A stretch of DNA of 64,000 bases from Eubacteriales bacterium (GTDB lineage Bacteria > Bacillota > Clostridia > Lachnospirales > Lachnospiraceae), in the NCBI GenBank assembly GCA_030539395.1, contig JAUNSC010000016.1:1-64000 (forward strand), written 5' to 3'. Position numbers and translations under genes: made by a program. Below, one piece after another: positions 1 through 64,000 of the stretch (its first letter is position 1; each line of letters starts with the position of its first letter). Under the pieces are notes generated by a model that made no database searches, was not told the origin of the DNA, and saw only the letters and a list, made by a program, of their open reading frames with translations.

Positions 1-38
1 ACCCGGCATATACTCGAAAATTCTCCAATCGTCAACAT
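1..38 (-). CDS. MerR-family transcriptional regulator, N-terminal fragment cut by window edge
   Basis: Only the first 12 codons are inside the window. They read MLTIGEFSSICR, which is the start of the MerR winged-helix DNA-binding domain (family members continue with a TLRYYD-type helix). The start is supported by a perfect AGGAGG at 47-52, eight bases before the ATG. The gene continues beyond position 1. A MerR-type promoter with its operator lies directly upstream, so the gene probably controls itself. Effector and targets cannot be judged from this fragment. Confidence 0.75.
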   Translation of the reverse strand, partial: MLTIGEFSSICR

Positions 39-61
39 ATAATAGACCTCCTTCTGGTACC

Positions 62-92
62 AGTATAAACTTTGCCCCAGGGGAAAAGTCAA
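62..92 (-). promoter_or_regulatory. MerR-type promoter with 19-bp spacer and palindromic operator
   Basis: On the minus strand a -35 TTGACT (87-92) and a -10 TATACT (62-67) are separated by 19 bp. This over-long spacing is the mark of MerR-activated promoters. The spacer is filled by the dyad CTTTgCCCC-a-GGGGaAAAG (70-88). It drives the MerR fragment at 1-38, so autoregulation is the simplest reading. Confidence 0.8.
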
Positions 93-265
93 CGGCACTT
101 TTCATGCTTATTTTCAAGGTAGTAGCATATTAATCGAATATAAAAACAATTGCAAGTTTTATCTGATTTAACAATTTTATAAAGAGTTGTTGAACCATCT
201 GGGAGAAAACTGCATGGGTCGTATCCGGGAATATTATCATTATCCCGCATCCCTGCGAACATTTC

Positions 266-2880
266 CTAGATTCCGCTTACCATCTGCCGGATAGAATCCA
301 TGGAAGAAACCTGCATCTGCGCTGTCTCCATTGCTGATACCTTCGGGCTGATGACCATATCCGCAGCCACGCCTTCCACTGCCTGTTTTACCACTCCTTT
401 GCTCTTCTCAATTCCCTGTGCCAGCCCCTTCATAAAGTCCGGCATCCAGCTCTCGTAATCGGTCAGCGGACCTTCATCCGGCACGGAAAAATGCAGGTGG
501 GAACGGATGGCATTTGCCACATCCGACACCGCATTGATCACATTTCCGATACAGCTTCGGATACCGTTCACGATTCCGCCGATCAGGTCAGCTCCCCACC
601 GAAAAGCACTGGAAGCCAGCCCCGTGATAAAGCTGGCCGCCTGATTGAAACCGGACACAATCGTGCTGTAAACATTTCCCATGGCTGTCCGGATACTGGA
701 AACCACGTTGTTAAATACCGTGGAAACCGCTGACTTCACCGCATTCAGTACAGAAGAAGTCACGGATTTTACATTATTCCATACACTGGACACCACCGCT
801 GTCACAACCGCTTTTATCGCATTCCACACTGTAGTAAATACCATCTGGATGGCTGTCAGAATCGTGGTAATGACTGTTTTAATTGCTGTCCATGCCGTAG
901 TCAGGAAGGTCTGGATTGCCGTACCGACAGTCACCACCGTGGTTCGGATTGCATTCCAGATGGTACTGAAAAATGTGGAAATGGCAGTCAGGACTGTGGT
1001 AAACATATTTTGTATTCCCTGCCAGCAGGCAGTAAAAAAGGAAGAAAGTCCTTGAAAGACCGTCTTCCCTGTCTCCACAATCCCACTCCACAAATTTGTT
1101 AAAAAGGTTCCAATAGCGTTCCAAGCCGCAACCGTGGCTGCCTTGATTGCTTCCCATACCGCAGTGACTGCTTCCCGGAACCACTCACATTTATTCCATA
1201 GCAGCACGATAATGGCAATCACCGCTGCAATGGCAATCGGCACCCAGCCGATAGCCGCCACCACTGCCGTGATTGCCGGGATTACCGTACCGGACACAAA
1301 ACCAACCACGCCGGAAATGGCTCCCGCAACCTGCGGAATCACCGTCATAATGGTTCCAATGGCCCCCACCACTTTGCCGATCACAATCAGCACCGGGGCA
1401 ATGGCAGCCACTACTAAAGCAATGGTGACAATGATCTTCTTCGTTCCTTCATCCAACCCGTTCAACCAGTCCACCAGCCCCTGAATCCATCCCAAAATCT
1501 GCCGGATGGACGGCATCAGAATCTCCCCAATGGAGATAGCAAGCTCTTCCAACTGGCTTTTTAAGATGGTAAGCTGGCCTGCCAGATTGTCCTGCATGGT
1601 CTCCGCCATCTTTTCCGCCGTGCCGTCACAGTTCGTAATGGCATTGTTCAGCTTTTCGATATCCGCAGGAGCCGCATTCATCACCGCAAGGAAGCCGCTC
1701 ATAGCGTTCTTGCCTACCAGCGCCTCCACATTCGCCGCCTGCTCCGACTCGGACATCTGGGAAAAAGCCACCCGGCAGTCCGCCAGGATATCCCCAAGAC
1801 TCCGCATACTGCCATCTGTATTTGTGGTCTGGATGGTTAACTCCCCAAAAGCATCCCCTACAAAGGTTACTTCCCCGGTCAGACTGATCAGCATGGTACG
1901 CATGGCAGTACCGGCCTGAGAAGACTTGATGCCTGCATTCGCCATCAGACCAATCGCTTCGGCAGTATCCTCCGCTGTAAATCCCAACGCTCCGGCTACA
2001 GGCGCACAATACTTGAACGTCTCGCCCATCATGGAAACATTCGTATTCGCATTCGAGCTTGCCGCCGCAAGGATATCCGCAAAATGCCCGGAATCCGCTG
2101 CCGACAGCCCAAGCGCAGTCAGGGCATCTGTCACAATATCAGAAGTGGTCGCCAGATCCTCACCGGAAGCGGCGGCAAGGTTCATAATGCCCTCGATACC
2201 GTCCAGCATATCCCCGGTCTTCCAACCAGCCATTGCCATATAGTTCATGGCTTCCGCCGCTTCGGATGCAGAGAACTTTGTCTTTGCTCCCATCTCACGG
2301 GCTTTCTCCCGGAGCGCATCCAAATCCTTTCCGGTTGCCCCGGACACAGCCGCCACCTGGCTCATTCCAGAATCAAAATCCGCAGCCACCTTTACTGCTG
2401 CAGCGCCAAGACCTCCACCGCTGCTGTAACAGGCATCAGTTTCTGGCCGACACCTTCAATGGAAGAACCCACACTTTTCAGCTTCTCCCCGGTTGCCCCG
2501 ATCTTCTGCAGCGCCACCGCAGACTTATCCGCCTGCTTCTCCAGCTCCTCCAGAGCTTTCTCTGTTTCTACAATTTCCCTCTGAAGTGCATCATACTGGC
2601 TCTGGCTGATCTCCCCTTTCGCCAGTGCTTCATTGGCCTGCTGGCTCGCCAGCTTCAAAGCATCCAACTTTTCCTTTGTCTCGTTAATGGCCTGTGTCAA
2701 AAGTTTCTGTTTCTGCGCCATCAGGTCTGTGTTGCCGGGGTCCAACTTTAAGAGCTTGTTCACATCTTTTAGCTGGCTCTGCGTATCCCGGATTTCCTTA
2801 TTAACTTTTGAAAGGGCTGTAGAAAGCTTGGTCGTATCCCCACCAATCTCAACTGTAATGCCCTGGATTCTGGATGCCAC
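266..2880 (-). pseudogene. Phage tail tape-measure protein, frameshifted
   Basis: The tape measure sets the length of a siphophage tail and lines its tube. Two reading frames together encode about 870 residues. The N-terminal part (2880-2392) starts at a GTG preceded by AGGTGGG and has the family opening (ITVEIGGDTTKLSTALSKVN) and a coiled coil. The second part (2389-266) carries the conserved AADFDSGMSQVAAVSGATG core, membrane-like helices and Trp-rich repeats near its middle. The frames should join as VTAAV..GLGAAAVKVAADF, but one base is lost or two gained near 2395-2425, giving a premature stop at 2392. No other intact phage gene flanks it, so it looks like the remnant of a decayed prophage. 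Programmed frameshifts occur in the tail chaperone upstream of this gene in phages, not at this place. Confidence 0.85.
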
Positions 2881-2904
2881 GCTCCCACCTGCCTCTCTCC
2901 CACG

Positions 2905-2926
2905 AAAAAAGAGCCATCTCTGGCTC
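2905..2926 (-). terminator. Rho-independent terminator upstream of tape-measure relic
   Basis: Perfect 6-bp stem GAGCCA/TGGCTC with a 4-nt loop, followed on the minus strand by six T. It lies between the tape-measure start and whatever phage gene once preceded it. Confidence 0.65.
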
Positions 2927-2938
2927 CCATACAACATG

Positions 2939-2967
2939 AAAAAAGCACCTGCCGCTATGACAAGTGC
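2939..2967 (-). terminator. Second tandem terminator-like hairpin
   Basis: GCACTTG pairs with CAGGTGC (one G-U) across a 9-nt loop and is followed by six T on the minus strand. With the neighbour at 2905-2926 it makes a tandem terminator pair that seals the phage relic from the toxin-antitoxin module. Confidence 0.5.
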
Positions 2968-3025
2968 CTATGTAACAGCCCAAAACCGCCAGTATTTTTT
3001 TCATCAATTTTTAATAAAATTCCTA

Positions 3026-3054
3026 TTGTACTTTTTCTGGATATTGCATATAAT
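3026..3054 (+). promoter_or_regulatory. Strong sigma-A promoter of the type III antitoxin RNA
   Basis: TTGTAC (3026-3031), 17-bp spacer, TATAAT (3049-3054). The expected transcription start, about 3061, falls just before the first RNA repeat at 3066. Confidence 0.75.
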
Positions 3055-3060
3055 AAAAAT

Positions 3061-3170
3061 ACAGAAAATGTTGCCGCTTACTGATGGTGCGGGGTATAAA
3101 TTATTCAGTGCGTTAAATGTTTTCGCTTACCGATGGTGCGATTATAAATTATTCGGTATGAACATCTTAT
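3061..3170 (+). ncRNA. cptI: CptI-type repeat RNA antitoxin (two 49-nt repeats)
   Basis: Two direct repeats of 49 nt start at 3066 and 3115. They share AAATGTT, CGCTTAC, GATGGTGCG and TATAAATTATTC blocks, with a few substitutions and one 1-nt length change. In type III toxin-antitoxin systems the antitoxin is a tandem-repeat RNA that the cognate toxin cuts into single repeats and is inhibited by. Promoter, repeats, terminator and toxin occur here in exactly that order, and a low repeat number around two fits the CptIN family. The RNA role is inferred from this layout and from the toxin family. Confidence 0.75.
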
Positions 3171-3194
3171 CCCCACCTTCGTGGTGGGGATTTT
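3171..3194 (+). terminator. Attenuating terminator between antitoxin repeats and toxin
   Basis: CCCCACC/GGTGGGG stem (7 bp, loop TTCGT) followed by ATTTTT. In type III systems this terminator sets the excess of antitoxin RNA over toxin mRNA. Confidence 0.85.
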
Positions 3195-3208
3195 TATTAA
3201 GGAGATTT

Positions 3209-3694
3209 ATGAAAATACAATCCGGATTTTACTATCACATAAAAGATACCTTTTTTGAAGAAATACAGGACAGCACCTTGATGTCCAATAAAGAAGACGG
3301 TAACTATCGTCCCCACTATCTTGCGATACAGGACACACGGCATCCTGAAATTTTCTGGATGGTTCCTGTAAGCTCCAAATATGCCAAATACCAAAAAATC
3401 TATAACAGCCAGCTTAAAAAGTACAAAAAATGTACGAAAATTGTTTTAGGGAAATGCGGTGGATGGGATGCTGCTTTCCTAATTCAAAATGCATTCCCCA
3501 CCACAGCAGATTACTTTGACCATATACATACAAGCAAAGGAATCCCCTTAACACTGCATGGCGGTACTGCAAAATTGATTGCAGATAATCTAAAGAACAA
3601 CCTGCGCCTGCATAAACGTGGAATTTCTCTTTTTTATGCTGATATTGACCGTATCTATGATATCATGGTCAATAAAATAAATTCCGAAAAGTGA
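3209..3694 (+). CDS. cptN: Type III toxin-antitoxin system endoribonuclease toxin, CptN/ToxN superfamily
   Basis: A 161-residue protein starting MKIQSGFYYHIKDTFF, with AAGGAG five bases before the ATG. Size, the early FYYHIKD segment, the MSNK...YRPHYLAI block and the central MVPVSSK / KIYNSQLKKY segments match the CptN branch of the ToxN/AbiQ endoRNases as I remember them. These enzymes cut cellular mRNA and their own antitoxin RNA, and several members block phage growth by abortive infection. The upstream repeats and terminator give independent support. A longer open frame runs upstream from 2633, but it crosses the promoter, repeats and terminator and is not the gene. The module sits beside a prophage relic, a common place for phage-defence or stabilisation cassettes. 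Confidence 0.8.
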   Translation: MKIQSGFYYHIKDTFFEEIQDSTLMSNKEDGNYRPHYLAIQDTRHPEIFWMVPVSSKYAKYQKIYNSQLKKYKKCTKIVLGKCGGWDAAFLIQNAFPTTADYFDHIHTSKGIPLTLHGGTAKLIADNLKNNLRLHKRGISLFYADIDRIYDIMVNKINSEK

Positions 3695-3736
3695 TCATAC
3701 GGGGCAGACCCCTGCCCCGTATCACCGCGTATACCC

Positions 3737-3805
3737 TCACTCTTCCGTAACCTCCATCCACGCTTCCAGTTCTCCGGACCGGATTCTGATTTTTCGTTTT
3801 GCCAT
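3737..3805 (-). CDS. Possible 22-residue basic peptide
   Basis: ATG at 3805, preceded by AAAGGAAAG, opens a 22-codon frame reading MAKRKIRIRSGELEAWMEVT plus two Glu, ending in TGA. It lies just downstream of the strong terminator at 3870-3911 on the same strand, so its transcription is unclear. It may be a stub of a phage gene left by decay. No family is recognised. Confidence 0.25.
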   Translation of the reverse strand: MAKRKIRIRSGELEAWMEVTEE

Positions 3806-4228
3806 ACAGCTTTCCTTTCTTTACCTTGCGGTAAAGCCAGAAAAAACTGACAGCCTTCTCCATAAACGCAAAAAAAGACCGCAAAAAGCTAACATTCAAC
3901 TTTTTACGGTCTCTAAAATAAACCTCTACGCACGGGGCATGTCCCGGCGGACGAAATATCTGGTTTTCACTAATACTACAATATTTTTCATTGGTGTCTG
4001 GCATTCCGCTTATCAGGCTTTTCTCAGCCGATAAAAGCGCAGGGTCAGGCATCGTCTCTCTCCTTCCCGGCAGTACCGCACATATTCATGACTTCTCATG
4101 TACTAATGCAATCCGCCTTGGGCCTGTCTGTTACGATGCAATCCCACTTTCCATAATCTACCATGTGTCAAGAGTATTGCCGCTAATAGATACTTCCAAT
4201 CATCTCTCTCATTAAATAAAATTCCTAT
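3806..4228 (-). other. Gene-poor stretch with a doubtful 127-codon frame
   Basis: A minus-strand frame starts at 4052 (MPDPALLSAEKSLISGMPDT) behind a very good AAGGAGAGAG site, and runs to 3669. It passes straight through a strong terminator hairpin at 3870-3911 and turns into low-quality sequence, so at most its first 45 codons look gene-like. It may be the truncated head of a phage or host gene. Between 4060 and 4214 nothing else is recognisable. Confidence 0.3.
3870..3911 (-). terminator. Strong Rho-independent terminator
   Basis: Arms 3900-3911 and 3877-3888 pair over 12 bp (one G-U) with an 11-nt loop, followed by seven T on the minus strand. It ends minus-strand transcription before the toxin-antitoxin module. 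Confidence 0.8.
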
Positions 4229-5311
4229 TTACGCTTCCGTTTTTCTCAATATCCAATAGGCACCATACTGTATCCCATCATGCCCCCTCAATGTCTCCCG
4301 CCTTTTCTGAAATCCCAATTCTGTCAATGCCTCCGCGCGTTCCTGCGCTTCTGGCACTGCCTTTGTAGCCAGAATTTCACAGGAAAACATAAGAAAAGCA
4401 GGGGAAAGCAGAGGCTTCAGTATTTCTTTGATACACTCCCTCTTTTCATAATCACTGCGCAGATCCAGCCTCAGCAAACCGCATTCTGTAAAATAATCTT
4501 CTGCATCCCTGTGAAACAGCTCAATTGTCCCCACTGCTTCTCCAATGGCACGGTCAAAAATACTCCATCTGACAAAACCTTTTCTTTCATATTCCCAAAG
4601 CCAGTACCGGATTGCTTCTTCCATACGTTCCAGAGATGTATAGTGGAACGTATCTCCATGGCAATTGTCACTGTTAAACAGCGGTACTGCTTTCTCATCG
4701 GAATATACCTTCAGCAGGTCTGATCCATCAGACTCTTCCACCAGACGCAGACGATATCTCCCGGTGTCAAATATCGGGCAATCCTCATACACCTTCCCAT
4801 AATCAGAGGTTTTTTTACGCACAGCAAACACTTCGCAATTTGTTCTCCAAGAACCGTCTTCCATTACCGTTACGTTTTTCCAGTGAAAGGTATCTCCTGC
4901 TATCCTGTCAAATACCCATTTTGCACAGGCATCGCTCAATACCGTGCAGACAATCCCGCCTTCCTCTCTCTGTATCCTCAGCCGGGTCATACTTCCTCTT
5001 GTTGTATAAACCATATCGTAGCCCTTCGTTTCCGGCTGAAACATCCGAATGGCTGCTCCATATTCCCCATCCGGCTGCGGATTACTCTCTCTTGTGGCCC
5101 TGGATGGGCAGATAAAGAGGTCTTCAATACAGGTTCCGTCCAACGCCCGGCAGAACAGCCATTCCCCCTCCACATGACGTCCCCTCTTTCCATCCATAAC
5201 ATCATAGTAATCAAACTCCCAGTCTCCCAACAAGGATGCAAACCAGTCGTACTGCTCCGGAATTTTAGAAACTTCCCGGCATTCCAATAACGCTTTTACA
5301 AATTCACTCAT
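4229..5311 (-). CDS. Two-domain protein: DUF1579-like barrel fused to GNAT acetyltransferase
   Basis: 360 residues. The first 185 or so resemble small lipocalin-like/DUF1579 proteins (YDWFASLLGDWEFDYYDVMDG, later MFQPETKGYDMVYTTR). From about residue 190 the sequence becomes a GNAT N-acetyltransferase of the ribosomal-protein-acetylase type (TGRYRLRLVEESDGSDLLKV opening, AIGEAVGTIELF core strand, C-terminal LTELGFQKRRE). The substrate is unknown. It lies 50 bp downstream of a WYL regulator on the same strand and is probably cotranscribed with it. Its stop codon overlaps the right copy of the 15-bp direct repeat. The domain split is certain by eye; the N-terminal family assignment is less so. 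Confidence 0.65.
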   Translation of the reverse strand: MSEFVKALLECREVSKIPEQYDWFASLLGDWEFDYYDVMDGKRGRHVEGEWLFCRALDGTCIEDLFICPSRATRESNPQPDGEYGAAIRMFQPETKGYDMVYTTRGSMTRLRIQREEGGIVCTVLSDACAKWVFDRIAGDTFHWKNVTVMEDGSWRTNCEVFAVRKKTSDYGKVYEDCPIFDTGRYRLRLVEESDGSDLLKVYSDEKAVPLFNSDNCHGDTFHYTSLERMEEAIRYWLWEYERKGFVRWSIFDRAIGEAVGTIELFHRDAEDYFTECGLLRLDLRSDYEKRECIKEILKPLLSPAFLMFSCEILATKAVPEAQERAEALTELGFQKRRETLRGHDGIQYGAYWILRKTEA

Positions 5312-5361
5312 ACATTGTATCCTCTCTTTTTTCTTAGCATCTTATCACATGTATGCGACAG

Positions 5362-6282
5362 CTATATGTCGTAATTAGATAAAAAATTTTGAGCTGTTTC
5401 AATCAGCTCATTACGATACATCTCCGGCGAAATCACCGTAACCTGGTTTCCAAGACTAAGTAATAATGCTTTCCATAACCGTTCCCTCGGAGGGACCCGA
5501 ATCCACGCCCGGGACATTTCTCCGGAAAGCTCTTCCATCTCACTGTCTGGAAAATATTCTTCGATGATGCTATTTATTTTACTGTCAAAATGTACTTCGA
5601 TTGTGACACAGGTATCCGAATATGCCTCATCCGCCTGTTTTATAAGAAGTCCCACATCCTCATGCTTCTTATCAGAATGTTTGGAAGTTACCCGTAATTC
5701 TGAGATTCTTGCTATTTTAAAAGTACGGTATGCTTCCTGCGGCACAGACCAGGCGAACAAATACCACGAATACCATTTATATTGGATTGCCAGCGGCTGA
5801 ACCAGCCGCCGTGTTTCCTGCCCCTTCGCATCCCTGTACGAAAAGTTTACCAGTTTTTCCTCTGCGATGGCCTTTTCCAAAATCAGATTGTCCCATTGTA
5901 CCTTTCGGTTTTCCTTCGCGATTCCAAAATCGAAAAAGGTCTTCTGACTTTCTGTATCCTCAGAAACAGCATGATACTTTTCTATCAATCCTGCCAGTGT
6001 TTCATTTGCGTAAGAGGTCGCCAGGCTTTCCAGCGCCTGCCGGATCATTTGCTGTTCATCCCTGCGGATATCACAATTTTTCATCTTATAAGACGGAAGG
6101 ATTGAATAGCCCCCGTTTTTTCCATGGTTTGAATAAACCGGAATGCCCTCTTCTGTTATGCACACCATATCACGCTGAATCGTTCTGACTGTCACATGAA
6201 ATTTTTCTGCCAAAACACTTGCTGATACGTTTTCATGATTTAAAAGATAGATAATAATCTCCAATAATCTGTCAATTTTCAT
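5362..6282 (-). CDS. YafY-type HTH/WYL-domain transcriptional regulator
   Basis: 306 residues. An N-terminal DeoR-like winged helix (MKIDRLLEIIIYLLNHENVS then TVRTIQRDMVCITEEGIPVY) is followed by a WYL sensor domain (LVQPLAIQYKWYSWYLFAWS, with the WYL-like signature) and the C-terminal extension seen in this class. Such regulators respond to small or nucleic-acid ligands and usually control neighbouring genes. The gene comes first in a two-gene unit with the acetyltransferase fusion at 4229-5311. Ligand unknown. Confidence 0.85.
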   Translation of the reverse strand: MKIDRLLEIIIYLLNHENVSASVLAEKFHVTVRTIQRDMVCITEEGIPVYSNHGKNGGYSILPSYKMKNCDIRRDEQQMIRQALESLATSYANETLAGLIEKYHAVSEDTESQKTFFDFGIAKENRKVQWDNLILEKAIAEEKLVNFSYRDAKGQETRRLVQPLAIQYKWYSWYLFAWSVPQEAYRTFKIARISELRVTSKHSDKKHEDVGLLIKQADEAYSDTCVTIEVHFDSKINSIIEEYFPDSEMEELSGEMSRAWIRVPPRERLWKALLLSLGNQVTVISPEMYRNELIETAQNFLSNYDI

Positions 6283-6344
6283 ATTAAAATCATCTCTTCC
6301 CTGTTTTCATATCCGGGAAACAAAAAATCCTATCTTCATACTGA

Positions 6345-6680
6345 TTATTTTTTCCCGACAATCAGATCATAGCTTTCTGCAATCATCCTTTTGATTTCCT
6401 CATCCGGGACGCTCCCATCCAAAATAATGGAGTTCCAATGTTCCTTATTCTGATGATACCCCGGCAGCACGGACGGATAAGTATTCCTCCAAAGGTCACG
6501 CCACTGCGGATCAACCTTTACATTCACCCATATATGACCGTTTCTCTCGTAAGTCCACGCAAATGCCTTTTTGTTCTTCCGGTACCGCAGAAGCACCCAG
6601 TTATCATCATGGAAAGGCGCATCCACATATACATCCGGGAAAGTCAGCCCAAAGTCCAGAACTTCCTTCCTCTCTTTCAT
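6345..6680 (-). CDS. MmcQ/YjbR family protein
   Basis: 111 residues with the YjbR-like layout: LTFPDVYVDAPF near the N terminus, then FAWTYERNGHIWVNVKVDP and the C-terminal HWNSIILDGSVPDEEIKRMI block. The family has a cytochrome-like DNA-binding fold, but its role is unsettled. The ATG at 6680 is preceded by AGGAGG; an adjacent GTG at 6683 is also possible. It stands alone between the WYL regulator and an HxlR regulator. Confidence 0.8.
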   Translation of the reverse strand: MKERKEVLDFGLTFPDVYVDAPFHDDNWVLLRYRKNKKAFAWTYERNGHIWVNVKVDPQWRDLWRNTYPSVLPGYHQNKEHWNSIILDGSVPDEEIKRMIAESYDLIVGKK

Positions 6681-6761
6681 CACGAACTGCCTCCTGTCAA
6701 AATTATTCTATAATCCATATAACTCTCCAATTTATCATTTTATATAGCCATCATACCTTGT

Positions 6762-7091
6762 CTATACCAGCAGATTCTCATCTCCCCAGGATTTCATATA
6801 ATCAAGAACGGATAAAAAGCTCTTCCCAAGATCTGTCAACGTATACTCCACCCGTGGAGGAACCTCACAGAAATCATGCCGGATAATGAAGCCATCTGCT
6901 TCCAGTTCCCGGAGCTGCTTCGTAAGAGAGCTTTCTGTAATTTCCCCTATCTGGCGGCGAAGCTGTCCGAAACGCCGGATATCACACTTTCCAATATACC
7001 AGAGAAGCTCAATCTTATATTTCCCTCCCAGTAATTTCTGCACCATAGAAATCGTCTTACAACGGTTTGCTGCTTCTTCCGATTTTCTCAT
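6762..7091 (-). CDS. HxlR-type winged-helix regulator
   Basis: 109 residues. The HxlR domain is clear: LLGGKYKIELLWYIGKCDIR, then RRQIGEITESSLTKQLRELE as recognition region and YTLTDLGKSFLSVLDYM at the end. The start at 7091 is preferred because GGAGATGGAGAA precedes it; a longer frame reaches 7118. An inverted repeat in the divergent promoter region (7153-7169) is a plausible operator. Members often sense redox or electrophiles through a Cys; one Cys at about residue 11 and two later ones are present. The divergent radical SAM gene is the likely target. Confidence 0.85.
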   Translation of the reverse strand: MRKSEEAANRCKTISMVQKLLGGKYKIELLWYIGKCDIRRFGQLRRQIGEITESSLTKQLRELEADGFIIRHDFCEVPPRVEYTLTDLGKSFLSVLDYMKSWGDENLLV

Positions 7092-7152
7092 TTCTCCATC
7101 TCCTTCCCTCAACATCATACCCTATTTTGCTCCAAAATAAAAGGTACTTCAA

Positions 7153-7193
7153 AAAAGTACTGTACTTTTCTTTTTGGTGCGCTTTGCTATAAT
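7153..7193 (+). promoter_or_regulatory. Divergent promoter region with inverted-repeat operator
   Basis: The palindrome AAAAGTAC-t-GTACTTTT (7153-7169) lies between the HxlR gene and the radical SAM gene. It is followed by an extended -10 TGCTATAAT (7185-7193) pointing at the radical SAM gene. The operator would sit over the -35 zone, so repression by the HxlR protein is the simple reading. Confidence 0.6.
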
Positions 7194-7211
7194 GATCCTA
7201 ACGGGACAGCA

Positions 7212-7241
7212 ATGTACAGGTTTGCCTCGTTGCCTGTACAT
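7212..7241 (+). promoter_or_regulatory. Leader hairpin of the radical SAM gene
   Basis: Perfect 9-bp inverted repeat ATGTACAGG / CCTGTACAT with a 12-nt loop, in the 5' untranslated region 28 bases before the start codon. No T-run follows, so it is not a terminator. It could protect the mRNA or bind a protein. Confidence 0.5.
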
Positions 7242-7269
7242 AATCTTAATTTGATTTGAGGTGGTTATC

Positions 7270-8205
7270 ATGCATTACACAGGAACAATCTGGCGTCCGC
7301 CCTATGAAGCAGACTCGCTTCTGCTGGAAGTAACAGCGGGCTGTACCCATCATAAGTGCAAGTTCTGTACCCTATACAGTGATCTGCCGTTCAAATTCAG
7401 AATGTCACCTATGGAAGATATAGAAGACGATTTACTGGAAGCTCAGGTTCTGCGTACAAATCCCTATTCAAAAATGTTAACCCGCCTGCAGGGAAAAGAA
7501 AAACCGGAGCCAATTCATCGTGTTTTCTTAACAGGAGCCAATCCATTTGTCCTGAAAACAGAAAAATTACTTGAAATTGCATCCCTCATTCACAAGTATT
7601 TCCCCTCTGCCAGATCCATTGGATGTTTTGCCCGCATTACGGATTCCGTAAATAAGACAGATGATGAGCTGATCCGGCTTCGGCAGGCAGGATACACCGG
7701 GCTGACCATCGGCGTTGAAACAGGAGATGATGATGCACTTGCCTTTATGCATAAAGGGTATACTTCCAAGGACATTCTAACCCAATGCAAAAGATTAGAG
7801 CAGGCCGGTATCGAATATGGCTTCTTCTATCTGACCAGTATTTCCGGTAAGGGACACGGCGAAACCGGAGCAAAATTATCCGCAGAAATATTCAATCAGC
7901 TTCATCCGTTCCTAATTGGTCCGAATATGCTGACAGTTTATCCGGAATCCGATTTATATCAGGAAATCCAAAACGGAAACTGGCAGGAAGAAGGTGAACT
8001 GGAAAAATACCGTGAACTCCGTACCCTTGTGGAAAATCTGAATATATCCACCTATTTCGCCGCAATGGGAGCTTCCAATGCTTTCTAGCTCAGGGGACAT
8101 TTGCCGGAGGATAAACCGAAATTATTGGAAACATTTGATAAAATCATTTCTGAAGTCAGTGAAGAAGATCTGCGAAATTACAGAAAAAATCTCCCGCATC
8201 TGTAA
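7270..8205 (+). pseudogene. Radical SAM protein interrupted by an in-frame amber codon
   Basis: The start at 7270 has GAGGTGG upstream. The protein has the radical SAM cluster motif CTHHKCKFC near residue 25 and the TIM-barrel core (FLTGANPFVL, GLTIGVETGDDDALAFMHKG). At 8086-8088 a TAG follows NAF. The same frame then continues for 38 codons, reading LRGHLPEDKPKLLETFDKII and ending NYRKNLPHL before TAA at 8203. This continuation is typical of the family C terminus, where a Gln is expected at the stop position, so a single CAG to TAG change explains it. The shortened 272-residue product keeps the whole catalytic core and might still fold. Function beyond radical SAM chemistry is unknown. Confidence 0.8.
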
Positions 8206-8213
8206 TTCTGAAA

Positions 8214-8244
8214 TCCGGCAGAGAATACCGTATTCCCTGCCGGA
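8214..8244. terminator. 31-nt near-perfect palindrome after the radical SAM gene
   Basis: TCCGGCAG-a-GAATAC-c-GTATTC-c-CTGCCGGA, followed on the plus strand by ATATTTT. Its position 9 bases after the ancestral stop suggests a terminator, though the T-run is poor and the loop is minimal. Confidence 0.5.
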
Positions 8245-8371
8245 ATATTTTGAAAACGATCTATGTGTTCCTGTGTCACAAGTGCAGCGTATTATTGGTC
8301 TGCTTATCCCTCGCCTGACCCAAACCCCAAAAACCTGATTCCCATTCATTATCCCCTAAAATTAAACGCAG

Positions 8372-8400
8372 AAAAGGCACCTGCATTCCTGCAAGTGCCT
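8372..8400 (-). terminator. Terminator of the HTH/zinc-ribbon regulator gene
   Basis: AGGCACTTGCA pairs with TGCAGGTGCCT (11 bp, one G-U, 4-nt loop) and is followed by TTTTC on the minus strand. Confidence 0.65.
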
Positions 8401-8433
8401 GTAACTTCTATATTTACTTTTAAAAATCATTCA

Positions 8434-8480
8434 AACCGCACAGGTGGAATATCAAGAATATTGCAACCGCACAGGTGGAA
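8434..8480. repeat. Two 16-bp direct repeats spaced 31 nt
   Basis: AACCGCACAGGTGGAA occurs at 8434-8449 and 8465-8480, just downstream of the HTH gene. Only two copies exist, so this is not a CRISPR array. Role unknown. Confidence 0.5.
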
Positions 8481-8481
8481 A

Positions 8482-8925
8482 TTATTTCCAGTGTTTCAAT
8501 TGTGAAAGATACACATCAAACTGGATGCGCCGATCTTCGTCTTTCAGATTGTCAGGATTCGGCATATGGCTCACAAGATAATCCAACAGCGACTCCTTTG
8601 ACTGATAGACAAATTTTCCATCCGCATAACACCACTTGCAGTAATCTTCATTATAGCTTCCATCCTTTTCGCGGCTGATCAAACTATCTTCATTCAAGGG
8701 CATACCGCAGCATTGGCAAATAAGCTGCCGCGGAGTCCCTAACAGTGTATTAATTGATACATTAAATTCTTTTGACAACAATTTCAATGATTCTGTATCC
8801 GGCTGTGTCTCGCCGTTTTCCCAACGGCTGACAGCCTGCCTGCTGATCATCAGGCGCTCCGCCATCTGCTCCTGCGTAAGACCATTCTTTTCACGCAGTT
8901 TCTTAATGATATCCCGTGTTTCCAT
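8482..8925 (-). CDS. XRE-family HTH regulator with C-terminal zinc ribbon
   Basis: 147 residues. An N-terminal Cro/CI-type helix-turn-helix occupies residues 1-65 (LREKNGLTQEQMAERLMISR, then RWENGETQPD). A putative zinc-ribbon domain follows, with ICQCCGMPL and YCKWCYADG supplying the Cys pairs. This two-domain layout is common in clostridia, where the ribbon part is usually a stand-alone small protein. Targets are unknown; it has its own terminator and no cotranscribed partner. Confidence 0.85.
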   Translation of the reverse strand: METRDIIKKLREKNGLTQEQMAERLMISRQAVSRWENGETQPDTESLKLLSKEFNVSINTLLGTPRQLICQCCGMPLNEDSLISREKDGSYNEDYCKWCYADGKFVYQSKESLLDYLVSHMPNPDNLKDEDRRIQFDVYLSQLKHWK

Positions 8926-9061
8926 CCCTGCTCATCCTCAACCTTTCTGCTTAATAATGTACTCTCATTATAAATTGATGTTTCACACCTGACAAGCAAC
9001 CCGCTGTTGCTGTTATTCCCCAAACAGTATAACGCATTTTAGGATAAAAACGTTCAAAAAT

Positions 9062-9094
9062 GGCACTGTATTGGCACCGTAACGGCACTGGAAA
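9062..9094. repeat. Three 11-bp tandem units
   Basis: GGCACTGTATT, GGCACCGTAAC and GGCACTGGAAA follow head to tail in the 200-base gap between the HTH gene and the kinase gene. An 11-bp step places the GGCAC boxes on nearly the same helix face, as in clustered protein-binding sites. It could also be a vestige of coding sequence. Confidence 0.4.
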
Positions 9095-9132
9095 ATCCTA
9101 CCACTCAGCGCCAAGATCAGTCTGCTACTCTG

Positions 9133-9660
9133 TCAGGCAGTCTCTTCTGCATCCGTTTTTCCTCTTTCTCCATTTATAATTCTTTCCGCCGCCTGCTCCG
9201 GCGTTATATGGGAAACATCTATTTTTTTCGTATCCAGTTCTTCATATAAACCAATCCTGGCAATGCTTCTCTGAATCACGTCCTCTGACCTGATACCTGC
9301 ATCTATATCCTTTTGCAGACGTTCCCTTAAAACATCCGCATCACACATCAATGAAATGATATATATCTGACAATCTTCTGTTTCCAGCTTCGCTATAATT
9401 TCATCTATAATCCCCTGCTCGTGCATTACCCAACAGAATATGATATTCTCATATGCGCTGCAACGAATAAACTGATTCAGCAGAAAACAGATATTCTCCA
9501 TTACCATTTTCTTTGTTTCCGGTGTTACCTGAAAGGGATGCATATCCCAACACCAGTCCCCGTCAAGAAAAACACAGTTCGGAAGTTTATTTTTCAAAAT
9601 CCGGCAGGTGGTAGTTTTTCCAACTCCCATCATTCCGCCTATTAAGTAAATATTTTTCAT
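9133..9660 (-). CDS. P-loop ATP-binding protein, small-molecule kinase-like
   Basis: 175 residues. Walker A is GGMMGVGKTTT at residues 8-18, followed by FLDGDWCWDMHPF, the substrate-binding Asp region of the AAA_33/shikimate-kinase-like group. LRERLQKDIDAGIRSEDV resembles the lid Arg region. Phosphate transfer to a small molecule or antibiotic is possible, but the substrate cannot be told. It is the last gene of the minus-strand run that begins with the MerR regulator at 12389. Confidence 0.7.
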   Translation of the reverse strand: MKNIYLIGGMMGVGKTTTCRILKNKLPNCVFLDGDWCWDMHPFQVTPETKKMVMENICFLLNQFIRCSAYENIIFCWVMHEQGIIDEIIAKLETEDCQIYIISLMCDADVLRERLQKDIDAGIRSEDVIQRSIARIGLYEELDTKKIDVSHITPEQAAERIINGERGKTDAEETA

Positions 9661-9667
9661 AGTCTTC

Positions 9668-9760
9668 TTATTCCTGCAATTCCAATACCATCAGGTAGTC
9701 TTCATTCTGCTCCCTTAATACCTGAAATCCCAGTTTCCAATACAGAAAAATTCCTGCACA
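9668..9760 (-). pseudogene. C-terminal scrap of a second GNAT acetyltransferase
   Basis: In the frame next to the end of the GNAT gene the sequence reads GIFLYWKLGFQVLREQNEDY and then LMVLELQE before TAA at 9668. YxKLGF followed by a hydrophobic strand is the classic end of a GNAT domain. Upstream of it the frame is lost. An internal deletion seems to have fused two adjacent acetyltransferase genes, leaving only about 30 residues of the second. Confidence 0.6.
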
Positions 9761-10220
9761 TCTCTTTTTCCATAGTATGATAGCAGAGAAAATCTCCGTT
9801 TTCTGTTTCAATTTTTTCATACGAAATAATCTGATACCCCCGTTTCAGATACATACTTTCCGCCAGGAAAGAAGCATCCACATGAACCTTTGGATAATTT
9901 CCCAAAATCCTTGTTTCTAGCAAATCCATCAATTTGCTTCCATATCCCTTTCCCTGATATTCAGGCAAAATAAACAATCTGCAAATCTCATTCTTCCGAA
10001 TACTTCCGGTTCCTATGATGTTTCCCTGTACCATCGCAAAATAGATTTCTTCGGAATACATCACTTCTTCAATCCTTGCTTCACTGTGCAGATCAAGAAA
10101 GAACTGCACTGCACCTGACGGATAATAGTGAGGATATACTTTTTGTATCGTTTCCTTTACAATAGCAGCCACCTGTTCCGGACAATCTGCCAATTTTAAT
10201 TCCATATCAGACTCAAACAT
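9702..10220 (-). CDS. GNAT-family N-acetyltransferase with altered C terminus
   Basis: 172 residues. The GNAT core is clear: IYFAMVQGNIIGTGSIRKNE as central strands, RLFILPEYQGKGYGSKLMD as the acetyl-CoA pyrophosphate loop, and AESMYLKRGYQII as the last helix-strand. The natural end is probably near the CYHTMEKEM segment. The last 15 codons or so run out of frame through the scrap of another acetyltransferase (9668-9760), so the tail is not native. Substrate unknown. It follows the SnoaL-like gene by 3 bp on the same strand. Confidence 0.75.
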   Translation of the reverse strand: MFESDMELKLADCPEQVAAIVKETIQKVYPHYYPSGAVQFFLDLHSEARIEEVMYSEEIYFAMVQGNIIGTGSIRKNEICRLFILPEYQGKGYGSKLMDLLETRILGNYPKVHVDASFLAESMYLKRGYQIISYEKIETENGDFLCYHTMEKEMCRNFSVLETGISGIKGAE

Positions 10221-10223
10221 TTT

Positions 10224-10661
10224 TCAATTTTCTCCTAATTTATCCGTACAATCTTCAGGCTTTATAAGCCCTTCCTGAAACAATGTTTCAAATGTATTTA
10301 CTGTTCCCCCATGCTCCACGATTTTCCCATCAACCACTTTGTCTATATCTACCCCGGTAAAAACCAGCTTTTTATTCGTAGGCTTCATTCCCAACCATTC
10401 GCCTTTATGTGTCCCTTCCATGATAAACTCAGAGATAACATAATCACCGTCACAATACTGCCTGATGATCTTCATAGAATAATCGGGATATGTATTCTTT
10501 ACTGCAATAAGATGGCTTCTCATTCCTTCAATTCCTATTAGAATCAATTCTTCTCCATTTTTATGCACACAGTCCTCAGATATATATTTCCCGACTTCTT
10601 CCAGCAGATGATTCGTCACCACAACTTCATAAAAATATTTCACGATTTCTTTTCTATCCAT
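10224..10661 (-). CDS. SnoaL-like/ester cyclase family protein
   Basis: About 145 residues with the NTF2-like, SnoaL-type pattern: FYEVVVTNHLLEEVGKYISE, then YPDYSMKIIRQYCDGDYVIS and the core EGTHKGEWLGMKPTNKK, where the GxxxG-like turn is diagnostic. The fold serves cyclases and many small-molecule binders; a substrate cannot be assigned. It lies in the run of small genes behind the MerR regulator, 16 bp after the DUF3795 gene. ATG at 10661 is chosen; GTG at 10664 is equally possible. Confidence 0.75.
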   Translation of the reverse strand: MDRKEIVKYFYEVVVTNHLLEEVGKYISEDCVHKNGEELILIGIEGMRSHLIAVKNTYPDYSMKIIRQYCDGDYVISEFIMEGTHKGEWLGMKPTNKKLVFTGVDIDKVVDGKIVEHGGTVNTFETLFQEGLIKPEDCTDKLGEN

Positions 10662-10680
10662 CACGACCTCCCAGACAAAA

Positions 10681-11226
10681 TTACTTTTTCTTTCTCAGTT
10701 TTAACACAATACCCTGCTTATCTGCCGCCTTCTGAAACTGCCCTGTCACATAAGCAGCCTTTTCTTTTAATGATAGTTCTCCAAATGTTTCATCTGATTT
10801 TATCTGCGCCATCACGTTTCTCACATCTTCGAATTCCAGAAGATTCACGGCCACACAGAAAAATGTCTTTTTCCGCCCGTCATTACAGTTTTGCAGAAGC
10901 CACTTCAGAATACGGATTTTCTCTTCCTGCTCTGCCCTGTACGCCTCCACACCGATTTCCTGCTGCTTCTCCAAATCTTTTTTCTGATTCTGATGTGTGA
11001 CAAACGAATCGAACGCATCAATATACTCATATTTTTTACATGGAAACTCCTGACATTGGCTGCAATATTCCGGCTTCCCATGCTGCAGGCTGCATCTGGC
11101 TATTTTGCAGGACTGGTTTCCTTCACCGCCGCATCCGGGGCAATGGCCATCCAGGTGCATAGGACACAGTCCGCAATTTAATCCACACAAAGAAAACAAT
11201 AAATCTGATCTTGTAAAATCCTTCAA
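10681..11226 (-). CDS. DUF3795 domain-containing Cys-rich protein
   Basis: 181 residues. Cys-rich N-terminal half with CGLNCGLCPMH, CPGCGGEGNQSCKIARC and CSQCQEFPCKKY, the pattern of the DUF3795 family, which probably binds a metal. The C-terminal half is helical and basic. Function unknown. It is cotranscribed with the MBL hydrolase gene upstream (36-bp gap) and the SnoaL-like gene downstream. Confidence 0.8.
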   Translation of the reverse strand: MKDFTRSDLLFSLCGLNCGLCPMHLDGHCPGCGGEGNQSCKIARCSLQHGKPEYCSQCQEFPCKKYEYIDAFDSFVTHQNQKKDLEKQQEIGVEAYRAEQEEKIRILKWLLQNCNDGRKKTFFCVAVNLLEFEDVRNVMAQIKSDETFGELSLKEKAAYVTGQFQKAADKQGIVLKLRKKK

Positions 11227-11262
11227 AATGTCCCCTCCTTATGTTCTCAGCTATCACCATAC

Positions 11263-12024
11263 TTACAACCAAACCGCCCAATCTCCATAATCAAAAGTAC
11301 CGCTGCCATGCTGTAGCTTTCCTTCTTCTTCCAGCCGTCTAAAGGCATTCCTCATTCTGATCAAAATCTCCGGCTGGATATCAAGGGAATGATGTCCCGG
11401 AAACACTCTTTCCACGGGAAGCTCAGAAATCTTTTCCAGCGATTTCAGATAGCCTTCCGGATTCGTAGAAGGATAATAAGCAAACAATGTACCTTTATAT
11501 ACTAAATCCCCTGTAAAAAGATATCCCTTTTCTTTCTCCCAAAAACACATATGTCCGGGTGAATGTCCCGGTGTGTGCAACACCTTAATCCTGCGCCCTC
11601 CGATATCAATGATATCCCCGTCATTTAAAACCCTTGTCGGCAACCCCTGAAAAACAGTATATGTATCAATATCGTAATTCTCCGGCAGATCACAATGGTC
11701 AGCAGCCATCTTTTTAATCATTTCTATTGGCAAAGGGAATTCTCCTGAAAGCCATTTCAATTCTTCCCTGTGCGCATAAAAATCCGGAAAGTATTTGAGT
11801 CCTCCAATATGATCCCAATGAATATGCGTAGCAACCGCAGTGACCGGATTGTTCGTCAGCTTCCTTACTTCATCATATATATTGCAGATTCCCAATCCGG
11901 TATCAATTAGCAGGCTGTATCTGGAACCATTTAAAAGATAACAATGCGTTTCTTCCGGGTGGCGATATTCACTGATCATCCATGTATCTTTGTCAATTTG
12001 CCCAACCGTAAACCAGTTCTCCAT
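11263..12024 (-). CDS. MBL-fold metallo-hydrolase
   Basis: 253 residues. The metal-binding signature THIHWDHIGG, the later HTPGHSPGHMCFW and the FTGDLVYKG Asp are all present, giving the two-metal site of the glyoxalase II/beta-lactamase fold. Substrate unknown; the family includes hydrolases of thioesters, lactones and phosphodiesters. Its ATG shares base 12024 with the end of the MerR gene, so the two are translationally coupled and the hydrolase is likely part of the MerR response. Confidence 0.85.
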   Translation of the reverse strand: MENWFTVGQIDKDTWMISEYRHPEETHCYLLNGSRYSLLIDTGLGICNIYDEVRKLTNNPVTAVATHIHWDHIGGLKYFPDFYAHREELKWLSGEFPLPIEMIKKMAADHCDLPENYDIDTYTVFQGLPTRVLNDGDIIDIGGRRIKVLHTPGHSPGHMCFWEKEKGYLFTGDLVYKGTLFAYYPSTNPEGYLKSLEKISELPVERVFPGHHSLDIQPEILIRMRNAFRRLEEEGKLQHGSGTFDYGDWAVWL

Positions 12025-12389
12025 CAGTCCTTCTCACTTTCGCTTATCCTATCCTGATATATGCTTATTTTCTCATCCAGGTTCTGCAGGTACTCAGCCC
12101 ATTTTCTTTGCTCCTCCACTACAGATTTTCTGTGCTGTATCAGCAGATCCATCCGCTCCGTCATCGTGTCGTCTCCCTGATACCGCAGATCAGAATAATG
12201 CTTAATATCCCGGAGCAGCATTCCGGTATCTTTCAGACGCCGGATAAATTTTACCCATTCTATGTCGTCCGCACTGTAATCCCGTCTCCCGACACTGTCC
12301 CTGCTTACACGAAGCAATCCTTTCTTCTCATAATAGCGCAGTGTATATGCACTGATTCCAGTTATCACGGAAAACTCACCAATGGTCAT
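12024..12389 (-). CDS. MerR-family transcriptional regulator
   Basis: 121 residues. The N-terminal MerR winged helix (MTIGEFSVITGISAYTLRYY, then RDYSADDIEWVKFIRRLKDT) is followed by a dimerisation coiled coil with no obvious Cys metal site. This fits the small-molecule or stress-responsive MerR branch. It heads the minus-strand run and faces the carboxymuconolactone decarboxylase gene across a promoter with 19-bp spacer (12414-12444), which it very likely controls. Confidence 0.9.
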   Translation of the reverse strand: MTIGEFSVITGISAYTLRYYEKKGLLRVSRDSVGRRDYSADDIEWVKFIRRLKDTGMLLRDIKHYSDLRYQGDDTMTERMDLLIQHRKSVVEEQRKWAEYLQNLDEKISIYQDRISESEKD

Positions 12390-12413
12390 AACAAACCTCT
12401 TTTCAAAAAAGTC

Positions 12414-12444
12414 TTGACTTAGACTATGGTCTAAGAACTATCCT
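12414..12444 (+). promoter_or_regulatory. MerR-type promoter and operator for the CMD-family gene
   Basis: TTGACT (12414-12419) and TATCCT (12439-12444) with a 19-bp spacer. Inside is the dyad CTTAGAC-tatg-GTCTAAG (12418-12435). This is the textbook MerR arrangement, in which the regulator untwists the promoter to activate it. Confidence 0.85.
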
Positions 12445-12523
12445 TTTTGCAGCAGCTATTGATACCTTATCGAACAGTAATTGTTCCATAGGACCATTTT
12501 ACCAGACAAGGAGAAGAAAAGAA

Positions 12524-12892
12524 ATGGAGAAAACAAGATTTCATACTGGTATGGAAAATTTAAAGAAAATCGATGGGAAAGGCGGTGAAGCAGTCATCCG
12601 GTCACTGGGAGCAATCTCCCCTGATCTTGGAAAGTATATTATTGAATTTGCATTCGGGGATATCTATGCGCGGAGCGGCCTGTCCTTACAGGAGCGCGAA
12701 ATGATCACGTTAGCCAGCCTTCTCACTGCCGGAGGATGTGAACCACAACTGGAAGTCCATATCCATGGAGCTTTAAATGTAGGAATTGCTCCTGAAAAAA
12801 TCATTGAGATATTCCTGCAGTGCATCCCATATACTGGCTTCCCCAAAGTCCTGAATGCCGTTTCTGTGGCAAAAAAGATATTTGAAAATTAA
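12524..12892 (+). CDS. Carboxymuconolactone decarboxylase family protein
   Basis: 122 residues with the CMD/AhpD-like core: FGDIYARSGLSLQEREMITL then GGCEPQLEVHIHGALNVG and FLQCIPYTGFPKVLNAV. Relatives act as gamma-carboxymuconolactone decarboxylases or AhpD-like thiol peroxidase partners. The AhpD CxxC is absent, so a disulfide-reductase role is unlikely. Transcription starts from a MerR-type promoter shared with the divergent regulator, a pairing often seen in Firmicutes. The true substrate is unknown. Confidence 0.85.
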   Translation: MEKTRFHTGMENLKKIDGKGGEAVIRSLGAISPDLGKYIIEFAFGDIYARSGLSLQEREMITLASLLTAGGCEPQLEVHIHGALNVGIAPEKIIEIFLQCIPYTGFPKVLNAVSVAKKIFEN

Positions 12893-13154
12893 GGATTTTT
12901 TCTGCGTTATAGTATTATATGAAAAGTATATTCCCCTTCAACTTTCGTCCCGTGGTTCTCTCTTTTGCCACGGAGTATAGACTTTTGCCAAAAAGTACAG
13001 GGTTTCGTCCTGTGGTATCCATTTACCCAAATACTACAGAACAAAACCCTGTTTTCTACTTACCCCACCCGGAGTAAAATTTTTAATTCACATCTGACTT
13101 CTTCGTAAAAACACAAGTCCATTTTTCCCAAAAGTACCCAAAAAGCCCGGAAAA
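12893..13154. other. Intergenic region between convergent genes
   Basis: No gene seen. It holds a duplicated box (TTTCGTCCCGTGGT at 12943 and TTTCGTCCTGTGGT at 13003, exactly 60 bp apart) and the long hairpin described separately. The rest is unremarkable AT-rich spacer. Confidence 0.5.
12997..13052. terminator. Bidirectional terminator with 22-bp stem
   Basis: Arms 12997-13018 and 13031-13052 pair over 22 bp with a 12-nt loop. The arms differ from perfect complementarity only by transitions that give G-U pairs. GTTTT follows on the plus strand and ACTTTTTGG on the minus strand, so it can serve both the CMD gene and rlmD. Confidence 0.75.
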
Positions 13155-14519
13155 TCAGCGTTTCTTAACGAGAAGAGCCACTGTTTCCACATGCACACTC
13201 ATCGGGAACTGATCTACGGCCCTGCAGCGTGTCAGTTCGTACCCATTATTGCATAAAATACGCAAATCCCTTGCCAGGGTTGCACTGTCGCAGCTGACAT
13301 ATACCACACGATCCGGTTTCATTTCTATGATAGTGTTTAACAAAACCTCATCGCAGCCCTTTCGGGGCGGATCCACCACTATCACATTGGCACGTATACG
13401 ATGCTTTTTGTAAACCTCCGGCAGAATTTCTTCCGCCTTGCCCACATAAAACTGCGCATTTCTAATGTCGTTGATCTTTGCATTACGGCAGGCATCATCA
13501 ATAGCCTGCGGTACAATTTCCACACCATACACTTTCTTTGCCTTTTGCGCCAAAAACAGAGAAATCGTCCCAATACCGCAATACAGATCCCAAACAATCT
13601 CATCACCGGTCAGTCCGGCGTATTCCAGAGCAAGTCCATACAGCTTTTCAGTCTGTACGGGATTTACCTGGAAAAAAGACAAAGGGGAAATCTGATATTT
13701 TACATTCCCAATATAATCTTCAATGTACGGTTTTCCCCACAAAAGTTTCACTTCTTTTCCAAGAATCACATTTGTACGCTGCCGGTTTATATTCAAAGAA
13801 ATACTTGTCATCCCCGGAAGTTCCCGCAACCGCTCCGTCAAAATATCTGAAGCCGGGAAGTCATTTCCGTTGATTATCAGGCATACCATAATTTCTTTCG
13901 TTCGGAAACCATACCGGATCAGCACATGGCGCACAAGCCCTTTGCCCGTCTCCTCATCATAAGCCGTGATATGATTCTGTTCCATATGGTCAATAATAAT
14001 ATTTAATATCTCCTCATTTACATCTACGCCCAGACAGCATTTCCGATTGCTGATAATAGAGTGAGTCCGTCCTGCATAGAATCCTGCAATAATCTTTCCG
14101 TTTTTGTCTGTTCCGATCGGAAACTGTGCCTTATTTCGGTAATAAAAAGGAGTTTCCATTCCAACAATCGGCTCCATGGGAATTTCCGAGGGTGCAAATC
14201 CTCCAATCCGCATTAGATTACTGCGCACCTTATTTTCTTTGAAACGCAGCTGCTCTGTATAATCCATCTCCTGGATCTGACAGCCGCCGCACTGCTTTGC
14301 CACCGGACACAGAGCTTTCACCCTGTAAGGCGAAGGTTCTAAAATATTCATCAATCGGGCATAGCCATAAGTCTTTTTCATTTTCATGACTTTTGCTTCC
14401 ACAGTATCCCCGATAATGGTATCTTTCACAAACAGTGTTATGCCGTCTGCACGACCAATCCCTGCGCCGTCTGTCCCGATATCTTCTATTTTTATCTGTA
14501 CCAGATCATCTTTTTTCAT
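13155..14519 (-). CDS. rlmD: 23S rRNA (uracil-5-)-methyltransferase, RumA/RlmD family
   Basis: 454 residues. An N-terminal TRAM domain (IKIEDIGTDGAGIGRADGIT) is followed by the iron-sulfur Cys cluster CPVAKQCGGCQ. The Rossmann methyltransferase domain has VWDLYCGIGTISLFLAQKAK, the DPPRKGCDE loop and the catalytic Cys region YVSCDSATLARDL. The enzyme makes 5-methyluridine in 23S rRNA; which uridine is not certain, since Firmicute members can have RlmCD dual activity. It lies 3 bp after the ABC permease gene and may be the tail of that operon. Confidence 0.9.
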   Translation of the reverse strand: MKKDDLVQIKIEDIGTDGAGIGRADGITLFVKDTIIGDTVEAKVMKMKKTYGYARLMNILEPSPYRVKALCPVAKQCGGCQIQEMDYTEQLRFKENKVRSNLMRIGGFAPSEIPMEPIVGMETPFYYRNKAQFPIGTDKNGKIIAGFYAGRTHSIISNRKCCLGVDVNEEILNIIIDHMEQNHITAYDEETGKGLVRHVLIRYGFRTKEIMVCLIINGNDFPASDILTERLRELPGMTSISLNINRQRTNVILGKEVKLLWGKPYIEDYIGNVKYQISPLSFFQVNPVQTEKLYGLALEYAGLTGDEIVWDLYCGIGTISLFLAQKAKKVYGVEIVPQAIDDACRNAKINDIRNAQFYVGKAEEILPEVYKKHRIRANVIVVDPPRKGCDEVLLNTIIEMKPDRVVYVSCDSATLARDLRILCNNGYELTRCRAVDQFPMSVHVETVALLVKKR

Positions 14520-14522
14520 ATA

Positions 14523-15266
14523 CTATACACTCAGCTTTCTTTCCATGATCCATCCGGATATCAAGTACAGGATAACCGTGATTATAAAAGATAATGCAAT
14601 TACCAGGCAGCCCTGCAGTGTCTGATTCTTCATATAAGGAACCAGATCCAGAATCTTCAGCGCGCCAAAATTAATAATAAGATAAAGAACAAAACTTACA
14701 AATCCACTGAGTTTTTTTCCTGCCAGAATCGTTGCACTCAGCACGATTGCAAGATACCCGGTGGCAATCATCATCAGCCAGGATACAAGCGTAACAGCAA
14801 CGGCCATAATTATATTCTGAGGTTCAATATTGATCTGAACACTGATGTTTTTCATCAATTCCTGTACCATATCTATCAATGCCTGCAGTCCGTCCATATA
14901 TATGGTTGCTGTGACTACGTCAAGAACTGCAATAAGGACAAAGAACGCACCTGCCGCAAAGATTGCAAGAGCATTTTGCAGCACTTTCGCCCCCAGTATG
15001 GTGTAACTGGTCTGAGGCGTCATAAAAAGCATGTAGCTTTGTTTTGTATTCAGATCTTTATGGAATGTGAGAAGGCTTTCAATTCCGATATAAAAAATAC
15101 CGACTACCGCACACATGGAAAGCCCGGTAATGCCCCACATAAGAGCCGTGTTGTTTTTTAAAAATACTCCCGCCAGAAATGCAATTTCCGATACAGCCGT
15201 CACCAGAAGGATGACCATTTTAGAAAACATCGATTTACGTAATTCATATTTCATATGCATTAACAT
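14523..15266 (-). CDS. ABC transporter membrane subunit
   Basis: 247 residues with about six predicted membrane helices, for example MVILLVTAVSEIAFLAGVFL and LVSWLMMIATGYLAIVLSAT. No sequence motif beyond the ABC-2-like membrane pattern. It overlaps the ATPase gene by 7 bp, which points to a bipartite exporter. Similar GntR(YtrA)-ABC units respond to cell-envelope stress. Cargo unknown. Confidence 0.75.
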   Translation of the reverse strand: MLMHMKYELRKSMFSKMVILLVTAVSEIAFLAGVFLKNNTALMWGITGLSMCAVVGIFYIGIESLLTFHKDLNTKQSYMLFMTPQTSYTILGAKVLQNALAIFAAGAFFVLIAVLDVVTATIYMDGLQALIDMVQELMKNISVQINIEPQNIIMAVAVTLVSWLMMIATGYLAIVLSATILAGKKLSGFVSFVLYLIINFGALKILDLVPYMKNQTLQGCLVIALSFIITVILYLISGWIMERKLSV

Positions 15267-15967
15267 GTCATATCACCTCCGTGACCATAAATTTCACGAT
15301 ATAAATCTACAATGGATTTTCCCTGCTGCATACGCAGGTCTTCCACATCCCAGGCGGCTGCCAGATTACCTTCCTTCATAAAGACTGCAGAGTCAACTAC
15401 TCTTTCAAGTTCATCTACCAGGTGGCTGGAAATCACAAGTGTCACATCATCATCAATCGCTTCCAGAACACTTTTAATAATTTCATCTCTCGCCAAAAGA
15501 TCTATTCCGTTTAATGGTTCATCCAACAGATAAACCTTCGATTTTCTTGCCATAGTCACAGCAATTTTCAACTTTGCCATCATACCGGAGGACAGGGTTT
15601 TCGTTTTCATATCCATCCCCAATTCCATCCTCTGTATCAGATTTTCATATCGCTTTGCAGAATAATCTTCAAAAAAATCCTCATAATATTTTCCCACATC
15701 TTTTACTGTCATCCAGTTATAAAAATATGGTTCTGTAGACATATAAGCAATCTCCTTGCGGCTCTTTGTTCCGATGAGCTGATTGTTATAATAAATCTCC
15801 CCTTTGTTTGGCTTTACCAGGCCAACAGACATTTTCATCAAAGTCGTCTTCCCGCTGCCGTTAGGTCCAAGCATAGCATATATTTTGCCTGGTTCCAATT
15901 TCAGCGACACCTGATTTACCGCTGTTTTAGAGCCATACTGTTTTGTCACTCCCTTAAATTCCAACAT
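15260..15967 (-). CDS. ABC transporter ATP-binding subunit
   Basis: 235 residues. Walker A GPNGSGKTT near residue 35, signature LSSGMMAKLKIAVTMARKS (degenerate LSGGQ, as in YtrB-like ATPases), Walker B VYLLDEPLNGIDL and a switch His in LVISSHLVDEL. It partners with the membrane protein encoded directly downstream. Start and stop overlap both neighbours, so the three genes are tightly coupled. Confidence 0.9.
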   Translation of the reverse strand: MLEFKGVTKQYGSKTAVNQVSLKLEPGKIYAMLGPNGSGKTTLMKMSVGLVKPNKGEIYYNNQLIGTKSRKEIAYMSTEPYFYNWMTVKDVGKYYEDFFEDYSAKRYENLIQRMELGMDMKTKTLSSGMMAKLKIAVTMARKSKVYLLDEPLNGIDLLARDEIIKSVLEAIDDDVTLVISSHLVDELERVVDSAVFMKEGNLAAAWDVEDLRMQQGKSIVDLYREIYGHGGDMTC

Positions 15968-16322
15968 CCTCGTTTTCCCCTTTCTTAAGGAACTGCATTG
16001 CTTCTTCTTTACTTATTCCCAAACTGCGCATTCCGTCAATAAAGTGCATGACCAATTCCTGTGCCATCTCTTCTCTCATCAGAGATATTTTTTCCGGAAC
16101 TTCCGTCACAAATGTCCCCATTCCGCGTCTGGTAAAGCATATTCCTTCACTTTCCAGTTCACTGTACACACGGCTTGCAGTATTGGGATTAATGGAGAAT
16201 TGAAGCGCAAGCTCCCTTACTGACGGCAGTTTATCCCCCAGCTTCAATTTTCCTGTCACAATATCTCTTTTTATCGCCGTAACAACCTGCAAATATATCG
16301 GCAATGACGGATTAAATTCCAT
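15954..16322 (-). CDS. GntR-family regulator, YtrA subfamily
   Basis: 122 residues. The winged helix of the GntR family (IYLQVVTAIKRDIVTGKLKL, then LPSVRELALQFSINPNTASR) is followed only by a short helical dimerisation tail, as in YtrA. These repressors sit in front of ABC transporter genes and respond to envelope-active compounds. It lies second in the operon that starts at 17285, and the inverted repeat over the promoter at 17342-17370 is the likely operator. Confidence 0.9.
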   Translation of the reverse strand: MEFNPSLPIYLQVVTAIKRDIVTGKLKLGDKLPSVRELALQFSINPNTASRVYSELESEGICFTRRGMGTFVTEVPEKISLMREEMAQELVMHFIDGMRSLGISKEEAMQFLKKGENEDVGI

Positions 16323-16337
16323 GTAATAACCTCCTGC

Positions 16338-17285
16338 TTAATCGGCATCATCAAATGCTGCTGTCTGCAGTGCTTCCTCCGGTACTGTGATTTCCGGCAC
16401 GCTGTCATAATTAAATTCCAAATCCATCTCACATGATTTCAATTCAACTGTAAATTGCGTCTGACCTGCAGAATTCACACCAGACTCCGCCATTTCCTGT
16501 GCAAATAATTCTGATATCATCTCCCCAAAACTGTCCATATCTGAACCATCAAAATCAACATGTGCTTTCAACAGTGCGTGTGTTTCCTTATCAAAAGTAC
16601 AGTTTATATTCATCTTCAGACAACCCATAATATCCTCTAATATTTCGCGTTCTTCTTCGGTCATGCTATTATCGTCTTCCATTTCTTCAATCATCGGAAG
16701 AAGCTCTGCATAGCTAAGCTGTCCTGTCATTTCGCAGGCATCGTTATCTTCTGTAATATCCCAGTCTATTTCAATCTTTGCTTCTTCCAGCAATTCCTTC
16801 ATCTTCTCTTTGAATTCTTCCGGTCCTGACACGCTCATTTCTTCCCAGATTCCATCAAAATTCTGCCGGTCATGTTCCCACGGTGTCTCCTCTCCGTTAG
16901 AACTTCCTTTAAAATAACTGTCTATCATATCTCCGTCCTGGACTACATACATTTCCATATCCATATTAATATTCTGTCCCAGAACTCCTGTCTTAAAATT
17001 GCCACTCATCTCCATCTTAAGCGGATCTGCCGCTTTCTTCAAATCAAATGCTCCGCTTACGGACGCTCCAAAAGAAGCCTCCGGTGAGCCTTCGCCTGAA
17101 ATTTTCAGACTTCCCTCTCCTCCGAACTGAAGGGATCCCGTCATTCCCGGTACTTCTATCGCATAGGCTGCTGCATCTGTAAAAAGCTGCTGTGCTGTCA
17201 CATCTGCTGTCTCCTCTGCAAAGACTCCTACGGGAACACTTGCCACTACCATTGTCATTGCAATTGCTATCATTTTCTTATTCAT
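16338..17285 (-). CDS. Secreted acidic protein, DUF6612-like
   Basis: 315 residues. A signal peptide (KMIAIAMTMVVASVPVGVFA, cleavage before EET) has no lipobox Cys. The mature part is acidic and rich in beta strands, with repeated MxxxSGNFK/MEMYVVQDGD-like strands, resembling clostridial DUF6612/LolA-like proteins. No catalytic motif is visible. As first gene of a YtrA-type regulator/ABC exporter operon it may bind or deliver the envelope compound that the transporter handles; that is inference. Confidence 0.7.
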   Translation of the reverse strand: MNKKMIAIAMTMVVASVPVGVFAEETADVTAQQLFTDAAAYAIEVPGMTGSLQFGGEGSLKISGEGSPEASFGASVSGAFDLKKAADPLKMEMSGNFKTGVLGQNINMDMEMYVVQDGDMIDSYFKGSSNGEETPWEHDRQNFDGIWEEMSVSGPEEFKEKMKELLEEAKIEIDWDITEDNDACEMTGQLSYAELLPMIEEMEDDNSMTEEEREILEDIMGCLKMNINCTFDKETHALLKAHVDFDGSDMDSFGEMISELFAQEMAESGVNSAGQTQFTVELKSCEMDLEFNYDSVPEITVPEEALQTAAFDDAD

Positions 17286-17341
17286 ACTTCTTCTCCTTCT
17301 ACTATTAATATATGAATTTATTGTATCTGTGTTCTAGTTAG

Positions 17342-17370
17342 ATAGTACACTAGTAATCTAATTATGTCAA
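17342..17370 (-). promoter_or_regulatory. Promoter with overlapping GntR/YtrA operator
   Basis: On the minus strand TTGACA (17365-17370), 17-bp spacer, TACTAT (17342-17347). An inverted repeat with TAGAT/ATCTA half-sites covers the spacer and -10 box. Binding there would block the polymerase, which fits a YtrA-like repressor encoded in the same operon. Confidence 0.75.
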
Positions 17371-17479
17371 TACCTTTTTTAAATTTTTCTTAACCCTGCT
17401 CATAGCTGAACAAGTATGAAAAAAAATCTCGCTTTGTGAGCTTCTGCATTTGCGTGTACATCCTTACGGAGCGTTTTTT

Positions 17480-17511
17480 CTCACAGGAAATCCGGAGGAA
17501 TTTCCTGTGAG
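17480..17511. repeat. 12-bp perfect inverted repeat with reversed T/A flanks
   Basis: CTCACAGGAAAT / ATTTCCTGTGAG with loop CCGGAGGA. On the plus strand T6 precedes it and A6 follows, so neither strand gives stem-then-T, and it is not an ordinary terminator. It lies just past the yhaM terminator. It may be a small repeat element or a remnant. Confidence 0.5.
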
Positions 17512-17513
17512 GC

Positions 17514-17544
17514 AAAAAATGCGGTACCGGTTACCCCGGCCCGC
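17514..17544 (-). terminator. Terminator of the yhaM transcript
   Basis: GCGG-g-CCGG stem pairing with CCGG-ta-CCGC, followed by ATTTTTT on the minus strand, 20 bases after the yhaM stop codon. Confidence 0.7.
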
Positions 17545-17562
17545 ACTTTCATTCTTTTCACT

Positions 17563-18507
17563 TTATTTTCCTGTTTTTCTTACATTAGATTCAAATATCC
17601 GGTTATATCCAAGCCAGCCGTTGTTTTCACCGGCTCCCTTAATGATTTCCCGGAATGATTCCATTTTAGCATCCGTATTATCCGCCATATTGAGGGCTAC
17701 CGCTTCCATCAGTGCAGGTTTTTTCGGCGAACCGTATTCCAGTTCTCCGTGATGCGCCAAAATGCAATGACAAAGTTCGGCAGAAAGCCGTTTCGGAAAG
17801 CCCTGTATCCGGCGGATGCTTGCCCGCACCAGCTCTGTCCCCATATAAATATGGCCCAACAGCTGTCCGTCATCCGTATAATCATTTTCCGGAAACGTGG
17901 AAAGTTCTTTCATCTTGCCTACATCATGAAATGCTGCCGCAGTAAGGAGCAGATCACGGTTCAGTTCCGGATATCTTTCTGCATAAAAATCGCAGAGACG
18001 TACAACCCCCAGTGTATGCTCCAAAAGGCCTCCCACAAATCCATGATGTACTGCCTTTGCCGCTGAGTGGAATTTAAATGCCTTTGCAAAGGCTTCATTA
18101 TTTTTAAAATACATTTCCAAAAGCTGTTTCAGATACACATTTTCCACTGTATTTAGAATCTTGAGAAGCTCGTTATACATTTCATCTATATTTTTTTCGC
18201 TGACCGGAAGATAATCCTCCGGATTGTACTCTCCCTCGGAAACCCTGCGTACACGCTTGATGGAAAGCTGCAATGCTCCCTGAAAGTTGCTCACATCTCC
18301 CACTACATCCACGTAATCCATAGCGTCAAAATCATCTATGCCGTGGGAATTCGGCTCCCATATTTTTGCGTCAATCGTTCCCGTTTTGTCCTGAAGAATC
18401 ACATTTTCATAAGATTTTCCATTTTTTGTAACCGCAGACTGTCTGTATTTGCACAAATAAATATCGCCAACGCGGTCTCCCTCTTTTAAACTTTCAATAT
18501 ACTTCAT
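17563..18507 (-). CDS. yhaM: 3'-5' exoribonuclease YhaM family
   Basis: 314 residues. The N-terminal OB-fold (GDIYLCKYRQSAVTKNGKSY to about residue 95) is followed by an HD phosphohydrolase domain (HHGFVGGLLEHTLGVVRLC, then TAAAFHDVGKMKEL with the HD pair and HIYMGTELV / CILAHHGELEYGSP). This two-domain order and length are those of YhaM, an Mn-dependent exonuclease for RNA and single-stranded DNA. The start overlaps the end of the glucosaminidase gene by 4 bp, so they form one transcript. Confidence 0.9.
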   Translation of the reverse strand: MKYIESLKEGDRVGDIYLCKYRQSAVTKNGKSYENVILQDKTGTIDAKIWEPNSHGIDDFDAMDYVDVVGDVSNFQGALQLSIKRVRRVSEGEYNPEDYLPVSEKNIDEMYNELLKILNTVENVYLKQLLEMYFKNNEAFAKAFKFHSAAKAVHHGFVGGLLEHTLGVVRLCDFYAERYPELNRDLLLTAAAFHDVGKMKELSTFPENDYTDDGQLLGHIYMGTELVRASIRRIQGFPKRLSAELCHCILAHHGELEYGSPKKPALMEAVALNMADNTDAKMESFREIIKGAGENNGWLGYNRIFESNVRKTGK

Positions 18508-19247
18508 TGCGCCTCCTGTTCCGATGCGGCAGTTTCTGATTCATTTTCCTGCGCCGCAGTTTCCACCGGTCCTTCCTCCGGCTGATCAAATCTCGTCAGA
18601 TTATACTGTTCAATAAGACTGCACAGTTTATCCACATATCTTACATCCGTGGCATACCCGCCCGCTTTTATGATCGTTGCAGCTGTGCGGTAATCTTTAC
18701 AATACTGAAGGCCGTCATAGCGGTAATGGTCTCCGTTGACAGCCCCAACCAGATAAGAAGAATGATCACCAACAGAATCTACTATATTGCTGTATGCACG
18801 AAAATCGTCAATTATGAAATATTCATGACCGGATTTTGTCTGTTCTGCCGTCCGTGCGCGGTAGATACTCTCTCCATCCCATGTACTGTTCTCCCAGTTA
18901 TTCCCTGATTCCGAAGCTTTGATGCCAAAAAGATTATGTGCTTCCGTGGCAAGACCGGTAGTTCCAAATCCGGATTCCAGAATGGCCTGTGCAGTGGTGA
19001 CAGATGCCAGAATACCGCTGCATTTCATATCTTCTCTTGCAATAGCACCAATTACTTCTATAAAGCTTTCGTTAGAATCATAATAAGTCTCCCCATGGTA
19101 CGTTTCTGCATTTATAAATCCGCTGCTGTTATAAAAAAAACTATTCTGTCCGCCGGGAGTAATATTTCCCTCCTCAGCCGATGCATTCACCATCATCAAC
19201 ATGCAAAAAAAGAAACAGGATAAGCCCCATTTTATATCTCTTTTCAA
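18504..19247 (-). CDS. Secreted glucosaminidase-domain cell-wall hydrolase
   Basis: 247 residues. A signal peptide (WGLSCFFFCMLMMVNASA) is followed by a glucosaminidase (FlgJ/LytG-like) domain: SVTTAQAILESGFGTTGLAT with the catalytic Glu, then AHNLFGIKAS and YSNIVDSVGDHSSYL. The tail is Glu/Ala-rich. It should cut N-acetylglucosaminyl bonds of peptidoglycan outside the cell. The gene is coupled to yhaM by a 4-bp overlap, an association without obvious functional logic. Confidence 0.85.
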   Translation of the reverse strand: MKRDIKWGLSCFFFCMLMMVNASAEEGNITPGGQNSFFYNSSGFINAETYHGETYYDSNESFIEVIGAIAREDMKCSGILASVTTAQAILESGFGTTGLATEAHNLFGIKASESGNNWENSTWDGESIYRARTAEQTKSGHEYFIIDDFRAYSNIVDSVGDHSSYLVGAVNGDHYRYDGLQYCKDYRTAATIIKAGGYATDVRYVDKLCSLIEQYNLTRFDQPEEGPVETAAQENESETAASEQEAQ

Positions 19248-19429
19248 TCTATGTATCCCCTTTCATTCGATGCCTACGCACAGTATACTCTTTTCAGCCG
19301 GCAATAACAAGTTAAAATTCTGTGTCCTTTTCCGTATTCCAATAATGCTCTATTTATGGTAAGATATACTCGAAATCAAAGAACAGCGCAGTAACTGACA
19401 TTGCGCAGACATAAATACAGGAGGTTCTC

Positions 19430-21805
19430 ATGAACGCAAAAGTCCTGAAAACATTAGAATATCAAAAAATCATCGACCGGCTTACCGAAATGGCCGGCTC
19501 GGTTTTAGGCAAAGAAAAGTGTAAAAATCTTCTTCCTTCTTCTGATCTGGAAGAAATCCGCACAATGCAGGAAGAAACCAGTCTGGCGCTCTCTCTTCTG
19601 TATCAAAAGGGAAGTGTCTCCTTTTCCGGAATTTTTGATGTGCGGGGAAGCCTGAAGCGCCTGGAAGTGGGGAGCATTTTAAGCCCCCGGGAACTGCTTC
19701 GCATCTGTCGGCTCCTTGAAGTCTGCAATCGTGTAAAAGCATATTCCAGAAAAGAAAATCCGGAGAGTGAGCCTACTGCACTTGATGTAATGTTTAATGC
19801 ACTCCAGCCTCTCACTCCCCTTGCAAATGAAATCCGGCGCTGTATTCCGTCCGAAGAAGAGATCAGCGATGATGCCAGTCCCGCGTTGAAAAGCATACGG
19901 CGCTCCATGAAGCAGATGAATGATAAAGTTCACGCCCAGCTTACTTCCATGGTAAATGGCTCTTCCCGGACTTATCTTCAGGATGCTGTCGTCACCATGC
20001 GAAATGGCCGCTACTGTCTCCCGGTAAAAGCAGAATACCGCGGACAGGTTCCCGGTATGATCCATGATCAGTCTTCCACCGGCTCTACTCTTTTTGTGGA
20101 ACCTATGGCAGTTATTAAACTCAATAATGAACTTCGTGAACTGGAACTAAAAGAAGAAAAAGAAATTGAAGTGATTCTCGCAAATTTGAGCAGTCAGTCC
20201 GCTGAATATCTGGATGCCATTGAAAGTGACTTGACGCTCTTGACAAAACTTGATTTCATTTTTGCCCGGGCACAGCTTTCAAAATCATATAACGGGAGTG
20301 AACCTGTTTTCAATCAAAACGGTGTGATCAATATCAAAAAAGGTCGTCATCCTCTGCTGGATGCCAGGGCTGTGGTTCCCATCGACATCCGTCTTGGAAA
20401 AGATTTTGATCTGCTGATCATCACAGGTCCAAATACCGGAGGAAAAACGGTATCTCTGAAAACAGTGGGTCTGTTCACTTTGATGGGGCAGGCAGGACTT
20501 CATATCCCGGCTTTTGACAAATCGGAACTTGCTGTCTTTGAAAATGTCTTTGCGGATATCGGCGATGAACAAAGTATTGAACAAAGTCTCAGTACCTTTT
20601 CTGCCCATATGACAAATATTGTATCTATTTTAAAAGAAGCAGATGAGCGCTCACTTGTGCTCTTTGATGAGCTTGGCGCCGGTACAGACCCCACCGAGGG
20701 AGCTGCCCTTGCCATTTCCATTCTCTCAAGCCTTCACCACCGGGGCATACGTGCAATGGCGACAACCCATTACAGTGAGCTGAAAGTATACGCTCTTTCT
20801 ACACCGGGAGTGGAAAACGGATGCTGCGAATTCAATGTGGAAACTCTTCGTCCCACATATCGCCTTCTGATTGGAATTCCGGGCAAAAGCAATGCATTTG
20901 CCATTTCATCCAAGCTGGGGCTTTCCGATGATATTATTGAAGAGGCAAAAGCTCAGCTCAGCCAGCAGGATGAAGATTTTGAAACTCTTATCAGTGATCT
21001 CGAAACCAGCCGCGTCACTATTGAGCGCGAACAGGAAGAAATCAACCGCTATAAAGAAGAGATCGGGGCTCTCAAAAAGCGGCTGGAGCAGAAGCAGGAA
21101 AACCTGAACAACAGCCGGGAAAAAATTTTGCGGGAAGCCAATGAACAGGCTCACGCGATCCTGCGGGAAGCCAAGGAATATGCTGATACTACTATTAAAA
21201 ATTTCAATAAATTTGGAAAAGAAGGCATTGACTCAAGAGCTATGGAGCAGGAACGTTCAAGGCTTCGTGAAAAAATGAATTCTGTAGAGAAAAACCTTTC
21301 CGTTCAAAAAGAGCGTAAGCCTTCAAAAGTACTTCAGCCAAAGGACCTTCATCTTGGTGACAGCGTAAAAGTCCTCAGCATGAACTTAAAAGGCACAGTA
21401 AGTTCCCTTCCTAACCAGAAAGGTGATCTGTTTGTGCAGATGGGTATTCTCCGCTCGCAGGTAAACATCAAAGACCTGGAACTGATAGCCGATGTGGAGA
21501 CTTCATCTCCCGGTCAGCGCCGTACCAATACCAGCAAGATTAAAATGTCCAAATCAGCCTCTGTGGGAATGGAGATCAATCTTCTTGGCAAAACAGTGGA
21601 TGAAGCCCTTGCTGAACTGGATAAATATCTGGATGATGCTTACCTTTCCCATATGCCCAGTGTACGCGTTGTCCACGGAAAAGGTACCGGTGCCCTGAGA
21701 AAAGCTGTACACAATTACCTGCGCCGTCAAAAACATGTAGATTCCTATCGTCTCGGCGAATTCGGAGAGGGTGATGCAGGTGTTACCATTGTCACTTTTA
21801 AATAG
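19430..21805 (+). CDS. mutS2: Endonuclease MutS2
   Basis: 791 residues, the usual length. The core and clamp region is followed by the ATPase domain with Walker A GPNTGGKTVSLKT near residue 335, LSTFSAHMTNI and the Walker B/signature LVLFDELGAGTDPTEGAAL. A coiled-coil segment of about 100 residues follows. The C-terminal Smr nuclease domain starts near residue 715 (INLLGKTVDEALAELDKYLD, then VRVVHGKGTGALRKAV). MutS2 suppresses recombination, and in Firmicutes it also rescues collided ribosomes. AGGAGG lies 6 bases before the ATG. Confidence 0.95.
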   Translation: MNAKVLKTLEYQKIIDRLTEMAGSVLGKEKCKNLLPSSDLEEIRTMQEETSLALSLLYQKGSVSFSGIFDVRGSLKRLEVGSILSPRELLRICRLLEVCNRVKAYSRKENPESEPTALDVMFNALQPLTPLANEIRRCIPSEEEISDDASPALKSIRRSMKQMNDKVHAQLTSMVNGSSRTYLQDAVVTMRNGRYCLPVKAEYRGQVPGMIHDQSSTGSTLFVEPMAVIKLNNELRELELKEEKEIEVILANLSSQSAEYLDAIESDLTLLTKLDFIFARAQLSKSYNGSEPVFNQNGVINIKKGRHPLLDARAVVPIDIRLGKDFDLLIITGPNTGGKTVSLKTVGLFTLMGQAGLHIPAFDKSELAVFENVFADIGDEQSIEQSLSTFSAHMTNIVSILKEADERSLVLFDELGAGTDPTEGAALAISILSSLHHRGIRAMATTHYSELKVYALSTPGVENGCCEFNVETLRPTYRLLIGIPGKSNAFAISSKLGLSDDIIEEAKAQLSQQDEDFETLISDLETSRVTIEREQEEINRYKEEIGALKKRLEQKQENLNNSREKILREANEQAHAILREAKEYADTTIKNFNKFGKEGIDSRAMEQERSRLREKMNSVEKNLSVQKERKPSKVLQPKDLHLGDSVKVLSMNLKGTVSSLPNQKGDLFVQMGILRSQVNIKDLELIADVETSSPGQRRTNTSKIKMSKSASVGMEINLLGKTVDEALAELDKYLDDAYLSHMPSVRVVHGKGTGALRKAVHNYLRRQKHVDSYRLGEFGEGDAGVTIVTFK

Positions 21806-21831
21806 GTTTATTATAGAAAGAAGAGTCTGTT

Positions 21832-22578
21832 ATGACACAGCCACATAAAATTCTGATTATAGAAAATGAAATATCTGCTGCCCGGATTCTCCGCAATCAT
21901 CTGTGTATGAATTTTTCATCTGTCAGCGTTGCATTTGACAGTGCTTCCGCCTTAAAGGATCTTTCCTCTCACCAGATTGATTTTGTGATACTGGGAGGCG
22001 CTTCTCTGCATGATGTGTCCGGTCTTTCCTTTATCCGTGAAATTCGCAGAACATCTGACGTCCCCATCATATACTATGGGGACAAAGGACATTCTGCTGA
22101 AAAAGTGCGTTTGTTGGAAAGCGGAGCTGATGATTATATGTGCAGGCCTTTGGATTTAAAGGAATTGACAGCACGTATTCACGCAATCTGGCGCCGTTAT
22201 CAGACCATTCCGCCCGGACAGACTTCGAAAGCGTCTGACAAAAGTGTTGCTTACCCGCAGCTCTCCATCAATCTTACCAATTATTCCGTTATATGTGATG
22301 ATCAATCTGTCGATATGCCGCCAAAAGAATTAGAACTGCTGTATTTTCTTGCCGCCTCCCCAAATCAGGTGTTTACCCGGGAGCAGCTCTTAAATCAAAT
22401 TTGGGGATATGATTACCTTGGTGATCCCAGAACAGTTGATGTACATATTAAAAGAATCCGTGAAAAAATAAAAGACCATGATGCATGGTCTTTAGATACT
22501 GTCTGGGCTGTAGGTTATAAATTCAGTCTTCATTCCAGTTATACTTCGTCAGATGGCCTTTCTGCTCCATCTGTTTAA
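21832..22578 (+). CDS. OmpR-type response regulator with degenerate, Asp-less receiver
   Basis: 248 residues: receiver domain (5-120) and OmpR/PhoB winged helix (about 135-235, with ELLYFLAASPNQVFTREQLL and RTVDVHIKRIREKI). The receiver lacks the usual phosphorylation site. The acidic pair is E11-N12 in ILIIENE, the acceptor position in DFVILGGASL is Gly55, the conserved Thr/Ser position is Gly83 and the Lys position is Arg105. No histidine kinase gene is adjacent. It is therefore probably an aspartate-less regulator working without phosphorylation. It follows mutS2 by 26 bp and its end overlaps the convergent trmL by 56 bp. Confidence 0.85.
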   Translation: MTQPHKILIIENEISAARILRNHLCMNFSSVSVAFDSASALKDLSSHQIDFVILGGASLHDVSGLSFIREIRRTSDVPIIYYGDKGHSAEKVRLLESGADDYMCRPLDLKELTARIHAIWRRYQTIPPGQTSKASDKSVAYPQLSINLTNYSVICDDQSVDMPPKELELLYFLAASPNQVFTREQLLNQIWGYDYLGDPRTVDVHIKRIREKIKDHDAWSLDTVWAVGYKFSLHSSYTSSDGLSAPSV

Positions 22579-23029
22579 ATCCATTCTGCCTGAGGGCTTC
22601 GTAAAGAACAATTGCAACTGAATTGCTCAGATTCAAAGAGCGGGTATTTTCCATCATTGGAATCCGCACTGCCGTTTCTTCATGCTCCAGAAGGATTTCT
22701 TCCGGGATTCCGGCACTCTCTTTTCCAAACATGATGTAGCAGTCCTCTTCATAAGACACATCTGTATAACATCTGGGAGCCTTTGTACTTGCCATATAAA
22801 TTTTTACTCCCGGATTTTTTTCAAGAAAGTCTTCATAATCTATATAGCGAGTCACATCCAGGTGTTCCCAATAATCCATCCCGGCGCGCCTGATCTCTTT
22901 TTCATTCAAACGAAATCCCAGCGGTTCAATCAAATGAAGCCTGGTTCCTGTCGCCACACAGGTTCTTCCGATATTCCCTGTATTTGCCGGAATTTCCGGT
23001 TCAAAAAGCACAATATTAAGCTTTGCCAT
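22523..23029 (-). CDS. trmL: tRNA (cytidine(34)-2'-O)-methyltransferase TrmL
   Basis: 168 residues from the ATG at 23029 (GGAAGGATG upstream); longer frames to 23095 lack a site. SPOUT motifs are complete: LNIVLFEPEIPANTGNIGRT at the N terminus, YIMFGKESAGIPEE and the knot motif IPMMENTRSLNLSNSVAIVL. It methylates the ribose of the wobble base of tRNA-Leu. The gene overlaps the preceding AIR-synthase-like gene by 14 bp on the same strand and the convergent response regulator by 56 bp. Confidence 0.92.
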   Translation of the reverse strand: MAKLNIVLFEPEIPANTGNIGRTCVATGTRLHLIEPLGFRLNEKEIRRAGMDYWEHLDVTRYIDYEDFLEKNPGVKIYMASTKAPRCYTDVSYEEDCYIMFGKESAGIPEEILLEHEETAVRIPMMENTRSLNLSNSVAIVLYEALRQNGFKQMEQKGHLTKYNWNED

Positions 23030-24017
23030 TCTTTGCATCCTTCCATCTATAATACTCATCCTGTGCCGGACGGTCCAGATATCTCTTTTCCTCACCGTTC
23101 AAAAAAATCCTGTCATTGGAATCAGTCAGCCTTCCGATCACACACGCAGGTATATTTTTCCTTCCAAGTTCCTGTACCAGACCTTCTCCCTGTCTTGTTA
23201 CGATCAAAAGACTTCCTCCTGATCTAAGGCAATAGGGATTCAGTCCGAAATGCTCACAGATTTCCACTGTCTCCTGCTTTATAGGAATCAGGCGCAGATT
23301 CACTTCCATACCGCACTTTGCCTTTTCGCACAATTCCCAAAGTGCCCCGAAAATTCCGCCCTGGGCCACATCGTGAAGCATACCTGCTCCCGACTTCCAC
23401 GCAATTTCTGCTTCGTGTAAAACAGATATACTTCCTGCATATTTCTTCGTCTGTTCCACAAAATCTATGGGGAACCTGCCGCACAGTTCCTCACTTTTCC
23501 TTCTTGCAAGGAGCACGGTTCCTTCCAGACCGGCATAACCGGTCATTACAATTTCTGCATCAGCAAGATTCTTTTTCCCTGTCAGAATCTCCTGTCCTCC
23601 GCTTCCGACAGCTGTTACCCCAAGAACAGGACTGATCACTGCATCTGTCACCTGTGTATGTCCGCCTGCAATCTGTACCCCATGTCTTCTGCATACGTTT
23701 TCCGCTCCATCCATCATTTCTCTCAGAGTTCCTTCCTGTGCCTGTTCCGGCAAAAGAAGAGTGAGCAGTACCGTCATGGGTACAGAGCCGGAGCATGCCA
23801 GATTATTCAAGGCATGCTCCACTGCATAACATATCATTATATTATCTTCCACTATCTCCGGATGAACCGAACAGGAAATCATACTCTTGTTCTGCACATT
23901 AACAACAGCACAATCATTGCCGCTTCCTGCTCCCTGCATCACATCCGGATGCTTTGTTCTGCATCTTTTCAATACGGAACGTTTCAAAATACTGTCTGAA
24001 ATCTTTCCCGTCTTCAT
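23016..24017 (-). CDS. AIR synthase-related (HypE/PurM-like) protein
   Basis: About 333 residues. The PurM-like ATP-binding fold is seen in GAGSGNDCAVVNVQNKSMIS, MICYAVEHALNNLACSGSVP, VQIAGGHTQVTDAVISPVLG and MLHDVAQGGIFGALWELCEK. It resembles the HypE-like clostridial group that stands apart from purine and hydrogenase operons; the substrate is unknown. The start at 24017 has GGAAATAAGA upstream; GTG at 24047 or ATG at 24038 are alternatives. It is between the VanW gene and trmL in one minus-strand unit. Confidence 0.75.
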   Translation of the reverse strand: MKTGKISDSILKRSVLKRCRTKHPDVMQGAGSGNDCAVVNVQNKSMISCSVHPEIVEDNIMICYAVEHALNNLACSGSVPMTVLLTLLLPEQAQEGTLREMMDGAENVCRRHGVQIAGGHTQVTDAVISPVLGVTAVGSGGQEILTGKKNLADAEIVMTGYAGLEGTVLLARRKSEELCGRFPIDFVEQTKKYAGSISVLHEAEIAWKSGAGMLHDVAQGGIFGALWELCEKAKCGMEVNLRLIPIKQETVEICEHFGLNPYCLRSGGSLLIVTRQGEGLVQELGRKNIPACVIGRLTDSNDRIFLNGEEKRYLDRPAQDEYYRWKDAKNGKA

Positions 24018-24040
24018 TCTTATTTCCTGTTCCTGCATAT

Positions 24041-25690
24041 CTACCACGCAACCGTTCCGTCATTATATACATCGCCTTCGACCGGTTCCGTCATGATTAT
24101 TACATCACCCGGGTCTGTCACTGCTCCTGCATTTGGATCTGTCACAACCCCGGTATTCGGATCTGTCACCTGACCTGTGTTCGTGTCTGTCACTAATCCT
24201 GTATTCGGATCTGTCACAACCCCTGCATTTGGATCTGTCACCGTTCCGGTTGCATCAGTCTGCGCCGTTGTACTTACTCCCAGAATTGCCGCCTGAACCG
24301 CCGCCAGATCACCGGAGTAAATCGCATTCAATACGCTGTCGGAGGCACCGGCTGTACCGACTTCATAGCTGGTAGGTGTTGCCTGATAGCTGCTTGTATT
24401 TATCTGCTCTACCGACTGCTGTACCCCATCTACATACACATATTTGTACAATGCCGCGGTACTTCCTGCCATGGCCGACTGGACCTGGCTGATATATCCC
24501 ACCGGCTGATCCGGTGCAGCATAAAGCGTTGTTGTTGCAGGTGCATCAACCGTACTCGTCGTTTCACTGTAATATTCTATCGACCGGTTTGCCGGCCTTG
24601 TCTCTTTCCCCCATACAGTAAAACTGAGTTCCCCGCCATATGCATAACCGGATATAAAAATCGGTGTATCCAGATTATTGCGGAACACAAGATCCATGGA
24701 ACCTTCTGCTATAGCTGCATCCATTGATGTAGGCACATAAGTCACACTCATAGTATGATTATGGCGCTCTACAATTTCTATTTCTGCCAGAAGCAGCGCA
24801 TTATAAAGCGTAGTGGAAACCTGGCAGATTCCTCCGCCGTAGCCCTGCACAACTCTTCCATTTTCATATTCGCCGCCCAGCTCATATCCATTCTCAGCGC
24901 TGAAAGGCACCAGATGATCACAGACAGAAAACGTATCTCCCGGATAAATAATATGCCCGTCTATCAGCTGCGCGCCGCGTTCCACATTCGTATTTCTTCC
25001 ATATGTAGAGCCATAATATGTAGTATAGCTCCCCAGATTATCCTGTATAGACTCCAGATTCAGATCATTTCCTCTGGGTTCATCCATCTCTACCACCAGC
25101 GACACACTGCTGCCCGGTTCCCCCTGCCACTGTTCTGCAATATAATTTTGTACTGCTTTGACAGATTCATCTACATTGATAACCTGCCCGACTACACCCG
25201 GGTTCAAATTAAATCCGCCTCCGCCATCCGAAGAGATTGTAGCATCCTGAGCTTCTTTTTCAAACTGCATACAATGATTCTCTATAAAAGATCTCACTGT
25301 CGAATCATTCACTGTAAATTTAAGATCAAAGTTTCTGGTTTCATGCCCCAGATCCTTTCCCTCTTTATACCTCTTTATCGCATTGCCGGCATTCCCCAGA
25401 TTTGCCGCCTCTTTAGCGACACTTTTGTTCTGCCAGTTCAGGCCCAGTTCACTGGCTGTGACGTCAATACTGTCCGTCCCCACCTGAATGGTGATTTTTG
25501 CCGTACGCATCTGTTCCACTTTCTGTTTTACCAGTGCATCCGCCTCCAGGTAACTCATACCCGACACATCTGCGCCATCAATAGATACTCCCTGACTGAT
25601 CGTATCTTCCGCGCCGACAGGCATTGCAGCTGCAACCGTTCCGAGACAGAAAATGACTGCTGCGGCAGCAACCCTCTTTCTCAAATTCAT
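24041..25690 (-). CDS. VanW-family secreted protein with repetitive C-terminal tail
   Basis: 549 residues. A signal sequence (VAAAAVIFCLGTVAAAMPVGA) is followed by a YoaR-like peptidoglycan-binding domain (GADVSGMSYLEADALVKQKV, ASELGLNW) and a VanW domain from about residue 235 (GDTFSVCDHLVPFS, GYGGGICQVSTTLYNALLLA, AEIEIVERHNHTMSV). The last 70 residues repeat an 8-residue unit of DPNTGxVT type about five times. VanW proteins bind the cell wall; the enzymatic role, if any, is unsettled. It follows a 34-residue membrane peptide gene by 18 bp. Confidence 0.85.
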   Translation of the reverse strand: MNLRKRVAAAAVIFCLGTVAAAMPVGAEDTISQGVSIDGADVSGMSYLEADALVKQKVEQMRTAKITIQVGTDSIDVTASELGLNWQNKSVAKEAANLGNAGNAIKRYKEGKDLGHETRNFDLKFTVNDSTVRSFIENHCMQFEKEAQDATISSDGGGGFNLNPGVVGQVINVDESVKAVQNYIAEQWQGEPGSSVSLVVEMDEPRGNDLNLESIQDNLGSYTTYYGSTYGRNTNVERGAQLIDGHIIYPGDTFSVCDHLVPFSAENGYELGGEYENGRVVQGYGGGICQVSTTLYNALLLAEIEIVERHNHTMSVTYVPTSMDAAIAEGSMDLVFRNNLDTPIFISGYAYGGELSFTVWGKETRPANRSIEYYSETTSTVDAPATTTLYAAPDQPVGYISQVQSAMAGSTAALYKYVYVDGVQQSVEQINTSSYQATPTSYEVGTAGASDSVLNAIYSGDLAAVQAAILGVSTTAQTDATGTVTDPNAGVVTDPNTGLVTDTNTGQVTDPNTGVVTDPNAGAVTDPGDVIIMTEPVEGDVYNDGTVAW

Positions 25691-25708
25691 TTTATACCCC
25701 CGGTTTTC

Positions 25709-25813
25709 TTATAAATACATTAATACCATACCCGCTACCATTGCTACTACAATCACAATTGCAATAACAGATGCGATTGTCCGTTTTGTTTTTGTATTTC
25801 TCATATCCAGCAT
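25709..25813 (-). CDS. 34-residue single-pass membrane protein
   Basis: ATG at 25813 behind AGAGGTG. The sequence starts MLDMRNTKTKRTIASV and continues as one hydrophobic helix (IAIVIVVAMVAGMVLMYL) to the stop. This positive-inside, single-helix form is typical of small membrane proteins. It lies between the exonuclease and VanW genes on the same strand. Function unknown. Confidence 0.65.
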   Translation of the reverse strand: MLDMRNTKTKRTIASVIAIVIVVAMVAGMVLMYL

Positions 25814-25818
25814 ATTTT

Positions 25819-26550
25819 TCACCTCTTAATCTTTCCATATGAAAAAATAATTTTATCAATAAGTCGTGATGCATCATTTTTTGTCAGGCTGTCAACAGAC
25901 ACATCCAAACATATTCTATGATATTTTACCAAATCATTCAAGTACGCTTTTTGAAAATTTGTAGCCGGTCCCTGTTTTTTTACCTGATACACCAGCGGGT
26001 GCGGCAAAAAGGCCTCCGGCGCCTGTTTTTCGAACTCCTGAGCAAGTTTCTGATAAAGCAGTGATGACGCATATGCATCCTCCTGCGCCCTGTGCTTCTT
26101 TTCCTGAACGATCCCGTAATAATCGCAAAGAGCCTCAAGACTTCGCTGAGGCAGCTGCCCCAGAAATTTACGGGCAATTTTCAGTGTATCAATCCCATGA
26201 TTTTCAAATTTTTTCCCCTGATTGACTGCCTGACGCTTTATAAAGCTGTAGTCGAACAGTACATTATGACCCAGAATCGGCAGATTCTGACAAAAATCCA
26301 GCAGTTTCGACACTGCTTCTTCCGTCTTCAGTGTCCTTCCTTCACAGATTGCCGCATCCATTATTTCATTACTGATACCGGTAAGTTCCACGATTCGCTC
26401 CGGTATCCTCATTCCACAGTCAACCAGCACACTGTAAGTATCCGAAATCTTTCCATTTGTTATCCTGACTGCTCCGATTTCCAGTATCCGATCTCTCGCC
26501 GGGCTAAGGCCTGTCGTTTCCAGATCCAGAGCCACATATTCCTTAATCAT
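25819..26550 (-). CDS. DnaQ-like 3'-5' exonuclease (DEDDh)
   Basis: 243 residues. Exo I is YVALDLETTGLSPARDRILE, Exo II LGHNVLFDYSFI and Exo III HRAQEDAYAS, giving the DEDDh residues. The C-terminal 70 residues are an extension without a recognised domain. It could be the proofreading subunit of DNA polymerase III or a free repair nuclease; the lack of a polymerase domain is normal for either. It overlaps the radical SAM gene upstream by 8 bp. Confidence 0.88.
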   Translation of the reverse strand: MIKEYVALDLETTGLSPARDRILEIGAVRITNGKISDTYSVLVDCGMRIPERIVELTGISNEIMDAAICEGRTLKTEEAVSKLLDFCQNLPILGHNVLFDYSFIKRQAVNQGKKFENHGIDTLKIARKFLGQLPQRSLEALCDYYGIVQEKKHRAQEDAYASSLLYQKLAQEFEKQAPEAFLPHPLVYQVKKQGPATNFQKAYLNDLVKYHRICLDVSVDSLTKNDASRLIDKIIFSYGKIKR

Positions 26551-28273
26551 CGTTTTTTACTCCTTCCGATACATCCTGGATGTATGCATCCTGAGTCAGA
26601 GGATTTCTTCTCCGGTAATCAAATAAAATCCAGTGTTCACCCTCCACACCTGTTTCGCATATATCTGTCCCGAATTTTTCCATATGCGTCATATGCATCA
26701 GCTGTTTTGCACTGCGCCCCTCATAATCCGGAAGAAACTTACGCTTTTCTTCCTCCCGTCCAAAAAACTCATATACCGTTTTTTTGTATATGGACAAATC
26801 CGGTGCCCACTCGGGTCTGCTCTTGCTGTTTTCCCTTAGATACAGATCCAGAAGAAGGAGTTCATCATAGACAGTCTCCTCTGTCCTGCTTCTGATGAAT
26901 TCCCGCAAAATTTCAAACCTGGCCTGTCTGGAAATCTTCTGTCCTGAATATCCTTTTTCCGCATGAAACATGGCAAGTTCTTCAAACATTCTATAGGGTG
27001 TTTCAAATTCTTTTTCCAAATACCTGACCGTATTGGCAAACTGGTTACTGTTATAATAGACTTCCAGCATTTCTTCCACATCTTTTAAGCGAAGGATCTC
27101 CTCATAAGAAATCCACCTTGTGGAAAACACTTCATACACAGGATCTGTATGATAGCATATGCCGTATTCCTGAGCCTTTTGATGCATTTTAGAGCCTTTC
27201 AGCACCTTCAGAAAACCAAGCTGCAGCTGCTCGGGATGAAGATTATATACATCATTAAAAGAATTTACGAAGCTCTCATAATCTTCCCACGGAAGCCCGG
27301 CAATCAGATCAAGGTGAAGGTGAATATTTTCCGCTCTCTGAAGCCGTTTTACAATGGCTTTTAAATGCTCAAAATCCATTACGCGGTCTATCTCTTTTAT
27401 AGTCTGCAAATTTGTAGACTGTACCCCGATTTCCAACTGCACAAGTCCCGGTCTCATGCTTTCCAGAACAGCCAGTTCCTCCTCATTCAGAATATCCGCA
27501 GCTATTTCAAAATGGAAATTGGTAATTCCGTTATCATGCTCTTTTATGTAGCGCCACAACTCCAGTGAATGACTATGGCGGCAATTGAATGTCCGGTCTA
27601 CAAATTTCACCTGGGGTACTTTATGATTCAGGAAAAACTGAAGTTCTCTCTTCACAGTTTCGGTGCTTCGAAACCGCACACTTTTATCGATGGACGACAG
27701 ACAGTAGCTGCATGAAAAAGGACAGCCGCGGCTGCTTTCATAATAAATGATCCGGTTTTCAAGCTCTTCAAGTCCATTATATGGAAAGGGCAGTCTGTCC
27801 ATATCCATACACGGTCTGGAAGGTGTACGCAGAATTTTTCCCTCATTATCTCTGAATATAAGTCCTTTTATCTGTTTCGGATTTTTTCCCTGCACCAGTT
27901 CACAGAATGTCTCTTCGCCCTCTCCTGCCATTACCCCTGTCACTTCCGGATGCTCTTGCAGAAATTCTTCTGCATCATAAGAAACTTCCGGCCCGCCTGC
28001 CCATATTTTGGTCCCGGGAAGCACCTTGGCAAGGTCCGGCAGCAGCTTTTCTATGATATCCATATTCCAGATATAACAGGAAAAAGCCAGAATATCCGGC
28101 TTCTTTTTAAATAAATCCTGTAATATTTCATCCACCCTGTGATTAATTGTATACTCCGCCAGTTCTATATTATTTTCTCCTCCAGCATATGCATTCGCGT
28201 ACGCTTTCAGACTGTATACCGCCAGATTTGAGTGGATATATTTTGCATTTACCGCAGTCAGTAAAATCTTCAT
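26543..28273 (-). CDS. B12-binding radical SAM protein (DUF4080 group)
   Basis: 576 residues. An N-terminal cobalamin-binding-like fold (MKILLTAVNAKYIHSNLAVY, later WAGGPEVSYDAEEFLQ) is followed by a radical SAM domain with the cluster motif CPFSCSYCLSS near residue 188, then LQLEIGVQSTN-type barrel sequence. DUF4080 occupies the C terminus. The cobalamin-binding signature DxHxxG is not obvious, so actual B12 use is uncertain. Reaction unknown. The genes around it (DUF4364, TIGR01212) form one minus-strand unit. Confidence 0.88.
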   Translation of the reverse strand: MKILLTAVNAKYIHSNLAVYSLKAYANAYAGGENNIELAEYTINHRVDEILQDLFKKKPDILAFSCYIWNMDIIEKLLPDLAKVLPGTKIWAGGPEVSYDAEEFLQEHPEVTGVMAGEGEETFCELVQGKNPKQIKGLIFRDNEGKILRTPSRPCMDMDRLPFPYNGLEELENRIIYYESSRGCPFSCSYCLSSIDKSVRFRSTETVKRELQFFLNHKVPQVKFVDRTFNCRHSHSLELWRYIKEHDNGITNFHFEIAADILNEEELAVLESMRPGLVQLEIGVQSTNLQTIKEIDRVMDFEHLKAIVKRLQRAENIHLHLDLIAGLPWEDYESFVNSFNDVYNLHPEQLQLGFLKVLKGSKMHQKAQEYGICYHTDPVYEVFSTRWISYEEILRLKDVEEMLEVYYNSNQFANTVRYLEKEFETPYRMFEELAMFHAEKGYSGQKISRQARFEILREFIRSRTEETVYDELLLLDLYLRENSKSRPEWAPDLSIYKKTVYEFFGREEEKRKFLPDYEGRSAKQLMHMTHMEKFGTDICETGVEGEHWILFDYRRRNPLTQDAYIQDVSEGVKNDD

Positions 28274-28284
28274 AAACCTTTTCC

Positions 28285-28797
28285 TTACATCAGCTGTTCC
28301 ATCAGATATCCATATATCTGCTGGCTTTTCTTTTTCCAGTTATCACACAATGAAATTGCCTGCTGCTCGAGGGGCACTGTCAGGGCCACTTCAATTAATA
28401 CGGCATCCTTTTCTTTCACCTGGAGCTGTGCCGTAAATTCATTGCCTCCGGTGCGAAAATAATCTGCTGTGACTGCATTTTCATTTCTCATCTGCAGTTT
28501 ATTTTTGCGGAAATACTCTTCCATATCCCTTTGAATCGCATCAGAGATATCATTTTTAAAATATTCCAGCGTCTCTTTTCCGCTGTCCGTCAAAGAATAC
28601 CGTGTGCTGTTCCTTACAGTCTTTGCTTCAATCAGCTCCGACTCAATCATGTCGGACAGTGTTTCCTGAACCGTAAAATAATCAGTATACTGTTCTTCCA
28701 GTATAAAAGACGATATCTGACTGTTGGTCAGTTCAAAGTCCACTTTATTCAGCATCGCCAAAATAATCAACTTATATAATGCATGCACATCTGCCAT
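28285..28797 (-). CDS. DUF4364 winged-helix-like protein
   Basis: 170 residues from the ATG at 28797, preceded by GGGAGGAATC. The family pattern is MADVHALYKLIILAMLNKVD, then ALTxSQIS-like FELTNSQISSFILEEQY and YSLTDSGKETLEYF, an HTH-type opening typical of this clostridial family. Role unknown; probably regulatory. The stop of the upstream radical SAM gene overlaps its start as TAATG. Confidence 0.85.
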   Translation of the reverse strand: MADVHALYKLIILAMLNKVDFELTNSQISSFILEEQYTDYFTVQETLSDMIESELIEAKTVRNSTRYSLTDSGKETLEYFKNDISDAIQRDMEEYFRKNKLQMRNENAVTADYFRTGGNEFTAQLQVKEKDAVLIEVALTVPLEQQAISLCDNWKKKSQQIYGYLMEQLM

Positions 28798-29762
28798 TAT
28801 GATTCCTCCCATAAAATCTGCTTTCCCTGAAATGATCCCCGTTCTTTCATCCTGCTGTGAATCATGTTTAATACTGTCCTTTTCCTGCTGCTCCAAAGGG
28901 GTGCCAGCAAAATGTCCTTAGGTCCGTCTCCCGTCAGTCTGTGAACTGTAATTTGGGGTGAAAGGTGCTCCAGACATTCTATTACCGTATCTATATACTC
29001 TTCCATTGTCATAACCGGAACGCTTCCTGCCTGGTATAATTTCCCCAGATCTGTCCCTTCCAGAATATGAAGAAGCTGTAATTTTATTCCCTGTATATCC
29101 ATGTTATTTAAATATTCCACCGTCTGCAGTATGCGTTTTCCATCCTCTCCCGGCAGACCCAGGATCACATGGACGATAACTTCTACTCCTCGTTTTCGAA
29201 GTTCCGAAACAGCATGCTCAAAACATTTAAGACTGTAACCTCTCCGGATAAATTTCGCTGTATCTTCATGCATTGTCTGCAGTCCCAGTTCCACCCAGAC
29301 AGGTTTTATTTTATTCAGTCTCTCCAGAAGATCCAGTATCTCCTCCGGAAGACAATCAGGCCTTGTTGCCACAGACAGGACGACTACTTCTTCATCATCC
29401 ATAGCTTCCATAAAAATCTTTTCCAGATAATCAACAGGGGCATACGTATTCGTGTATGCCTGAAAATACGCGATATATTTTCTGGCCGGCTTTTTTTCTC
29501 TGAGAGCCTCTTTCTGTGTTCGAATCTGCTCCGTTACAGAAAGCCGTTTATCTGCCGCAAAATCACCGCTTCCTCCCGCACTGCAGAAAATACATCCTCC
29601 CGTTCCGATTTTCCCATCCCGGTTCGGACAGGTCATTCCGCCGTTTAATGCAAGCTTATACACTTTCTCCCCAAAGTTTTTCCGCAGCTGCCAGTCAAGA
29701 GAACGGTATGGTTTTTCTCCCCACATACGGGGGCTTTGATCATTGTTTTCCACTGTCTCCAT
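28797..29762 (-). CDS. TIGR01212 family radical SAM protein (YhcC-like)
   Basis: 321 residues. The extended cluster motif is GGMTCPNRDGKIGTGGCIFC, and the barrel includes VELGLQTMHEDTAKFIRRGY and VHVILGLPGEDGKRILQTV. This is the YhcC/TIGR01212 family, whose chemical reaction is not established. It starts the short operon with DUF4364 and the DUF4080 radical SAM gene. Confidence 0.9.
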   Translation of the reverse strand: METVENNDQSPRMWGEKPYRSLDWQLRKNFGEKVYKLALNGGMTCPNRDGKIGTGGCIFCSAGGSGDFAADKRLSVTEQIRTQKEALREKKPARKYIAYFQAYTNTYAPVDYLEKIFMEAMDDEEVVVLSVATRPDCLPEEILDLLERLNKIKPVWVELGLQTMHEDTAKFIRRGYSLKCFEHAVSELRKRGVEVIVHVILGLPGEDGKRILQTVEYLNNMDIQGIKLQLLHILEGTDLGKLYQAGSVPVMTMEEYIDTVIECLEHLSPQITVHRLTGDGPKDILLAPLWSSRKRTVLNMIHSRMKERGSFQGKQILWEES

Positions 29763-29890
29763 CTACGGCGGCTCCCTTCTTTTTTCCTGATATTCATTAT
29801 AACTTTCGTCACTTTCCATGTCAACAACACGCTTTTCTTTTCCCTCTGTTAATGGTATACTTAACCTATCAGAAAGAGGGAGGACTTTCC

Positions 29891-30199
29891 ATGAAACTTA
29901 CACAGAATCAACAGGAAAAACTCACACTTGCCATACAGGGTTTTCTCAGCGTGGTCATTATCGGTATGACAGCAATAAATACTGCCAGGGCAGAATCTGC
30001 CCATGCAAAAAAGCTTTCCAAAAAGAATGCCCGGGAAATCGGAAAGCTCCAGAAAAAGGAATATAAATTGAAAGCAAAGCTTATGAAGCAGCAGTATGCC
30101 GGAAAGATTGCACAGGCAAAACAAAAACAGAAAAATAAAATAGCAAAACATACGCAGGCAAACAAAGCAAATCTTAAAAAGATAAAAGAGGCAGTTTAA
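29891..30199 (+). CDS. Small Lys/Ala-rich protein with one N-terminal hydrophobic helix
   Basis: 102 residues, start at 29891 behind GAGGGAGGAC. Residues 12-33 (LTLAIQGFLSVVIIGMTAIN) are hydrophobic and could be a membrane anchor. The rest is a highly basic helix (AKKLSKKNAREIGKLQKKEY). The stop codon lies in the loop of its own terminator. It has no relatives I recognise; it is a single-gene transcript between two opposite-strand operons. Confidence 0.65.
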   Translation: MKLTQNQQEKLTLAIQGFLSVVIIGMTAINTARAESAHAKKLSKKNAREIGKLQKKEYKLKAKLMKQQYAGKIAQAKQKQKNKIAKHTQANKANLKKIKEAV

Positions 30200-30216
30200 A
30201 GTGAACTGCCTCTTTT
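30184..30216 (+). terminator. Terminator embracing the stop codon of the Lys-rich protein
   Basis: AAAAGAGGCAGTT pairs with AACTGCCTCTTTT over 13 bp; the 7-nt loop begins with the TAA stop codon at 30197. Confidence 0.85.
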
Positions 30217-30242
30217 GCCACGGAATAATTCTGCATCATCAA

Positions 30243-31433
30243 TTATCTTTCTGCAAATTCTTTGAATAAATCAAATGTCGCGTCTGGATTGAACGCCTTC
30301 ATGACTCCCATCATATCCGCGGCATCATATGTATTCTCATACATTCCTACTGACAGCGCATACTGTCTGTTAAATTCATCCGGATTTGTGGCTGTCCAGA
30401 AATTCTGGTTCAAACGAAATGCATGTCCGTCCTCTCTGAAATCTTCTGCATAACCGGCATAGGCATTGCAGATTGACACAAAGGCCGGTGCAATAATCGC
30501 TCCATATTTCCCCACCAGGTAGTCAAGTTCCTGTTTTCCATCGTTATTTATTCCATTAAACAGAGCATATGTTTCCTCTGTGAAACAGTCAATCGCTCCG
30601 ACGCGGATATCCATTTCCTTCTCTTTTTCCGCTTCTCTGATCGCTTCCATCTGAGAATTTACCACCATGACACTCATCATCGTATCATATTCGCCCGTTT
30701 CCACAAGTGCTTTCGTCGCATCTTCCAGTTCTTCCTGATAAGGATAGCCCGGAAGGATTGTAATCTTCACGCTTCCTGTCTCTACTTCTGTCTGCTCCTG
30801 GGCAAGTATAAGCTCCTGCGCCGGTGTCTCACAGGTAAATCCGTAAATTTCCGCAAGTTTTTCCAGCATGGCCAGTCCTCTGATGCGGTGCATTTCATTT
30901 CCAAGGGCAGCCCCGCCCGTACAAATAAGGTAGCTGTGCACTTTCTGTGCATCACCCTCTGCAAAAAATGCCGCCATATCGGCTCCTGCCTGTTCTTCAC
31001 TTTCATCAGAAGCACCGATTGTCCCCAGGAAACAGGGGTTATCTTTCAGCGTATCAAATACATCCTCACTTAAGCTGGAAGAACCGAACACATAATACAT
31101 TTCATATTCTTCACACAGCTTCATAACGGCCTCGCGATCCACTGACTGGGAAGAAATGATTCCTTTTACTCCCAGTTCATGCAGCTGATCCACAAATGCC
31201 TTCTCCTCTTCCCAGCTGGTTATAGCGCCGGAATAGATAAATTCTGCGTCAAAAGCTTCTCCCAGATAATCTTCCAGGTAATTGCGGAAAGCCTTTGTCT
31301 GTGCGTCATCCGGATTGTACACCGCAACACCTATCGTTACGCCTTCCGTCATTTCTGTGGAAGCCGATGCTGCAATGCCCATGCATAATACAAGCATCAG
31401 CATACAAATCAATATCTTCCAATTTTTCATCAT
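30243..31433 (-). CDS. Type-1 periplasmic-binding-fold protein in the cobalamin-riboswitch operon
   Basis: About 396 residues. A signal peptide (WKILICMLMLVLCMGIAASA) is followed by a sugar/BMP-like type-1 binding fold (VTIGVAVYNPDDAQTKAFRN, KGIISSQSVDREAVMKLCEE, IRVGAIDCFTEETYALFNG). No lipobox is seen. It is the last gene of the operon. It is unrelated to the usual Opp/Nik binding protein, which is encoded separately at 33217-34752, so it is an extra subunit or a second sensor. The start at 31433 (AAAGGAATAGAA) is chosen; ATG at 31448 would overlap the preceding stop. Ligand unknown. Confidence 0.7.
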   Translation of the reverse strand: MMKNWKILICMLMLVLCMGIAASASTEMTEGVTIGVAVYNPDDAQTKAFRNYLEDYLGEAFDAEFIYSGAITSWEEEKAFVDQLHELGVKGIISSQSVDREAVMKLCEEYEMYYVFGSSSLSEDVFDTLKDNPCFLGTIGASDESEEQAGADMAAFFAEGDAQKVHSYLICTGGAALGNEMHRIRGLAMLEKLAEIYGFTCETPAQELILAQEQTEVETGSVKITILPGYPYQEELEDATKALVETGEYDTMMSVMVVNSQMEAIREAEKEKEMDIRVGAIDCFTEETYALFNGINNDGKQELDYLVGKYGAIIAPAFVSICNAYAGYAEDFREDGHAFRLNQNFWTATNPDEFNRQYALSVGMYENTYDAADMMGVMKAFNPDATFDLFKEFAER

Positions 31434-31444
31434 TTCTATTCCTT

Positions 31445-32407
31445 TCATGCTTCAATCATGTGGCATGCCACCAGATGTCCGTTCTCAATTTCCTTTAGCG
31501 CCGGCATCTCCTTCTTACACTTTTCCGTACAATGTTCACAGCGGTTCTGGAACGGGCAGCCCACCGGAACATCTAACGGACTCGGTGCTTCGCTCTCAAT
31601 ACTCTCAATCTTCTCATTTGGATCCATATGGATTGAGAACTGTGCCCCCAAAAGTGCCAGTGTATACGGATGCTTCGAATTATGGGCAACATCCGCCCCT
31701 GGAATTACTTCCACAATATGACCCAGATACATAACCGCAATCTGGTGGGCAAAAGACTGAATCAGAGCAAGATCATGGCAGATAAAGATCATGCTGATAT
31801 TCTTTTCCTTCTGAAGTTTCACCAGCAATTCAATGACTGTTTTCTGTACAGATACATCAAGTGCACTCGTTGCCTCATCGCAGACCAGGATTTCCGGTTC
31901 CAGTGAAAGAGCTCTGGCGATACTGATCCTCTGGCGCTGGCCGCCGCTCATGTTGTGCGGGTAACGGTACATAAAGTCAGCCGGCAGTTCCACCATCTCC
32001 AGCAGTTCCTTTGCTTTTGCTTCTTTTTCACTGCGTTTCAGCTTGCCGTAGTTCATTAGCGGTTCTGTCAATATATCTATAATCTTCATCTTCGGATTGA
32101 AAGATGCCAGGGGGTCCTGGAATACCATCTGCAGATTCTGACGGTTTTCCCAGATTTCCTTTTTGGACAGTTCTGCCAGATTTCGCCCCCGGTAAATAAT
32201 TTTTCCGCTTGTGGGTTTATCCATGGAAATAACCATCCGCACAAAAGTGGACTTCCCGCATCCGCTCTCTCCTACGATGCCGAGGGTTTTTCCCTTATAT
32301 ACATTCAGATTAATATCGTTGCAGGCCGTCAGTGTCCGTCCATGGGAAGCCGGGAATTGCTTTACGATATGTTCGGATTTCATCACAATATCTTTTTCAT
32401 TAAACAA
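31445..32407 (-). CDS. Opp/Nik-type ABC transporter ATPase (second ATPase subunit)
   Basis: 320 residues. Walker A GESGCGKSTFVR, signature MSGGQRQRISIARAL, Walker B ILVCDEATSALDVS. The oligopeptide/dipeptide C-terminal motif ends in CPFQNRCEHCTEKCKK, whose Cys set binds a 4Fe-4S cluster in OppD/DppD-like ATPases. It overlaps the other ATPase gene by 8 bp. Together with the two permeases and the binding protein it makes a complete importer. Confidence 0.92.
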   Translation of the reverse strand: MFNEKDIVMKSEHIVKQFPASHGRTLTACNDINLNVYKGKTLGIVGESGCGKSTFVRMVISMDKPTSGKIIYRGRNLAELSKKEIWENRQNLQMVFQDPLASFNPKMKIIDILTEPLMNYGKLKRSEKEAKAKELLEMVELPADFMYRYPHNMSGGQRQRISIARALSLEPEILVCDEATSALDVSVQKTVIELLVKLQKEKNISMIFICHDLALIQSFAHQIAVMYLGHIVEVIPGADVAHNSKHPYTLALLGAQFSIHMDPNEKIESIESEAPSPLDVPVGCPFQNRCEHCTEKCKKEMPALKEIENGHLVACHMIEA

Positions 32408-33185
32408 AGCGTTCTCCCTCCATTTCCGGCACGGACGCCAATAATTGTTTTGTATATTCGCTGGTCGGATGATTCATAACTTCGTCTCTCGTCCCCTGAT
32501 CCACCACTTTGCCGTGCTGCATAACCACCATCTGATCTGCCATATAGGCCGCTACGCCAATATTATGGGTGACAATGATGATACTGGTTCCAAAATTATC
32601 ACGAAGCTCCATCATCTGACGCACGATCTGAGCCTGTGTCGTCACATCCAACGCACTGGTGGGCTCATCCGCCAGCAAAAGTTCCGGATTAAATGTCATT
32701 GCGATTGCGATACCGACACGCTGTCGCATACCTCCGGAAAGCTGATGCGGGAAACTGTTCATAATATTCTCCGCATCGGGCAGCCGCATTTTTTCCAGCA
32801 TGGACACTCCCAGTGCCCATGCTTCCTGCTTTGTTTTGTTACTATGTGTGCAGACATATTCCACATACTGGCTGCCAATTTTCCGGATTGGATTCAAAGT
32901 ACCGCCGCAATCCTGAAAAATCATAGACATTTTTGTTCCGCGAAGCTTCCGCCACTCGTCTTTGTTATTGTTCAACAGAGATTTTCCCTGAAACAGAATG
33001 TCCCCGGCAGTCACTCTTCCGCCGCCGGCCAATGCCCCAAGGACAGCACGGATAACGGTGGTCTTACCGCTTCCACTCTCGCCAACTACGCTTATGATTT
33101 CTCCCTTCTCCATAGAAAGATTGAAATGTTCGATGGTCGGCGGATTTTTCCCGTATTGAACTGTCAAATCTTTAATTTCAAGCAT
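32400..33185 (-). CDS. Opp/Nik-type ABC transporter ATPase (first ATPase subunit)
   Basis: 261 residues from the ATG at 33185 (AAGGAGC upstream). Walker A GESGSGKTTVIR, signature LSGGMRQRVGIAIAM, Walker B LLLADEPTSALDVT, and switch VTHNIGVAAYM. It pairs with the second ATPase at 31445-32407. It is somewhat shorter than typical OppD, as is usual for NikD-like subunits, and it lacks the Cys-rich tail. Confidence 0.92.
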   Translation of the reverse strand: MLEIKDLTVQYGKNPPTIEHFNLSMEKGEIISVVGESGSGKTTVIRAVLGALAGGGRVTAGDILFQGKSLLNNNKDEWRKLRGTKMSMIFQDCGGTLNPIRKIGSQYVEYVCTHSNKTKQEAWALGVSMLEKMRLPDAENIMNSFPHQLSGGMRQRVGIAIAMTFNPELLLADEPTSALDVTTQAQIVRQMMELRDNFGTSIIIVTHNIGVAAYMADQMVVMQHGKVVDQGTRDEVMNHPTSEYTKQLLASVPEMEGERFV

Positions 33186-33216
33186 CGTTTTGCTCCTTCG
33201 CAATTTTAAACTAAAT

Positions 33217-34752
33217 TTATTCTGCCAGTTTAATATTCTTTGTCAGCCAGTAGTAATCCATCGGATACATCTGAACACCGGTTACACGCGTACTGTTAAA
33301 CAGATAAGTTGTCTCATATCCAAAGAATACGGTTGCCGCATCATCCATAATTTCCTGCTGAATCTGAATGATCAGATCCTTTCTTGCATCCGCATCAAAT
33401 GTAACTGCCAGTTCATCCAGTTTCGCATCTACTTCCGGATTGCTGTATCCTGCAGTATTGTTTGCAGATGTACTGTACCAGTTCTCACGCAGATAGTTTT
33501 CAGGGTCGCCGGTATTTGCAACCAGAACATTCCAGATCAGAAGGTCATAGTCGCCTGCATCTCTCTTATCCAGCAGTGTTTCATAGCTTACGGTTTCCAG
33601 TTCAACATTAATTCCAATATCTTTCAGGTTTGCCTGAGCGGCCTGAGCATAAACTCCAAGTTCTGCACGGCTTGTATAGATTACAAATCTCAGAGAAAAC
33701 GGTTCTCCATCCGGATTTTCTACATATCCGTCTCCATCATTGTCCACATAACCAGCTTCTGCCAGGACTGCTTTTGCCCCCTCCGGATCGTACGCATTTT
33801 CATCTACCAGTTCATCAAAACCATAATCCAGTGTAGGAGGAACAGGTGCCTTACCTGCTGTAGCTCCTCCTTCCAGAAGCACAGAGCAATAAGTTTCTTT
33901 ATCCAGACCGCGCAGGAATGCCTGACGCAGCGCAAGATCCCCCAATGCTCCGTTCTGGTTCATGAATGCATAAGTAGAGCGCAGAGACTGCAGCTGCTGG
34001 ATTTCATAATTCGGATTTCCCTCAAATTCAAATACGTTCTCTGTCTTCAAATTATACGCAATGTCAATTTCGCCGGTCTGAAGCGCCATGGAACGTGTGG
34101 TCTGATCATCCACACATTTTAATGTTACGCTGTCAAAGGGCACTTCGCCGTCCCAGTAATATTCATTCTTTACAACAACTGCCGCATCTGTGGGCACAAA
34201 AGACTGGAACGCATAAGGTCCGGTACAAACAGGTCCTGCGGTTTCAATGTTGGAGTTATCAATGCTGGTATCCATGATCAAAAACAGCGGGTCTGCAAGG
34301 CATCCTGCCATATTTGCATTTGCAGTATTTAAAGTAAATACCAGATTCTGTCCATCCACCTCAAGGCTTGCCAGATCAAAAAATCCGGGCACACGTTCGC
34401 TCATTTCAAAGGTACGTTCCAGAGAAGCCTTTACAAGTTCCGGCGTACAATCGTTTCCATTAGAAAATTTTACACCTTCACGAAGCTTAAATGTCCAGAC
34501 TGTTCCGTCCTCATTTGCCTCCCAGCTCTCGGCAAGACACGGTTCCAGACCTCCGTCCAGTCCGAAACGGGCCAGGCATTCGCCTACACCGTAACGGGAA
34601 ATGACCCAGCTGAAATACTGCTCATTTGGTTCAAGCGTATCTGCAAAACTTGTCACACCGATTGTAGCTGTTCCTTCAGCAGAGGCTGCGCTTCCTGCCA
34701 TCATAACTGCTGCACCGATAACTGCAGCACAAACTAATTTCTTTATCTTCAT
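33217..34752 (-). CDS. Opp/Nik-type substrate-binding protein (SBP family 5)
   Basis: 511 residues. A signal peptide (KLVCAAVIGAAVMMAGSAAS) ends in an AxA-like site and has no lipobox Cys, odd for a Gram-positive binding protein. The family 5 fold is clear: LAESWEANEDGTVWTFKLRE, VKFSNGNDCTPELVKASLER and the LRQAFLRGLDKETYC block. Relatives bind peptides, nickel, or metal chelates. Cobalamin-riboswitch control suggests a cobalt- or corrinoid-related ligand, which is inference. Confidence 0.88.
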   Translation of the reverse strand: MKIKKLVCAAVIGAAVMMAGSAASAEGTATIGVTSFADTLEPNEQYFSWVISRYGVGECLARFGLDGGLEPCLAESWEANEDGTVWTFKLREGVKFSNGNDCTPELVKASLERTFEMSERVPGFFDLASLEVDGQNLVFTLNTANANMAGCLADPLFLIMDTSIDNSNIETAGPVCTGPYAFQSFVPTDAAVVVKNEYYWDGEVPFDSVTLKCVDDQTTRSMALQTGEIDIAYNLKTENVFEFEGNPNYEIQQLQSLRSTYAFMNQNGALGDLALRQAFLRGLDKETYCSVLLEGGATAGKAPVPPTLDYGFDELVDENAYDPEGAKAVLAEAGYVDNDGDGYVENPDGEPFSLRFVIYTSRAELGVYAQAAQANLKDIGINVELETVSYETLLDKRDAGDYDLLIWNVLVANTGDPENYLRENWYSTSANNTAGYSNPEVDAKLDELAVTFDADARKDLIIQIQQEIMDDAATVFFGYETTYLFNSTRVTGVQMYPMDYYWLTKNIKLAE

Positions 34753-34766
34753 TCTATTTTCTCCTT

Positions 34767-35591
34767 CTATTCCTGTTTCGGATCCAGCACATCCCTGATG
34801 CTGTCACCCAGCATATTAAATATGACAACTGCAATTACAATGGCAATACCCGGCGCGATCATCAGCCACGGTGCTTTTGCCATGTATGTTCTTCCTTCAT
34901 TAAGCATCAGTCCCCATTCCGGTGTGGGCGCTGTGGCACCAAATCCCAGGAAAGACAGGGATGCCAGTTCCAGCATCATAGTACCGATATCTGCCGCTGC
35001 CGTTACCACCATGGTAGTCAGCATGTTCGGGAGTACATGCTTCCACAGAATTTTCAGGGTACTGGTACCATTTACTTTTGCAGCTTCTATGTAAAGATTC
35101 TGTTTTACTTTGAGCACCATACTTCGTGCAAGTCTTGCATACTTTGTCCAGCTCACCGCTGAAATCGCTATTACTGCATTGGTCAGATTCGGTCCCAGCA
35201 TACCGGCGATAGCAATTGCAAGAACAAGTCCCGGGAAAGAAATCATCATATCTGCAATGCGCATAATAATTTCATCAATCCATCCGCCAAAATAACCTGC
35301 AATAATTCCGAGCGCCGTACCGATCACAAAAATGACCGCCACCAGAATCAGTGTCATGACCAGAGAAGTCCTTGTTCCGTAAATAACACGGGAAAGCAGG
35401 TCTCTTCCCAGTTTATCTGTACCCAACGGATATTCTGCACAGGGCGCTTTTAAGGAATCCATCATTACCGCCTCAAGAGGATCTTTCGGCGCGATCCAGG
35501 GGGCAAAAACAGCAATGCCGGCCACTGCGAGTGCCAGGATGAAGAAGATGGTAAACTGTTTATTTTCCAGGAAAAAATTTTTCTTTTTCAA
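34767..35591 (-). CDS. Opp/Nik-type ABC transporter permease (DppC/NikC-like)
   Basis: 274 residues starting at a TTG behind GGAGGGAAAG. About six membrane helices. The binding-protein-dependent permease (EAA) loop is RLARSMVLKVKQNLYIEAAK, followed by HVLPNMLTTMVV. The N-terminal APWIAPKDPLEAVMMDSLKA and PLGTDKLGRDLLSRVIYGTR are typical of the C-type permease. It lies 2 bp after the partner permease gene. Confidence 0.92.
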   Translation of the reverse strand: MKKKNFFLENKQFTIFFILALAVAGIAVFAPWIAPKDPLEAVMMDSLKAPCAEYPLGTDKLGRDLLSRVIYGTRTSLVMTLILVAVIFVIGTALGIIAGYFGGWIDEIIMRIADMMISFPGLVLAIAIAGMLGPNLTNAVIAISAVSWTKYARLARSMVLKVKQNLYIEAAKVNGTSTLKILWKHVLPNMLTTMVVTAAADIGTMMLELASLSFLGFGATAPTPEWGLMLNEGRTYMAKAPWLMIAPGIAIVIAVVIFNMLGDSIRDVLDPKQE

Positions 35592-35592
35592 T

Positions 35593-36531
35593 TTACTTTC
35601 CCTCCTTCAGTCTCGGATCCAGATATTGGTATGACAGATCAACCAGAAGGTTAATTACCATATAAAGTACCGCGATCCATAATACATATCCCTGCACCAG
35701 AGGATAATCCCGGCAGGAGATAGCTCTTACTGCCATATTTCCCATACCCGGCCAGTTATAAATAATCTCTACTACCGCAGTACCTCCCAGAAGACTTCCA
35801 AGAGAAAGTCCAAGCAGAGTCACAATGGGCAGCATGGCATTTGGCAGCACATGCTTCCAGAGAATTACCCCCTCCCTGATTCCTCTCATACGTGCACCGG
35901 TGACATAATCCTGATGCAATTCTTCCAGCACTGCATTTCTGACCTGCCTTGTATATTTGGCAGACATAGCCAGTGCAAGAGTTGCTGCCGGCAGAACCAT
36001 CGCTTTAAAATCAGTTGTTCCGCCTGCTACGTTTATCCAGCGCAGCTGTACACCGAAAATGCTGAGCAGTATCAGGCCAAGCCAAAAGCTGGGGACAGAT
36101 ACACCGATGAAGGTAATTCCCCTTACCAGATAATCCGGCCATTTATTCTGATACACTGCGGACAATATGCCCAGCGGGATCGATACTGCTACCATCATTA
36201 CAAGTGCCAGCAGCGACATTTTCAGAGTCGGCCAGAAACAGGAAACCAGTTTCTGGACTACAGGCATCTTAAATGCATAGGATGTTCCCATATCTCCGGT
36301 CAGAACACCGGTCAGCCAGCTTCCGTACTGCACCAGAAACGGCCTGTCCAATCCCAGTTCGTGCCGCGTCTGCTCCAGAAGCTCCGGCGTAGGCAGATTA
36401 CCACACTCTGTCAGCATAATTTCAGCCGGATCACCCGGTGACAAATACGTTAGCATAAACGTAAGAAAACTGATTCCAAACAATACTGCTACAATCTGGA
36501 TAAACCTTTTTCCAAGTTGTTTCTTTGACAA
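35593..36531 (-). CDS. Opp/Nik-type ABC transporter permease (DppB/NikB-like), first gene of operon
   Basis: 312 residues from a TTG at 36531 behind GGAGAAAAAA. A frame extends further to 36816, but it runs through the riboswitch terminator and aptamer and is not coding. Six membrane helices, the B-type opening (IQIVAVLFGISFLTFMLTYL, then SPGDPAEIMLTECG) and the EAA loop VLEELHQDYVTGARMRGIRE are present. It heads a six-gene operon preceded by a cobalamin riboswitch. Both permeases use TTG, which lowers translation. Confidence 0.9.
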   Translation of the reverse strand: MSKKQLGKRFIQIVAVLFGISFLTFMLTYLSPGDPAEIMLTECGNLPTPELLEQTRHELGLDRPFLVQYGSWLTGVLTGDMGTSYAFKMPVVQKLVSCFWPTLKMSLLALVMMVAVSIPLGILSAVYQNKWPDYLVRGITFIGVSVPSFWLGLILLSIFGVQLRWINVAGGTTDFKAMVLPAATLALAMSAKYTRQVRNAVLEELHQDYVTGARMRGIREGVILWKHVLPNAMLPIVTLLGLSLGSLLGGTAVVEIIYNWPGMGNMAVRAISCRDYPLVQGYVLWIAVLYMVINLLVDLSYQYLDPRLKEGK

Positions 36532-36657
36532 TTTTTTCTCCTTTCCACACTCTATGATTTTTCGCCGCCGGATCCAGAAATTGCGCTGTTTATACAGGAT
36601 ATTTAACCCAAAACAAAAGTATTGTGCAATGGAAATTCGAGGAACTTCCTGGTGCAT

Positions 36658-36686
36658 AAAAAAACCCGTATCATGATTGATACGGG
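36658..36686 (-). terminator. Riboswitch expression-platform terminator
   Basis: CCCGTATCA / TGATACGGG perfect 9-bp stem with loop ATCA, followed by seven T on the minus strand. It lies between the cobalamin aptamer and the first permease gene and would stop transcription when ligand is bound. Confidence 0.85.
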
Positions 36687-36752
36687 CATACTTTAAGTGC
36701 AACAAAAAAACATGCTTCCTATCTACCGTAAGAATCATACTGAAATCAATTA

Positions 36753-36953
36753 CAAGCAGTTCTCCTGACTTAAGATCATCATTCCAAAGCGCCTTCCCAG
36801 ACTTACTTTTATACAAAGCCCAGTGACATAACCACAGTTACCTGTGTGCTTTGAAACTCCCTAATACAGTGACGGGATCGTACCGGACTCTCACCGGTTT
36901 CTCTATTAATCCTCGCGGAACTTGTAAAGGCTGGTTCAAAACCAACAAATGTT
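36753..36953 (-). promoter_or_regulatory. Cobalamin (B12) riboswitch aptamer
   Basis: On the minus strand the conserved blocks occur in order: a GTTGGTTTTGAACCAG-type P1/P2 start, ACCGGTGAGAGTCCGGT (P3 region), GATCCCGTCACTGT, TCACTGGGC, CTGGGAAGGCGC, and the B12 box AAGTCAGGAGAACTGC near 36755-36770. Spacing of about 200 nt and the following terminator fit the class. It should repress the importer operon when adenosyl- or other cobalamin is plentiful. Confidence 0.9.
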
Positions 36954-36971
36954 ATTTTATTTACGATTATA

Positions 36972-37000
36972 AGTATAGTCCAATGCAAATAAAATGTCTA
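36972..37000 (-). promoter_or_regulatory. Promoter of the riboswitch operon
   Basis: TAGACA (36995-37000), 17-bp spacer, TATACT (36972-36977) on the minus strand. Transcription would begin near 36965, just ahead of the aptamer. Confidence 0.65.
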
Positions 37001-37021
37001 GCATTTCTTAAATAATTCCTA

Positions 37022-37075
37022 TTGACATTCTGATTTACCGGGTATATATTGAACATATGAATAATTGTTCATATG
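37022..37075 (+). promoter_or_regulatory. Promoter with SmtB/ArsR-type operator for the metal ATPase
   Basis: TTGACA (37022-37027), 17-bp spacer, TATATT (37045-37050), then the palindrome CATATGAA-taattg-TTCATATG (37054-37075) over the transcription start. This is the form of SmtB/CzrA/CadC operators. No ArsR-type regulator is encoded in the window, so it would act from elsewhere. Confidence 0.75.
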
Positions 37076-37110
37076 TTTTAATATTGTAAAATATATGGGA
37101 GGATAAAAAT

Positions 37111-39888
37111 ATGAGCGAGCATGAACCTCTTCACGAACATCAGCACAACCATGATTGCGGCTGCGGACATGACCATCATGAGCATGAGCACCACCACGAA
37201 CACGATTGCGGCTGCGGACATGACCACCATCACGAACATGAACACCACCACGAACACGATTGCGGCTGCGGACATGACCATCATCACGAACATGAACACC
37301 GAGATGAGCCTACCCGTTCCCACACTCATTTTGTTGTGGAGCATCATCACACAAAAGGTCATCCTGATGACTGCAGCTGTAAAGTTTGCAATCCTCATGT
37401 AGAATATTGTGATGTCTGCGGCGAATCTCTTGCTAAATGTACCTGTGTAATGCCGGACGAAAAGATGGAAAAACGGGTATATATCCTGGAAGGGCTTGAC
37501 TGCGCAAACTGTGCTGCCAAAGTGGAGGCAAAAATCCGTCAGATGCCGGAGGTAGAATATGCCACTGTTGCTTATGCCACCAGACAACTCCGTGTATCTG
37601 CCGAAAACCATAATGGCCTGATGGAAAAAATGCAGGCTGTTATCAATTCCATAGAAGACGGGATCACACTTGTTCCGAGGCCCAAAAAAGGCAGTATGGG
37701 CATTTCCAAAACAAAAGTCTATATTCTGGAAGGGCTTGACTGCCCCAACTGCGCAGCAAAAATTGAGCGCAAAATAAAGACAATGGACGGCGTAGATGAT
37801 GTTTCCATCACATATGCAAATAAGCAGATGCGTCTTTCAGCCGCAAGGCCTGACATACTGATCCCCTCTATCCAGAAAGCAATTAATGCCATGGAAGACG
37901 GTGTCACTGTTGTTCCGAAAGAAGATATTAAAAAAGAAGCAAATCGACAAGAATCGACAAAAAGATCCCGAATTCCGGAAAAATATAAGCCTCTTATTTC
38001 CATCGGAGCCGGTGCAGTGTTATTTCTCATCGGATTTTGTATGATCCATATCGGCGGCTGGGAAGAATCCGATTTAAGACTCCTGCCCCTGTTTGTTATT
38101 TCTTACCTGATCCTGGGCGGAAAAGTTCTTATGACCGCTGTCCGGAATATTAAAAAAGGCCAGATTTTCGATGAAAACTTTTTGATGTGTATTGCTACTC
38201 TGGGCGCTTTTGCCATCCGTGAATTTCCTGAGGCCGTAGGCGTTATGCTCTTCTACCGCATTGGTGAATATTTTGAAAACCGCGCTACAGAGCAAAGCCG
38301 TTCCCAGATCATGGAAGCTGTAGACCTGCGTCCTGAAGTTGTAAATCTGGTAATCGGTGATGATATCCGTATCATGTCCGCAGAAGAAGCCGTTGTCGGC
38401 GATATCGTCCTTGTCCGCCCAGGTGACCGTGTTCCCCTGGATGGTGTGATCATCGAAGGCGAGACCCGCCTGGATACATCTGCTATTACCGGCGAACCGG
38501 TTCCGGTAAAAGCCGGCGTGGGTGACCTGATAAATTCCGGCTGTGTAAACACTTCCGGCCAGATTAAAATCCGTGTGGAAAAGGTACTGGAAGAGTCCAT
38601 GGTCAGCAGGATTCTGGATTCCGTTGAAAATGCAGCGGCAAGCAAGCCGAACATCGATAAATTCATCACCCGTTTTGCCCGTGTATATACACCGTTTGTT
38701 GTATTCTTTGCACTCTTTGTGGCTGTTGTACTGCCGTTTATTATTCCGGGCTGGCATTTCTTCGTAGATGCAGATTATACCGGTACCGCAGGCGTACTTC
38801 ACGGTACCACAGGAACAGCTTCCGTCTTGACGGCATTGACATTCCTCGTTATCAGCTGCCCGTGCGCGCTGGTTCTTTCCGTTCCGCTGGCATTCTTCTC
38901 CGGTATCGGTGCTGCATCTAAAAAGAATATTCTCTTTAAAGGCGGTGTGGCAATTGAATCCCTGAAAAAGGTAAAAGCTGTTGTCATGGACAAAACCGGT
39001 ACAATCACCAAAGGAAACTTTGTTGTACAGACATCTGTTCCGGCAGATAACCACATCACACCGAATGACCTTCTTGCCATCAGTGCAAGCTGTGAGTTAT
39101 CTTCCACTCATCCTATCGGAAACAGTATCGTAGAAGCCGCCAATGCGAAAAATCTGGAAATTGAACGCCCTTCCAGGATTGAGGAAATTGCCGGACACGG
39201 TATCCGTGCGGAGATTTCGAAAGGTACCGTGCTGTGTGGAAACCGTAAACTGATGGAGATTAACCATATTGATCTATCAGCATATGAAAAGAAAGAATTC
39301 GGAACGGAAGTATTGACAGCGTTGAACGGCAAATTTATCGGCCATATTGTAATTTCCGACACCATTAAACCAGACGCTGTGGATGCCATTGCCAAAACAA
39401 AGAAAATGGGGATTGTCACCGCCATGCTGACAGGTGATGCCCAGGACAGCGCTGAAGCAATCGCAAAGGAAGCCGGGATTGACGAAGTTCACGCAAGACT
39501 TCTTCCTGAAGATAAGTTTGAAGAGCTGAAGAAAATACGCCGGAAACATGGCAATGTCATGTTTGTTGGCGACGGTATCAACGATGCCCCGGTTCTTGCA
39601 GGAGCCGATGTGGGCGCGGCCATGGGAAGCGGTGCTGACGCGGCTATTGAAGCCGCCGATGTAGTATTCATGACCTCCGAAATGGCAGCGATTCCCCAGG
39701 CCATCGATATTGCCCGGGCAACATCGCGCATCTCCTGGCAAAATGTATACTTTGCACTGGCTGTTAAAATCATCGTTATGATCATGGGTCTGTTCGGTCA
39801 CGCAAACATGTGGATCGCCGTATTTGCCGATACCGGGGTTTCTGTACTTTGTCTGCTGAACTCGATTCGGATATTGTATCGAAAATAA
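37111..39888 (+). CDS. P1B-type Zn/Cd/Pb-exporting ATPase with His-rich repeats and two HMA domains
   Basis: 925 residues. The first 70 hold a triplicated 17-18-residue unit (DCGCGHDHHHEHEHHHEH). Two HMA metal-binding domains follow (GLDCANC near 128, GLDCPNC near 208). The ATPase core has SCPCALVLSVPLAF with the CPC membrane site near 582, TGEPVPV, phosphorylation motif DKTGT near 627, the HP motif STHPIGNSIVEAA and GDGINDAP near 820. CPC plus the His-rich tail and HMA pair fit Zn/Cd/Pb export (ZntA/CadA class) rather than copper. The upstream SmtB-type operator supports metal-induced expression. GGAGG lies 8 bases before the ATG. Confidence 0.92.
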   Translation: MSEHEPLHEHQHNHDCGCGHDHHEHEHHHEHDCGCGHDHHHEHEHHHEHDCGCGHDHHHEHEHRDEPTRSHTHFVVEHHHTKGHPDDCSCKVCNPHVEYCDVCGESLAKCTCVMPDEKMEKRVYILEGLDCANCAAKVEAKIRQMPEVEYATVAYATRQLRVSAENHNGLMEKMQAVINSIEDGITLVPRPKKGSMGISKTKVYILEGLDCPNCAAKIERKIKTMDGVDDVSITYANKQMRLSAARPDILIPSIQKAINAMEDGVTVVPKEDIKKEANRQESTKRSRIPEKYKPLISIGAGAVLFLIGFCMIHIGGWEESDLRLLPLFVISYLILGGKVLMTAVRNIKKGQIFDENFLMCIATLGAFAIREFPEAVGVMLFYRIGEYFENRATEQSRSQIMEAVDLRPEVVNLVIGDDIRIMSAEEAVVGDIVLVRPGDRVPLDGVIIEGETRLDTSAITGEPVPVKAGVGDLINSGCVNTSGQIKIRVEKVLEESMVSRILDSVENAAASKPNIDKFITRFARVYTPFVVFFALFVAVVLPFIIPGWHFFVDADYTGTAGVLHGTTGTASVLTALTFLVISCPCALVLSVPLAFFSGIGAASKKNILFKGGVAIESLKKVKAVVMDKTGTITKGNFVVQTSVPADNHITPNDLLAISASCELSSTHPIGNSIVEAANAKNLEIERPSRIEEIAGHGIRAEISKGTVLCGNRKLMEINHIDLSAYEKKEFGTEVLTALNGKFIGHIVISDTIKPDAVDAIAKTKKMGIVTAMLTGDAQDSAEAIAKEAGIDEVHARLLPEDKFEELKKIRRKHGNVMFVGDGINDAPVLAGADVGAAMGSGADAAIEAADVVFMTSEMAAIPQAIDIARATSRISWQNVYFALAVKIIVMIMGLFGHANMWIAVFADTGVSVLCLLNSIRILYRK

Positions 39889-39904
39889 AATACTTTTCTA
39901 AATC

Positions 39905-39943
39905 AAAAGGTCTCTGACGTTATTTCCACATCAGGGACCTTTT
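39905..39943. terminator. Terminator after the metal ATPase
   Basis: AAAAGGTC-t-CTGA pairs with TCAG-g-GACCTTTT, loop about 13 nt, T-run on both strands. It serves the ATPase and possibly also the convergent ABC-F relic. Confidence 0.75.
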
Positions 39944-39951
39944 GGTGTCTG

Positions 39952-40279
39952 TTACTTCAAAAATATTTGTCTTGTCGAAATTTTTTCACGGAATCTTGTG
40001 TCATGTTCTACAAACAACATAGTCGGCTGATATTCCAGCAATAATTTTTCAATCTGCATCCGGGAAAATACATCTATATAATTTAGTTGAAGAACTGATT
40101 ACTCCTGAATACTGATATTTTCCCCTCAGCAGATTTAAAAAGGTTGTCTTTCCTTTTCCATTTCGCCCTGTAAATCCTAATTTCCAATCTGTATCAATGG
40201 AAAATGATACATTTTCAAATATATTATCAAAACTTCCTTCGTAAGAAAATGTAAGATTACTTACATTAATCTGTGCCAT
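39952..40279 (-). pseudogene. ABC-F ribosomal-protection ATPase (Lsa-like), internally deleted
   Basis: The N-terminal 65 residues or so are intact (AQINVSNLTFSYEGSFDNIF, Walker A GRNGKGKTTFLNLL). After SSST the sequence jumps to the far C terminus in another frame, NYIDVFSRMQIEKLLLEYQP and TMLFVEHDTRFREKI, ending at TAA 39952. That corresponds to the second ATPase domain's D-loop region and end of a protein of about 490 residues, so some 380 residues have been lost. ABC-F proteins of this branch release lincosamides, streptogramins A or pleuromutilins from the ribosome. The remnant cannot be functional, yet the upstream regulatory leader is complete. Confidence 0.85.
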
Positions 40280-40323
40280 AAGCATCTCTCCCTTCCAGGT
40301 TGCCAGACAGTTTTATTATACGT

Positions 40324-40508
40324 CATAACCTCAAAGGGACAACATTACAGCCGCCTCTTCTTATTCGCATTTTTGAGCACACAAAAAGAGAGGTTATGAA
40401 GACATAATCCACTTTTGGCAACATGACAAAACAGTATGCTTCTTGATTCATACTGCGAAAACTTCATGCAATCAAAAGTAAACTATCTCTTCATCTTTTC
40501 ACCTCTCT
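40324..40508 (-). promoter_or_regulatory. Ribosome-mediated attenuator leader of the ABC-F relic
   Basis: The leader begins with AGAGAGGT (40501-40508), which is both the ribosome binding site of a tiny upstream ORF and one arm of a helix. With ATGAAG (40489-40494) it can pair with CTTCAT-a-ACCTCTCT (40387-40401, followed by T5), forming a terminator that buries the upstream ORF start. The segment CATAACCTC (40390-40398) can instead pair with GAGGTTATG (40324-40332). A further hairpin CAGTATG/CATACTG with TTTT lies between. This is the pattern of antibiotic-sensing attenuators in front of ABC-F and erm genes. Confidence 0.7.
40483..40494 (-). CDS. Leader peptide MKR, three-codon upstream ORF
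   Basis: ATG AAG AGA TAG at 40494-40483 with the ribosome binding site GAGAGGTG five bases upstream. Stalling or translation here would expose or hide the attenuator helices described for 40324-40508. Very short upstream ORFs of this type are known before ribosome-targeting resistance genes. Confidence 0.6.
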   Translation of the reverse strand: MKR

Positions 40509-40523
40509 CTTAGAACTGCGGCT

Positions 40524-40552
40524 ATTCTAACATGCCGGATTCTATTTGTCAA
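40524..40552 (-). promoter_or_regulatory. Promoter of the ABC-F leader
   Basis: TTGACA (40547-40552), 17-bp spacer, TAGAAT (40524-40529) on the minus strand. Transcription would start about 10 bases before the leader-peptide ribosome binding site. Confidence 0.8.
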
Positions 40553-40667
40553 TATTTCCGCCGTTTCCAGACTTACTTTCACACTTGTCTCAGAGTTTAT
40601 TCCCTCATTTAACAACCCATTATTTTCAGAAGAATCTGCCCGCGGGCTGAAAATCAATTCTTCCCCC

Positions 40668-41735
40668 TTAGCTGTCATTCGAAATTGAGAAAAAGAATCC
40701 ATCCTCGTAATTCTCTCTGTGATAATAGACAGCAGTCAATGCTGACTGATCAAAAACCACGCTCCACTGTGTGGACTGAGGATCTCCAATGGTATTCTTA
40801 CTGTCAATCTCCAACAATTCTGCTAACTGAAACCCCTCCATAACAGGCTTCCTTCTCAGGGTTTCTGTCAGAATTTCATATCGGGTACAGGATTGCTGCG
40901 CACTAATACCCTCATTTTCTCCCTCTGCCGGATAAAACCCGGCTGTCACAGGAGTTTCAACAACAATCATTTCATTATCCGCATATTCTACAGCCACGCT
41001 GTTTCCCTCACAGTCTGCTATGGCAAAACAAATCATTTTGTCTGCAGGCCCATGAAGATCATATCCCTCCAAAATGTCCACAGCCTCATCTGCAGATGCA
41101 GCTTTATCCAGCAGCAGCCGGATCGCCGTAGTTGTTGTTATGTCCGGTTTACCGGTATCCTGCTCAATCCTTCCGCCGTCCTGAATCACATTTACAGCCA
41201 CACATAAACCGGTTTCATTCATCCCATCCAGCGGCGCATAAAGAGCTGCGGCAGTTAACATTTCATCGGTCAGAGACATGAATCCGTCTGTGTCACCAAT
41301 AAAGTCAAGATTCGCTGTAGAAACTGAAGAATACCCCTCATCCGGATACGCAGTTATTACAAGGGAATTGCAGTTCTGCCAGTCAAAATTCCGGCCAAAC
41401 AAAAATCCGCCTTCCGCATTTTCCGCAGATATTGTACTTCCTCCCAAAAAAGCGTCAGACATTTGCAGCTCCACAGCTTCATCGGATATATTATCAGTCA
41501 AAAATTTTACTATCTCCTGATCCGAAGCAGCCCCTCCCTGTTCCAGAAAAAGGTCAAAGGCATAATCCCCCTTAAAACGTACCGCCGATAATCCGGGCTT
41601 CAGTCCGGTAATTTCGGATCCGGCAGAAATGAATTCTGTATGGTCATCACCCGAATCTGCTGAATATAAATCGACTTTGCAACCAGACCAGACAGCAGAT
41701 ATGCATATTGCCATACAGATAAAAGTTTCTTTCAC
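40668..41735 (-). CDS. C45-type linear amide C-N hydrolase family lipoprotein lacking the nucleophile Cys
   Basis: 355 residues from the GTG at 41735 (GAGGAAGGTG upstream). A lipoprotein signal (ICISAVWSGC, Cys19) is followed by a penicillin-V-acylase/C45 Ntn-hydrolase-like domain: STISAENAEGGFLFGRNFDW, YAPLDGMNETGLCVAVNVIQ, DITTTTAIRLLLDKAASADE and WSVVFDQSALTAVYYHRENY. Relatives carry the nucleophilic Cys directly before the ST of the first block; here it is Gly99. Either the protein is a non-catalytic member or the gene is decaying. It sits between the ABC-F leader and trpF. Confidence 0.75.
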   Translation of the reverse strand: MKETFICMAICISAVWSGCKVDLYSADSGDDHTEFISAGSEITGLKPGLSAVRFKGDYAFDLFLEQGGAASDQEIVKFLTDNISDEAVELQMSDAFLGGSTISAENAEGGFLFGRNFDWQNCNSLVITAYPDEGYSSVSTANLDFIGDTDGFMSLTDEMLTAAALYAPLDGMNETGLCVAVNVIQDGGRIEQDTGKPDITTTTAIRLLLDKAASADEAVDILEGYDLHGPADKMICFAIADCEGNSVAVEYADNEMIVVETPVTAGFYPAEGENEGISAQQSCTRYEILTETLRRKPVMEGFQLAELLEIDSKNTIGDPQSTQWSVVFDQSALTAVYYHRENYEDGFFFSISNDS

Positions 41736-41774
41736 TTTAACACCTTCCTCCATTTCTCATCTGCCGTCTGTATA

Positions 41775-42389
41775 TCAGCAGCCCATTTGTCCCCGGACCG
41801 CTTTCACAAAAGCATCTATTTTTTGCGGATCCTTTCCCTGACGTTCTTCATATTCTACCCCGGAAGAGACATCTACACCATCCGGTTTTACATAACGCAT
41901 GGCCTCCTGCACATTGTCCGGATTCAGTCCCCCTGCCAGAAGAAGCATCTTATCATCTCCTGGAATATCCGCCACCAGACTCCAGTCAAATACTTTTCCG
42001 CTCCCAGGCTCCTGCGCATCAAACACATATCCTGCTATGCCGGTACATTCATGATAACTTTCATACATATCCATATCTGAGATATTAAATGCCTTCAGCA
42101 CCGGAATTTTCACAGCTTCAAACAATCCTTCCGGCAAGCTCCCATGAATCTGGATATAATCAAAACCAGCTTCCTGGATCTGTTTCGCCTGTTCAAGCGT
42201 TGGTGCCACTGTTACAGCCACCGTCCTAATTTCCCTATCCAGAGCATTACATATATTTTTTGCCTGTGAAAGAGAAATATTTCTTTTACTTTTGGGATAA
42301 AACAGTACCATTCCCGCAAAATCCACATGATTTTTATTTACATATTCCGCTTCCTCCGGACTTGTAAGACCACAAATTTTGATTTTCAT
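41775..42389 (-). CDS. trpF: Phosphoribosylanthranilate isomerase
   Basis: 204 residues. TIM-barrel enzyme of tryptophan synthesis. The catalytic Cys is in MKIKICGL at position 6 and the general acid Asp in YVFDAQ. IQIHGSLPE and LLLAGGLNPDNVQEAM with VSSGVE form the phosphate site. All key residues are present, so it should be active. No other trp gene is nearby, which is unusual; it is coupled by a 4-bp overlap to the M14-like deacylase gene. Confidence 0.93.
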   Translation of the reverse strand: MKIKICGLTSPEEAEYVNKNHVDFAGMVLFYPKSKRNISLSQAKNICNALDREIRTVAVTVAPTLEQAKQIQEAGFDYIQIHGSLPEGLFEAVKIPVLKAFNISDMDMYESYHECTGIAGYVFDAQEPGSGKVFDWSLVADIPGDDKMLLLAGGLNPDNVQEAMRYVKPDGVDVSSGVEYEERQGKDPQKIDAFVKAVRGQMGC

Positions 42390-43345
42390 GCTCTGATTTT
42401 CCCTTTCTCAAGGCCATATGCTACCAGTGCCTTTCCCGGTGTCACTGACAGCGCACACGTATAATAAAATACTGTGCCTTCCGCCTCTGCATAATATTTC
42501 TTCAACACATTTCCATAAAAGTCTTCTATGCGCCCCAGATACTGCCCGGATGCGACATGCTGATCCGCCTTAACAGCCGGAAACCACAGTCCTTTTATTT
42601 CGGATTCCAAATAAACAGTATCCGTATACACATTTTTAGTGCAGATTTCCATCGGCTTATCCAGACCGTACATTTCCAGATACGACAAAAGCAGCCGCAG
42701 ATCCCGGTAGTACGCTTCAATCCACTCCTGCCTGCAGATACTGTTGTATCCTCTTTCCAGAAGCAGTCCCGGCACATCAAAATAATTAGCGGCATATCCG
42801 CATTCTCCCGATTTATTGGATGACTCTATCAGATATGGAATATTCAATGCCTTTGCCGCTTCCAACGCCCGCTTCCTTACCTTTTCTGCCTTCGGGAAAA
42901 AAAGGCAGGGTGTCAGTTCTTCCATGGTGGATCCGCTGTGCAGGTCAACCAGAAAATCAATATTGGGAAAAATTTCTTTTACAAAATAATCCGCAATTCT
43001 TTGTCCTGCTCCGCCATCCTCCCGTCCGGGATAATCGGCATTTAAATTTGTCCCGTCCTCCGGAACCACATTCGGTATTCTCTCCCAAAAACCACTTGTA
43101 TTCACGCAGTGCATGATAATAATATTCCCTGTCAGCTTTAACGGATCAACTTCATTTGCCAGCCGAGCCGCAGCAGGAATTCCCGGATATTCTCCACTAT
43201 GTATTCCCGCCGTGACAAGCAGTGTTTTCCCCGGCTTTACTCCGCAGATCAATGTAGACGGTATTCCGTAATCCGCTGCATTTGGCTCCAGTATAATCTT
43301 CTTTTTTTCTCCTGCTCCTAATACTTGTCCTGCAATATTCCACAT
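42386..43345 (-). CDS. M14/AstE-AspA-like succinylglutamate desuccinylase family deacylase
   Basis: 319 residues. The zinc motif HSGEYPG near residue 48 and DLHSGS near 135 mark the carboxypeptidase-like aspartoacylase/AstE fold. The C terminus has the small beta domain (AVKADQHVASGQYLGRIEDF) seen in this group. It would cleave an N-acyl amino acid or related amide; the substrate is unknown. It overlaps trpF by 4 bp and lies 120 bp after the ferredoxin gene. Confidence 0.85.
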   Translation of the reverse strand: MWNIAGQVLGAGEKKKIILEPNAADYGIPSTLICGVKPGKTLLVTAGIHSGEYPGIPAAARLANEVDPLKLTGNIIIMHCVNTSGFWERIPNVVPEDGTNLNADYPGREDGGAGQRIADYFVKEIFPNIDFLVDLHSGSTMEELTPCLFFPKAEKVRKRALEAAKALNIPYLIESSNKSGECGYAANYFDVPGLLLERGYNSICRQEWIEAYYRDLRLLLSYLEMYGLDKPMEICTKNVYTDTVYLESEIKGLWFPAVKADQHVASGQYLGRIEDFYGNVLKKYYAEAEGTVFYYTCALSVTPGKALVAYGLEKGKIRA

Positions 43346-43465
43346 ATCTTCATAATCCTCTCAAAAAAACGGGTACTATACATCCAACGCAGACAGCATC
43401 CGCATCAGAAATATGGCACCCGGTTCTGCCAGAAAAACGCTCATGCATTTTTCTTCTCCATTTAA

Positions 43466-43852
43466 TTAGCCTTCGACTACTTCCAGTACATCCATCGGGC
43501 AGGCTTTTGCACAAAGTCCGCATGCGATACACTTGGACGCATTCTCTTTTTCCTCTGCCTTAACCATCAGGCCGAACGGACAGGCTTCAACACATTTTCC
43601 ACACCCTGTACAAAGTTTCTTATTAACCATGTATACACCTTTTGCGTTCTGTGTGATTGCACCGGCCGGACAGGCTTCTGCACATTTACCGCACTGCGGA
43701 CAGGCCACAGGCCTTACTTTTCCTTTTTTCTCCACAATCTGGATACAGGATTTTGCCGGATCAAATTCTTTATAATATGCATTTGAACAGGCACGTACAC
43801 ATTCCAGGCAGGCCATACATGTGCTTCCCTTTTTCACTGTTAACTTCTTCAT
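43466..43852 (-). CDS. Ferredoxin-like protein with four 4Fe-4S motifs
   Basis: 128 residues. Four Cys clusters of CxxCxxCxxxC type: CMACLECVRAC, CPQCGKCAEAC, CTGCGKCVEAC and CIACGLCAKAC, three of them followed by Pro. Such polyferredoxin subunits (HycB-like) pass electrons between a redox enzyme and a partner, but no redox enzyme gene is adjacent. It appears monocistronic. Role unknown beyond electron transfer. Confidence 0.9.
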   Translation of the reverse strand: MKKLTVKKGSTCMACLECVRACSNAYYKEFDPAKSCIQIVEKKGKVRPVACPQCGKCAEACPAGAITQNAKGVYMVNKKLCTGCGKCVEACPFGLMVKAEEKENASKCIACGLCAKACPMDVLEVVEG

Positions 43853-43973
43853 TCTTCAAACCTCCGCATTTTCCTTATTTCTTAGTCAGATAATCATAAC
43901 ATTATTCGACAAAATCCGCAATACGTTTGCGGAGGCTAACCACATATATCATATCCTCACGCCGGATTCTTTT

Positions 43974-44789
<816 letters not shown>

Positions 44790-44867
44790 TTTTATATACC
44801 CCCATTTCATATTTACAACACTGTCATCATTATGCCCCAAATTTCTGCTATTGTCAAAATATCCATC

Positions 44868-46400
44868 TCACTGTTCATCTTTCCTGGCACAGATCAGAAA
44901 CATGGGTGTCGGATTGTAAAACGCATCTTTTTCCGGATACATGCGGTCACTGATACTGGAATCCACACTGATCTGCCGTACTCCGGCATAAAGCAATACT
45001 TCCAGATCCCACTGAGGCCTGCGGTATTCCGTAATCTTCATGGAATGCTTGATTTGCTCACTCTCTCTGAGGAGCTCCTGGCCTACCATATGATGAGCAT
45101 GATTTTCCGGAAGGCCCTTTGTATCAGACGAATCATCTGCCCCATAATCTGCATCCATATTCAACAGGATTCCGCCTTTTTTCAGCACCCGCAGCCATTC
45201 CTCATACGCTATGTCCGCATGGGGCAATGTCCATGTAAGATTTCTGGAAACCACCACGTCAAAAGTTTCATCTTCAAATTCAGGATATTCCGCATCCATC
45301 ACTGCAAAATTACAATGTTCCTGCTGCTCCCGTGTCAATTCTTCTCCGGCCAGCTTTCGGGCATTGATCACCATATCCGGCGTCAGATCAATTCCTGTAA
45401 CTATGTGCCCCTCTTCCGCCAGCAAAATACTGAAAAATCCTGCTCCGCACCCCACGTCAAGGATTCGGAGTTTCTTTCCCCGGGGAAGATATTTCTTTAT
45501 CTCCGTCATCCAGCGTCTGGCAAGTACACTGTGCAATTCATCTTTACGCTGCACGGCGAACGTATCACTTCGCCTGGTCCAATAGGAAGTTACACGCTCC
45601 TTGCAGTCATCTTTTTCACGCTTATCTTTTAACTGTGCCCCGCCCTTTTTGACTGCTTCTACCATAAACATCGGTGTGGAGTGATAATTCAGTTTTTCTT
45701 CCTCACTCCAGACACGCTTCCAGATTTCCTTATCCGCCGTCACGTCCTCAAATCCACTGCTTTTCAATACTCTCTCGTCCCAATCAGGACGGGCTGTCGC
45801 TGAAAGCGGCATCTGCAGAGCAATTTTTTCCATACGGTCAATATCCGTACACGTATAATGGTCATCAAACGCAGCCTGTTCAACTTTCCTGCGGTCTTCT
45901 TCATAGCTTTTACGTTTTTCTTCATCATAAAGATAGCCATACCAGTTGGCATCAAAATTAAGCAGCTTCCCGCCCGGCTTTAGCACACGACACCACTCGG
46001 CATAAGCCAGCGCCGGCTGCTCCAGATTCCAGGTAACATTTCTGGAGATGATCACATCAAAAGTATCGTCCGAAAATTCCAGATCCTGGGCATCCATTTT
46101 GCTGAATGTAATCCTGTCAGCAAATTCTCCTGCATTTTCTTCTGCCTTATCCAGCATCCCCTGTGTATAGTCCACTGCCGTCACATAATATCCGGCTTCC
46201 GCCAGTATTCTGGGGAAAAATCCCGGCCCGGTCCCCACATCCAGTATCTTTAATTTTTCTTTTAAACATTCCGGAAAATGTGTTTCCAGAATCTCCAGCC
46301 ACGCTTTTTTCTGCATACCCTGCAGCTCTTTTTGGTTTACTTCAGAATAACCTTCTGTCCGGGTAGTCCAGTAAGATTCAATCTCCTGCAATAATTCCAT
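44868..46400 (-). CDS. Fused tandem class I SAM-dependent methyltransferase
   Basis: 510 residues made of two homologous halves. Half one: ESYWTTRTEGYSEVNQKEL, SAM loop ILDVGTGPGFFPRILAEAGY, VIISRNVTWNLEQP, ending YHSTPMFMV. Half two: TSYWTRRSDTFAVQRKDEL, ILDVGCGAGFFSILLAEEGH, VVVSRNLTWTLPHA, ending FYNPTPMFLI. The same ends show an internal gene duplication. Substrate unknown. The start at 46400 has GAGAGGA upstream. A C5-TAT-G5 palindrome near its promoter suggests control by a CsoR/RcnR-like sensor. Confidence 0.85.
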   Translation of the reverse strand: MELLQEIESYWTTRTEGYSEVNQKELQGMQKKAWLEILETHFPECLKEKLKILDVGTGPGFFPRILAEAGYYVTAVDYTQGMLDKAEENAGEFADRITFSKMDAQDLEFSDDTFDVIISRNVTWNLEQPALAYAEWCRVLKPGGKLLNFDANWYGYLYDEEKRKSYEEDRRKVEQAAFDDHYTCTDIDRMEKIALQMPLSATARPDWDERVLKSSGFEDVTADKEIWKRVWSEEEKLNYHSTPMFMVEAVKKGGAQLKDKREKDDCKERVTSYWTRRSDTFAVQRKDELHSVLARRWMTEIKKYLPRGKKLRILDVGCGAGFFSILLAEEGHIVTGIDLTPDMVINARKLAGEELTREQQEHCNFAVMDAEYPEFEDETFDVVVSRNLTWTLPHADIAYEEWLRVLKKGGILLNMDADYGADDSSDTKGLPENHAHHMVGQELLRESEQIKHSMKITEYRRPQWDLEVLLYAGVRQISVDSSISDRMYPEKDAFYNPTPMFLICARKDEQ

Positions 46401-46487
46401 GATCTGTCCTCTCATTTATCTAAATGGCAGGCACCTGCTGCCTGTAATATTCCCTATTACTTTATCAGATTGAAATATGACACACAA

Positions 46488-46500
46488 CCCCCTATGGGGG
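46488..46500. promoter_or_regulatory. CsoR/RcnR-like operator candidate
   Basis: CCCCC-tat-GGGGG, a G-tract palindrome of the kind bound by CsoR, CstR and RcnR family sensors (copper, persulfide, nickel/cobalt). It lies between the two divergent methyltransferase genes, 12 bases before the plus-strand -35 box. No member of the regulator family is encoded in the window. Confidence 0.45.
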
Positions 46501-46512
46501 ATATCTTCTCTG

Positions 46513-46541
46513 TTGATTTTTAAAATATCTGCCGCTATAAT
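46513..46541 (+). promoter_or_regulatory. Promoter of the YtqB-like methylase gene
   Basis: TTGATT (46513-46518), 17-bp spacer, TATAAT (46536-46541). The leader of about 90 nt can form three short helices: TACCC/GGGTA (46570-46574 with 46608-46612) enclosing GCAA/TTGC and CGGG/CCCG. Confidence 0.65.
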
Positions 46542-46637
46542 AACAGCATCCTGTTTTTTATCGCGCAGGTACCCGTACGGAGCAAATAAATTGCGGGCTG
46601 CCCGGATGGGTATACTTTATATACGGAGAAACATACT

Positions 46638-47201
46638 ATGAAAACTTATCAGATTACCCAGTGGTGCCACCACTTTATACAGCAGAATATAAATGCCGGT
46701 GATTTCTGCATAGACGCTACTGCCGGAAACGGAAATGACACAGAATTTCTCTGCCGCCTGGTGGGCAATTCCGGAAAAGTACTGGCTTTTGATATTCAGC
46801 AGGCCGCCGTGGATTCTACCTGTGCAAGACTTCAGACAGCCGGACTCTCTCAGATTGGAAAAGTAATCCTTGACAGTCACACCCACATGAAAAACTATGC
46901 TGATGAGCAAAGCGTGGATTGCATCATGTTTAATTTCGGCTATCTGCCCGGCGGTGACCACGCTCTGGCAACCAGACCTGATACCAGCATAGAAGCCATC
47001 GGTCAGGGGCTGGAACTTTTAAAAAAGGGCGGTCTTATGAGCCTTTGTATCTACAGCGGAGGGGATTCCGGCTTTGAAGAGCGGGATGCACTGCTGGATT
47101 ATTTAAAAAAACTGGACAGCCGCAAATATATTGTGATCCTGTCCAGCTATTATAATCGGCCCAACAATCCGCCGATTCCCGTATTCATCATAAAACTTTG
47201 A
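46638..47201 (+). CDS. Class I SAM-dependent methyltransferase, YtqB/rRNA methylase-like
   Basis: 187 residues. FCIDATAGNGNDTEFLCRLV is the SAM loop; VLAFDIQQAAVDSTCARLQT and IMFNFGYLPGGDHALATRPD, with the NFGYLPG motif, are typical of the YtqB/MraW-like family often named rRNA methylase. The substrate is unproven. CGGAG precedes the ATG. It is divergent from the tandem methyltransferase and convergent with rarA. Confidence 0.88.
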   Translation: MKTYQITQWCHHFIQQNINAGDFCIDATAGNGNDTEFLCRLVGNSGKVLAFDIQQAAVDSTCARLQTAGLSQIGKVILDSHTHMKNYADEQSVDCIMFNFGYLPGGDHALATRPDTSIEAIGQGLELLKKGGLMSLCIYSGGDSGFEERDALLDYLKKLDSRKYIVILSSYYNRPNNPPIPVFIIKL

Positions 47202-47251
47202 TTTAATTATCAAAAAGATAATCTTAAATTATATTGGCATCCTGCACAAAA

Positions 47252-48568
47252 TCAATCTTCATGAAGCCACTTCATATGCTCCTGTATCTTCTTTTCATAA
47301 CCATTATCGGACGGATGATAAAATACCTTATCTTTTACTTCGTCCGGCAGGTACTGCTGATGAGAAAAATGTTTCGGGAAATTATGAGCATATTCATAAC
47401 CAAGCCCATGCCCCAGTTTTGCCGAACCTTTATAATGAGAATCCTGCAAATGTACCGGAACGGTCCCTTTAGATGTACGCACAGCATCTGTTGCATCCAT
47501 TATAGCGCACACTGCAGAATTACTCTTCGGTGCAGTTGCCACATAAAGCACTGCCTGGGACAAAATAATCTGGGCTTCCGGCATTCCCACACGCTCTACA
47601 GCCTGTGCCGCCGCCACTGCCACCTGAAGGGCCCGGGGATCAGCGTTGCCCACATCTTCTGAAGCGCAGATCATAATCCTTCGGGCGATAAATTTAATAT
47701 CCTCCCCTGCATACAGCATTCTGGCCAGATAATAAACGGCCGCATTCGGATCAGACCCCCGCATACTTTTAATAAACGCCGAAATGGTATCATAATGGTT
47801 ATCCCCTGTCTTATCGTAGCGGACCACCCGTTTCTGAATACATTCTGAAGCTACATCCAGAGTAATATGTATCTTTCCATCACTGCCGCGCTCCGTGGTC
47901 AATATTCCCAATTCCACCGCATTTAAAGCAGAACGTGCATCCCCGCCTGCAATGTCCGCCAAAAACTCCATCGCATCTTCATCGATTACTGCATCATAGC
48001 TCCCCATCCCCCGTTCTTTATCGTATACTGCACGCTCAATCAACGTGCGGATATCTTCTTTAGATAAAGGCTTCAGTTCAAAAATAACAGAGCGTGACAA
48101 TAAAGCTCCGTTCACCTCGAAATAAGGATTTTCTGTAGTCGCTCCAATCAAAATCAAAGTACCGTCTTCCACGAACGGAAGTAAATAATCCTGCTGTCCT
48201 TTATTGAAGCGGTGAATTTCATCTACAAACAAAATTGTACGTTTTCCATACATGCCGCGATTGTCTTTTGCCTGTTTTACCACATCTTCCATATCCTTTT
48301 TCCCTGCCACAGTTGCATTAAGCTGTACAAACTGTGCGCTGGTGGTATTGGCAATCACTTTTGCCAGCGTAGTTTTCCCCGTACCGGGCGGACCGTAAAA
48401 AATCAGCGAATTAAGCTTGTCCGCCTTGATAGCGCGGTAAAGCAGTTTATCTTTACCGATTATTTCCTGCTGCCCGACTACCTCATCCAGTGTTCTGGGC
48501 CGCAGACGGGATGCCAGAGGCGCTTCCTTTTCCATTGTATTGCTCCGCATATAATCAAATAAATCCAT
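47252..48568 (-). CDS. rarA: Replication-associated recombination protein RarA/MgsA
   Basis: 438 residues. Walker A YGPPGTGKTTLA, Walker B ILFVDEIHRFNKGQQD, sensor 1 LIGATTENPYFEVN, and the C-terminal tetramerisation region LHYLPDEVK-like (QQYLPDEVKDKVFYHPSDN). This AAA+ clamp-loader relative acts at stalled forks. It is followed on the same strand by nothing coupled; the next gene upstream begins 36 bp away. Confidence 0.95.
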   Translation of the reverse strand: MDLFDYMRSNTMEKEAPLASRLRPRTLDEVVGQQEIIGKDKLLYRAIKADKLNSLIFYGPPGTGKTTLAKVIANTTSAQFVQLNATVAGKKDMEDVVKQAKDNRGMYGKRTILFVDEIHRFNKGQQDYLLPFVEDGTLILIGATTENPYFEVNGALLSRSVIFELKPLSKEDIRTLIERAVYDKERGMGSYDAVIDEDAMEFLADIAGGDARSALNAVELGILTTERGSDGKIHITLDVASECIQKRVVRYDKTGDNHYDTISAFIKSMRGSDPNAAVYYLARMLYAGEDIKFIARRIMICASEDVGNADPRALQVAVAAAQAVERVGMPEAQIILSQAVLYVATAPKSNSAVCAIMDATDAVRTSKGTVPVHLQDSHYKGSAKLGHGLGYEYAHNFPKHFSHQQYLPDEVKDKVFYHPSDNGYEKKIQEHMKWLHED

Positions 48569-48603
48569 TGTTTTCCTCCATCGGCAGTTTGCCGCATTTT
48601 ATC

Positions 48604-49302
48604 CTACTCCAGCAGAAGTTCCTCTACTGTCACAAATTCAAATTCCTGTTCCTCCAATATATCCACAATCTCCAAAGCGGCTTCCACCGATGATTTATAA
48701 TAATCATGTAAAAGAATGATATCATTATCTTCTGCCCTGGAAACCACCTTTTGTACTACCTGGGATTTATTCTGCGTAGTCCAGTCCAAAGGGTCAATCG
48801 TCCATTTCACGGAGATCATAGTCAGCCTGCAATCCAGATCATCATTCCAATTTCCAAAGGGAGGCCGTACATAAGAAGTTCCGCGTCCTGTAATATCCTG
48901 GACAAGATTGCTTGTTTTCGTCAATTCCTCACATGCCTGTTCGCTGCTCATCCGGCTTAAATCCGAATGATCATAAGTATGATTTCCAATCAAATGACCA
49001 TCTCTGTACATCCGTTCGATCAAATCTTCATGTCCCGGAATATTTTCTCCTACTACAAAAAACGTGGCCTGCACACCACGTTCTCTAAGTCCGTCCAGAA
49101 GCTGTTTTGTATATACCGGATGCGGGCCATCATCAAAAGTCAGCGCAATACGCTTCGGCAGCTCCTCTGTCTGTATATTTCCTGCTGTCTGCTGTACGGA
49201 AAACTTTTCAGCTTCCTGCTGCTTTGCCCACACACTGAACGCCATCATCAGCATAAACACAAAAAAAGCCGCCATTTTACTCCGTATACTGAGTTCCTGC
49301 AT
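48604..49302 (-). CDS. Polysaccharide deacetylase (CE4/NodB) family, membrane-anchored or secreted
   Basis: 232 residues from the ATG at 49302 (GGAG upstream). An N-terminal hydrophobic helix (MAAFFVFMLMMAFSVWA) is followed by a NodB domain: ALTFDDGPHPVYTKQLLDGL with the catalytic Asp and metal Asp, GHLIGNHTYDHSDLS as the zinc HxxxH, and YVRPPFGNWNDDL and IILLHDYYKS for motifs 3 to 5. It removes acetyl groups from cell-wall N-acetylglucosamine or muramic acid. Sporulation relatives exist, but assignment to one is not possible. Confidence 0.9.
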   Translation of the reverse strand: MQELSIRSKMAAFFVFMLMMAFSVWAKQQEAEKFSVQQTAGNIQTEELPKRIALTFDDGPHPVYTKQLLDGLRERGVQATFFVVGENIPGHEDLIERMYRDGHLIGNHTYDHSDLSRMSSEQACEELTKTSNLVQDITGRGTSYVRPPFGNWNDDLDCRLTMISVKWTIDPLDWTTQNKSQVVQKVVSRAEDNDIILLHDYYKSSVEAALEIVDILEEQEFEFVTVEELLLE

Positions 49303-49355
49303 AACCCGCTCCACAATACACCACTTACTCTATATTTATGAAGCATATATGCGTC

Positions 49356-49892
49356 TTATTCCTTATCCTCAATAACTGTCTCATTTTCCGTGGATACCGT
49401 CTCTTCAGAAGTTTCTGCATTAACCTCTGATTCGGTTTTCCTTGTAGCCGCTGTCACCCACTCTTCTTTTTCTTCTGTCTGCCCGCCTTCTTCCTCATCC
49501 TGCTTCACCACTCCATAGAAAACATCCTGGCTGTCCTTTTTAGGCTTCATAGTGAAGGCGTAAATAGCCGCACCAATGATACTGTATGAGTTTCCCCCTC
49601 CAAGGCCGAACAGAAATACCGCTATTCCCGCAAGTCCCACAAAGTCAAGTAAAATGTACTGATAATATGCCGCTCTGCGCTCCGGTGTAATGCCATCCAG
49701 CTTATGTCTGAAAACCGCATCTGCCACATCCATTAACAGCCAGTATAAAAACAGAGAACCGCTCATCAAAATATTGCTGTTCAGATTCGTCATATTCTTA
49801 TTCATAACTCCGATAATCATAATTGCGACCGCAATTACCAGCTGCCCCAATGCAATTGCCATAATCAATGTTTTCTTTTGTTTATCGCTCAT
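49356..49892 (-). CDS. Membrane protein of unknown function with acidic tail
   Basis: 178 residues from the ATG at 49892 (GGAGGGA upstream). About four membrane helices (TLIMAIALGQLVIAVAIMII, ILMSGSLFLYWLLMDVADAV, YILLDFVGLAGIAVFLFGLG, YSIIGAAIYAFTM) are followed by a 55-residue acidic, disordered tail rich in Glu and Thr. No family recognised. It is divergent from the MATE gene. Confidence 0.75.
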   Translation of the reverse strand: MSDKQKKTLIMAIALGQLVIAVAIMIIGVMNKNMTNLNSNILMSGSLFLYWLLMDVADAVFRHKLDGITPERRAAYYQYILLDFVGLAGIAVFLFGLGGGNSYSIIGAAIYAFTMKPKKDSQDVFYGVVKQDEEEGGQTEEKEEWVTAATRKTESEVNAETSEETVSTENETVIEDKE

Positions 49893-49967
49893 TTTTCCCT
49901 CCAAAAAGGCTTTTGTTTTTATCTTCTACAAGTATACATGATATTATCATCTTTTGCAAAACTTTTA

Positions 49968-49996
49968 TAGACAATAATTATATATCCTATTATAAT
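49968..49996 (+). promoter_or_regulatory. Promoter of the MATE transporter gene
   Basis: TAGACA (49968-49973), 17-bp spacer, TATAAT (49991-49996). ATAGACAAT occurs both in the -35 area and right after the -10, an imperfectly spaced direct repeat. Confidence 0.6.
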
Positions 49997-50071
49997 AGAC
50001 AATGCAACCTGTCTGAGATTATTTTTCACGCCGGACACTCAAAAAACATAGTTTTTACAGGAGTATTTTTT

Positions 50072-51454
50072 ATGAAACAAACAACACAAAGACAAGAAAA
50101 CAAAATGGGGATCATGCCTGTTCCAAAACTGCTGATCACCATGTCACTTCCTATGATGCTTTCCATGCTGGTACAGGCCTGCTACAATATTGTAGACAGT
50201 ATCTTTGTATCTCATATCGGCGGTTCGGGAAGTATTATGGGTGAACATGCACTGACCGCCGTATCACTGGCTTTTCCGATGCAGAACCTGATGATGGCGG
50301 TGGCCACCGGTACCGGCGTAGGTATTAACGCTCTGCTCTCCCGAAGCCTGGGAGAAAAGAATGAAAAAGATGCCAGTCTTGCTGCTAACAATGGTATTTT
50401 TCTGGCTCTTATCAGCTACCTGGTGTTTGCTGTCATCGGCATTTTCTTCTCACATATGTTTTTTGCGGTTCAGACAGACAATTCTGAAATCATTGACTTC
50501 GGAACACAGTATATGAGTATTGTCCTGATTTTTTCTTTCGGGGTTTTCATGCAGGTTACATGCGAGCGTCTCCTGCAATCTACCGGAAAAACAATTTATA
50601 ATATGATTACTCAGGGTGTCGGAGCCATTACAAATATTATTCTCGATCCCATCCTGATCTTCGGTCTTTTCGGCGTTCCAAAGATGGGTGTGGCCGGTGC
50701 GGCTATCGCCACCGTTGCCGGACAGATTCTGGCAATGTTCCTTGGAATATTCTTTAATATAAAAGTAAACACAGAAATCCATATATCCATGAAAGGTTTC
50801 CGTCCCTGCAAAAGGATCATCCGTCAGATTTATGCTGTCGGTATACCGTCCATTATCATGGTGGCCATCGGTTCCGTCATGACCTTTGGCTTTAACAAGA
50901 TACTGCTGATGTTCACATCAACGGCAACTGCTGTATTCGGCGTTTATTTTAAGCTGAACAGTTTTGTATTTATGCCGGTCTTTGGTCTGAATAACGGTAT
51001 GATTCCGATCATTGCCTACAATTATGGAGCCCGCAATAAAGAACGTATCACACAGACCATACGTCTGAGCATCATGATTGCTATTGGATTGATGATGATC
51101 GGCCTGCTGGCATTCGAACTGATTCCCGACAAGCTGCTTCTCTTATTTAATGCTTCCGAAAATATGCTGGAAATCGGTGTTCCTGCGCTTCGCATTATTG
51201 CCCTCAGCTTCTTGTTTGCCGGCTTCTGTATTGTTGTCGGCTCCGTATTCCAGGCCCTTGGCAACGGAGTCTACAGCCTGATCATCTCTGTTGCCCGCCA
51301 GCTGATAGTGCTTCTGCCTGTTGCTTTCATCCTTGCGCACACACTTGGTCTCAGTTATGTATGGTGGAGCTACGATATTGCGGAAATCATGTCTCTTACA
51401 TTGAGTGCTCTCCTTTTAAAACGGATTTATCGTGAAAAGCTGCAGGATATGTAA
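50072..51454 (+). CDS. MATE-family multidrug/cation efflux transporter
   Basis: 460 residues starting MKQTTQRQENKMGIMPVPKL behind CAGGAG. Twelve membrane helices in two homologous halves. The MATE opening LLITMSLPMMLSMLVQACYN, IVDSIFVSHIGGSG and GTGVGINALLSRSLGEKNEK are typical of the clostridial MepA-like branch. It should expel organic cations or drugs using an ion gradient. A frame extending to 49868 is not used because it crosses the promoter. Confidence 0.93.
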   Translation: MKQTTQRQENKMGIMPVPKLLITMSLPMMLSMLVQACYNIVDSIFVSHIGGSGSIMGEHALTAVSLAFPMQNLMMAVATGTGVGINALLSRSLGEKNEKDASLAANNGIFLALISYLVFAVIGIFFSHMFFAVQTDNSEIIDFGTQYMSIVLIFSFGVFMQVTCERLLQSTGKTIYNMITQGVGAITNIILDPILIFGLFGVPKMGVAGAAIATVAGQILAMFLGIFFNIKVNTEIHISMKGFRPCKRIIRQIYAVGIPSIIMVAIGSVMTFGFNKILLMFTSTATAVFGVYFKLNSFVFMPVFGLNNGMIPIIAYNYGARNKERITQTIRLSIMIAIGLMMIGLLAFELIPDKLLLLFNASENMLEIGVPALRIIALSFLFAGFCIVVGSVFQALGNGVYSLIISVARQLIVLLPVAFILAHTLGLSYVWWSYDIAEIMSLTLSALLLKRIYREKLQDM

Positions 51455-51506
51455 ACTGAAATATCTACTTATCCGCAAAGTCAGATCCCTGCAAAAATGA
51501 TCAGTA

Positions 51507-52493
51507 CTATTTCCGTGTTTTTGCAACTGCTTTCACGATTCCATTCAGGCCCGCAAATAAAACGCCGGCCACCGGCCAGATGATCCATGAAACATTCCAG
51601 TTGTTTTTCCATAAACTTACTGCAAGATATCCCGCCGTTATCAGACACCAGTATATTCCCGGGAAAAAAGCTGTTTTCCGATTCAGTTCCTTTGCTTCAG
51701 CCGTATATTCTCCTACCTGCAGTAATTTGTCAAAACTGCCCTGAGGTATGGAAACGCCTGTGATCACATATACCCCCATCGCTACCATCACCAGAATAAT
51801 ACAGACGCACCATACCATTATATATTCTCCCGCATTCAGTGCAACAGAAAGCATAAGCGGTACTACCCCCAGAATACACAAAGCCGTGCCGCATGCAATT
51901 CCAGTTCGAAATGTCTTTTCATGCTCCTCTTTTCTTTTTTCTACAATTCCCTTTACACCATACTGCAGCAAGACAGGTTCTTTTTCCAGATACTCATATT
52001 TGGAAAGCTTCATACCGTTTATAATTAAAACCGATACCGCAGCCGCCAGTATAACCAAAAGAACTGCCACACCTGTTCCACCCGCCATATCCTCTGAAAT
52101 AATTTTCTTATATTCAGATACGCCTCCCAGCAGAATCAGGCAGACCGGGGAAAGGATACATGCCGCAACAGCAGCGGATATCTGTTTTGCCGTTTGCTTT
52201 GTAATGTCCATAAAGTCATTTGCTTCCTGCAGACTGACTTCTCTTATCTTAAATTCTTCGGGCAATTCATCTGTTTCTGTATAGGCTATTTCCTCTATCT
52301 CATCTTTCAGCAGATAGTCAGTGCTTACGCCGAACAATCCGCTCAGTTTAACAATTCTGTCAAGATCCGGGATAGATGCCCCGCTCTCCCACTTTGAAAC
52401 AGACTGCCTGGATATTTCCAGCTTCTGTGCAAGTTCCTCCTGGGACCATCCGTTTTGTTTTCGCAGCGCAGTGATTTTATCTCCTAATATCAT
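51507..52493 (-). CDS. XRE-type HTH protein with C-terminal membrane domain
   Basis: 328 residues from the ATG at 52493 (AGGATAAG upstream). Residues 1-60 form an HTH_3 domain ([39 protein letters not shown]). After a linker with about 40 acidic residues come roughly six membrane helices ([72 protein letters not shown]). This one-component membrane regulator layout is frequent in Lachnospiraceae; signal and targets are unknown. Confidence 0.85.
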
Positions 52494-52603
52494 CTTTCTT
52501 ATCCTCTCTCTATTTTCGTTACGATATCGTAATAAAATCCTAACACAAAATGCGGTTGACAACCACCAAGTGCGCCTGGAAATTTGTCAACCGTCAGTTG
52601 CAT

Positions 52604-53044
52604 TTACTTCTCTTTCAAGTATCTTAACGCTTTTTTGTATTTTTCACACCGCTTGAAATCCCCCGGAACCGGATTTGGTATTCTGGACAAATCCAGATTA
52701 TGTTTAATGTCTTCAATCTTTACCTTTCGGGCAATAGGATTTTGTTTTACTTTCCGGATATATTCCTCATAGCTGTCCGGATCACCTTTTTTATGAGTCA
52801 GGACACAGATTGCCTCCACCAGCTTTTCCGGAAATCCTTTCTCTAAAAGTTCCTCCGCCCTCATGTCACTGTCCTCCAGTACATCATGGAGCACTGCAAC
52901 AATTTTCATTTCCATCTCTTCCAAACCCTCGGCTACTTTCAGCGGATGATTTATATATGGATTTCCCCCTTTGTCTTTCTGCCCTTTATGAGCATTTGTG
53001 GCAATTTCCACCGCCATGCGATATAATACCTGATTATTCTCCAT
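52604..53044 (-). CDS. Small HD-domain phosphohydrolase, RelA/SpoT hydrolase-like
   Basis: 146 residues from the ATG at 53044 (AGGAG upstream). The HD motif set is present: ATNAHKGQKDKGGNPYINHP, then KIVAVLHDVLEDSD and a late KIEDIKHNLDLSRI with the last metal/ribose residues. This matches the hydrolase half of RelA/SpoT and stand-alone alarmone hydrolases (MESH1-like). Action on (p)ppGpp is plausible but unproven. Its start overlaps the end of larC by 11 bp, so it is in the lar transcript. Confidence 0.85.
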   Translation of the reverse strand: MENNQVLYRMAVEIATNAHKGQKDKGGNPYINHPLKVAEGLEEMEMKIVAVLHDVLEDSDMRAEELLEKGFPEKLVEAICVLTHKKGDPDSYEEYIRKVKQNPIARKVKIEDIKHNLDLSRIPNPVPGDFKRCEKYKKALRYLKEK

Positions 53045-54335
53045 AACTCCTGTAAATCTCCCATAATGATACATCATTTGCTTCCGCCAGTTTCACTGCA
53101 TCTTCGTATTCCGGATAAACACGGTTCTCTCTTCCGACCATCACCTGCTTTCCTTTGCACGCCCCCCACGAAGTCTTTTTCCACACACTCTCCCTTTTCA
53201 GAATACTTCTTTCTTCTCTGTGCTTACGGATACCAATGGTCGTTGTACACTGGAACATCAATTTTTCCATCTTCTCACTGTCTTCCGGCCTTGAAAGGAC
53301 CGTCATCCGGTAAGCCGGCCTGTTTTTCTTCATAAATACAGGATCATAAGACACATCAAGCGCTCCTGCCTCCAGAATTTTTTCCATGGCATATCCCAGC
53401 ATTTCACCGGTGCAGTCATCCAGATTCGTTTCAAGAACCATAATCTCATCCGTCTGTATACAAGACTTTGCCGGGTCTTCCTTCTCTTCCGTCTCTCCCC
53501 AATATACTTTCAGCACATTTGGTACAGGCAGATCCTTTGTTCCTGCACCCCAGCCTGTTTTTTTCAATTTCATTTGCGGCATAGTTCCAAAGCTTTCCGC
53601 CAGCTCACTTATGATCGCAGCTCCGGTGGGCGTTACCAGTTCTCCTTCCACATCAATCTGTTTTAACACAGCATCCGATGCGGCAAATATTTCTGATGTA
53701 GCGGGAACCGGCACAGAAAGCAGCCCGTGCTGGCATCTTATGTATCCGTATCCCTCATGCACCACAGAGGAATACACACCTGCCGGTTTGAGCATATGGA
53801 TCAGAATCGCGCAACCTGCCACATCCACGATAGAATCCACTGCGCCCACTTCATGAAAATGCACCTCGTCTACAGTTTTTCCATGAACTTTTGCCTCCGC
53901 AGCCGCCACTCTTCCAAAAATTCTAAGTGCCATTTCTTTAACTTCCTCATGCAGAGCGCTTTCCTCAATTATCTTTCGAATATCTGCGAAATTCCGGTGG
54001 GGATGGCTGTGAATATGTACATCACGTGCATTTTCATCATGATGGTCCGTCTCATGATGTTCTTCATGACCATGAATGTGTTCGTAATGATGTCCCGTCT
54101 CATGGTTGTCCTCCCCTTCCACAATCACATCCACATGCTTTGCACGGATGCCGTTTTTCTCTACCTCTGAAATTTCAACTCTATATCCATCCAGATTCAG
54201 CATATCCAGCTGCTTCAGAAATTCTTTCTCATCCAGTCCCAGATCCAGCAGCGCTCCCAGCGTCATATCGCCGCTGATTCCGCTGGCGCAGTCAAAATAT
54301 AATAAGCCATGTTTTTTCAACCGGTATTCCTCCAA
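53034..54335 (-). CDS. larC: Nickel-pincer cofactor biosynthesis protein LarC (nickel insertase)
   Basis: 433 residues in one uninterrupted frame, unlike the two-frame larC of Lactobacillus. The opening LLYFDCASGISGDMTLGALL and FHEVGAVDSIVDVAGCAI are characteristic. A His-rich loop around residues 78-115 (GHHYEHIHGHEEHHETDHHD) probably holds Ni. The C-terminal half has VLETNLDDCTGEMLGYAME. LarC uses CTP to insert nickel into the pincer cofactor of lactate racemase and its relatives. It lies 60 bp after larB. Confidence 0.93.
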   Translation of the reverse strand: MEEYRLKKHGLLYFDCASGISGDMTLGALLDLGLDEKEFLKQLDMLNLDGYRVEISEVEKNGIRAKHVDVIVEGEDNHETGHHYEHIHGHEEHHETDHHDENARDVHIHSHPHRNFADIRKIIEESALHEEVKEMALRIFGRVAAAEAKVHGKTVDEVHFHEVGAVDSIVDVAGCAILIHMLKPAGVYSSVVHEGYGYIRCQHGLLSVPVPATSEIFAASDAVLKQIDVEGELVTPTGAAIISELAESFGTMPQMKLKKTGWGAGTKDLPVPNVLKVYWGETEEKEDPAKSCIQTDEIMVLETNLDDCTGEMLGYAMEKILEAGALDVSYDPVFMKKNRPAYRMTVLSRPEDSEKMEKLMFQCTTTIGIRKHREERSILKRESVWKKTSWGACKGKQVMVGRENRVYPEYEDAVKLAEANDVSLWEIYRSYGE

Positions 54336-54395
54336 ATAAATTTTATTTTCAATATATCATGATGCCACGATCTAAAGCCATTCACTTTTGACGTA

Positions 54396-55154
54396 CTATG
54401 CATTTCTTTTTCCGCTAAGGCAGTTAATGCTGTGAGCCATGTATCCTGCCCCAAACCCATTATCAATGTTCACCACACTGATTCCGCTGGCACAGCTGTT
54501 CAACATGGCAAGCAGGGCAGCCACGCCTCCAAAGCCTGCGCCGTACCCCACCGATGTAGGTACCGCAATGACCGGTTTGTCTGTAAGGCCTCCCACAACA
54601 GATGCCAGTGCTCCTTCCATTCCTGCCACCGCAATAATCACATTGGCCTGAGAAATAACATCCATCTGTGACAATAGTCTGTGGATACCCGCAACTCCGA
54701 CATCATAAACTTCTTTTACTTCATTTCCCAAAAATTTTGCCGTAAGCGCAGCCTCTCTTGCCACCGGAAGATCTGATGTACCTGCACATATTACAAGAAC
54801 TGTCCCTTTGTTTAACGGATCTGAAAGTTTTCCCCTGCTGATAATCCGTGACACTTCATCATATTCCATATCCGGACAGATTTTTTGAATTTCTTCATAC
54901 TTTTCTTTATCACACCGGGTTCCAAAAATACATTCCGCACCGTGTTTTGTCATATTCTTTATGATTCCCGCAATCTGTGCTGCCGTTTTTCCCTCACAAT
55001 AGATGATCTCCGGCACACCGGTACGTACTTCTCTGTGATAATCTACCTTTGCATATCCCAATTCCTCAAAGGGTTCTATTTTCAGGGCATTTTCCGCCTC
55101 TTCCACGCTGCACTTTCCATCCGCCAGTTTTTTTAAGATTTCCCTTGTATTCAT
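54396..55154 (-). CDS. larB: Nickel-pincer cofactor biosynthesis protein LarB
   Basis: 252 residues. The PurE-like C-terminal domain is clear: VLVICAGTSDLPVAREAALT, VYDVGVAGIHRLLSQMDVIS, IIAVAGMEGALASVVGGLTD and PTSVGYGAGFGGVAALLAML. LarB carboxylates and hydrolyses nicotinic acid adenine dinucleotide, the first step of pincer cofactor synthesis. larC follows. larE and a larA-like enzyme gene are not in the window and must be sought elsewhere. Confidence 0.93.
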   Translation of the reverse strand: MNTREILKKLADGKCSVEEAENALKIEPFEELGYAKVDYHREVRTGVPEIIYCEGKTAAQIAGIIKNMTKHGAECIFGTRCDKEKYEEIQKICPDMEYDEVSRIISRGKLSDPLNKGTVLVICAGTSDLPVAREAALTAKFLGNEVKEVYDVGVAGIHRLLSQMDVISQANVIIAVAGMEGALASVVGGLTDKPVIAVPTSVGYGAGFGGVAALLAMLNSCASGISVVNIDNGFGAGYMAHSINCLSGKRNA

Positions 55155-55204
55155 AAATCAATCTACACTTTCTATCATACTACTTTTTTCGGCATCAATC
55201 GACA

Positions 55205-56038
55205 TTATTCCACATATTTACTTCGTAAAAGTGCGATTTCCGCCGCATATCCCGCATCATCATTGGGGGTTTCCAAAATAAACGGAAGCTGCCTCAGTTT
55301 CGGATGATTAATGACTCTCACCAGAGCCTCCAGACCAATCTGTCCTTCACCGATTTTGGCGTGACGGTCTTTATGACTGCCGCAGCCGTTCATGCTGTCA
55401 TTCAAATGAATGGCACAAAGTCTGTCCAGACCGATAATCTTATCGAATTCTTCCAATACACCGTCCAGATCATTCACAATATCATATCCGCCGTCCCACA
55501 CATGGCAGGTATCCAGACACACGCCCATCTTTTCTTTCAGCTCCACTCTGTCAAGAACAGCACGCAATTCCTGGAAATTACGTCCTACTTCGCTGCCCTT
55601 TCCTGCCATCGTCTCCAGAAGAACTGTCGTGCTCTGCTCTTTTGTAAGCACGTCATTTAACATCTCAGCGATATACTCTATCCCCACATCCACGCCCTGT
55701 TTTACATGACTGCCCGGATGAAAATTATAGTAGTTCCCCGGTGTATATTCCATGCGCTTCAGATCATCTTCAAATGTATTTCTGGCAAACTCCCGCAAAT
55801 GGGCGTCTGCCGAACAGGGATTCAGCGTATAGGGTGCATGCGCCACCAACTTTTCAAAATGGTGCTCTTTTGCCAGCTGAAGAAACGCCTTTACGTCTTC
55901 TTCATCTATCTTTTTCGCCTGACCACCTCTGGGATTTCTGGTAAAAAACGCGAATGTATCAGCATCCAGTTTGAGAGCAGTCTCTCCCATCGCTTTATAA
56001 CCCTTTGAAGAAGAAAGATGATTTCCTATTTTTAACAT
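55205..56038 (-). CDS. nfo: Deoxyribonuclease IV (AP endonuclease, Nfo)
   Basis: 277 residues, the family length. TIM-barrel with zinc ligands in [76 protein letters not shown] and FILETPND. It cuts DNA at abasic sites in base-excision repair. Its gene is followed by larB and preceded by the DUF445 gene on the same strand. Confidence 0.95.
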
Positions 56039-56050
56039 AATTCCCCTCCG

Positions 56051-56944
56051 TTAAAACAATAAATTTACAAATCCGATCAGCATACCCAAAAGGCCTCCCA
56101 TCCATACCAGAGCATTTAATTCCTTTCTGGAAATTTCCATAATAAGCCTCTCCAGATATTCCACATCAAACTCATTGATTTTATCTTCCACAATTGCAGC
56201 CACATCCAGCCGCTCAATAAATTTTCCCGAACGTTTCTGAAGAATCATCAGATACGTGTCCCAGACTTTAGATTTTATCAGCTCTTTTTTCTGCCACAGC
56301 AATACGCCGGCTTCTTTCATCGGTTTATCCATCCAGATGCTGTATTCTCCGTCAATATACCCTTTTATAATACCCGGACACTCCTGAGCGATTACTTCAT
56401 TTATTTTTTCTGCAATTGCAGGCTGTGCTTTTCGTATGGCCGGCTCCGCCACCATCGCCACCATAGAATTCAAATTTGAGATCACTTCATCAATGGCATA
56501 TTCAAGAACCGTATCGCCTGCATTTTTTTCCAAAATCTGCGCAGTAATATAATCTGCTGCACTGGTGCTCACATATTCCGCTGCATCATCCACGGCTATC
56601 GCAAATCCTTTTTTCTCCAGAAAATCGTGTGCCGTCCCTTGTTCATGTCCAAGTTTTTCGATGACATTGTCCACTTTTTTATTCAATGCCTGACGGAGAT
56701 TTTCTGACGCCAGTGCTTTCTGCAAAGTATCTGTATCCAGTAATTCATCTCCGATGACCTGACCGATTGCCCTTGCGATCCTCGGTTTTTCTTTTGGAAT
56801 CAGCCCTGGCGTAAACGGCAAAATAAATTTTCCGACTTTTACCGGATGAAAGGGTCTGAAAAGCATCCGTATAGCAATTCCGTTGGTGATCAGACCGATC
56901 AATCCGCCGATTATTGGGGCTGCAATAATTTCTATATCAAACAT
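56051..56944 (-). CDS. DUF445 family membrane-associated protein
   Basis: 297 residues from the ATG at 56944 (GCAGGAGG upstream). The family opening GGLIGLITNGIAIRMLFRPF then PGLIPKEKPRIARAIGQVIG is complete. A C-terminal hydrophobic helix (LVWMGGLLGMLIGFVNLLF) anchors it, giving hairpin topology with both ends near the membrane. Function unknown; relatives of YheB type are found in sporulating Firmicutes. It is followed by nfo after 12 bp. Confidence 0.88.
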   Translation of the reverse strand: MFDIEIIAAPIIGGLIGLITNGIAIRMLFRPFHPVKVGKFILPFTPGLIPKEKPRIARAIGQVIGDELLDTDTLQKALASENLRQALNKKVDNVIEKLGHEQGTAHDFLEKKGFAIAVDDAAEYVSTSAADYITAQILEKNAGDTVLEYAIDEVISNLNSMVAMVAEPAIRKAQPAIAEKINEVIAQECPGIIKGYIDGEYSIWMDKPMKEAGVLLWQKKELIKSKVWDTYLMILQKRSGKFIERLDVAAIVEDKINEFDVEYLERLIMEISRKELNALVWMGGLLGMLIGFVNLLF

Positions 56945-57101
56945 CGTTTCCTCCTGCCCGCAGTGATCACTGCCTACACGTATGATAACACAATTATCTT
57001 CCAAAATCTATCCTTTGTATATGCCCTTCTATTATGAATCACTTTGCTGTTTTTGCGCACACTAATCCCGTACCCGGAATTTTGTAAAGGAGTGACTAAA
57101 A

Positions 57102-57305
57102 TTGAAAAAGAAAAAAACTCATAACGAGACAATTATTGAATCTTATGACTACCTCGGCAGAGCCGCATCCACCACAGACTGTACGGGACTGATTCCTTCT
57201 GCTCCAACCAGCCGTTATGAGCTGGAATCCTATGAAGATATCTATTATTACCGTCCTCCCCACATTGCCGGGCAGGAAGGCCCGGATAATGGATCAGGGA
57301 AATAA
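57102..57305 (+). CDS. 67-residue hypothetical protein, TTG start
   Basis: TTG at 57102 behind AAAGGAGTGAC. The sequence has a Lys-rich start (KKKKTHNETIIESYDYLGRA) and a Tyr-rich acidic part (RYELESYEDIYYYRPP). No family recognised. It is convergent with the gerC-like gene (9-bp gap). Tyr-rich small proteins occur in spore coats, but nothing here proves that. Confidence 0.5.
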   Translation: MKKKKTHNETIIESYDYLGRAASTTDCTGLIPSAPTSRYELESYEDIYYYRPPHIAGQEGPDNGSGK

Positions 57306-57313
57306 CCTGTCTT

Positions 57314-57799
57314 TTATAATTCCTCTCTCAGCAGTTCTTCTAAGGTCATTGTGGAACTGCTGCGGTAGGGATTATTTTTATAAAGATCACACAGATACTC
57401 TCCCGGCTCTTTCCCCTCATCAGCTATCTGTCTGAGATAACTTTCTTCTTCGCCGTAATCATATATAAAAATTCTGCTGCTTCTGGCAATCAGCGGTTGT
57501 TTTTCCAGTTCTTCCAGCGCCTGTCTCAGACGTTTTTTCTCCTGAAACAATTCTTTTCCAAGAACGATTACTTTTATATGTCCAAGATCCAGATAGCGGT
57601 CCATCCTGTTTTGACTGGCTATGATAATTTCTTCTACGGTATCACCCGATATCATATATTCTCCAAATCCCCCCGCAATTTTCCCTTCTCTTAAATCCAG
57701 TTCAAGGGCCTGAACAAACTCACGTTCCTCAAGCTCCCGTGCTCTGCAGCCACCCAGTATCATTGCTGTTAATATCACTGCCGCAACCCATCTCTTCAT
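57314..57799 (-). CDS. Short Ger(x)C-type spore germination lipoprotein
   Basis: 161 residues from the ATG at 57799, overlapping the gerB-type gene by 4 bp. The lipoprotein signal VILTAMILGGC is followed by the N-terminal GerC domain (ELEEREFVQALELDLREG, ISGDTVEEIIIASQNRMDRY, LDLGHIKVIVLGKELFQEK). Standard GerC proteins have about 370-400 residues; the large C-terminal Spore_GerAC domain is missing here. The frame ends at a normal stop with a clean acidic tail (TMTLEELLREEL), so this looks like a compact form rather than a recent break. Confidence 0.8.
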   Translation of the reverse strand: MKRWVAAVILTAMILGGCRARELEEREFVQALELDLREGKIAGGFGEYMISGDTVEEIIIASQNRMDRYLDLGHIKVIVLGKELFQEKKRLRQALEELEKQPLIARSSRIFIYDYGEEESYLRQIADEGKEPGEYLCDLYKNNPYRSSSTMTLEELLREEL

Positions 57800-58893
57800 T
57801 TTCCCGCTCCTCTGCTCTTTCCTTTTTCTATTATCAAAAGAAGTATCGGTATCAGCACCATGATCGGTATAAGTCCGCACACCGCTATTTTTAAATACAT
57901 CCGGGAAGCCATTTCAAAATTGCCGGTTGCAAAAAACAGTACGGCACTGATGCCAAAACATATCACAAGCATTCTGCGGTTATCTTTTCCGGAAAAAATC
58001 TCTCCGGTAATTCTCTCCATATAGTGACTTCCCGTGCCGGCCGCCACAAAAAGGCTGAAAAGAAGGAATGCTAAAAACACCGCATCCCAGCGCTGCAAAA
58101 AAACACCCGGAGCCTGTGCGGAATTCATTAAAGTTATGATTGGCCAGGAAAGTCTGGATATTCCCTTTGTGCCAAATACTCCAACTGCGATAAAAAATGC
58201 CGCCAAAAGAAACAGCACGGGGAGGCGGATGCAGCTTCTCAGCGCTTTTCCTCTTTTTTCATCTTTCCAACTAATATAGGGAGTCTCATAAAGCACAAAT
58301 ATAACCGCCATTAAGCCGCCAAATACCCTTCCGCTGCGATGCAGAACCTGAATCGGTGTAAACTCCCGGCTTAAAAGATAATTTTCACTTTGAATTCCCC
58401 TTGCACCGGCCAGAAGCATCAGTGACAGCAATAATCCAACCGGAATCCAGAGAAATTGTGCACATCTCCCCCTTACCTGTCCGTCCGGCACAGCTGTCAT
58501 CAACCCTGCAGTCAGAAACAGGATTCCCAATAAGTATTCCGATATTTCAGGCAGCAAAAAAACATGGCAGATTCTTGCTGTCATCCATGCAAGATAATTC
58601 TGGTTCCATATAAGATATATCAAAAAAAGTATTCCTGTTATATCTGCAGTATATTTCCCCATCCGCTCTGCAATGTAATTCGTAAAATTGTCCTGTATCT
58701 GACCGGAAACAGCTGCAATAACATGGGCAAATAAATACATCCAGACACATCCCAATACAATAGCCGCCAGATAATTCCACCCCTGCAGCATATTGCACGT
58801 CTGGGGCAAAAGGAGGGTCATTTTCCCCGCCCAGTCCAAAAAAAACAGACATTTCAGCTGATGAAGGGATATTTTTCCATTTTCAGAAAACAT
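57796..58893 (-). CDS. GerB-family spore germination permease
   Basis: 365 residues, the normal length. About ten membrane helices of the APC-like GerB fold, opening SLHQLKCLFFLDWAGKMTLL and including GILFLIYLIWNQNYLAWMTA and FVLYETPYISWKD. It binds the germinant in the spore inner membrane together with a GerA- and a GerC-type subunit, whose genes flank it. It overlaps the gerC-like gene by 4 bp and follows the gerA-type gene by 1 bp. Confidence 0.9.
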   Translation of the reverse strand: MFSENGKISLHQLKCLFFLDWAGKMTLLLPQTCNMLQGWNYLAAIVLGCVWMYLFAHVIAAVSGQIQDNFTNYIAERMGKYTADITGILFLIYLIWNQNYLAWMTARICHVFLLPEISEYLLGILFLTAGLMTAVPDGQVRGRCAQFLWIPVGLLLSLMLLAGARGIQSENYLLSREFTPIQVLHRSGRVFGGLMAVIFVLYETPYISWKDEKRGKALRSCIRLPVLFLLAAFFIAVGVFGTKGISRLSWPIITLMNSAQAPGVFLQRWDAVFLAFLLFSLFVAAGTGSHYMERITGEIFSGKDNRRMLVICFGISAVLFFATGNFEMASRMYLKIAVCGLIPIMVLIPILLLIIEKGKSRGAGK

Positions 58894-58894
58894 A

Positions 58895-60007
58895 TCACTT
58901 TTCCTCCCATTTCATCCTTACTCTCTGCTGCCGTCTGGCATAAACCGGCCGTTTCCACAAAGTTCTGAGTGGAAAACGCACCATGCTGTCCCTCAGGTCA
59001 AAATACTGATTTTTTTCTGCCCCTGTATATGGACTTAAGTAGGGAATTCCAAAACTTTTCAGAGATGCCAGATGCAGTATCAAAAGATATGCTCCAAAAA
59101 TGATTCCCACAATTCCAAGGAACCCGCCCAGAATGATATATACATATTTCACCAGACGCAGCGCTTCAGAAAATTCTTCATTTGGCACGGAAAAGGACCC
59201 CAGTGCTGTAAGGGCAACAACAACTACCGTCATAGGACTTACAAGATCAGCGCTTACAGCTGACTGTCCGACAATAAGACCACCCACAATTCCGATCGTA
59301 TTTCCAATGGCTCCCGGCATTCGAAGACCTGCTTCCCTGATTAATTCAAAAGCAATTTCCAAAAATAAAACTTCCGCCATAACCGGAAACGGGACTCCCT
59401 CTCTTGCTTCCGCCATAGAAACAACAAGAGCCGTAGGGAGAATCTGGCTGTGAAAACAATTGACTGCCACATAGATGCCCGGGAGAAATACCGCCAGAAA
59501 AGCCGCCGCAATGCGCACTATTCTCAAAAACGATACCACTTCAAAATGGCGGTAATAATCATCACTTGTCTGAAACAGCGTATCCACAGTTGCCGGGAGA
59601 AGCAGCGCTTCCGGTGAATGATCCAGCAGAACAGCGACACGTCCTTCCAGCAGCGACTGGCAGACCCGGTCAGGACGTTCTGTCGCCTGATACAGAGGAA
59701 ACGGAGACCAGACATTTTCCTTTATCAGCTGTTCCGCTGTCCCGCTGTCAAGCACACCATCCACCTGTTCCTCAATTTTCTGAAGCCTGTCCTTTATGCG
59801 GGACACAATTTCATCATATGCAATATCCTCAATATACACTATTTGAGTCTTAGTTTTTGTGCGCCTTCCGAGACTGGTGCAGACCTGCATCAGCCTCTCA
59901 TCTTTCAGTCTCTTTTTTATCAGCTCTATGTTCGTATCCAGATCTTCTGTAAACGCTTCTCTTGAGCCGCGTATGCCTTTTTCCGACTCTGCTTTAGGTA
60001 TCTCCAT
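58895..60007 (-). CDS. GerA-family spore germination channel subunit, N-terminally short
   Basis: 370 residues, against 450-540 for usual GerA proteins. The sequence begins almost directly at the conserved EKGIRGSREAFTEDLDTNIE block, which normally comes near residue 150-170, so the first N-terminal subdomain is absent. The rest is intact: VEGVLDSG-like linker, FLPGIYVAVNCFHSQILPTA pore helix, EAGLRMPGAIGNTIGIVGG and NEEFSEALRLVKY. GGAGG sits properly before the ATG and no coding remnant precedes it, so the short form appears native. It leads the compact ger operon. Confidence 0.88.
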   Translation of the reverse strand: MEIPKAESEKGIRGSREAFTEDLDTNIELIKKRLKDERLMQVCTSLGRRTKTKTQIVYIEDIAYDEIVSRIKDRLQKIEEQVDGVLDSGTAEQLIKENVWSPFPLYQATERPDRVCQSLLEGRVAVLLDHSPEALLLPATVDTLFQTSDDYYRHFEVVSFLRIVRIAAAFLAVFLPGIYVAVNCFHSQILPTALVVSMAEAREGVPFPVMAEVLFLEIAFELIREAGLRMPGAIGNTIGIVGGLIVGQSAVSADLVSPMTVVVVALTALGSFSVPNEEFSEALRLVKYVYIILGGFLGIVGIIFGAYLLILHLASLKSFGIPYLSPYTGAEKNQYFDLRDSMVRFPLRTLWKRPVYARRQQRVRMKWEEK

Positions 60008-60037
60008 ATAATTCCTCCATCTAAAAAAATCTCAAAT

Positions 60038-60068
60038 AAAAAAGGAAAGCTTTCGCTTTCCCTTTTTA
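60038..60068 (-). terminator. Terminator downstream of the GntR/FadR-type regulator gene
   Basis: GGAAAGC/GCTTTCC 7-bp stem with loop TTTC (GAAA on the minus strand), A-run and T-run on the two sides, so it can work in both directions. It separates the ispE-regulator unit from the ger operon. Confidence 0.8.
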
Positions 60069-60107
60069 TCATATCCATATTTTTCTTTGCTATTCTGATA
60101 CTTTATA

Positions 60108-60779
60108 CTATGCCTTTGTCAGACTGCGCAAAATGCTTTCTTTCTGATTTGCAATATGTACACGCATGGCATTTCCCGCCTTATCCGCATCGCGTTTTTT
60201 CAGCGCCCGCCGGATCGTATCATGTTCTTCAACCAGAAGTTTGTGCATTTTTTTATCTTTCAGATATTCCAGACGATATCGGTACATCTGTTCTCTCAGA
60301 TTCAGCAGCATCTGCTGCAGCCGCTTATTGCCCGCGGCATTGTGGATAATCTCATGGAATGCCATATCTGTTTCCACGCAGGCCAGCAGGTCATCTCCCT
60401 CAAGACTTCGTTTAAAGTCAGCTGCCGCTTTTTTCATATCACGCAGTTGTTCCTCCGTAATGTGCTGGCACGCATTGCGGATCGCCAGCTCTTCCAGCAC
60501 CGCACGCACCTCCAGAACATCCTCCATATCCTGTGCCGTTATCTCTGCCACTACAGCTCCCCGGCGGGGGATCATAAGGACAAGCCCTTCCAGTTCCAGC
60601 TTGCGGATCGCCTCGCGTACCGGCGTACGGCTCACCCCCAGTCTCTGAGCCAGCTGTATCTCCATAAGCCTCTCTCCCGGCTGTAATTCACCTTTCAAAA
60701 TTGCCTTGCGAAGCGTGTTAAATACCACATCTCTGAGAGGCAAATATTCATTCATATCAATATGAAAATTATCGTTCAT
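60108..60779 (-). CDS. GntR-family regulator, FadR/FCD subfamily
   Basis: 223 residues. The GntR winged helix (LRKAILKGELQPGERLMEIQ, LGVSRTPVREAIRKLELEGL) is followed by an all-helical FCD ligand domain (VLEVRAVLEELAIRNA, DMAFHEIIHNAAGNKRLQQM, EEHDTIRRALKKRDADKAGN) with the metal-binding Asp/His positions present. It lies 15 bp after ispE on the same strand. Ligand and targets are unknown. Confidence 0.92.
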   Translation of the reverse strand: MNDNFHIDMNEYLPLRDVVFNTLRKAILKGELQPGERLMEIQLAQRLGVSRTPVREAIRKLELEGLVLMIPRRGAVVAEITAQDMEDVLEVRAVLEELAIRNACQHITEEQLRDMKKAAADFKRSLEGDDLLACVETDMAFHEIIHNAAGNKRLQQMLLNLREQMYRYRLEYLKDKKMHKLLVEEHDTIRRALKKRDADKAGNAMRVHIANQKESILRSLTKA

Positions 60780-60794
60780 GTTTTCCTCCGTACA

Positions 60795-61694
60795 TTATCT
60801 TCTGCTTCCCTTCTCTCCTCTATTTTCGCGGACATTGTATGCTTTGCAAAGATAAACCTTCTGTATATCACTTTGGTTCTCCAGTTCCTTCTTTGCAGCC
60901 AAAGCTTTTTCTTCATCCTCAAAAAGACCGAACACTGTCGGACCACTGCCGCTCATCATAGAATTGCATGCGCCATTTTCCAGCATAATATCTTTTATTT
61001 CGCTTATAACAGGATGTTCCGGTATTGTCACTTTTTCCAGCACATTTCCCATTTTCTGTGCCAGCATATATAGATCTCCATTTTTCAACGCTTCTATCTG
61101 ACCATCTATATCCGGATGTTCCTGCAATTCATTTGCTCTCAAATTTTGATAAACAAATTTTGTAGATACATATATTTTGGGTTTCGCAATCAGAATATGG
61201 CAATCAGGCATTGGGGGCATCGGCGTCAATTTTTCGCCAATCCCTTCTGCGAGAGCAGTCCCCCGCATAACGCAGTAAGGAACATCTGCACCTATTTTTA
61301 CGGCCCTTCGCATAAGCTCTTTTTTTGACAGTCCCAGTTCAAACAGCTTGTTCACTCCAATCAGCACAGCTGCCGCATCCGAACTTCCGCCGGCCATTCC
61401 GGCTGCCACAGGAATATACTTTTGCAAATCAATAGAAATACCCTGTTCTACCTGAAACTCGTCCATCAAAAGTTTTGCCGCTTTATAAACGAGATTATCT
61501 TCATTTACAGGCAAATATTTCAGATTTGTCTGCACCTGAATTCCCCTGCCCTCTGCTTTTCGTATGCATATTTTGTCATACAGCGAGATGGTCTGCATAA
61601 TCATTCGTACTTCATGATACCCATCTTCTCTTTTTCGGACCACATCCAGGCCAAGATTTATTTTGGCTCTGGCTTTTAATTTTACCTCTTCCAT
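60795..61694 (-). CDS. ispE: 4-diphosphocytidyl-2-C-methyl-D-erythritol kinase
   Basis: 299 residues from the ATG at 61694 (GTGAGGAAATAT upstream); a frame to 61742 lacks a site. GHMP kinase motifs: KARAKINLGLDVVRKREDGY, PVAAGMAGGSSDAAAVLIG as ATP loop, and MMSGSGPTVFGLF. It performs the ATP-dependent step of the non-mevalonate isoprenoid pathway in the cytosol. It heads a two-gene unit with the FadR-type regulator. Confidence 0.95.
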   Translation of the reverse strand: MEEVKLKARAKINLGLDVVRKREDGYHEVRMIMQTISLYDKICIRKAEGRGIQVQTNLKYLPVNEDNLVYKAAKLLMDEFQVEQGISIDLQKYIPVAAGMAGGSSDAAAVLIGVNKLFELGLSKKELMRRAVKIGADVPYCVMRGTALAEGIGEKLTPMPPMPDCHILIAKPKIYVSTKFVYQNLRANELQEHPDIDGQIEALKNGDLYMLAQKMGNVLEKVTIPEHPVISEIKDIMLENGACNSMMSGSGPTVFGLFEDEEKALAAKKELENQSDIQKVYLCKAYNVRENRGEKGSRR

Positions 61695-61761
61695 ATATTT
61701 CCTCACTCGTACATTGTATACAGTTCTACTAAATTGTATCACTTTCTTTTTACAAAATCAA

Positions 61762-63318
61762 CTATACTGTTTTAATTATCATAAGCAGTGTTCCCGGCCT
61801 GATATCCTTTTCTTCTACCTGATTTAGCTGGCAGATTCGTTCCGGTGTTGTAAAATAGCGTTTTGAGATATTCCACAATGTATCTTCCGGCTGAACGACA
61901 TATCCGACAATCCCCGGTACTTCCTGCAATTTTCTGATGTCCAGTTCTTCCTCTTTCACATCCGTAATAAATTCCTCTTCATGAACGCGGACAGCAAATG
62001 CATTCAGGTTAATACATACTTTGGCTTCAATCTCTTCACTGTCAATCATGGTAATAGACAATTGTTCTAAATCTGTCTGAAGATTGTAACGACACTGTGG
62101 TGTGATTCCGCTGATTTCAATTGTCTGTACAAACGGTACCGCTCCCTCCATAAGGGCATACGGAGTTTTATCGTCCGAAGAAACATAAAGTACTGTAATA
62201 AAAACTGCTCCTTCCACCTCAATTCCTTTTTCCGTAACTGTGCTGCGGTCTATACGGACGTCTCCCCGTCCGCTGCAAGTCTGAAGCATCCTGGGTTGAC
62301 TTGCTGTAAGCTTAATCCTCTGGGTCGCACGCACTTTTGAAAAGTTTTTCATCAGCAGACTTTCATAAATCTCTTTTTGCCTCACGGGCACATAATTACA
62401 AGTGGGACAATATACATCTTCCAGAACGCTTACGTTCTCCTCTGCAAATAGTTTTATATCCAGATCAAGTGCTGCCTCTAAAGATAAAAGGCGGCGTTCT
62501 CCATCATAATCTTCCAGAACCTCCAGCGTACTTGCAGACAGTACAATATCTATCTGCGGAATCATGTCGGAAGTACACTCTTTACACTCGATACTGCCCT
62601 GAAACGGCAGAGCCGTTTCCAGCCACTGTCTGGTCCGGTTTTCATCATCCCCCTCGTATAATACAAAGACAAATAATTCTCCTTTTATATCTATCTGTCC
62701 GTCCAGCACCCTGCTGTCTGTTCCCCGCAGCTGTATACTCTCCCAGAGCACATTCGCAATGTTAGGTTTATTGGAAGCCACTGCAATTTCTTCTTTAATT
62801 CTCAATATGTCCTTTTTCTGTACCATAATCTGCAAAAGTTCCAGTTCCCTGGAAAGTGTTCCTGCCCCCTGAACACCATGAAGTTCCACCGCTGCCTGAA
62901 CATCTGAAATGTCTTCTAATGATATCGTAAATGCAAGAAGTGCTTTTATACTCAGTTTTCTTGAATTAATGGGGGAAACGTTGATATCTTCCACTTCCCA
63001 TTTTAAATGCACATTATCGCCGGGAGCCACGCCTTCCAGGTTCTGCTTTCCCCTAAAGGTTATTTTGGTATCCAGACGGCAAAGTTGATGATCTTCAGAA
63101 TCTGCCACATAAAGTACCCCGGCCTGCAGAGTTCCTGAAAAAGTTACCTGATCTTTTTCAACCTGGATATCCTCAACTTTCACAAGCGCCTTACTTTCAA
63201 TAATCCTCTCCACGTCCGGAAGCTGATCCGGTACATTATTGTCTTCATCAATTGTGATCCTCCCGACAGACCTGCCCTTTTCCCGCATCATATGTATGTT
63301 TTTTTTCAATAATTCCAA
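61762..63318 (-). CDS. sipL: SipL-like spore morphogenesis protein (SPOCS domains plus LysM)
   Basis: About 518 residues. It begins LELLKKNIHMMREKGRSVGR and contains three DUF3794/SPOCS segments (around residues 20-150, 160-290 and 310-440; for example VKVEDIQVEKDQVTFSGTLQ and GRGDVRIDRSTVTEKGIEVE). A C-terminal LysM follows (VGYVVQPEDTLWNISKRYFT). SipL recruits the coat through SpoIVA in clostridia. The start is taken as TTG at 63318 with GGGAGGGA six bases upstream; ATG at 63336 lies inside the terminator hairpin. Expected expression is in the mother cell. Confidence 0.88.
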   Translation of the reverse strand: MELLKKNIHMMREKGRSVGRITIDEDNNVPDQLPDVERIIESKALVKVEDIQVEKDQVTFSGTLQAGVLYVADSEDHQLCRLDTKITFRGKQNLEGVAPGDNVHLKWEVEDINVSPINSRKLSIKALLAFTISLEDISDVQAAVELHGVQGAGTLSRELELLQIMVQKKDILRIKEEIAVASNKPNIANVLWESIQLRGTDSRVLDGQIDIKGELFVFVLYEGDDENRTRQWLETALPFQGSIECKECTSDMIPQIDIVLSASTLEVLEDYDGERRLLSLEAALDLDIKLFAEENVSVLEDVYCPTCNYVPVRQKEIYESLLMKNFSKVRATQRIKLTASQPRMLQTCSGRGDVRIDRSTVTEKGIEVEGAVFITVLYVSSDDKTPYALMEGAVPFVQTIEISGITPQCRYNLQTDLEQLSITMIDSEEIEAKVCINLNAFAVRVHEEEFITDVKEEELDIRKLQEVPGIVGYVVQPEDTLWNISKRYFTTPERICQLNQVEEKDIRPGTLLMIIKTV

Positions 63319-63325
63319 AAAAATC

Positions 63326-63363
63326 CCTCCCTGCATAATCTCTTAGCAATTTATGCAGGAAGG
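63326..63363 (-). terminator. Terminator hairpin overlapping the sipL ribosome binding site
   Basis: CCTTCCTGCATAA pairs with TTATGCAGGGAGG over 13 bp (one G-U), loop 12 nt, followed on the minus strand by GATTTTTTT. It should end the PrcB-like lipoprotein transcript. Its second arm contains the GGGAGG used as the sipL ribosome binding site, so it can also hide that site. T-runs on both strands make it bidirectional. Confidence 0.75.
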
Positions 63364-63423
63364 TCTTTTTTTATTCCGAATGCGGTTCCTTTCAACCACC
63401 AAATACATCATTGGTATATTTTC

Positions 63424-63837
63424 TCATTCAAACAGTATCGTTTCATCCATACCTTCCATCTTAATTACAATATATGGATACGATGCTTCTTCTTTTACTT
63501 TTTCATCATGTGACGGTCCAAGCAGTTCAAATTTCACATGAATTCCATCCTCAGCCAGATAGCACTGTGTCACACGGATGCTGTATCCCCCTGTCTCCTG
63601 CTTTCCAAATCCTCTGGATATGTAGAGATATCCTTCATTCTGATAACTCAGTTTCATCTCCGTTTCCTTATTTTCCTCAATAACCTCTGCCAGTGGCTCA
63701 GGTATGTCATTCTCCTCCAGCACTGTAAATTCCAGATCTCTGATTTTTCCCTCAGGCTCTGCTTCCCCACATCCCGACAATATGATCATTGTCATAAAGA
63801 CAAGACAGAGAAGCCATCTTTTTTTTCTATATTTCAT
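63424..63837 (-). CDS. PrcB-like lipoprotein
   Basis: 137 residues. A lipoprotein signal (RWLLCLVFMTMIILSGC) precedes a PrcB_C-like beta domain (KIRDLEFTVLEENDIPEPLA, then YLYISRGFGKQETGGYSIRV and a closing PYIVIKMEG). The domain is named after a subunit that stabilises a treponemal protease complex; no partner protease is near. It should sit on the outer face of the membrane. It is followed by a terminator and then sipL. Confidence 0.8.
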   Translation of the reverse strand: MKYRKKRWLLCLVFMTMIILSGCGEAEPEGKIRDLEFTVLEENDIPEPLAEVIEENKETEMKLSYQNEGYLYISRGFGKQETGGYSIRVTQCYLAEDGIHVKFELLGPSHDEKVKEEASYPYIVIKMEGMDETILFE

Positions 63838-63879
63838 GCAGCACCCTCATGCCTTTTTTCTATTTCTATGTATCTTTTC

Positions 63880-63908
63880 TTGAAACATGACATAAATTTT
63901 TGTATACT
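63880..63908 (+). promoter_or_regulatory. Promoter of a structured leader RNA at the right edge
   Basis: TTGAAA (63880-63885), 17-bp spacer, TATACT (63903-63908). Transcription should start near 63914. It is divergent from the PrcB-like gene; the downstream gene is outside the window. Confidence 0.7.
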
Positions 63909-63913
63909 TATGT

Positions 63914-64000
63914 TACTATTCACGGTCGATTCGAACGGACGTCAGGAATCGCCGTACCTGTATACAGGAGACGTGCTGTCTGTTCGAATAACAATATACT
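63914..64000 (+). ncRNA. Structured 5' leader RNA with competing helices, cut by window edge
   Basis: Helix A pairs 63922-63932 with 63946-63955 (10 bp, one bulged T). Helix B pairs 63929-63940 with 63978-63989 (12 bp, one G-U). They share 63929-63932 and cannot fully coexist. CCTGTATACAGG (63957-63968) is a perfect palindrome between them. Alternative pairing is the hallmark of riboswitches and attenuators; it does not match a riboswitch class I know. No start codon is seen before the edge. Confidence 0.5.

Follow-up and report, generated by a model that had tools for sequence, protein, structure and literature searches.

A CptIN toxin-antitoxin module in a decayed prophage, probably a moron that HK97-type siphophages of gut bacteria carry between tail chaperone and tape measure

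Comparison with described systems

Among the described systems closest to the present locus is CptIN of Eubacterium rectale, whose toxin structure has been solved (4RMO). According to its description (PMC4627078), the CptI RNA derives from two genetic repeats of 45 nt each and shows stems S1 and S2, a one-base L1, and a long A-rich L2. The same paper reports that E. rectale CptIN stabilised a plasmid yet gave no resistance to more than 200 coliphages in E. coli. ToxIN, the ToxIN/AbiQ type III system, is a hexamer according to PMC5086642, as opposed to the tetramer of CptIN. In phage HK97, an extra gene annotated as a moron product (gp15) lies with a terminator between the tail chaperone gp14 and the tape measure. 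In Clostridioides difficile prophages, PMC12373285 describes AbiF-RCd22, a prophage-borne toxin in a late phage module that is neutralised by an upstream two-repeat RNA.

The locus examined here lies in a window of 64,000 nucleotides, positions 1 to 64,000 of contig JAUNSC010000016.1 in a Lachnospiraceae assembly (GCA_030539395.1). At 3026-3694, a promoter is followed by two repeats of about 49 nt, then by a terminator and a ribosome-binding site, and finally by the gene for a CptN toxin of 161 aa; the module and the hairpin behind it are listed below.

3026..3054, plus strand: cptI promoter, with a weak -35 element TTGTAC (3026-3031), a 17-nt spacer, and the -10 element TATAAT (3049-3054)
3066..3114, plus strand: cptI repeat 1, 49 nt, with S1 core 3074-3077/3089-3092, S2 3079-3084/3105-3110, and an A/U-rich loop between
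3115..3162, plus strand: cptI repeat 2, 48 nt, with S1 3123-3126/3138-3141 and S2 3128-3133/3153-3158
3169..3191, plus strand: Rho-independent terminator at the antitoxin/toxin boundary, 9 pairs and a T-rich tail
3200..3204, plus strand: ribosome-binding site AGGAG, as read from the sequence
3209..3694, plus strand: cptN toxin gene (protein P0001, type III TA endoribonuclease), ATG at 3209, stop at 3694, 161 aa
3697..3722, minus strand: terminator-like hairpin behind cptN, facing the phage late-operon direction

With E. rectale CptIN the module shares a homologous toxin (E 9.8e-22 against 4RMO, residues 3-151), two tandem repeats of 45-49 nt, a predicted H-type pseudoknot in which S1 and S2 are joined by a minimal L1 and an A-rich loop, a terminator between RNA and toxin, and adjacent active-site serines. 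It differs in its repeats, which are 49 and 48 nt long and of other sequence, in the pocket residues His107, Gly84, and Ala88, and in its probable phage carriage, antisense in a tail operon, whereas the E. rectale locus has been reported as chromosomal only. As far as sequence can say, the window module would work like the solved one. The type III plan is also that of ToxIN/AbiQ (PF13958), a complete example of which occupies the same phage slot in a viral relative (L168); in contrast, the window protein has no Pfam match, and the L168 ToxIN has 36-nt units and the opposite orientation. Unlike the module, HK97 gp15 is a single small protein in sense orientation, annotated in a coliphage, and AbiF-RCd22 has an unrelated toxin (Abi_2, Cas13-like) and lies in a lysis module instead of a tail operon (PMC12373285). 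The CptIN class is known, and the present copy is an ordinary, well-formed one; its novelty is its phage context.

Repeat RNA, toxin, and integrity of the module

The promoter proposed in the earlier note, TTGTAC and TATAAT at a distance of 17 nt, was present at 3026-3054. Its -10 element is perfect, and the -35 element, with three of six consensus bases, was too weak for a promoter scanner to report it. TATAAT stood ahead of repeat 1 in all 15 loci checked, several of which are close relatives and some near-identical. An AGGAG/AGGAGG-like site was visible in all 15 loci compared, and the terminator between repeats and toxin had predicted fold energies of -14 to -20 kcal/mol in 15 loci. The canonical order of a terminator (3169-3191) followed by a 161-residue toxin (3209-3694) was found as claimed. 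No CptI family was matched in Rfam; a weak anti-hemB match at 3123-3198 (20.9 bits against a gathering threshold of 49.5) was due to the terminator hairpin and was discarded. On the minus strand, two terminator-like hairpins were also seen at 2909-2969, just before the tape-measure start and in late-operon direction.

The repeats start at 3066 and 3115, a spacing of 49, and are 88% identical over 26 nt and then 93% identical over 15 nt at a spacing of 48, indicating that copy 2 is one base shorter. The two 49-nt repeats described before are hence correct as two tandem copies spaced by 49, with the second copy being 48 nt. Their small number had been taken as unusual; this view was not upheld, since E. 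rectale CptI likewise derives from two genetic repeats of 45 nt (PMC4627078). At up to three mismatches, a 17-base repeat core occurred twice in the window against 0.21 expected, a number also reached by 2 of 100 shuffles; both matches were exact. Elsewhere in the 3.37-Mb, 77-contig assembly, no further match to the core was found at up to two mismatches.

For the RNA structure, 17 repeat units from 11 loci were aligned, hand-picked with near-duplicates left out, and an H-type pseudoknot was drawn from, and scored on, these same units. It consists of S1 with 5 pairs, L1 with 1 nt, S2 with 6 pairs, and a 12-column A/U-rich loop. Pairing was observed in 95.7% of 186 cells, compared with a shuffled mean of 91.8% (none of 500 shuffles reached the observed value) and 24.7-50.8% for slid versions. 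Four pairs were changed on both sides (shuffled mean 2.0; 13 of 500), two in S1 and two in S2, and 13 cells carried double changes (shuffled mean 4.1; 0 of 500). Between the two window repeats, a C-G pair of S2 was replaced by U-A, a compensated change. Further pair types were not above the shuffles (6, mean 7.0), and the outermost S1 pair failed in 8 of 16 units. Judged from these alignments, an H-type pseudoknot suits the window repeats, and each of its stems shows compensatory changes across the aligned units, which supports the pseudoknotted units suggested earlier; a pseudoknot-free single-sequence fold of the whole window RNA disagrees and favours other pairings (z -2.18, with an equally good fold in 9 of 200 shuffles).

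The repeat core also matched 35 viral stretches, which were surveyed for orphan cptI RNAs as phage decoys. Two-repeat cptI was found in L044 and L070; in L045, two repeats can be made out by eye, of which one fits the pattern, and L065 has one complete unit. The 31 other stretches showed no full unit by a regular expression that had missed L045 too, so that absence of full units from them is not proven.

P0001 matched the NCBIfam equivalog NF047359 ("type III toxin-antitoxin system CptIN family toxin") with E 9.1e-52 and 174.9 bits (cut-off 90). Weaker matches in the structure-sequence comparison, to haemoglobins at E 5e-4 and worse, look like chance, and the structure prediction of the window CptN (pLDDT 48.6) was too poor to use. 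Pfam and PADLOC searches gave no family matching P0001, and PF13958 had no match in the own genome or in any control; consequently the module was not classed as ToxIN. A ToxIN/AbiQ identity of the toxin was also considered and rejected, as the PF13958 and AbiQ models were unmatched. The family comparison thus places the protein with CptN (NF047359, 4RMO) and not with ToxN, and with the covarying tandem pseudoknot repeats and the terminator ahead of the toxin it bears out the original CptIN-type assignment.

We aligned 55 CptN sequences, comprising the window protein, 4RMO, and, from 80 matches, 53 ORFs that were 130 aa or longer, identical ones having been removed. Ser55 was present in all of them and Ser56 in 50, and position 57 was Lys, Arg, or Gln; the window toxin has this Ser-Ser-basic active site as Ser55, Ser56, and Lys57. 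The adenine-pocket residues of CptN-Er, given as Asp81, Ser85, and Tyr104 in PMC4627078, are replaced in the window by Gly84, Ala88, and His107, respectively. These residues are not family-defining, because only 21, 15, and 29 of the 55 members have them, and where they are replaced, recognition of the base at the cleavage site may differ. At position 107, whose 4RMO counterpart Tyr104 holds the scissile adenine, the family is split into 29 Tyr and 26 His, which may mark a different cleavage preference.

The window toxin is under purifying selection (dN/dS 0.04-0.09). The ratio was 0.042 against L043 and L044 (11 synonymous and 2 non-synonymous differences), 0.085 against L030, and 0.047 and 0.075 against L036 and L037, where dS already exceeded 1.8; for the remaining five relatives dS was saturated. 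With these low values for L043 and L030 and with every element of the module whole, it is very unlikely that the window copy has decayed to a non-functional state, as some of its relatives have. In L031 (3321-3801), a deletion brings toxin codon 20 up against the beginning of repeat 2 and leaves repeat 1, which could be real or a metagenome assembly fault. L065 (4620-4980) holds a hybrid cptI unit, with a start like repeat 1 and an end like repeat 2, and a terminator, after which a CptN N-terminal piece and then another CptN piece in opposite orientation follow; this decayed locus may still make one antitoxin unit. The toxin matches in L040-L042 are partial.

Phage context of the module

The minus strand ahead of the module holds a broken phage gene.

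266..2389, minus strand: remainder of a tape-measure relic, in another frame and frameshifted; the contig ends at window position 1
2392..2937, minus strand: 5' part of the tape-measure relic; 2419-2883 has 85% aa identity to the tape-measure N-terminus of L070

The module had been described as lying beside a prophage relic. The relic was identified as this frameshifted tape-measure gene; the module, however, is probably not merely beside it but cargo of the phage. L070 (IMG/VR 3300018471_000136) is a 14-kb fragment of a prophage, flanked on one side by host genes, in which a terminase piece, portal, protease, capsid, connectors, major tail protein, chaperone, antisense CptIN, and tape measure follow in this order. 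Homology of the window to L070 stops at 3738, 16 bases beyond the hairpin at 3697-3722, and the window retains the tape-measure side only; a search of the own genome, run without a positive control, found no chaperone. At the 3' end of an rlmD-like gene, 255 bp of the window (12942-13196) are 92.5% identical to sequence just ahead of the L070 phage remnant. An rlmD-like gene is close to CptIN in L030 too, and the elements possibly share an integration neighbourhood.

Antisense CptIN at the chaperone/tape-measure junction was also found in L044, in the genome contigs L031, L037, and L042, and in L190. The viral contigs carrying it there are L043/L070, L044, and L045/L190. L190 is a 39.8-kb viral contig whose CptN is 65% and whose chaperone is 58% identical; its tape measure is intact (1180 aa) across the 12.5 kb viewed, and its slot holds an extra 102-aa zinc-ribbon ORF.

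In the bacterial family, CptN was matched in 67 of 397 genomes, 56 of them above the cut-off. Among 79 CptN-bearing loci, 11 (8 distinct contigs, the window included) adjoin a tape measure and/or a chaperone, and the other 68 have neither within the flanks examined, mostly 1.5-5 kb. Phage carriage accordingly characterises the clade of the window and not CptIN as a whole, and even in that clade about half of the contigs are without phage neighbours. The 68 loci and the commonness of CptIN in the bacterial family would suit a bacterial chromosomal CptIN that came to lie beside a prophage remnant merely by chance. Such a coincidence is nevertheless highly improbable, because three viral contigs from two diverged phage lineages, and likewise the genome contigs L031, L037, and L042, agree in both the position and the antisense orientation of CptIN, because chaperone and tape measure lie on opposite sides of CptIN in six contigs (L031, L043, L044, L037, L042, and L190), and because L190, over the 12.5 kb viewed, comes near an intact prophage with CptIN at the slot. 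A phage-cargo origin of CptIN is well supported for the window's clade, and the window copy is most likely a phage moron that persisted while its prophage decayed.

Searches with P0001 and L014 found CptN in none of 50,697 named-phage records, and eight plasmid records had CptN, every one below 60% identity. A second, diverged CptN (profile positions 41-150), cut by the contig start, lies at C43:40-387 (L028) of the own genome. At L030:5487-5630, a CptIN without phage genes is accompanied by a weak vestige, 14 residues long, of the short ORF on the chaperone side (E 0.003), which is what a phage leftover would be expected to keep.

Cargo at the chaperone/tape-measure junction and its possible benefit

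Junctions were measured in the best 80 of 330 viral relatives of the L070 chaperone (set 1) and the best 80 of 294 for the L190 chaperone (set 2). Both query phages carry CptIN and are counted in the sets. By eye, the sets share no contig, and two rows of set 2 are one contig (3300046030_000049). Entries with no tape-measure start in reach were dropped (18 of 80 in set 1 and 16 of 80 in set 2), leaving 62 and 64 measured junctions. With a 450-bp limit that was picked after the first gap distribution had been seen, the chaperone-to-tape-measure gap was longer in 51 of 62 cases in set 1 (up to 2825 bp) and in 39 of 64 in set 2 (up to 4099 bp). Elsewhere among the late genes, only 3 of 437 gaps at seven junctions of set 1 and 1 of 382 gaps at six junctions of set 2 exceeded it. 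The short gaps spanned 223-234 bp in set 1 (11 of 62) after subtraction of the chaperone end (238-249 before) and 176-279 bp in set 2 (25 of 64). Together, 90 of 126 measured junctions were filled (L109-L188 and L191-L270), and by their DNA the 51 filled gaps of set 1 sorted into 37 distinct cargo groups. In L163 the junction is empty; it aligned to the chaperone-side end of all 51 filled set 1 gaps, ending by base 188 of 238, where a short ORF overlapping the chaperone end also ends; this ORF is probably a frameshift extension of the chaperone.

Morons are autonomous pieces of phage cargo that bring along a promoter and terminators. The short junctions of both sets show the two flanking genes adjacent in relatives; CptIN is an extra unit between these genes, and the module has its own promoter (3026-3054) and terminator hairpins (3169-3191 and 3697-3722). 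We conclude with good confidence that window 3026-3694 is a complete CptIN, a moron of HK97-type siphophages of gut Firmicutes left in a decayed prophage. A literature search of partial coverage, with most subscription papers outside it, recognised no description of a chaperone/tape-measure cargo slot.

ORFs of 85 aa or longer numbered 70 in set 1 and formed 52 clusters; some of them are probably spurious. Of the 70, 63 run with the late genes, and CptIN is among the 7 antisense. Thirty of 46 listed set 1 representatives were scanned with Pfam, and 10 exceeded the cut-off and 20 fell below; the families were ToxN, RES (barely), AAA_33, ParE, RelB, AbiJ_NTD4, metallo-beta-lactamase fold, GNAT, YhcG, and DUF3800. 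PADLOC matched 6 of 20 scanned ORFs (AbiQ; PDC-S32, PDC-S02, PDC-M68A, and PDC-S51, where PDC denotes a phage defence candidate; and a weak RTasHEPN) and left 14 unmatched. In set 2, 5 of 10 ORFs passed in Pfam (AbiEi, AbiEii, protein kinase, M78 peptidase, and SocA/Panacea). Most scanned cargo is hence without a Pfam name, 25 of 40 ORFs from both sets passing no cut-off. By locus, AbiEi/AbiEii lie in L254, an AbiJ-like gene in L145, ParE and RelB in L180, and a YhcG-like gene in L138.

The slot of L168 (580-1720) holds a complete ToxIN, a member of the second large family of type III systems, with three 36-nt repeats, a visible hairpin with a T-run, and ToxN (PF13958 E 4.6e-47; 4ATO E 1.9e-9) ahead of the tape measure, all in sense and opposite to the CptIN orientation. 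With its ToxN as the query, 3 of the 50,697 named-phage records were found. A tandem-repeat scan of the 90 filled slots for type III TAs flagged L168, L191, and two coding repeats; it missed the known L109/L110 and is therefore insensitive.

Type III toxins are triggered by transcription shut-off. The slot lies between the genes for the tail-assembly chaperone and the tape measure, and in it the module runs antisense to the late operon. There the promoter would yield the repeat RNA, and a fraction of transcripts would read through the terminator into the toxin, as in type III TAs generally. CptN would cut the precursor into pseudoknots of about 49 nt, which would keep it inactive, probably in a 2:2 complex like that of E. 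rectale CptIN in 4RMO; the pairing within the repeats is supported here. Once the RNA supply stops, free CptN would presumably cleave cellular and phage RNA.

The hints on function are split. Exclusion of competing phages may be the likeliest main benefit to the prophage, at roughly even chances: slot-mates are largely single genes, several of which fit anti-phage models (the 6 of 20 above), and HK97 gp15, at the equivalent place, is reportedly a superinfection exclusion protein, going by the title of Cumby 2012. Retention of the element by addiction, in place of phage exclusion, would come next and is put forward only tentatively. It agrees with the published tests, in which E. rectale CptIN lifted plasmid retention to 100% and left more than 200 coliphages unblocked (PMC4627078), and with a window module that is intact while the tape measure is broken; the coliphage test, however, used a foreign host. 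As phage cargo sharing a slot with ToxIN/AbiQ, AbiE, and AbiJ-like genes, CptIN makes protection of lysogens against competing gut phages testable.

More broadly, we see an evenly balanced case for regarding the slot in these HK97-type siphophages, which infect gut Firmicutes and belong in part to "Ca. Heliusvirales", as a dedicated, rapidly exchanged site for TA and anti-phage cargo. CptIN and ToxIN would have been recruited to it independently in opposite orientations, phage-free CptIN copies would partly be leftovers, and the unnamed slot genes would be a source of undescribed defence systems. With 37 cargo groups in 51 filled junctions, the slot offers a compact target in which new defence genes of phages can readily be sought. 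Complete named phages matching the chaperone amounted to 48 records; of four opened, one had no extra, and three had slot extras (885 nt, an acetyltransferase, and 315 nt).
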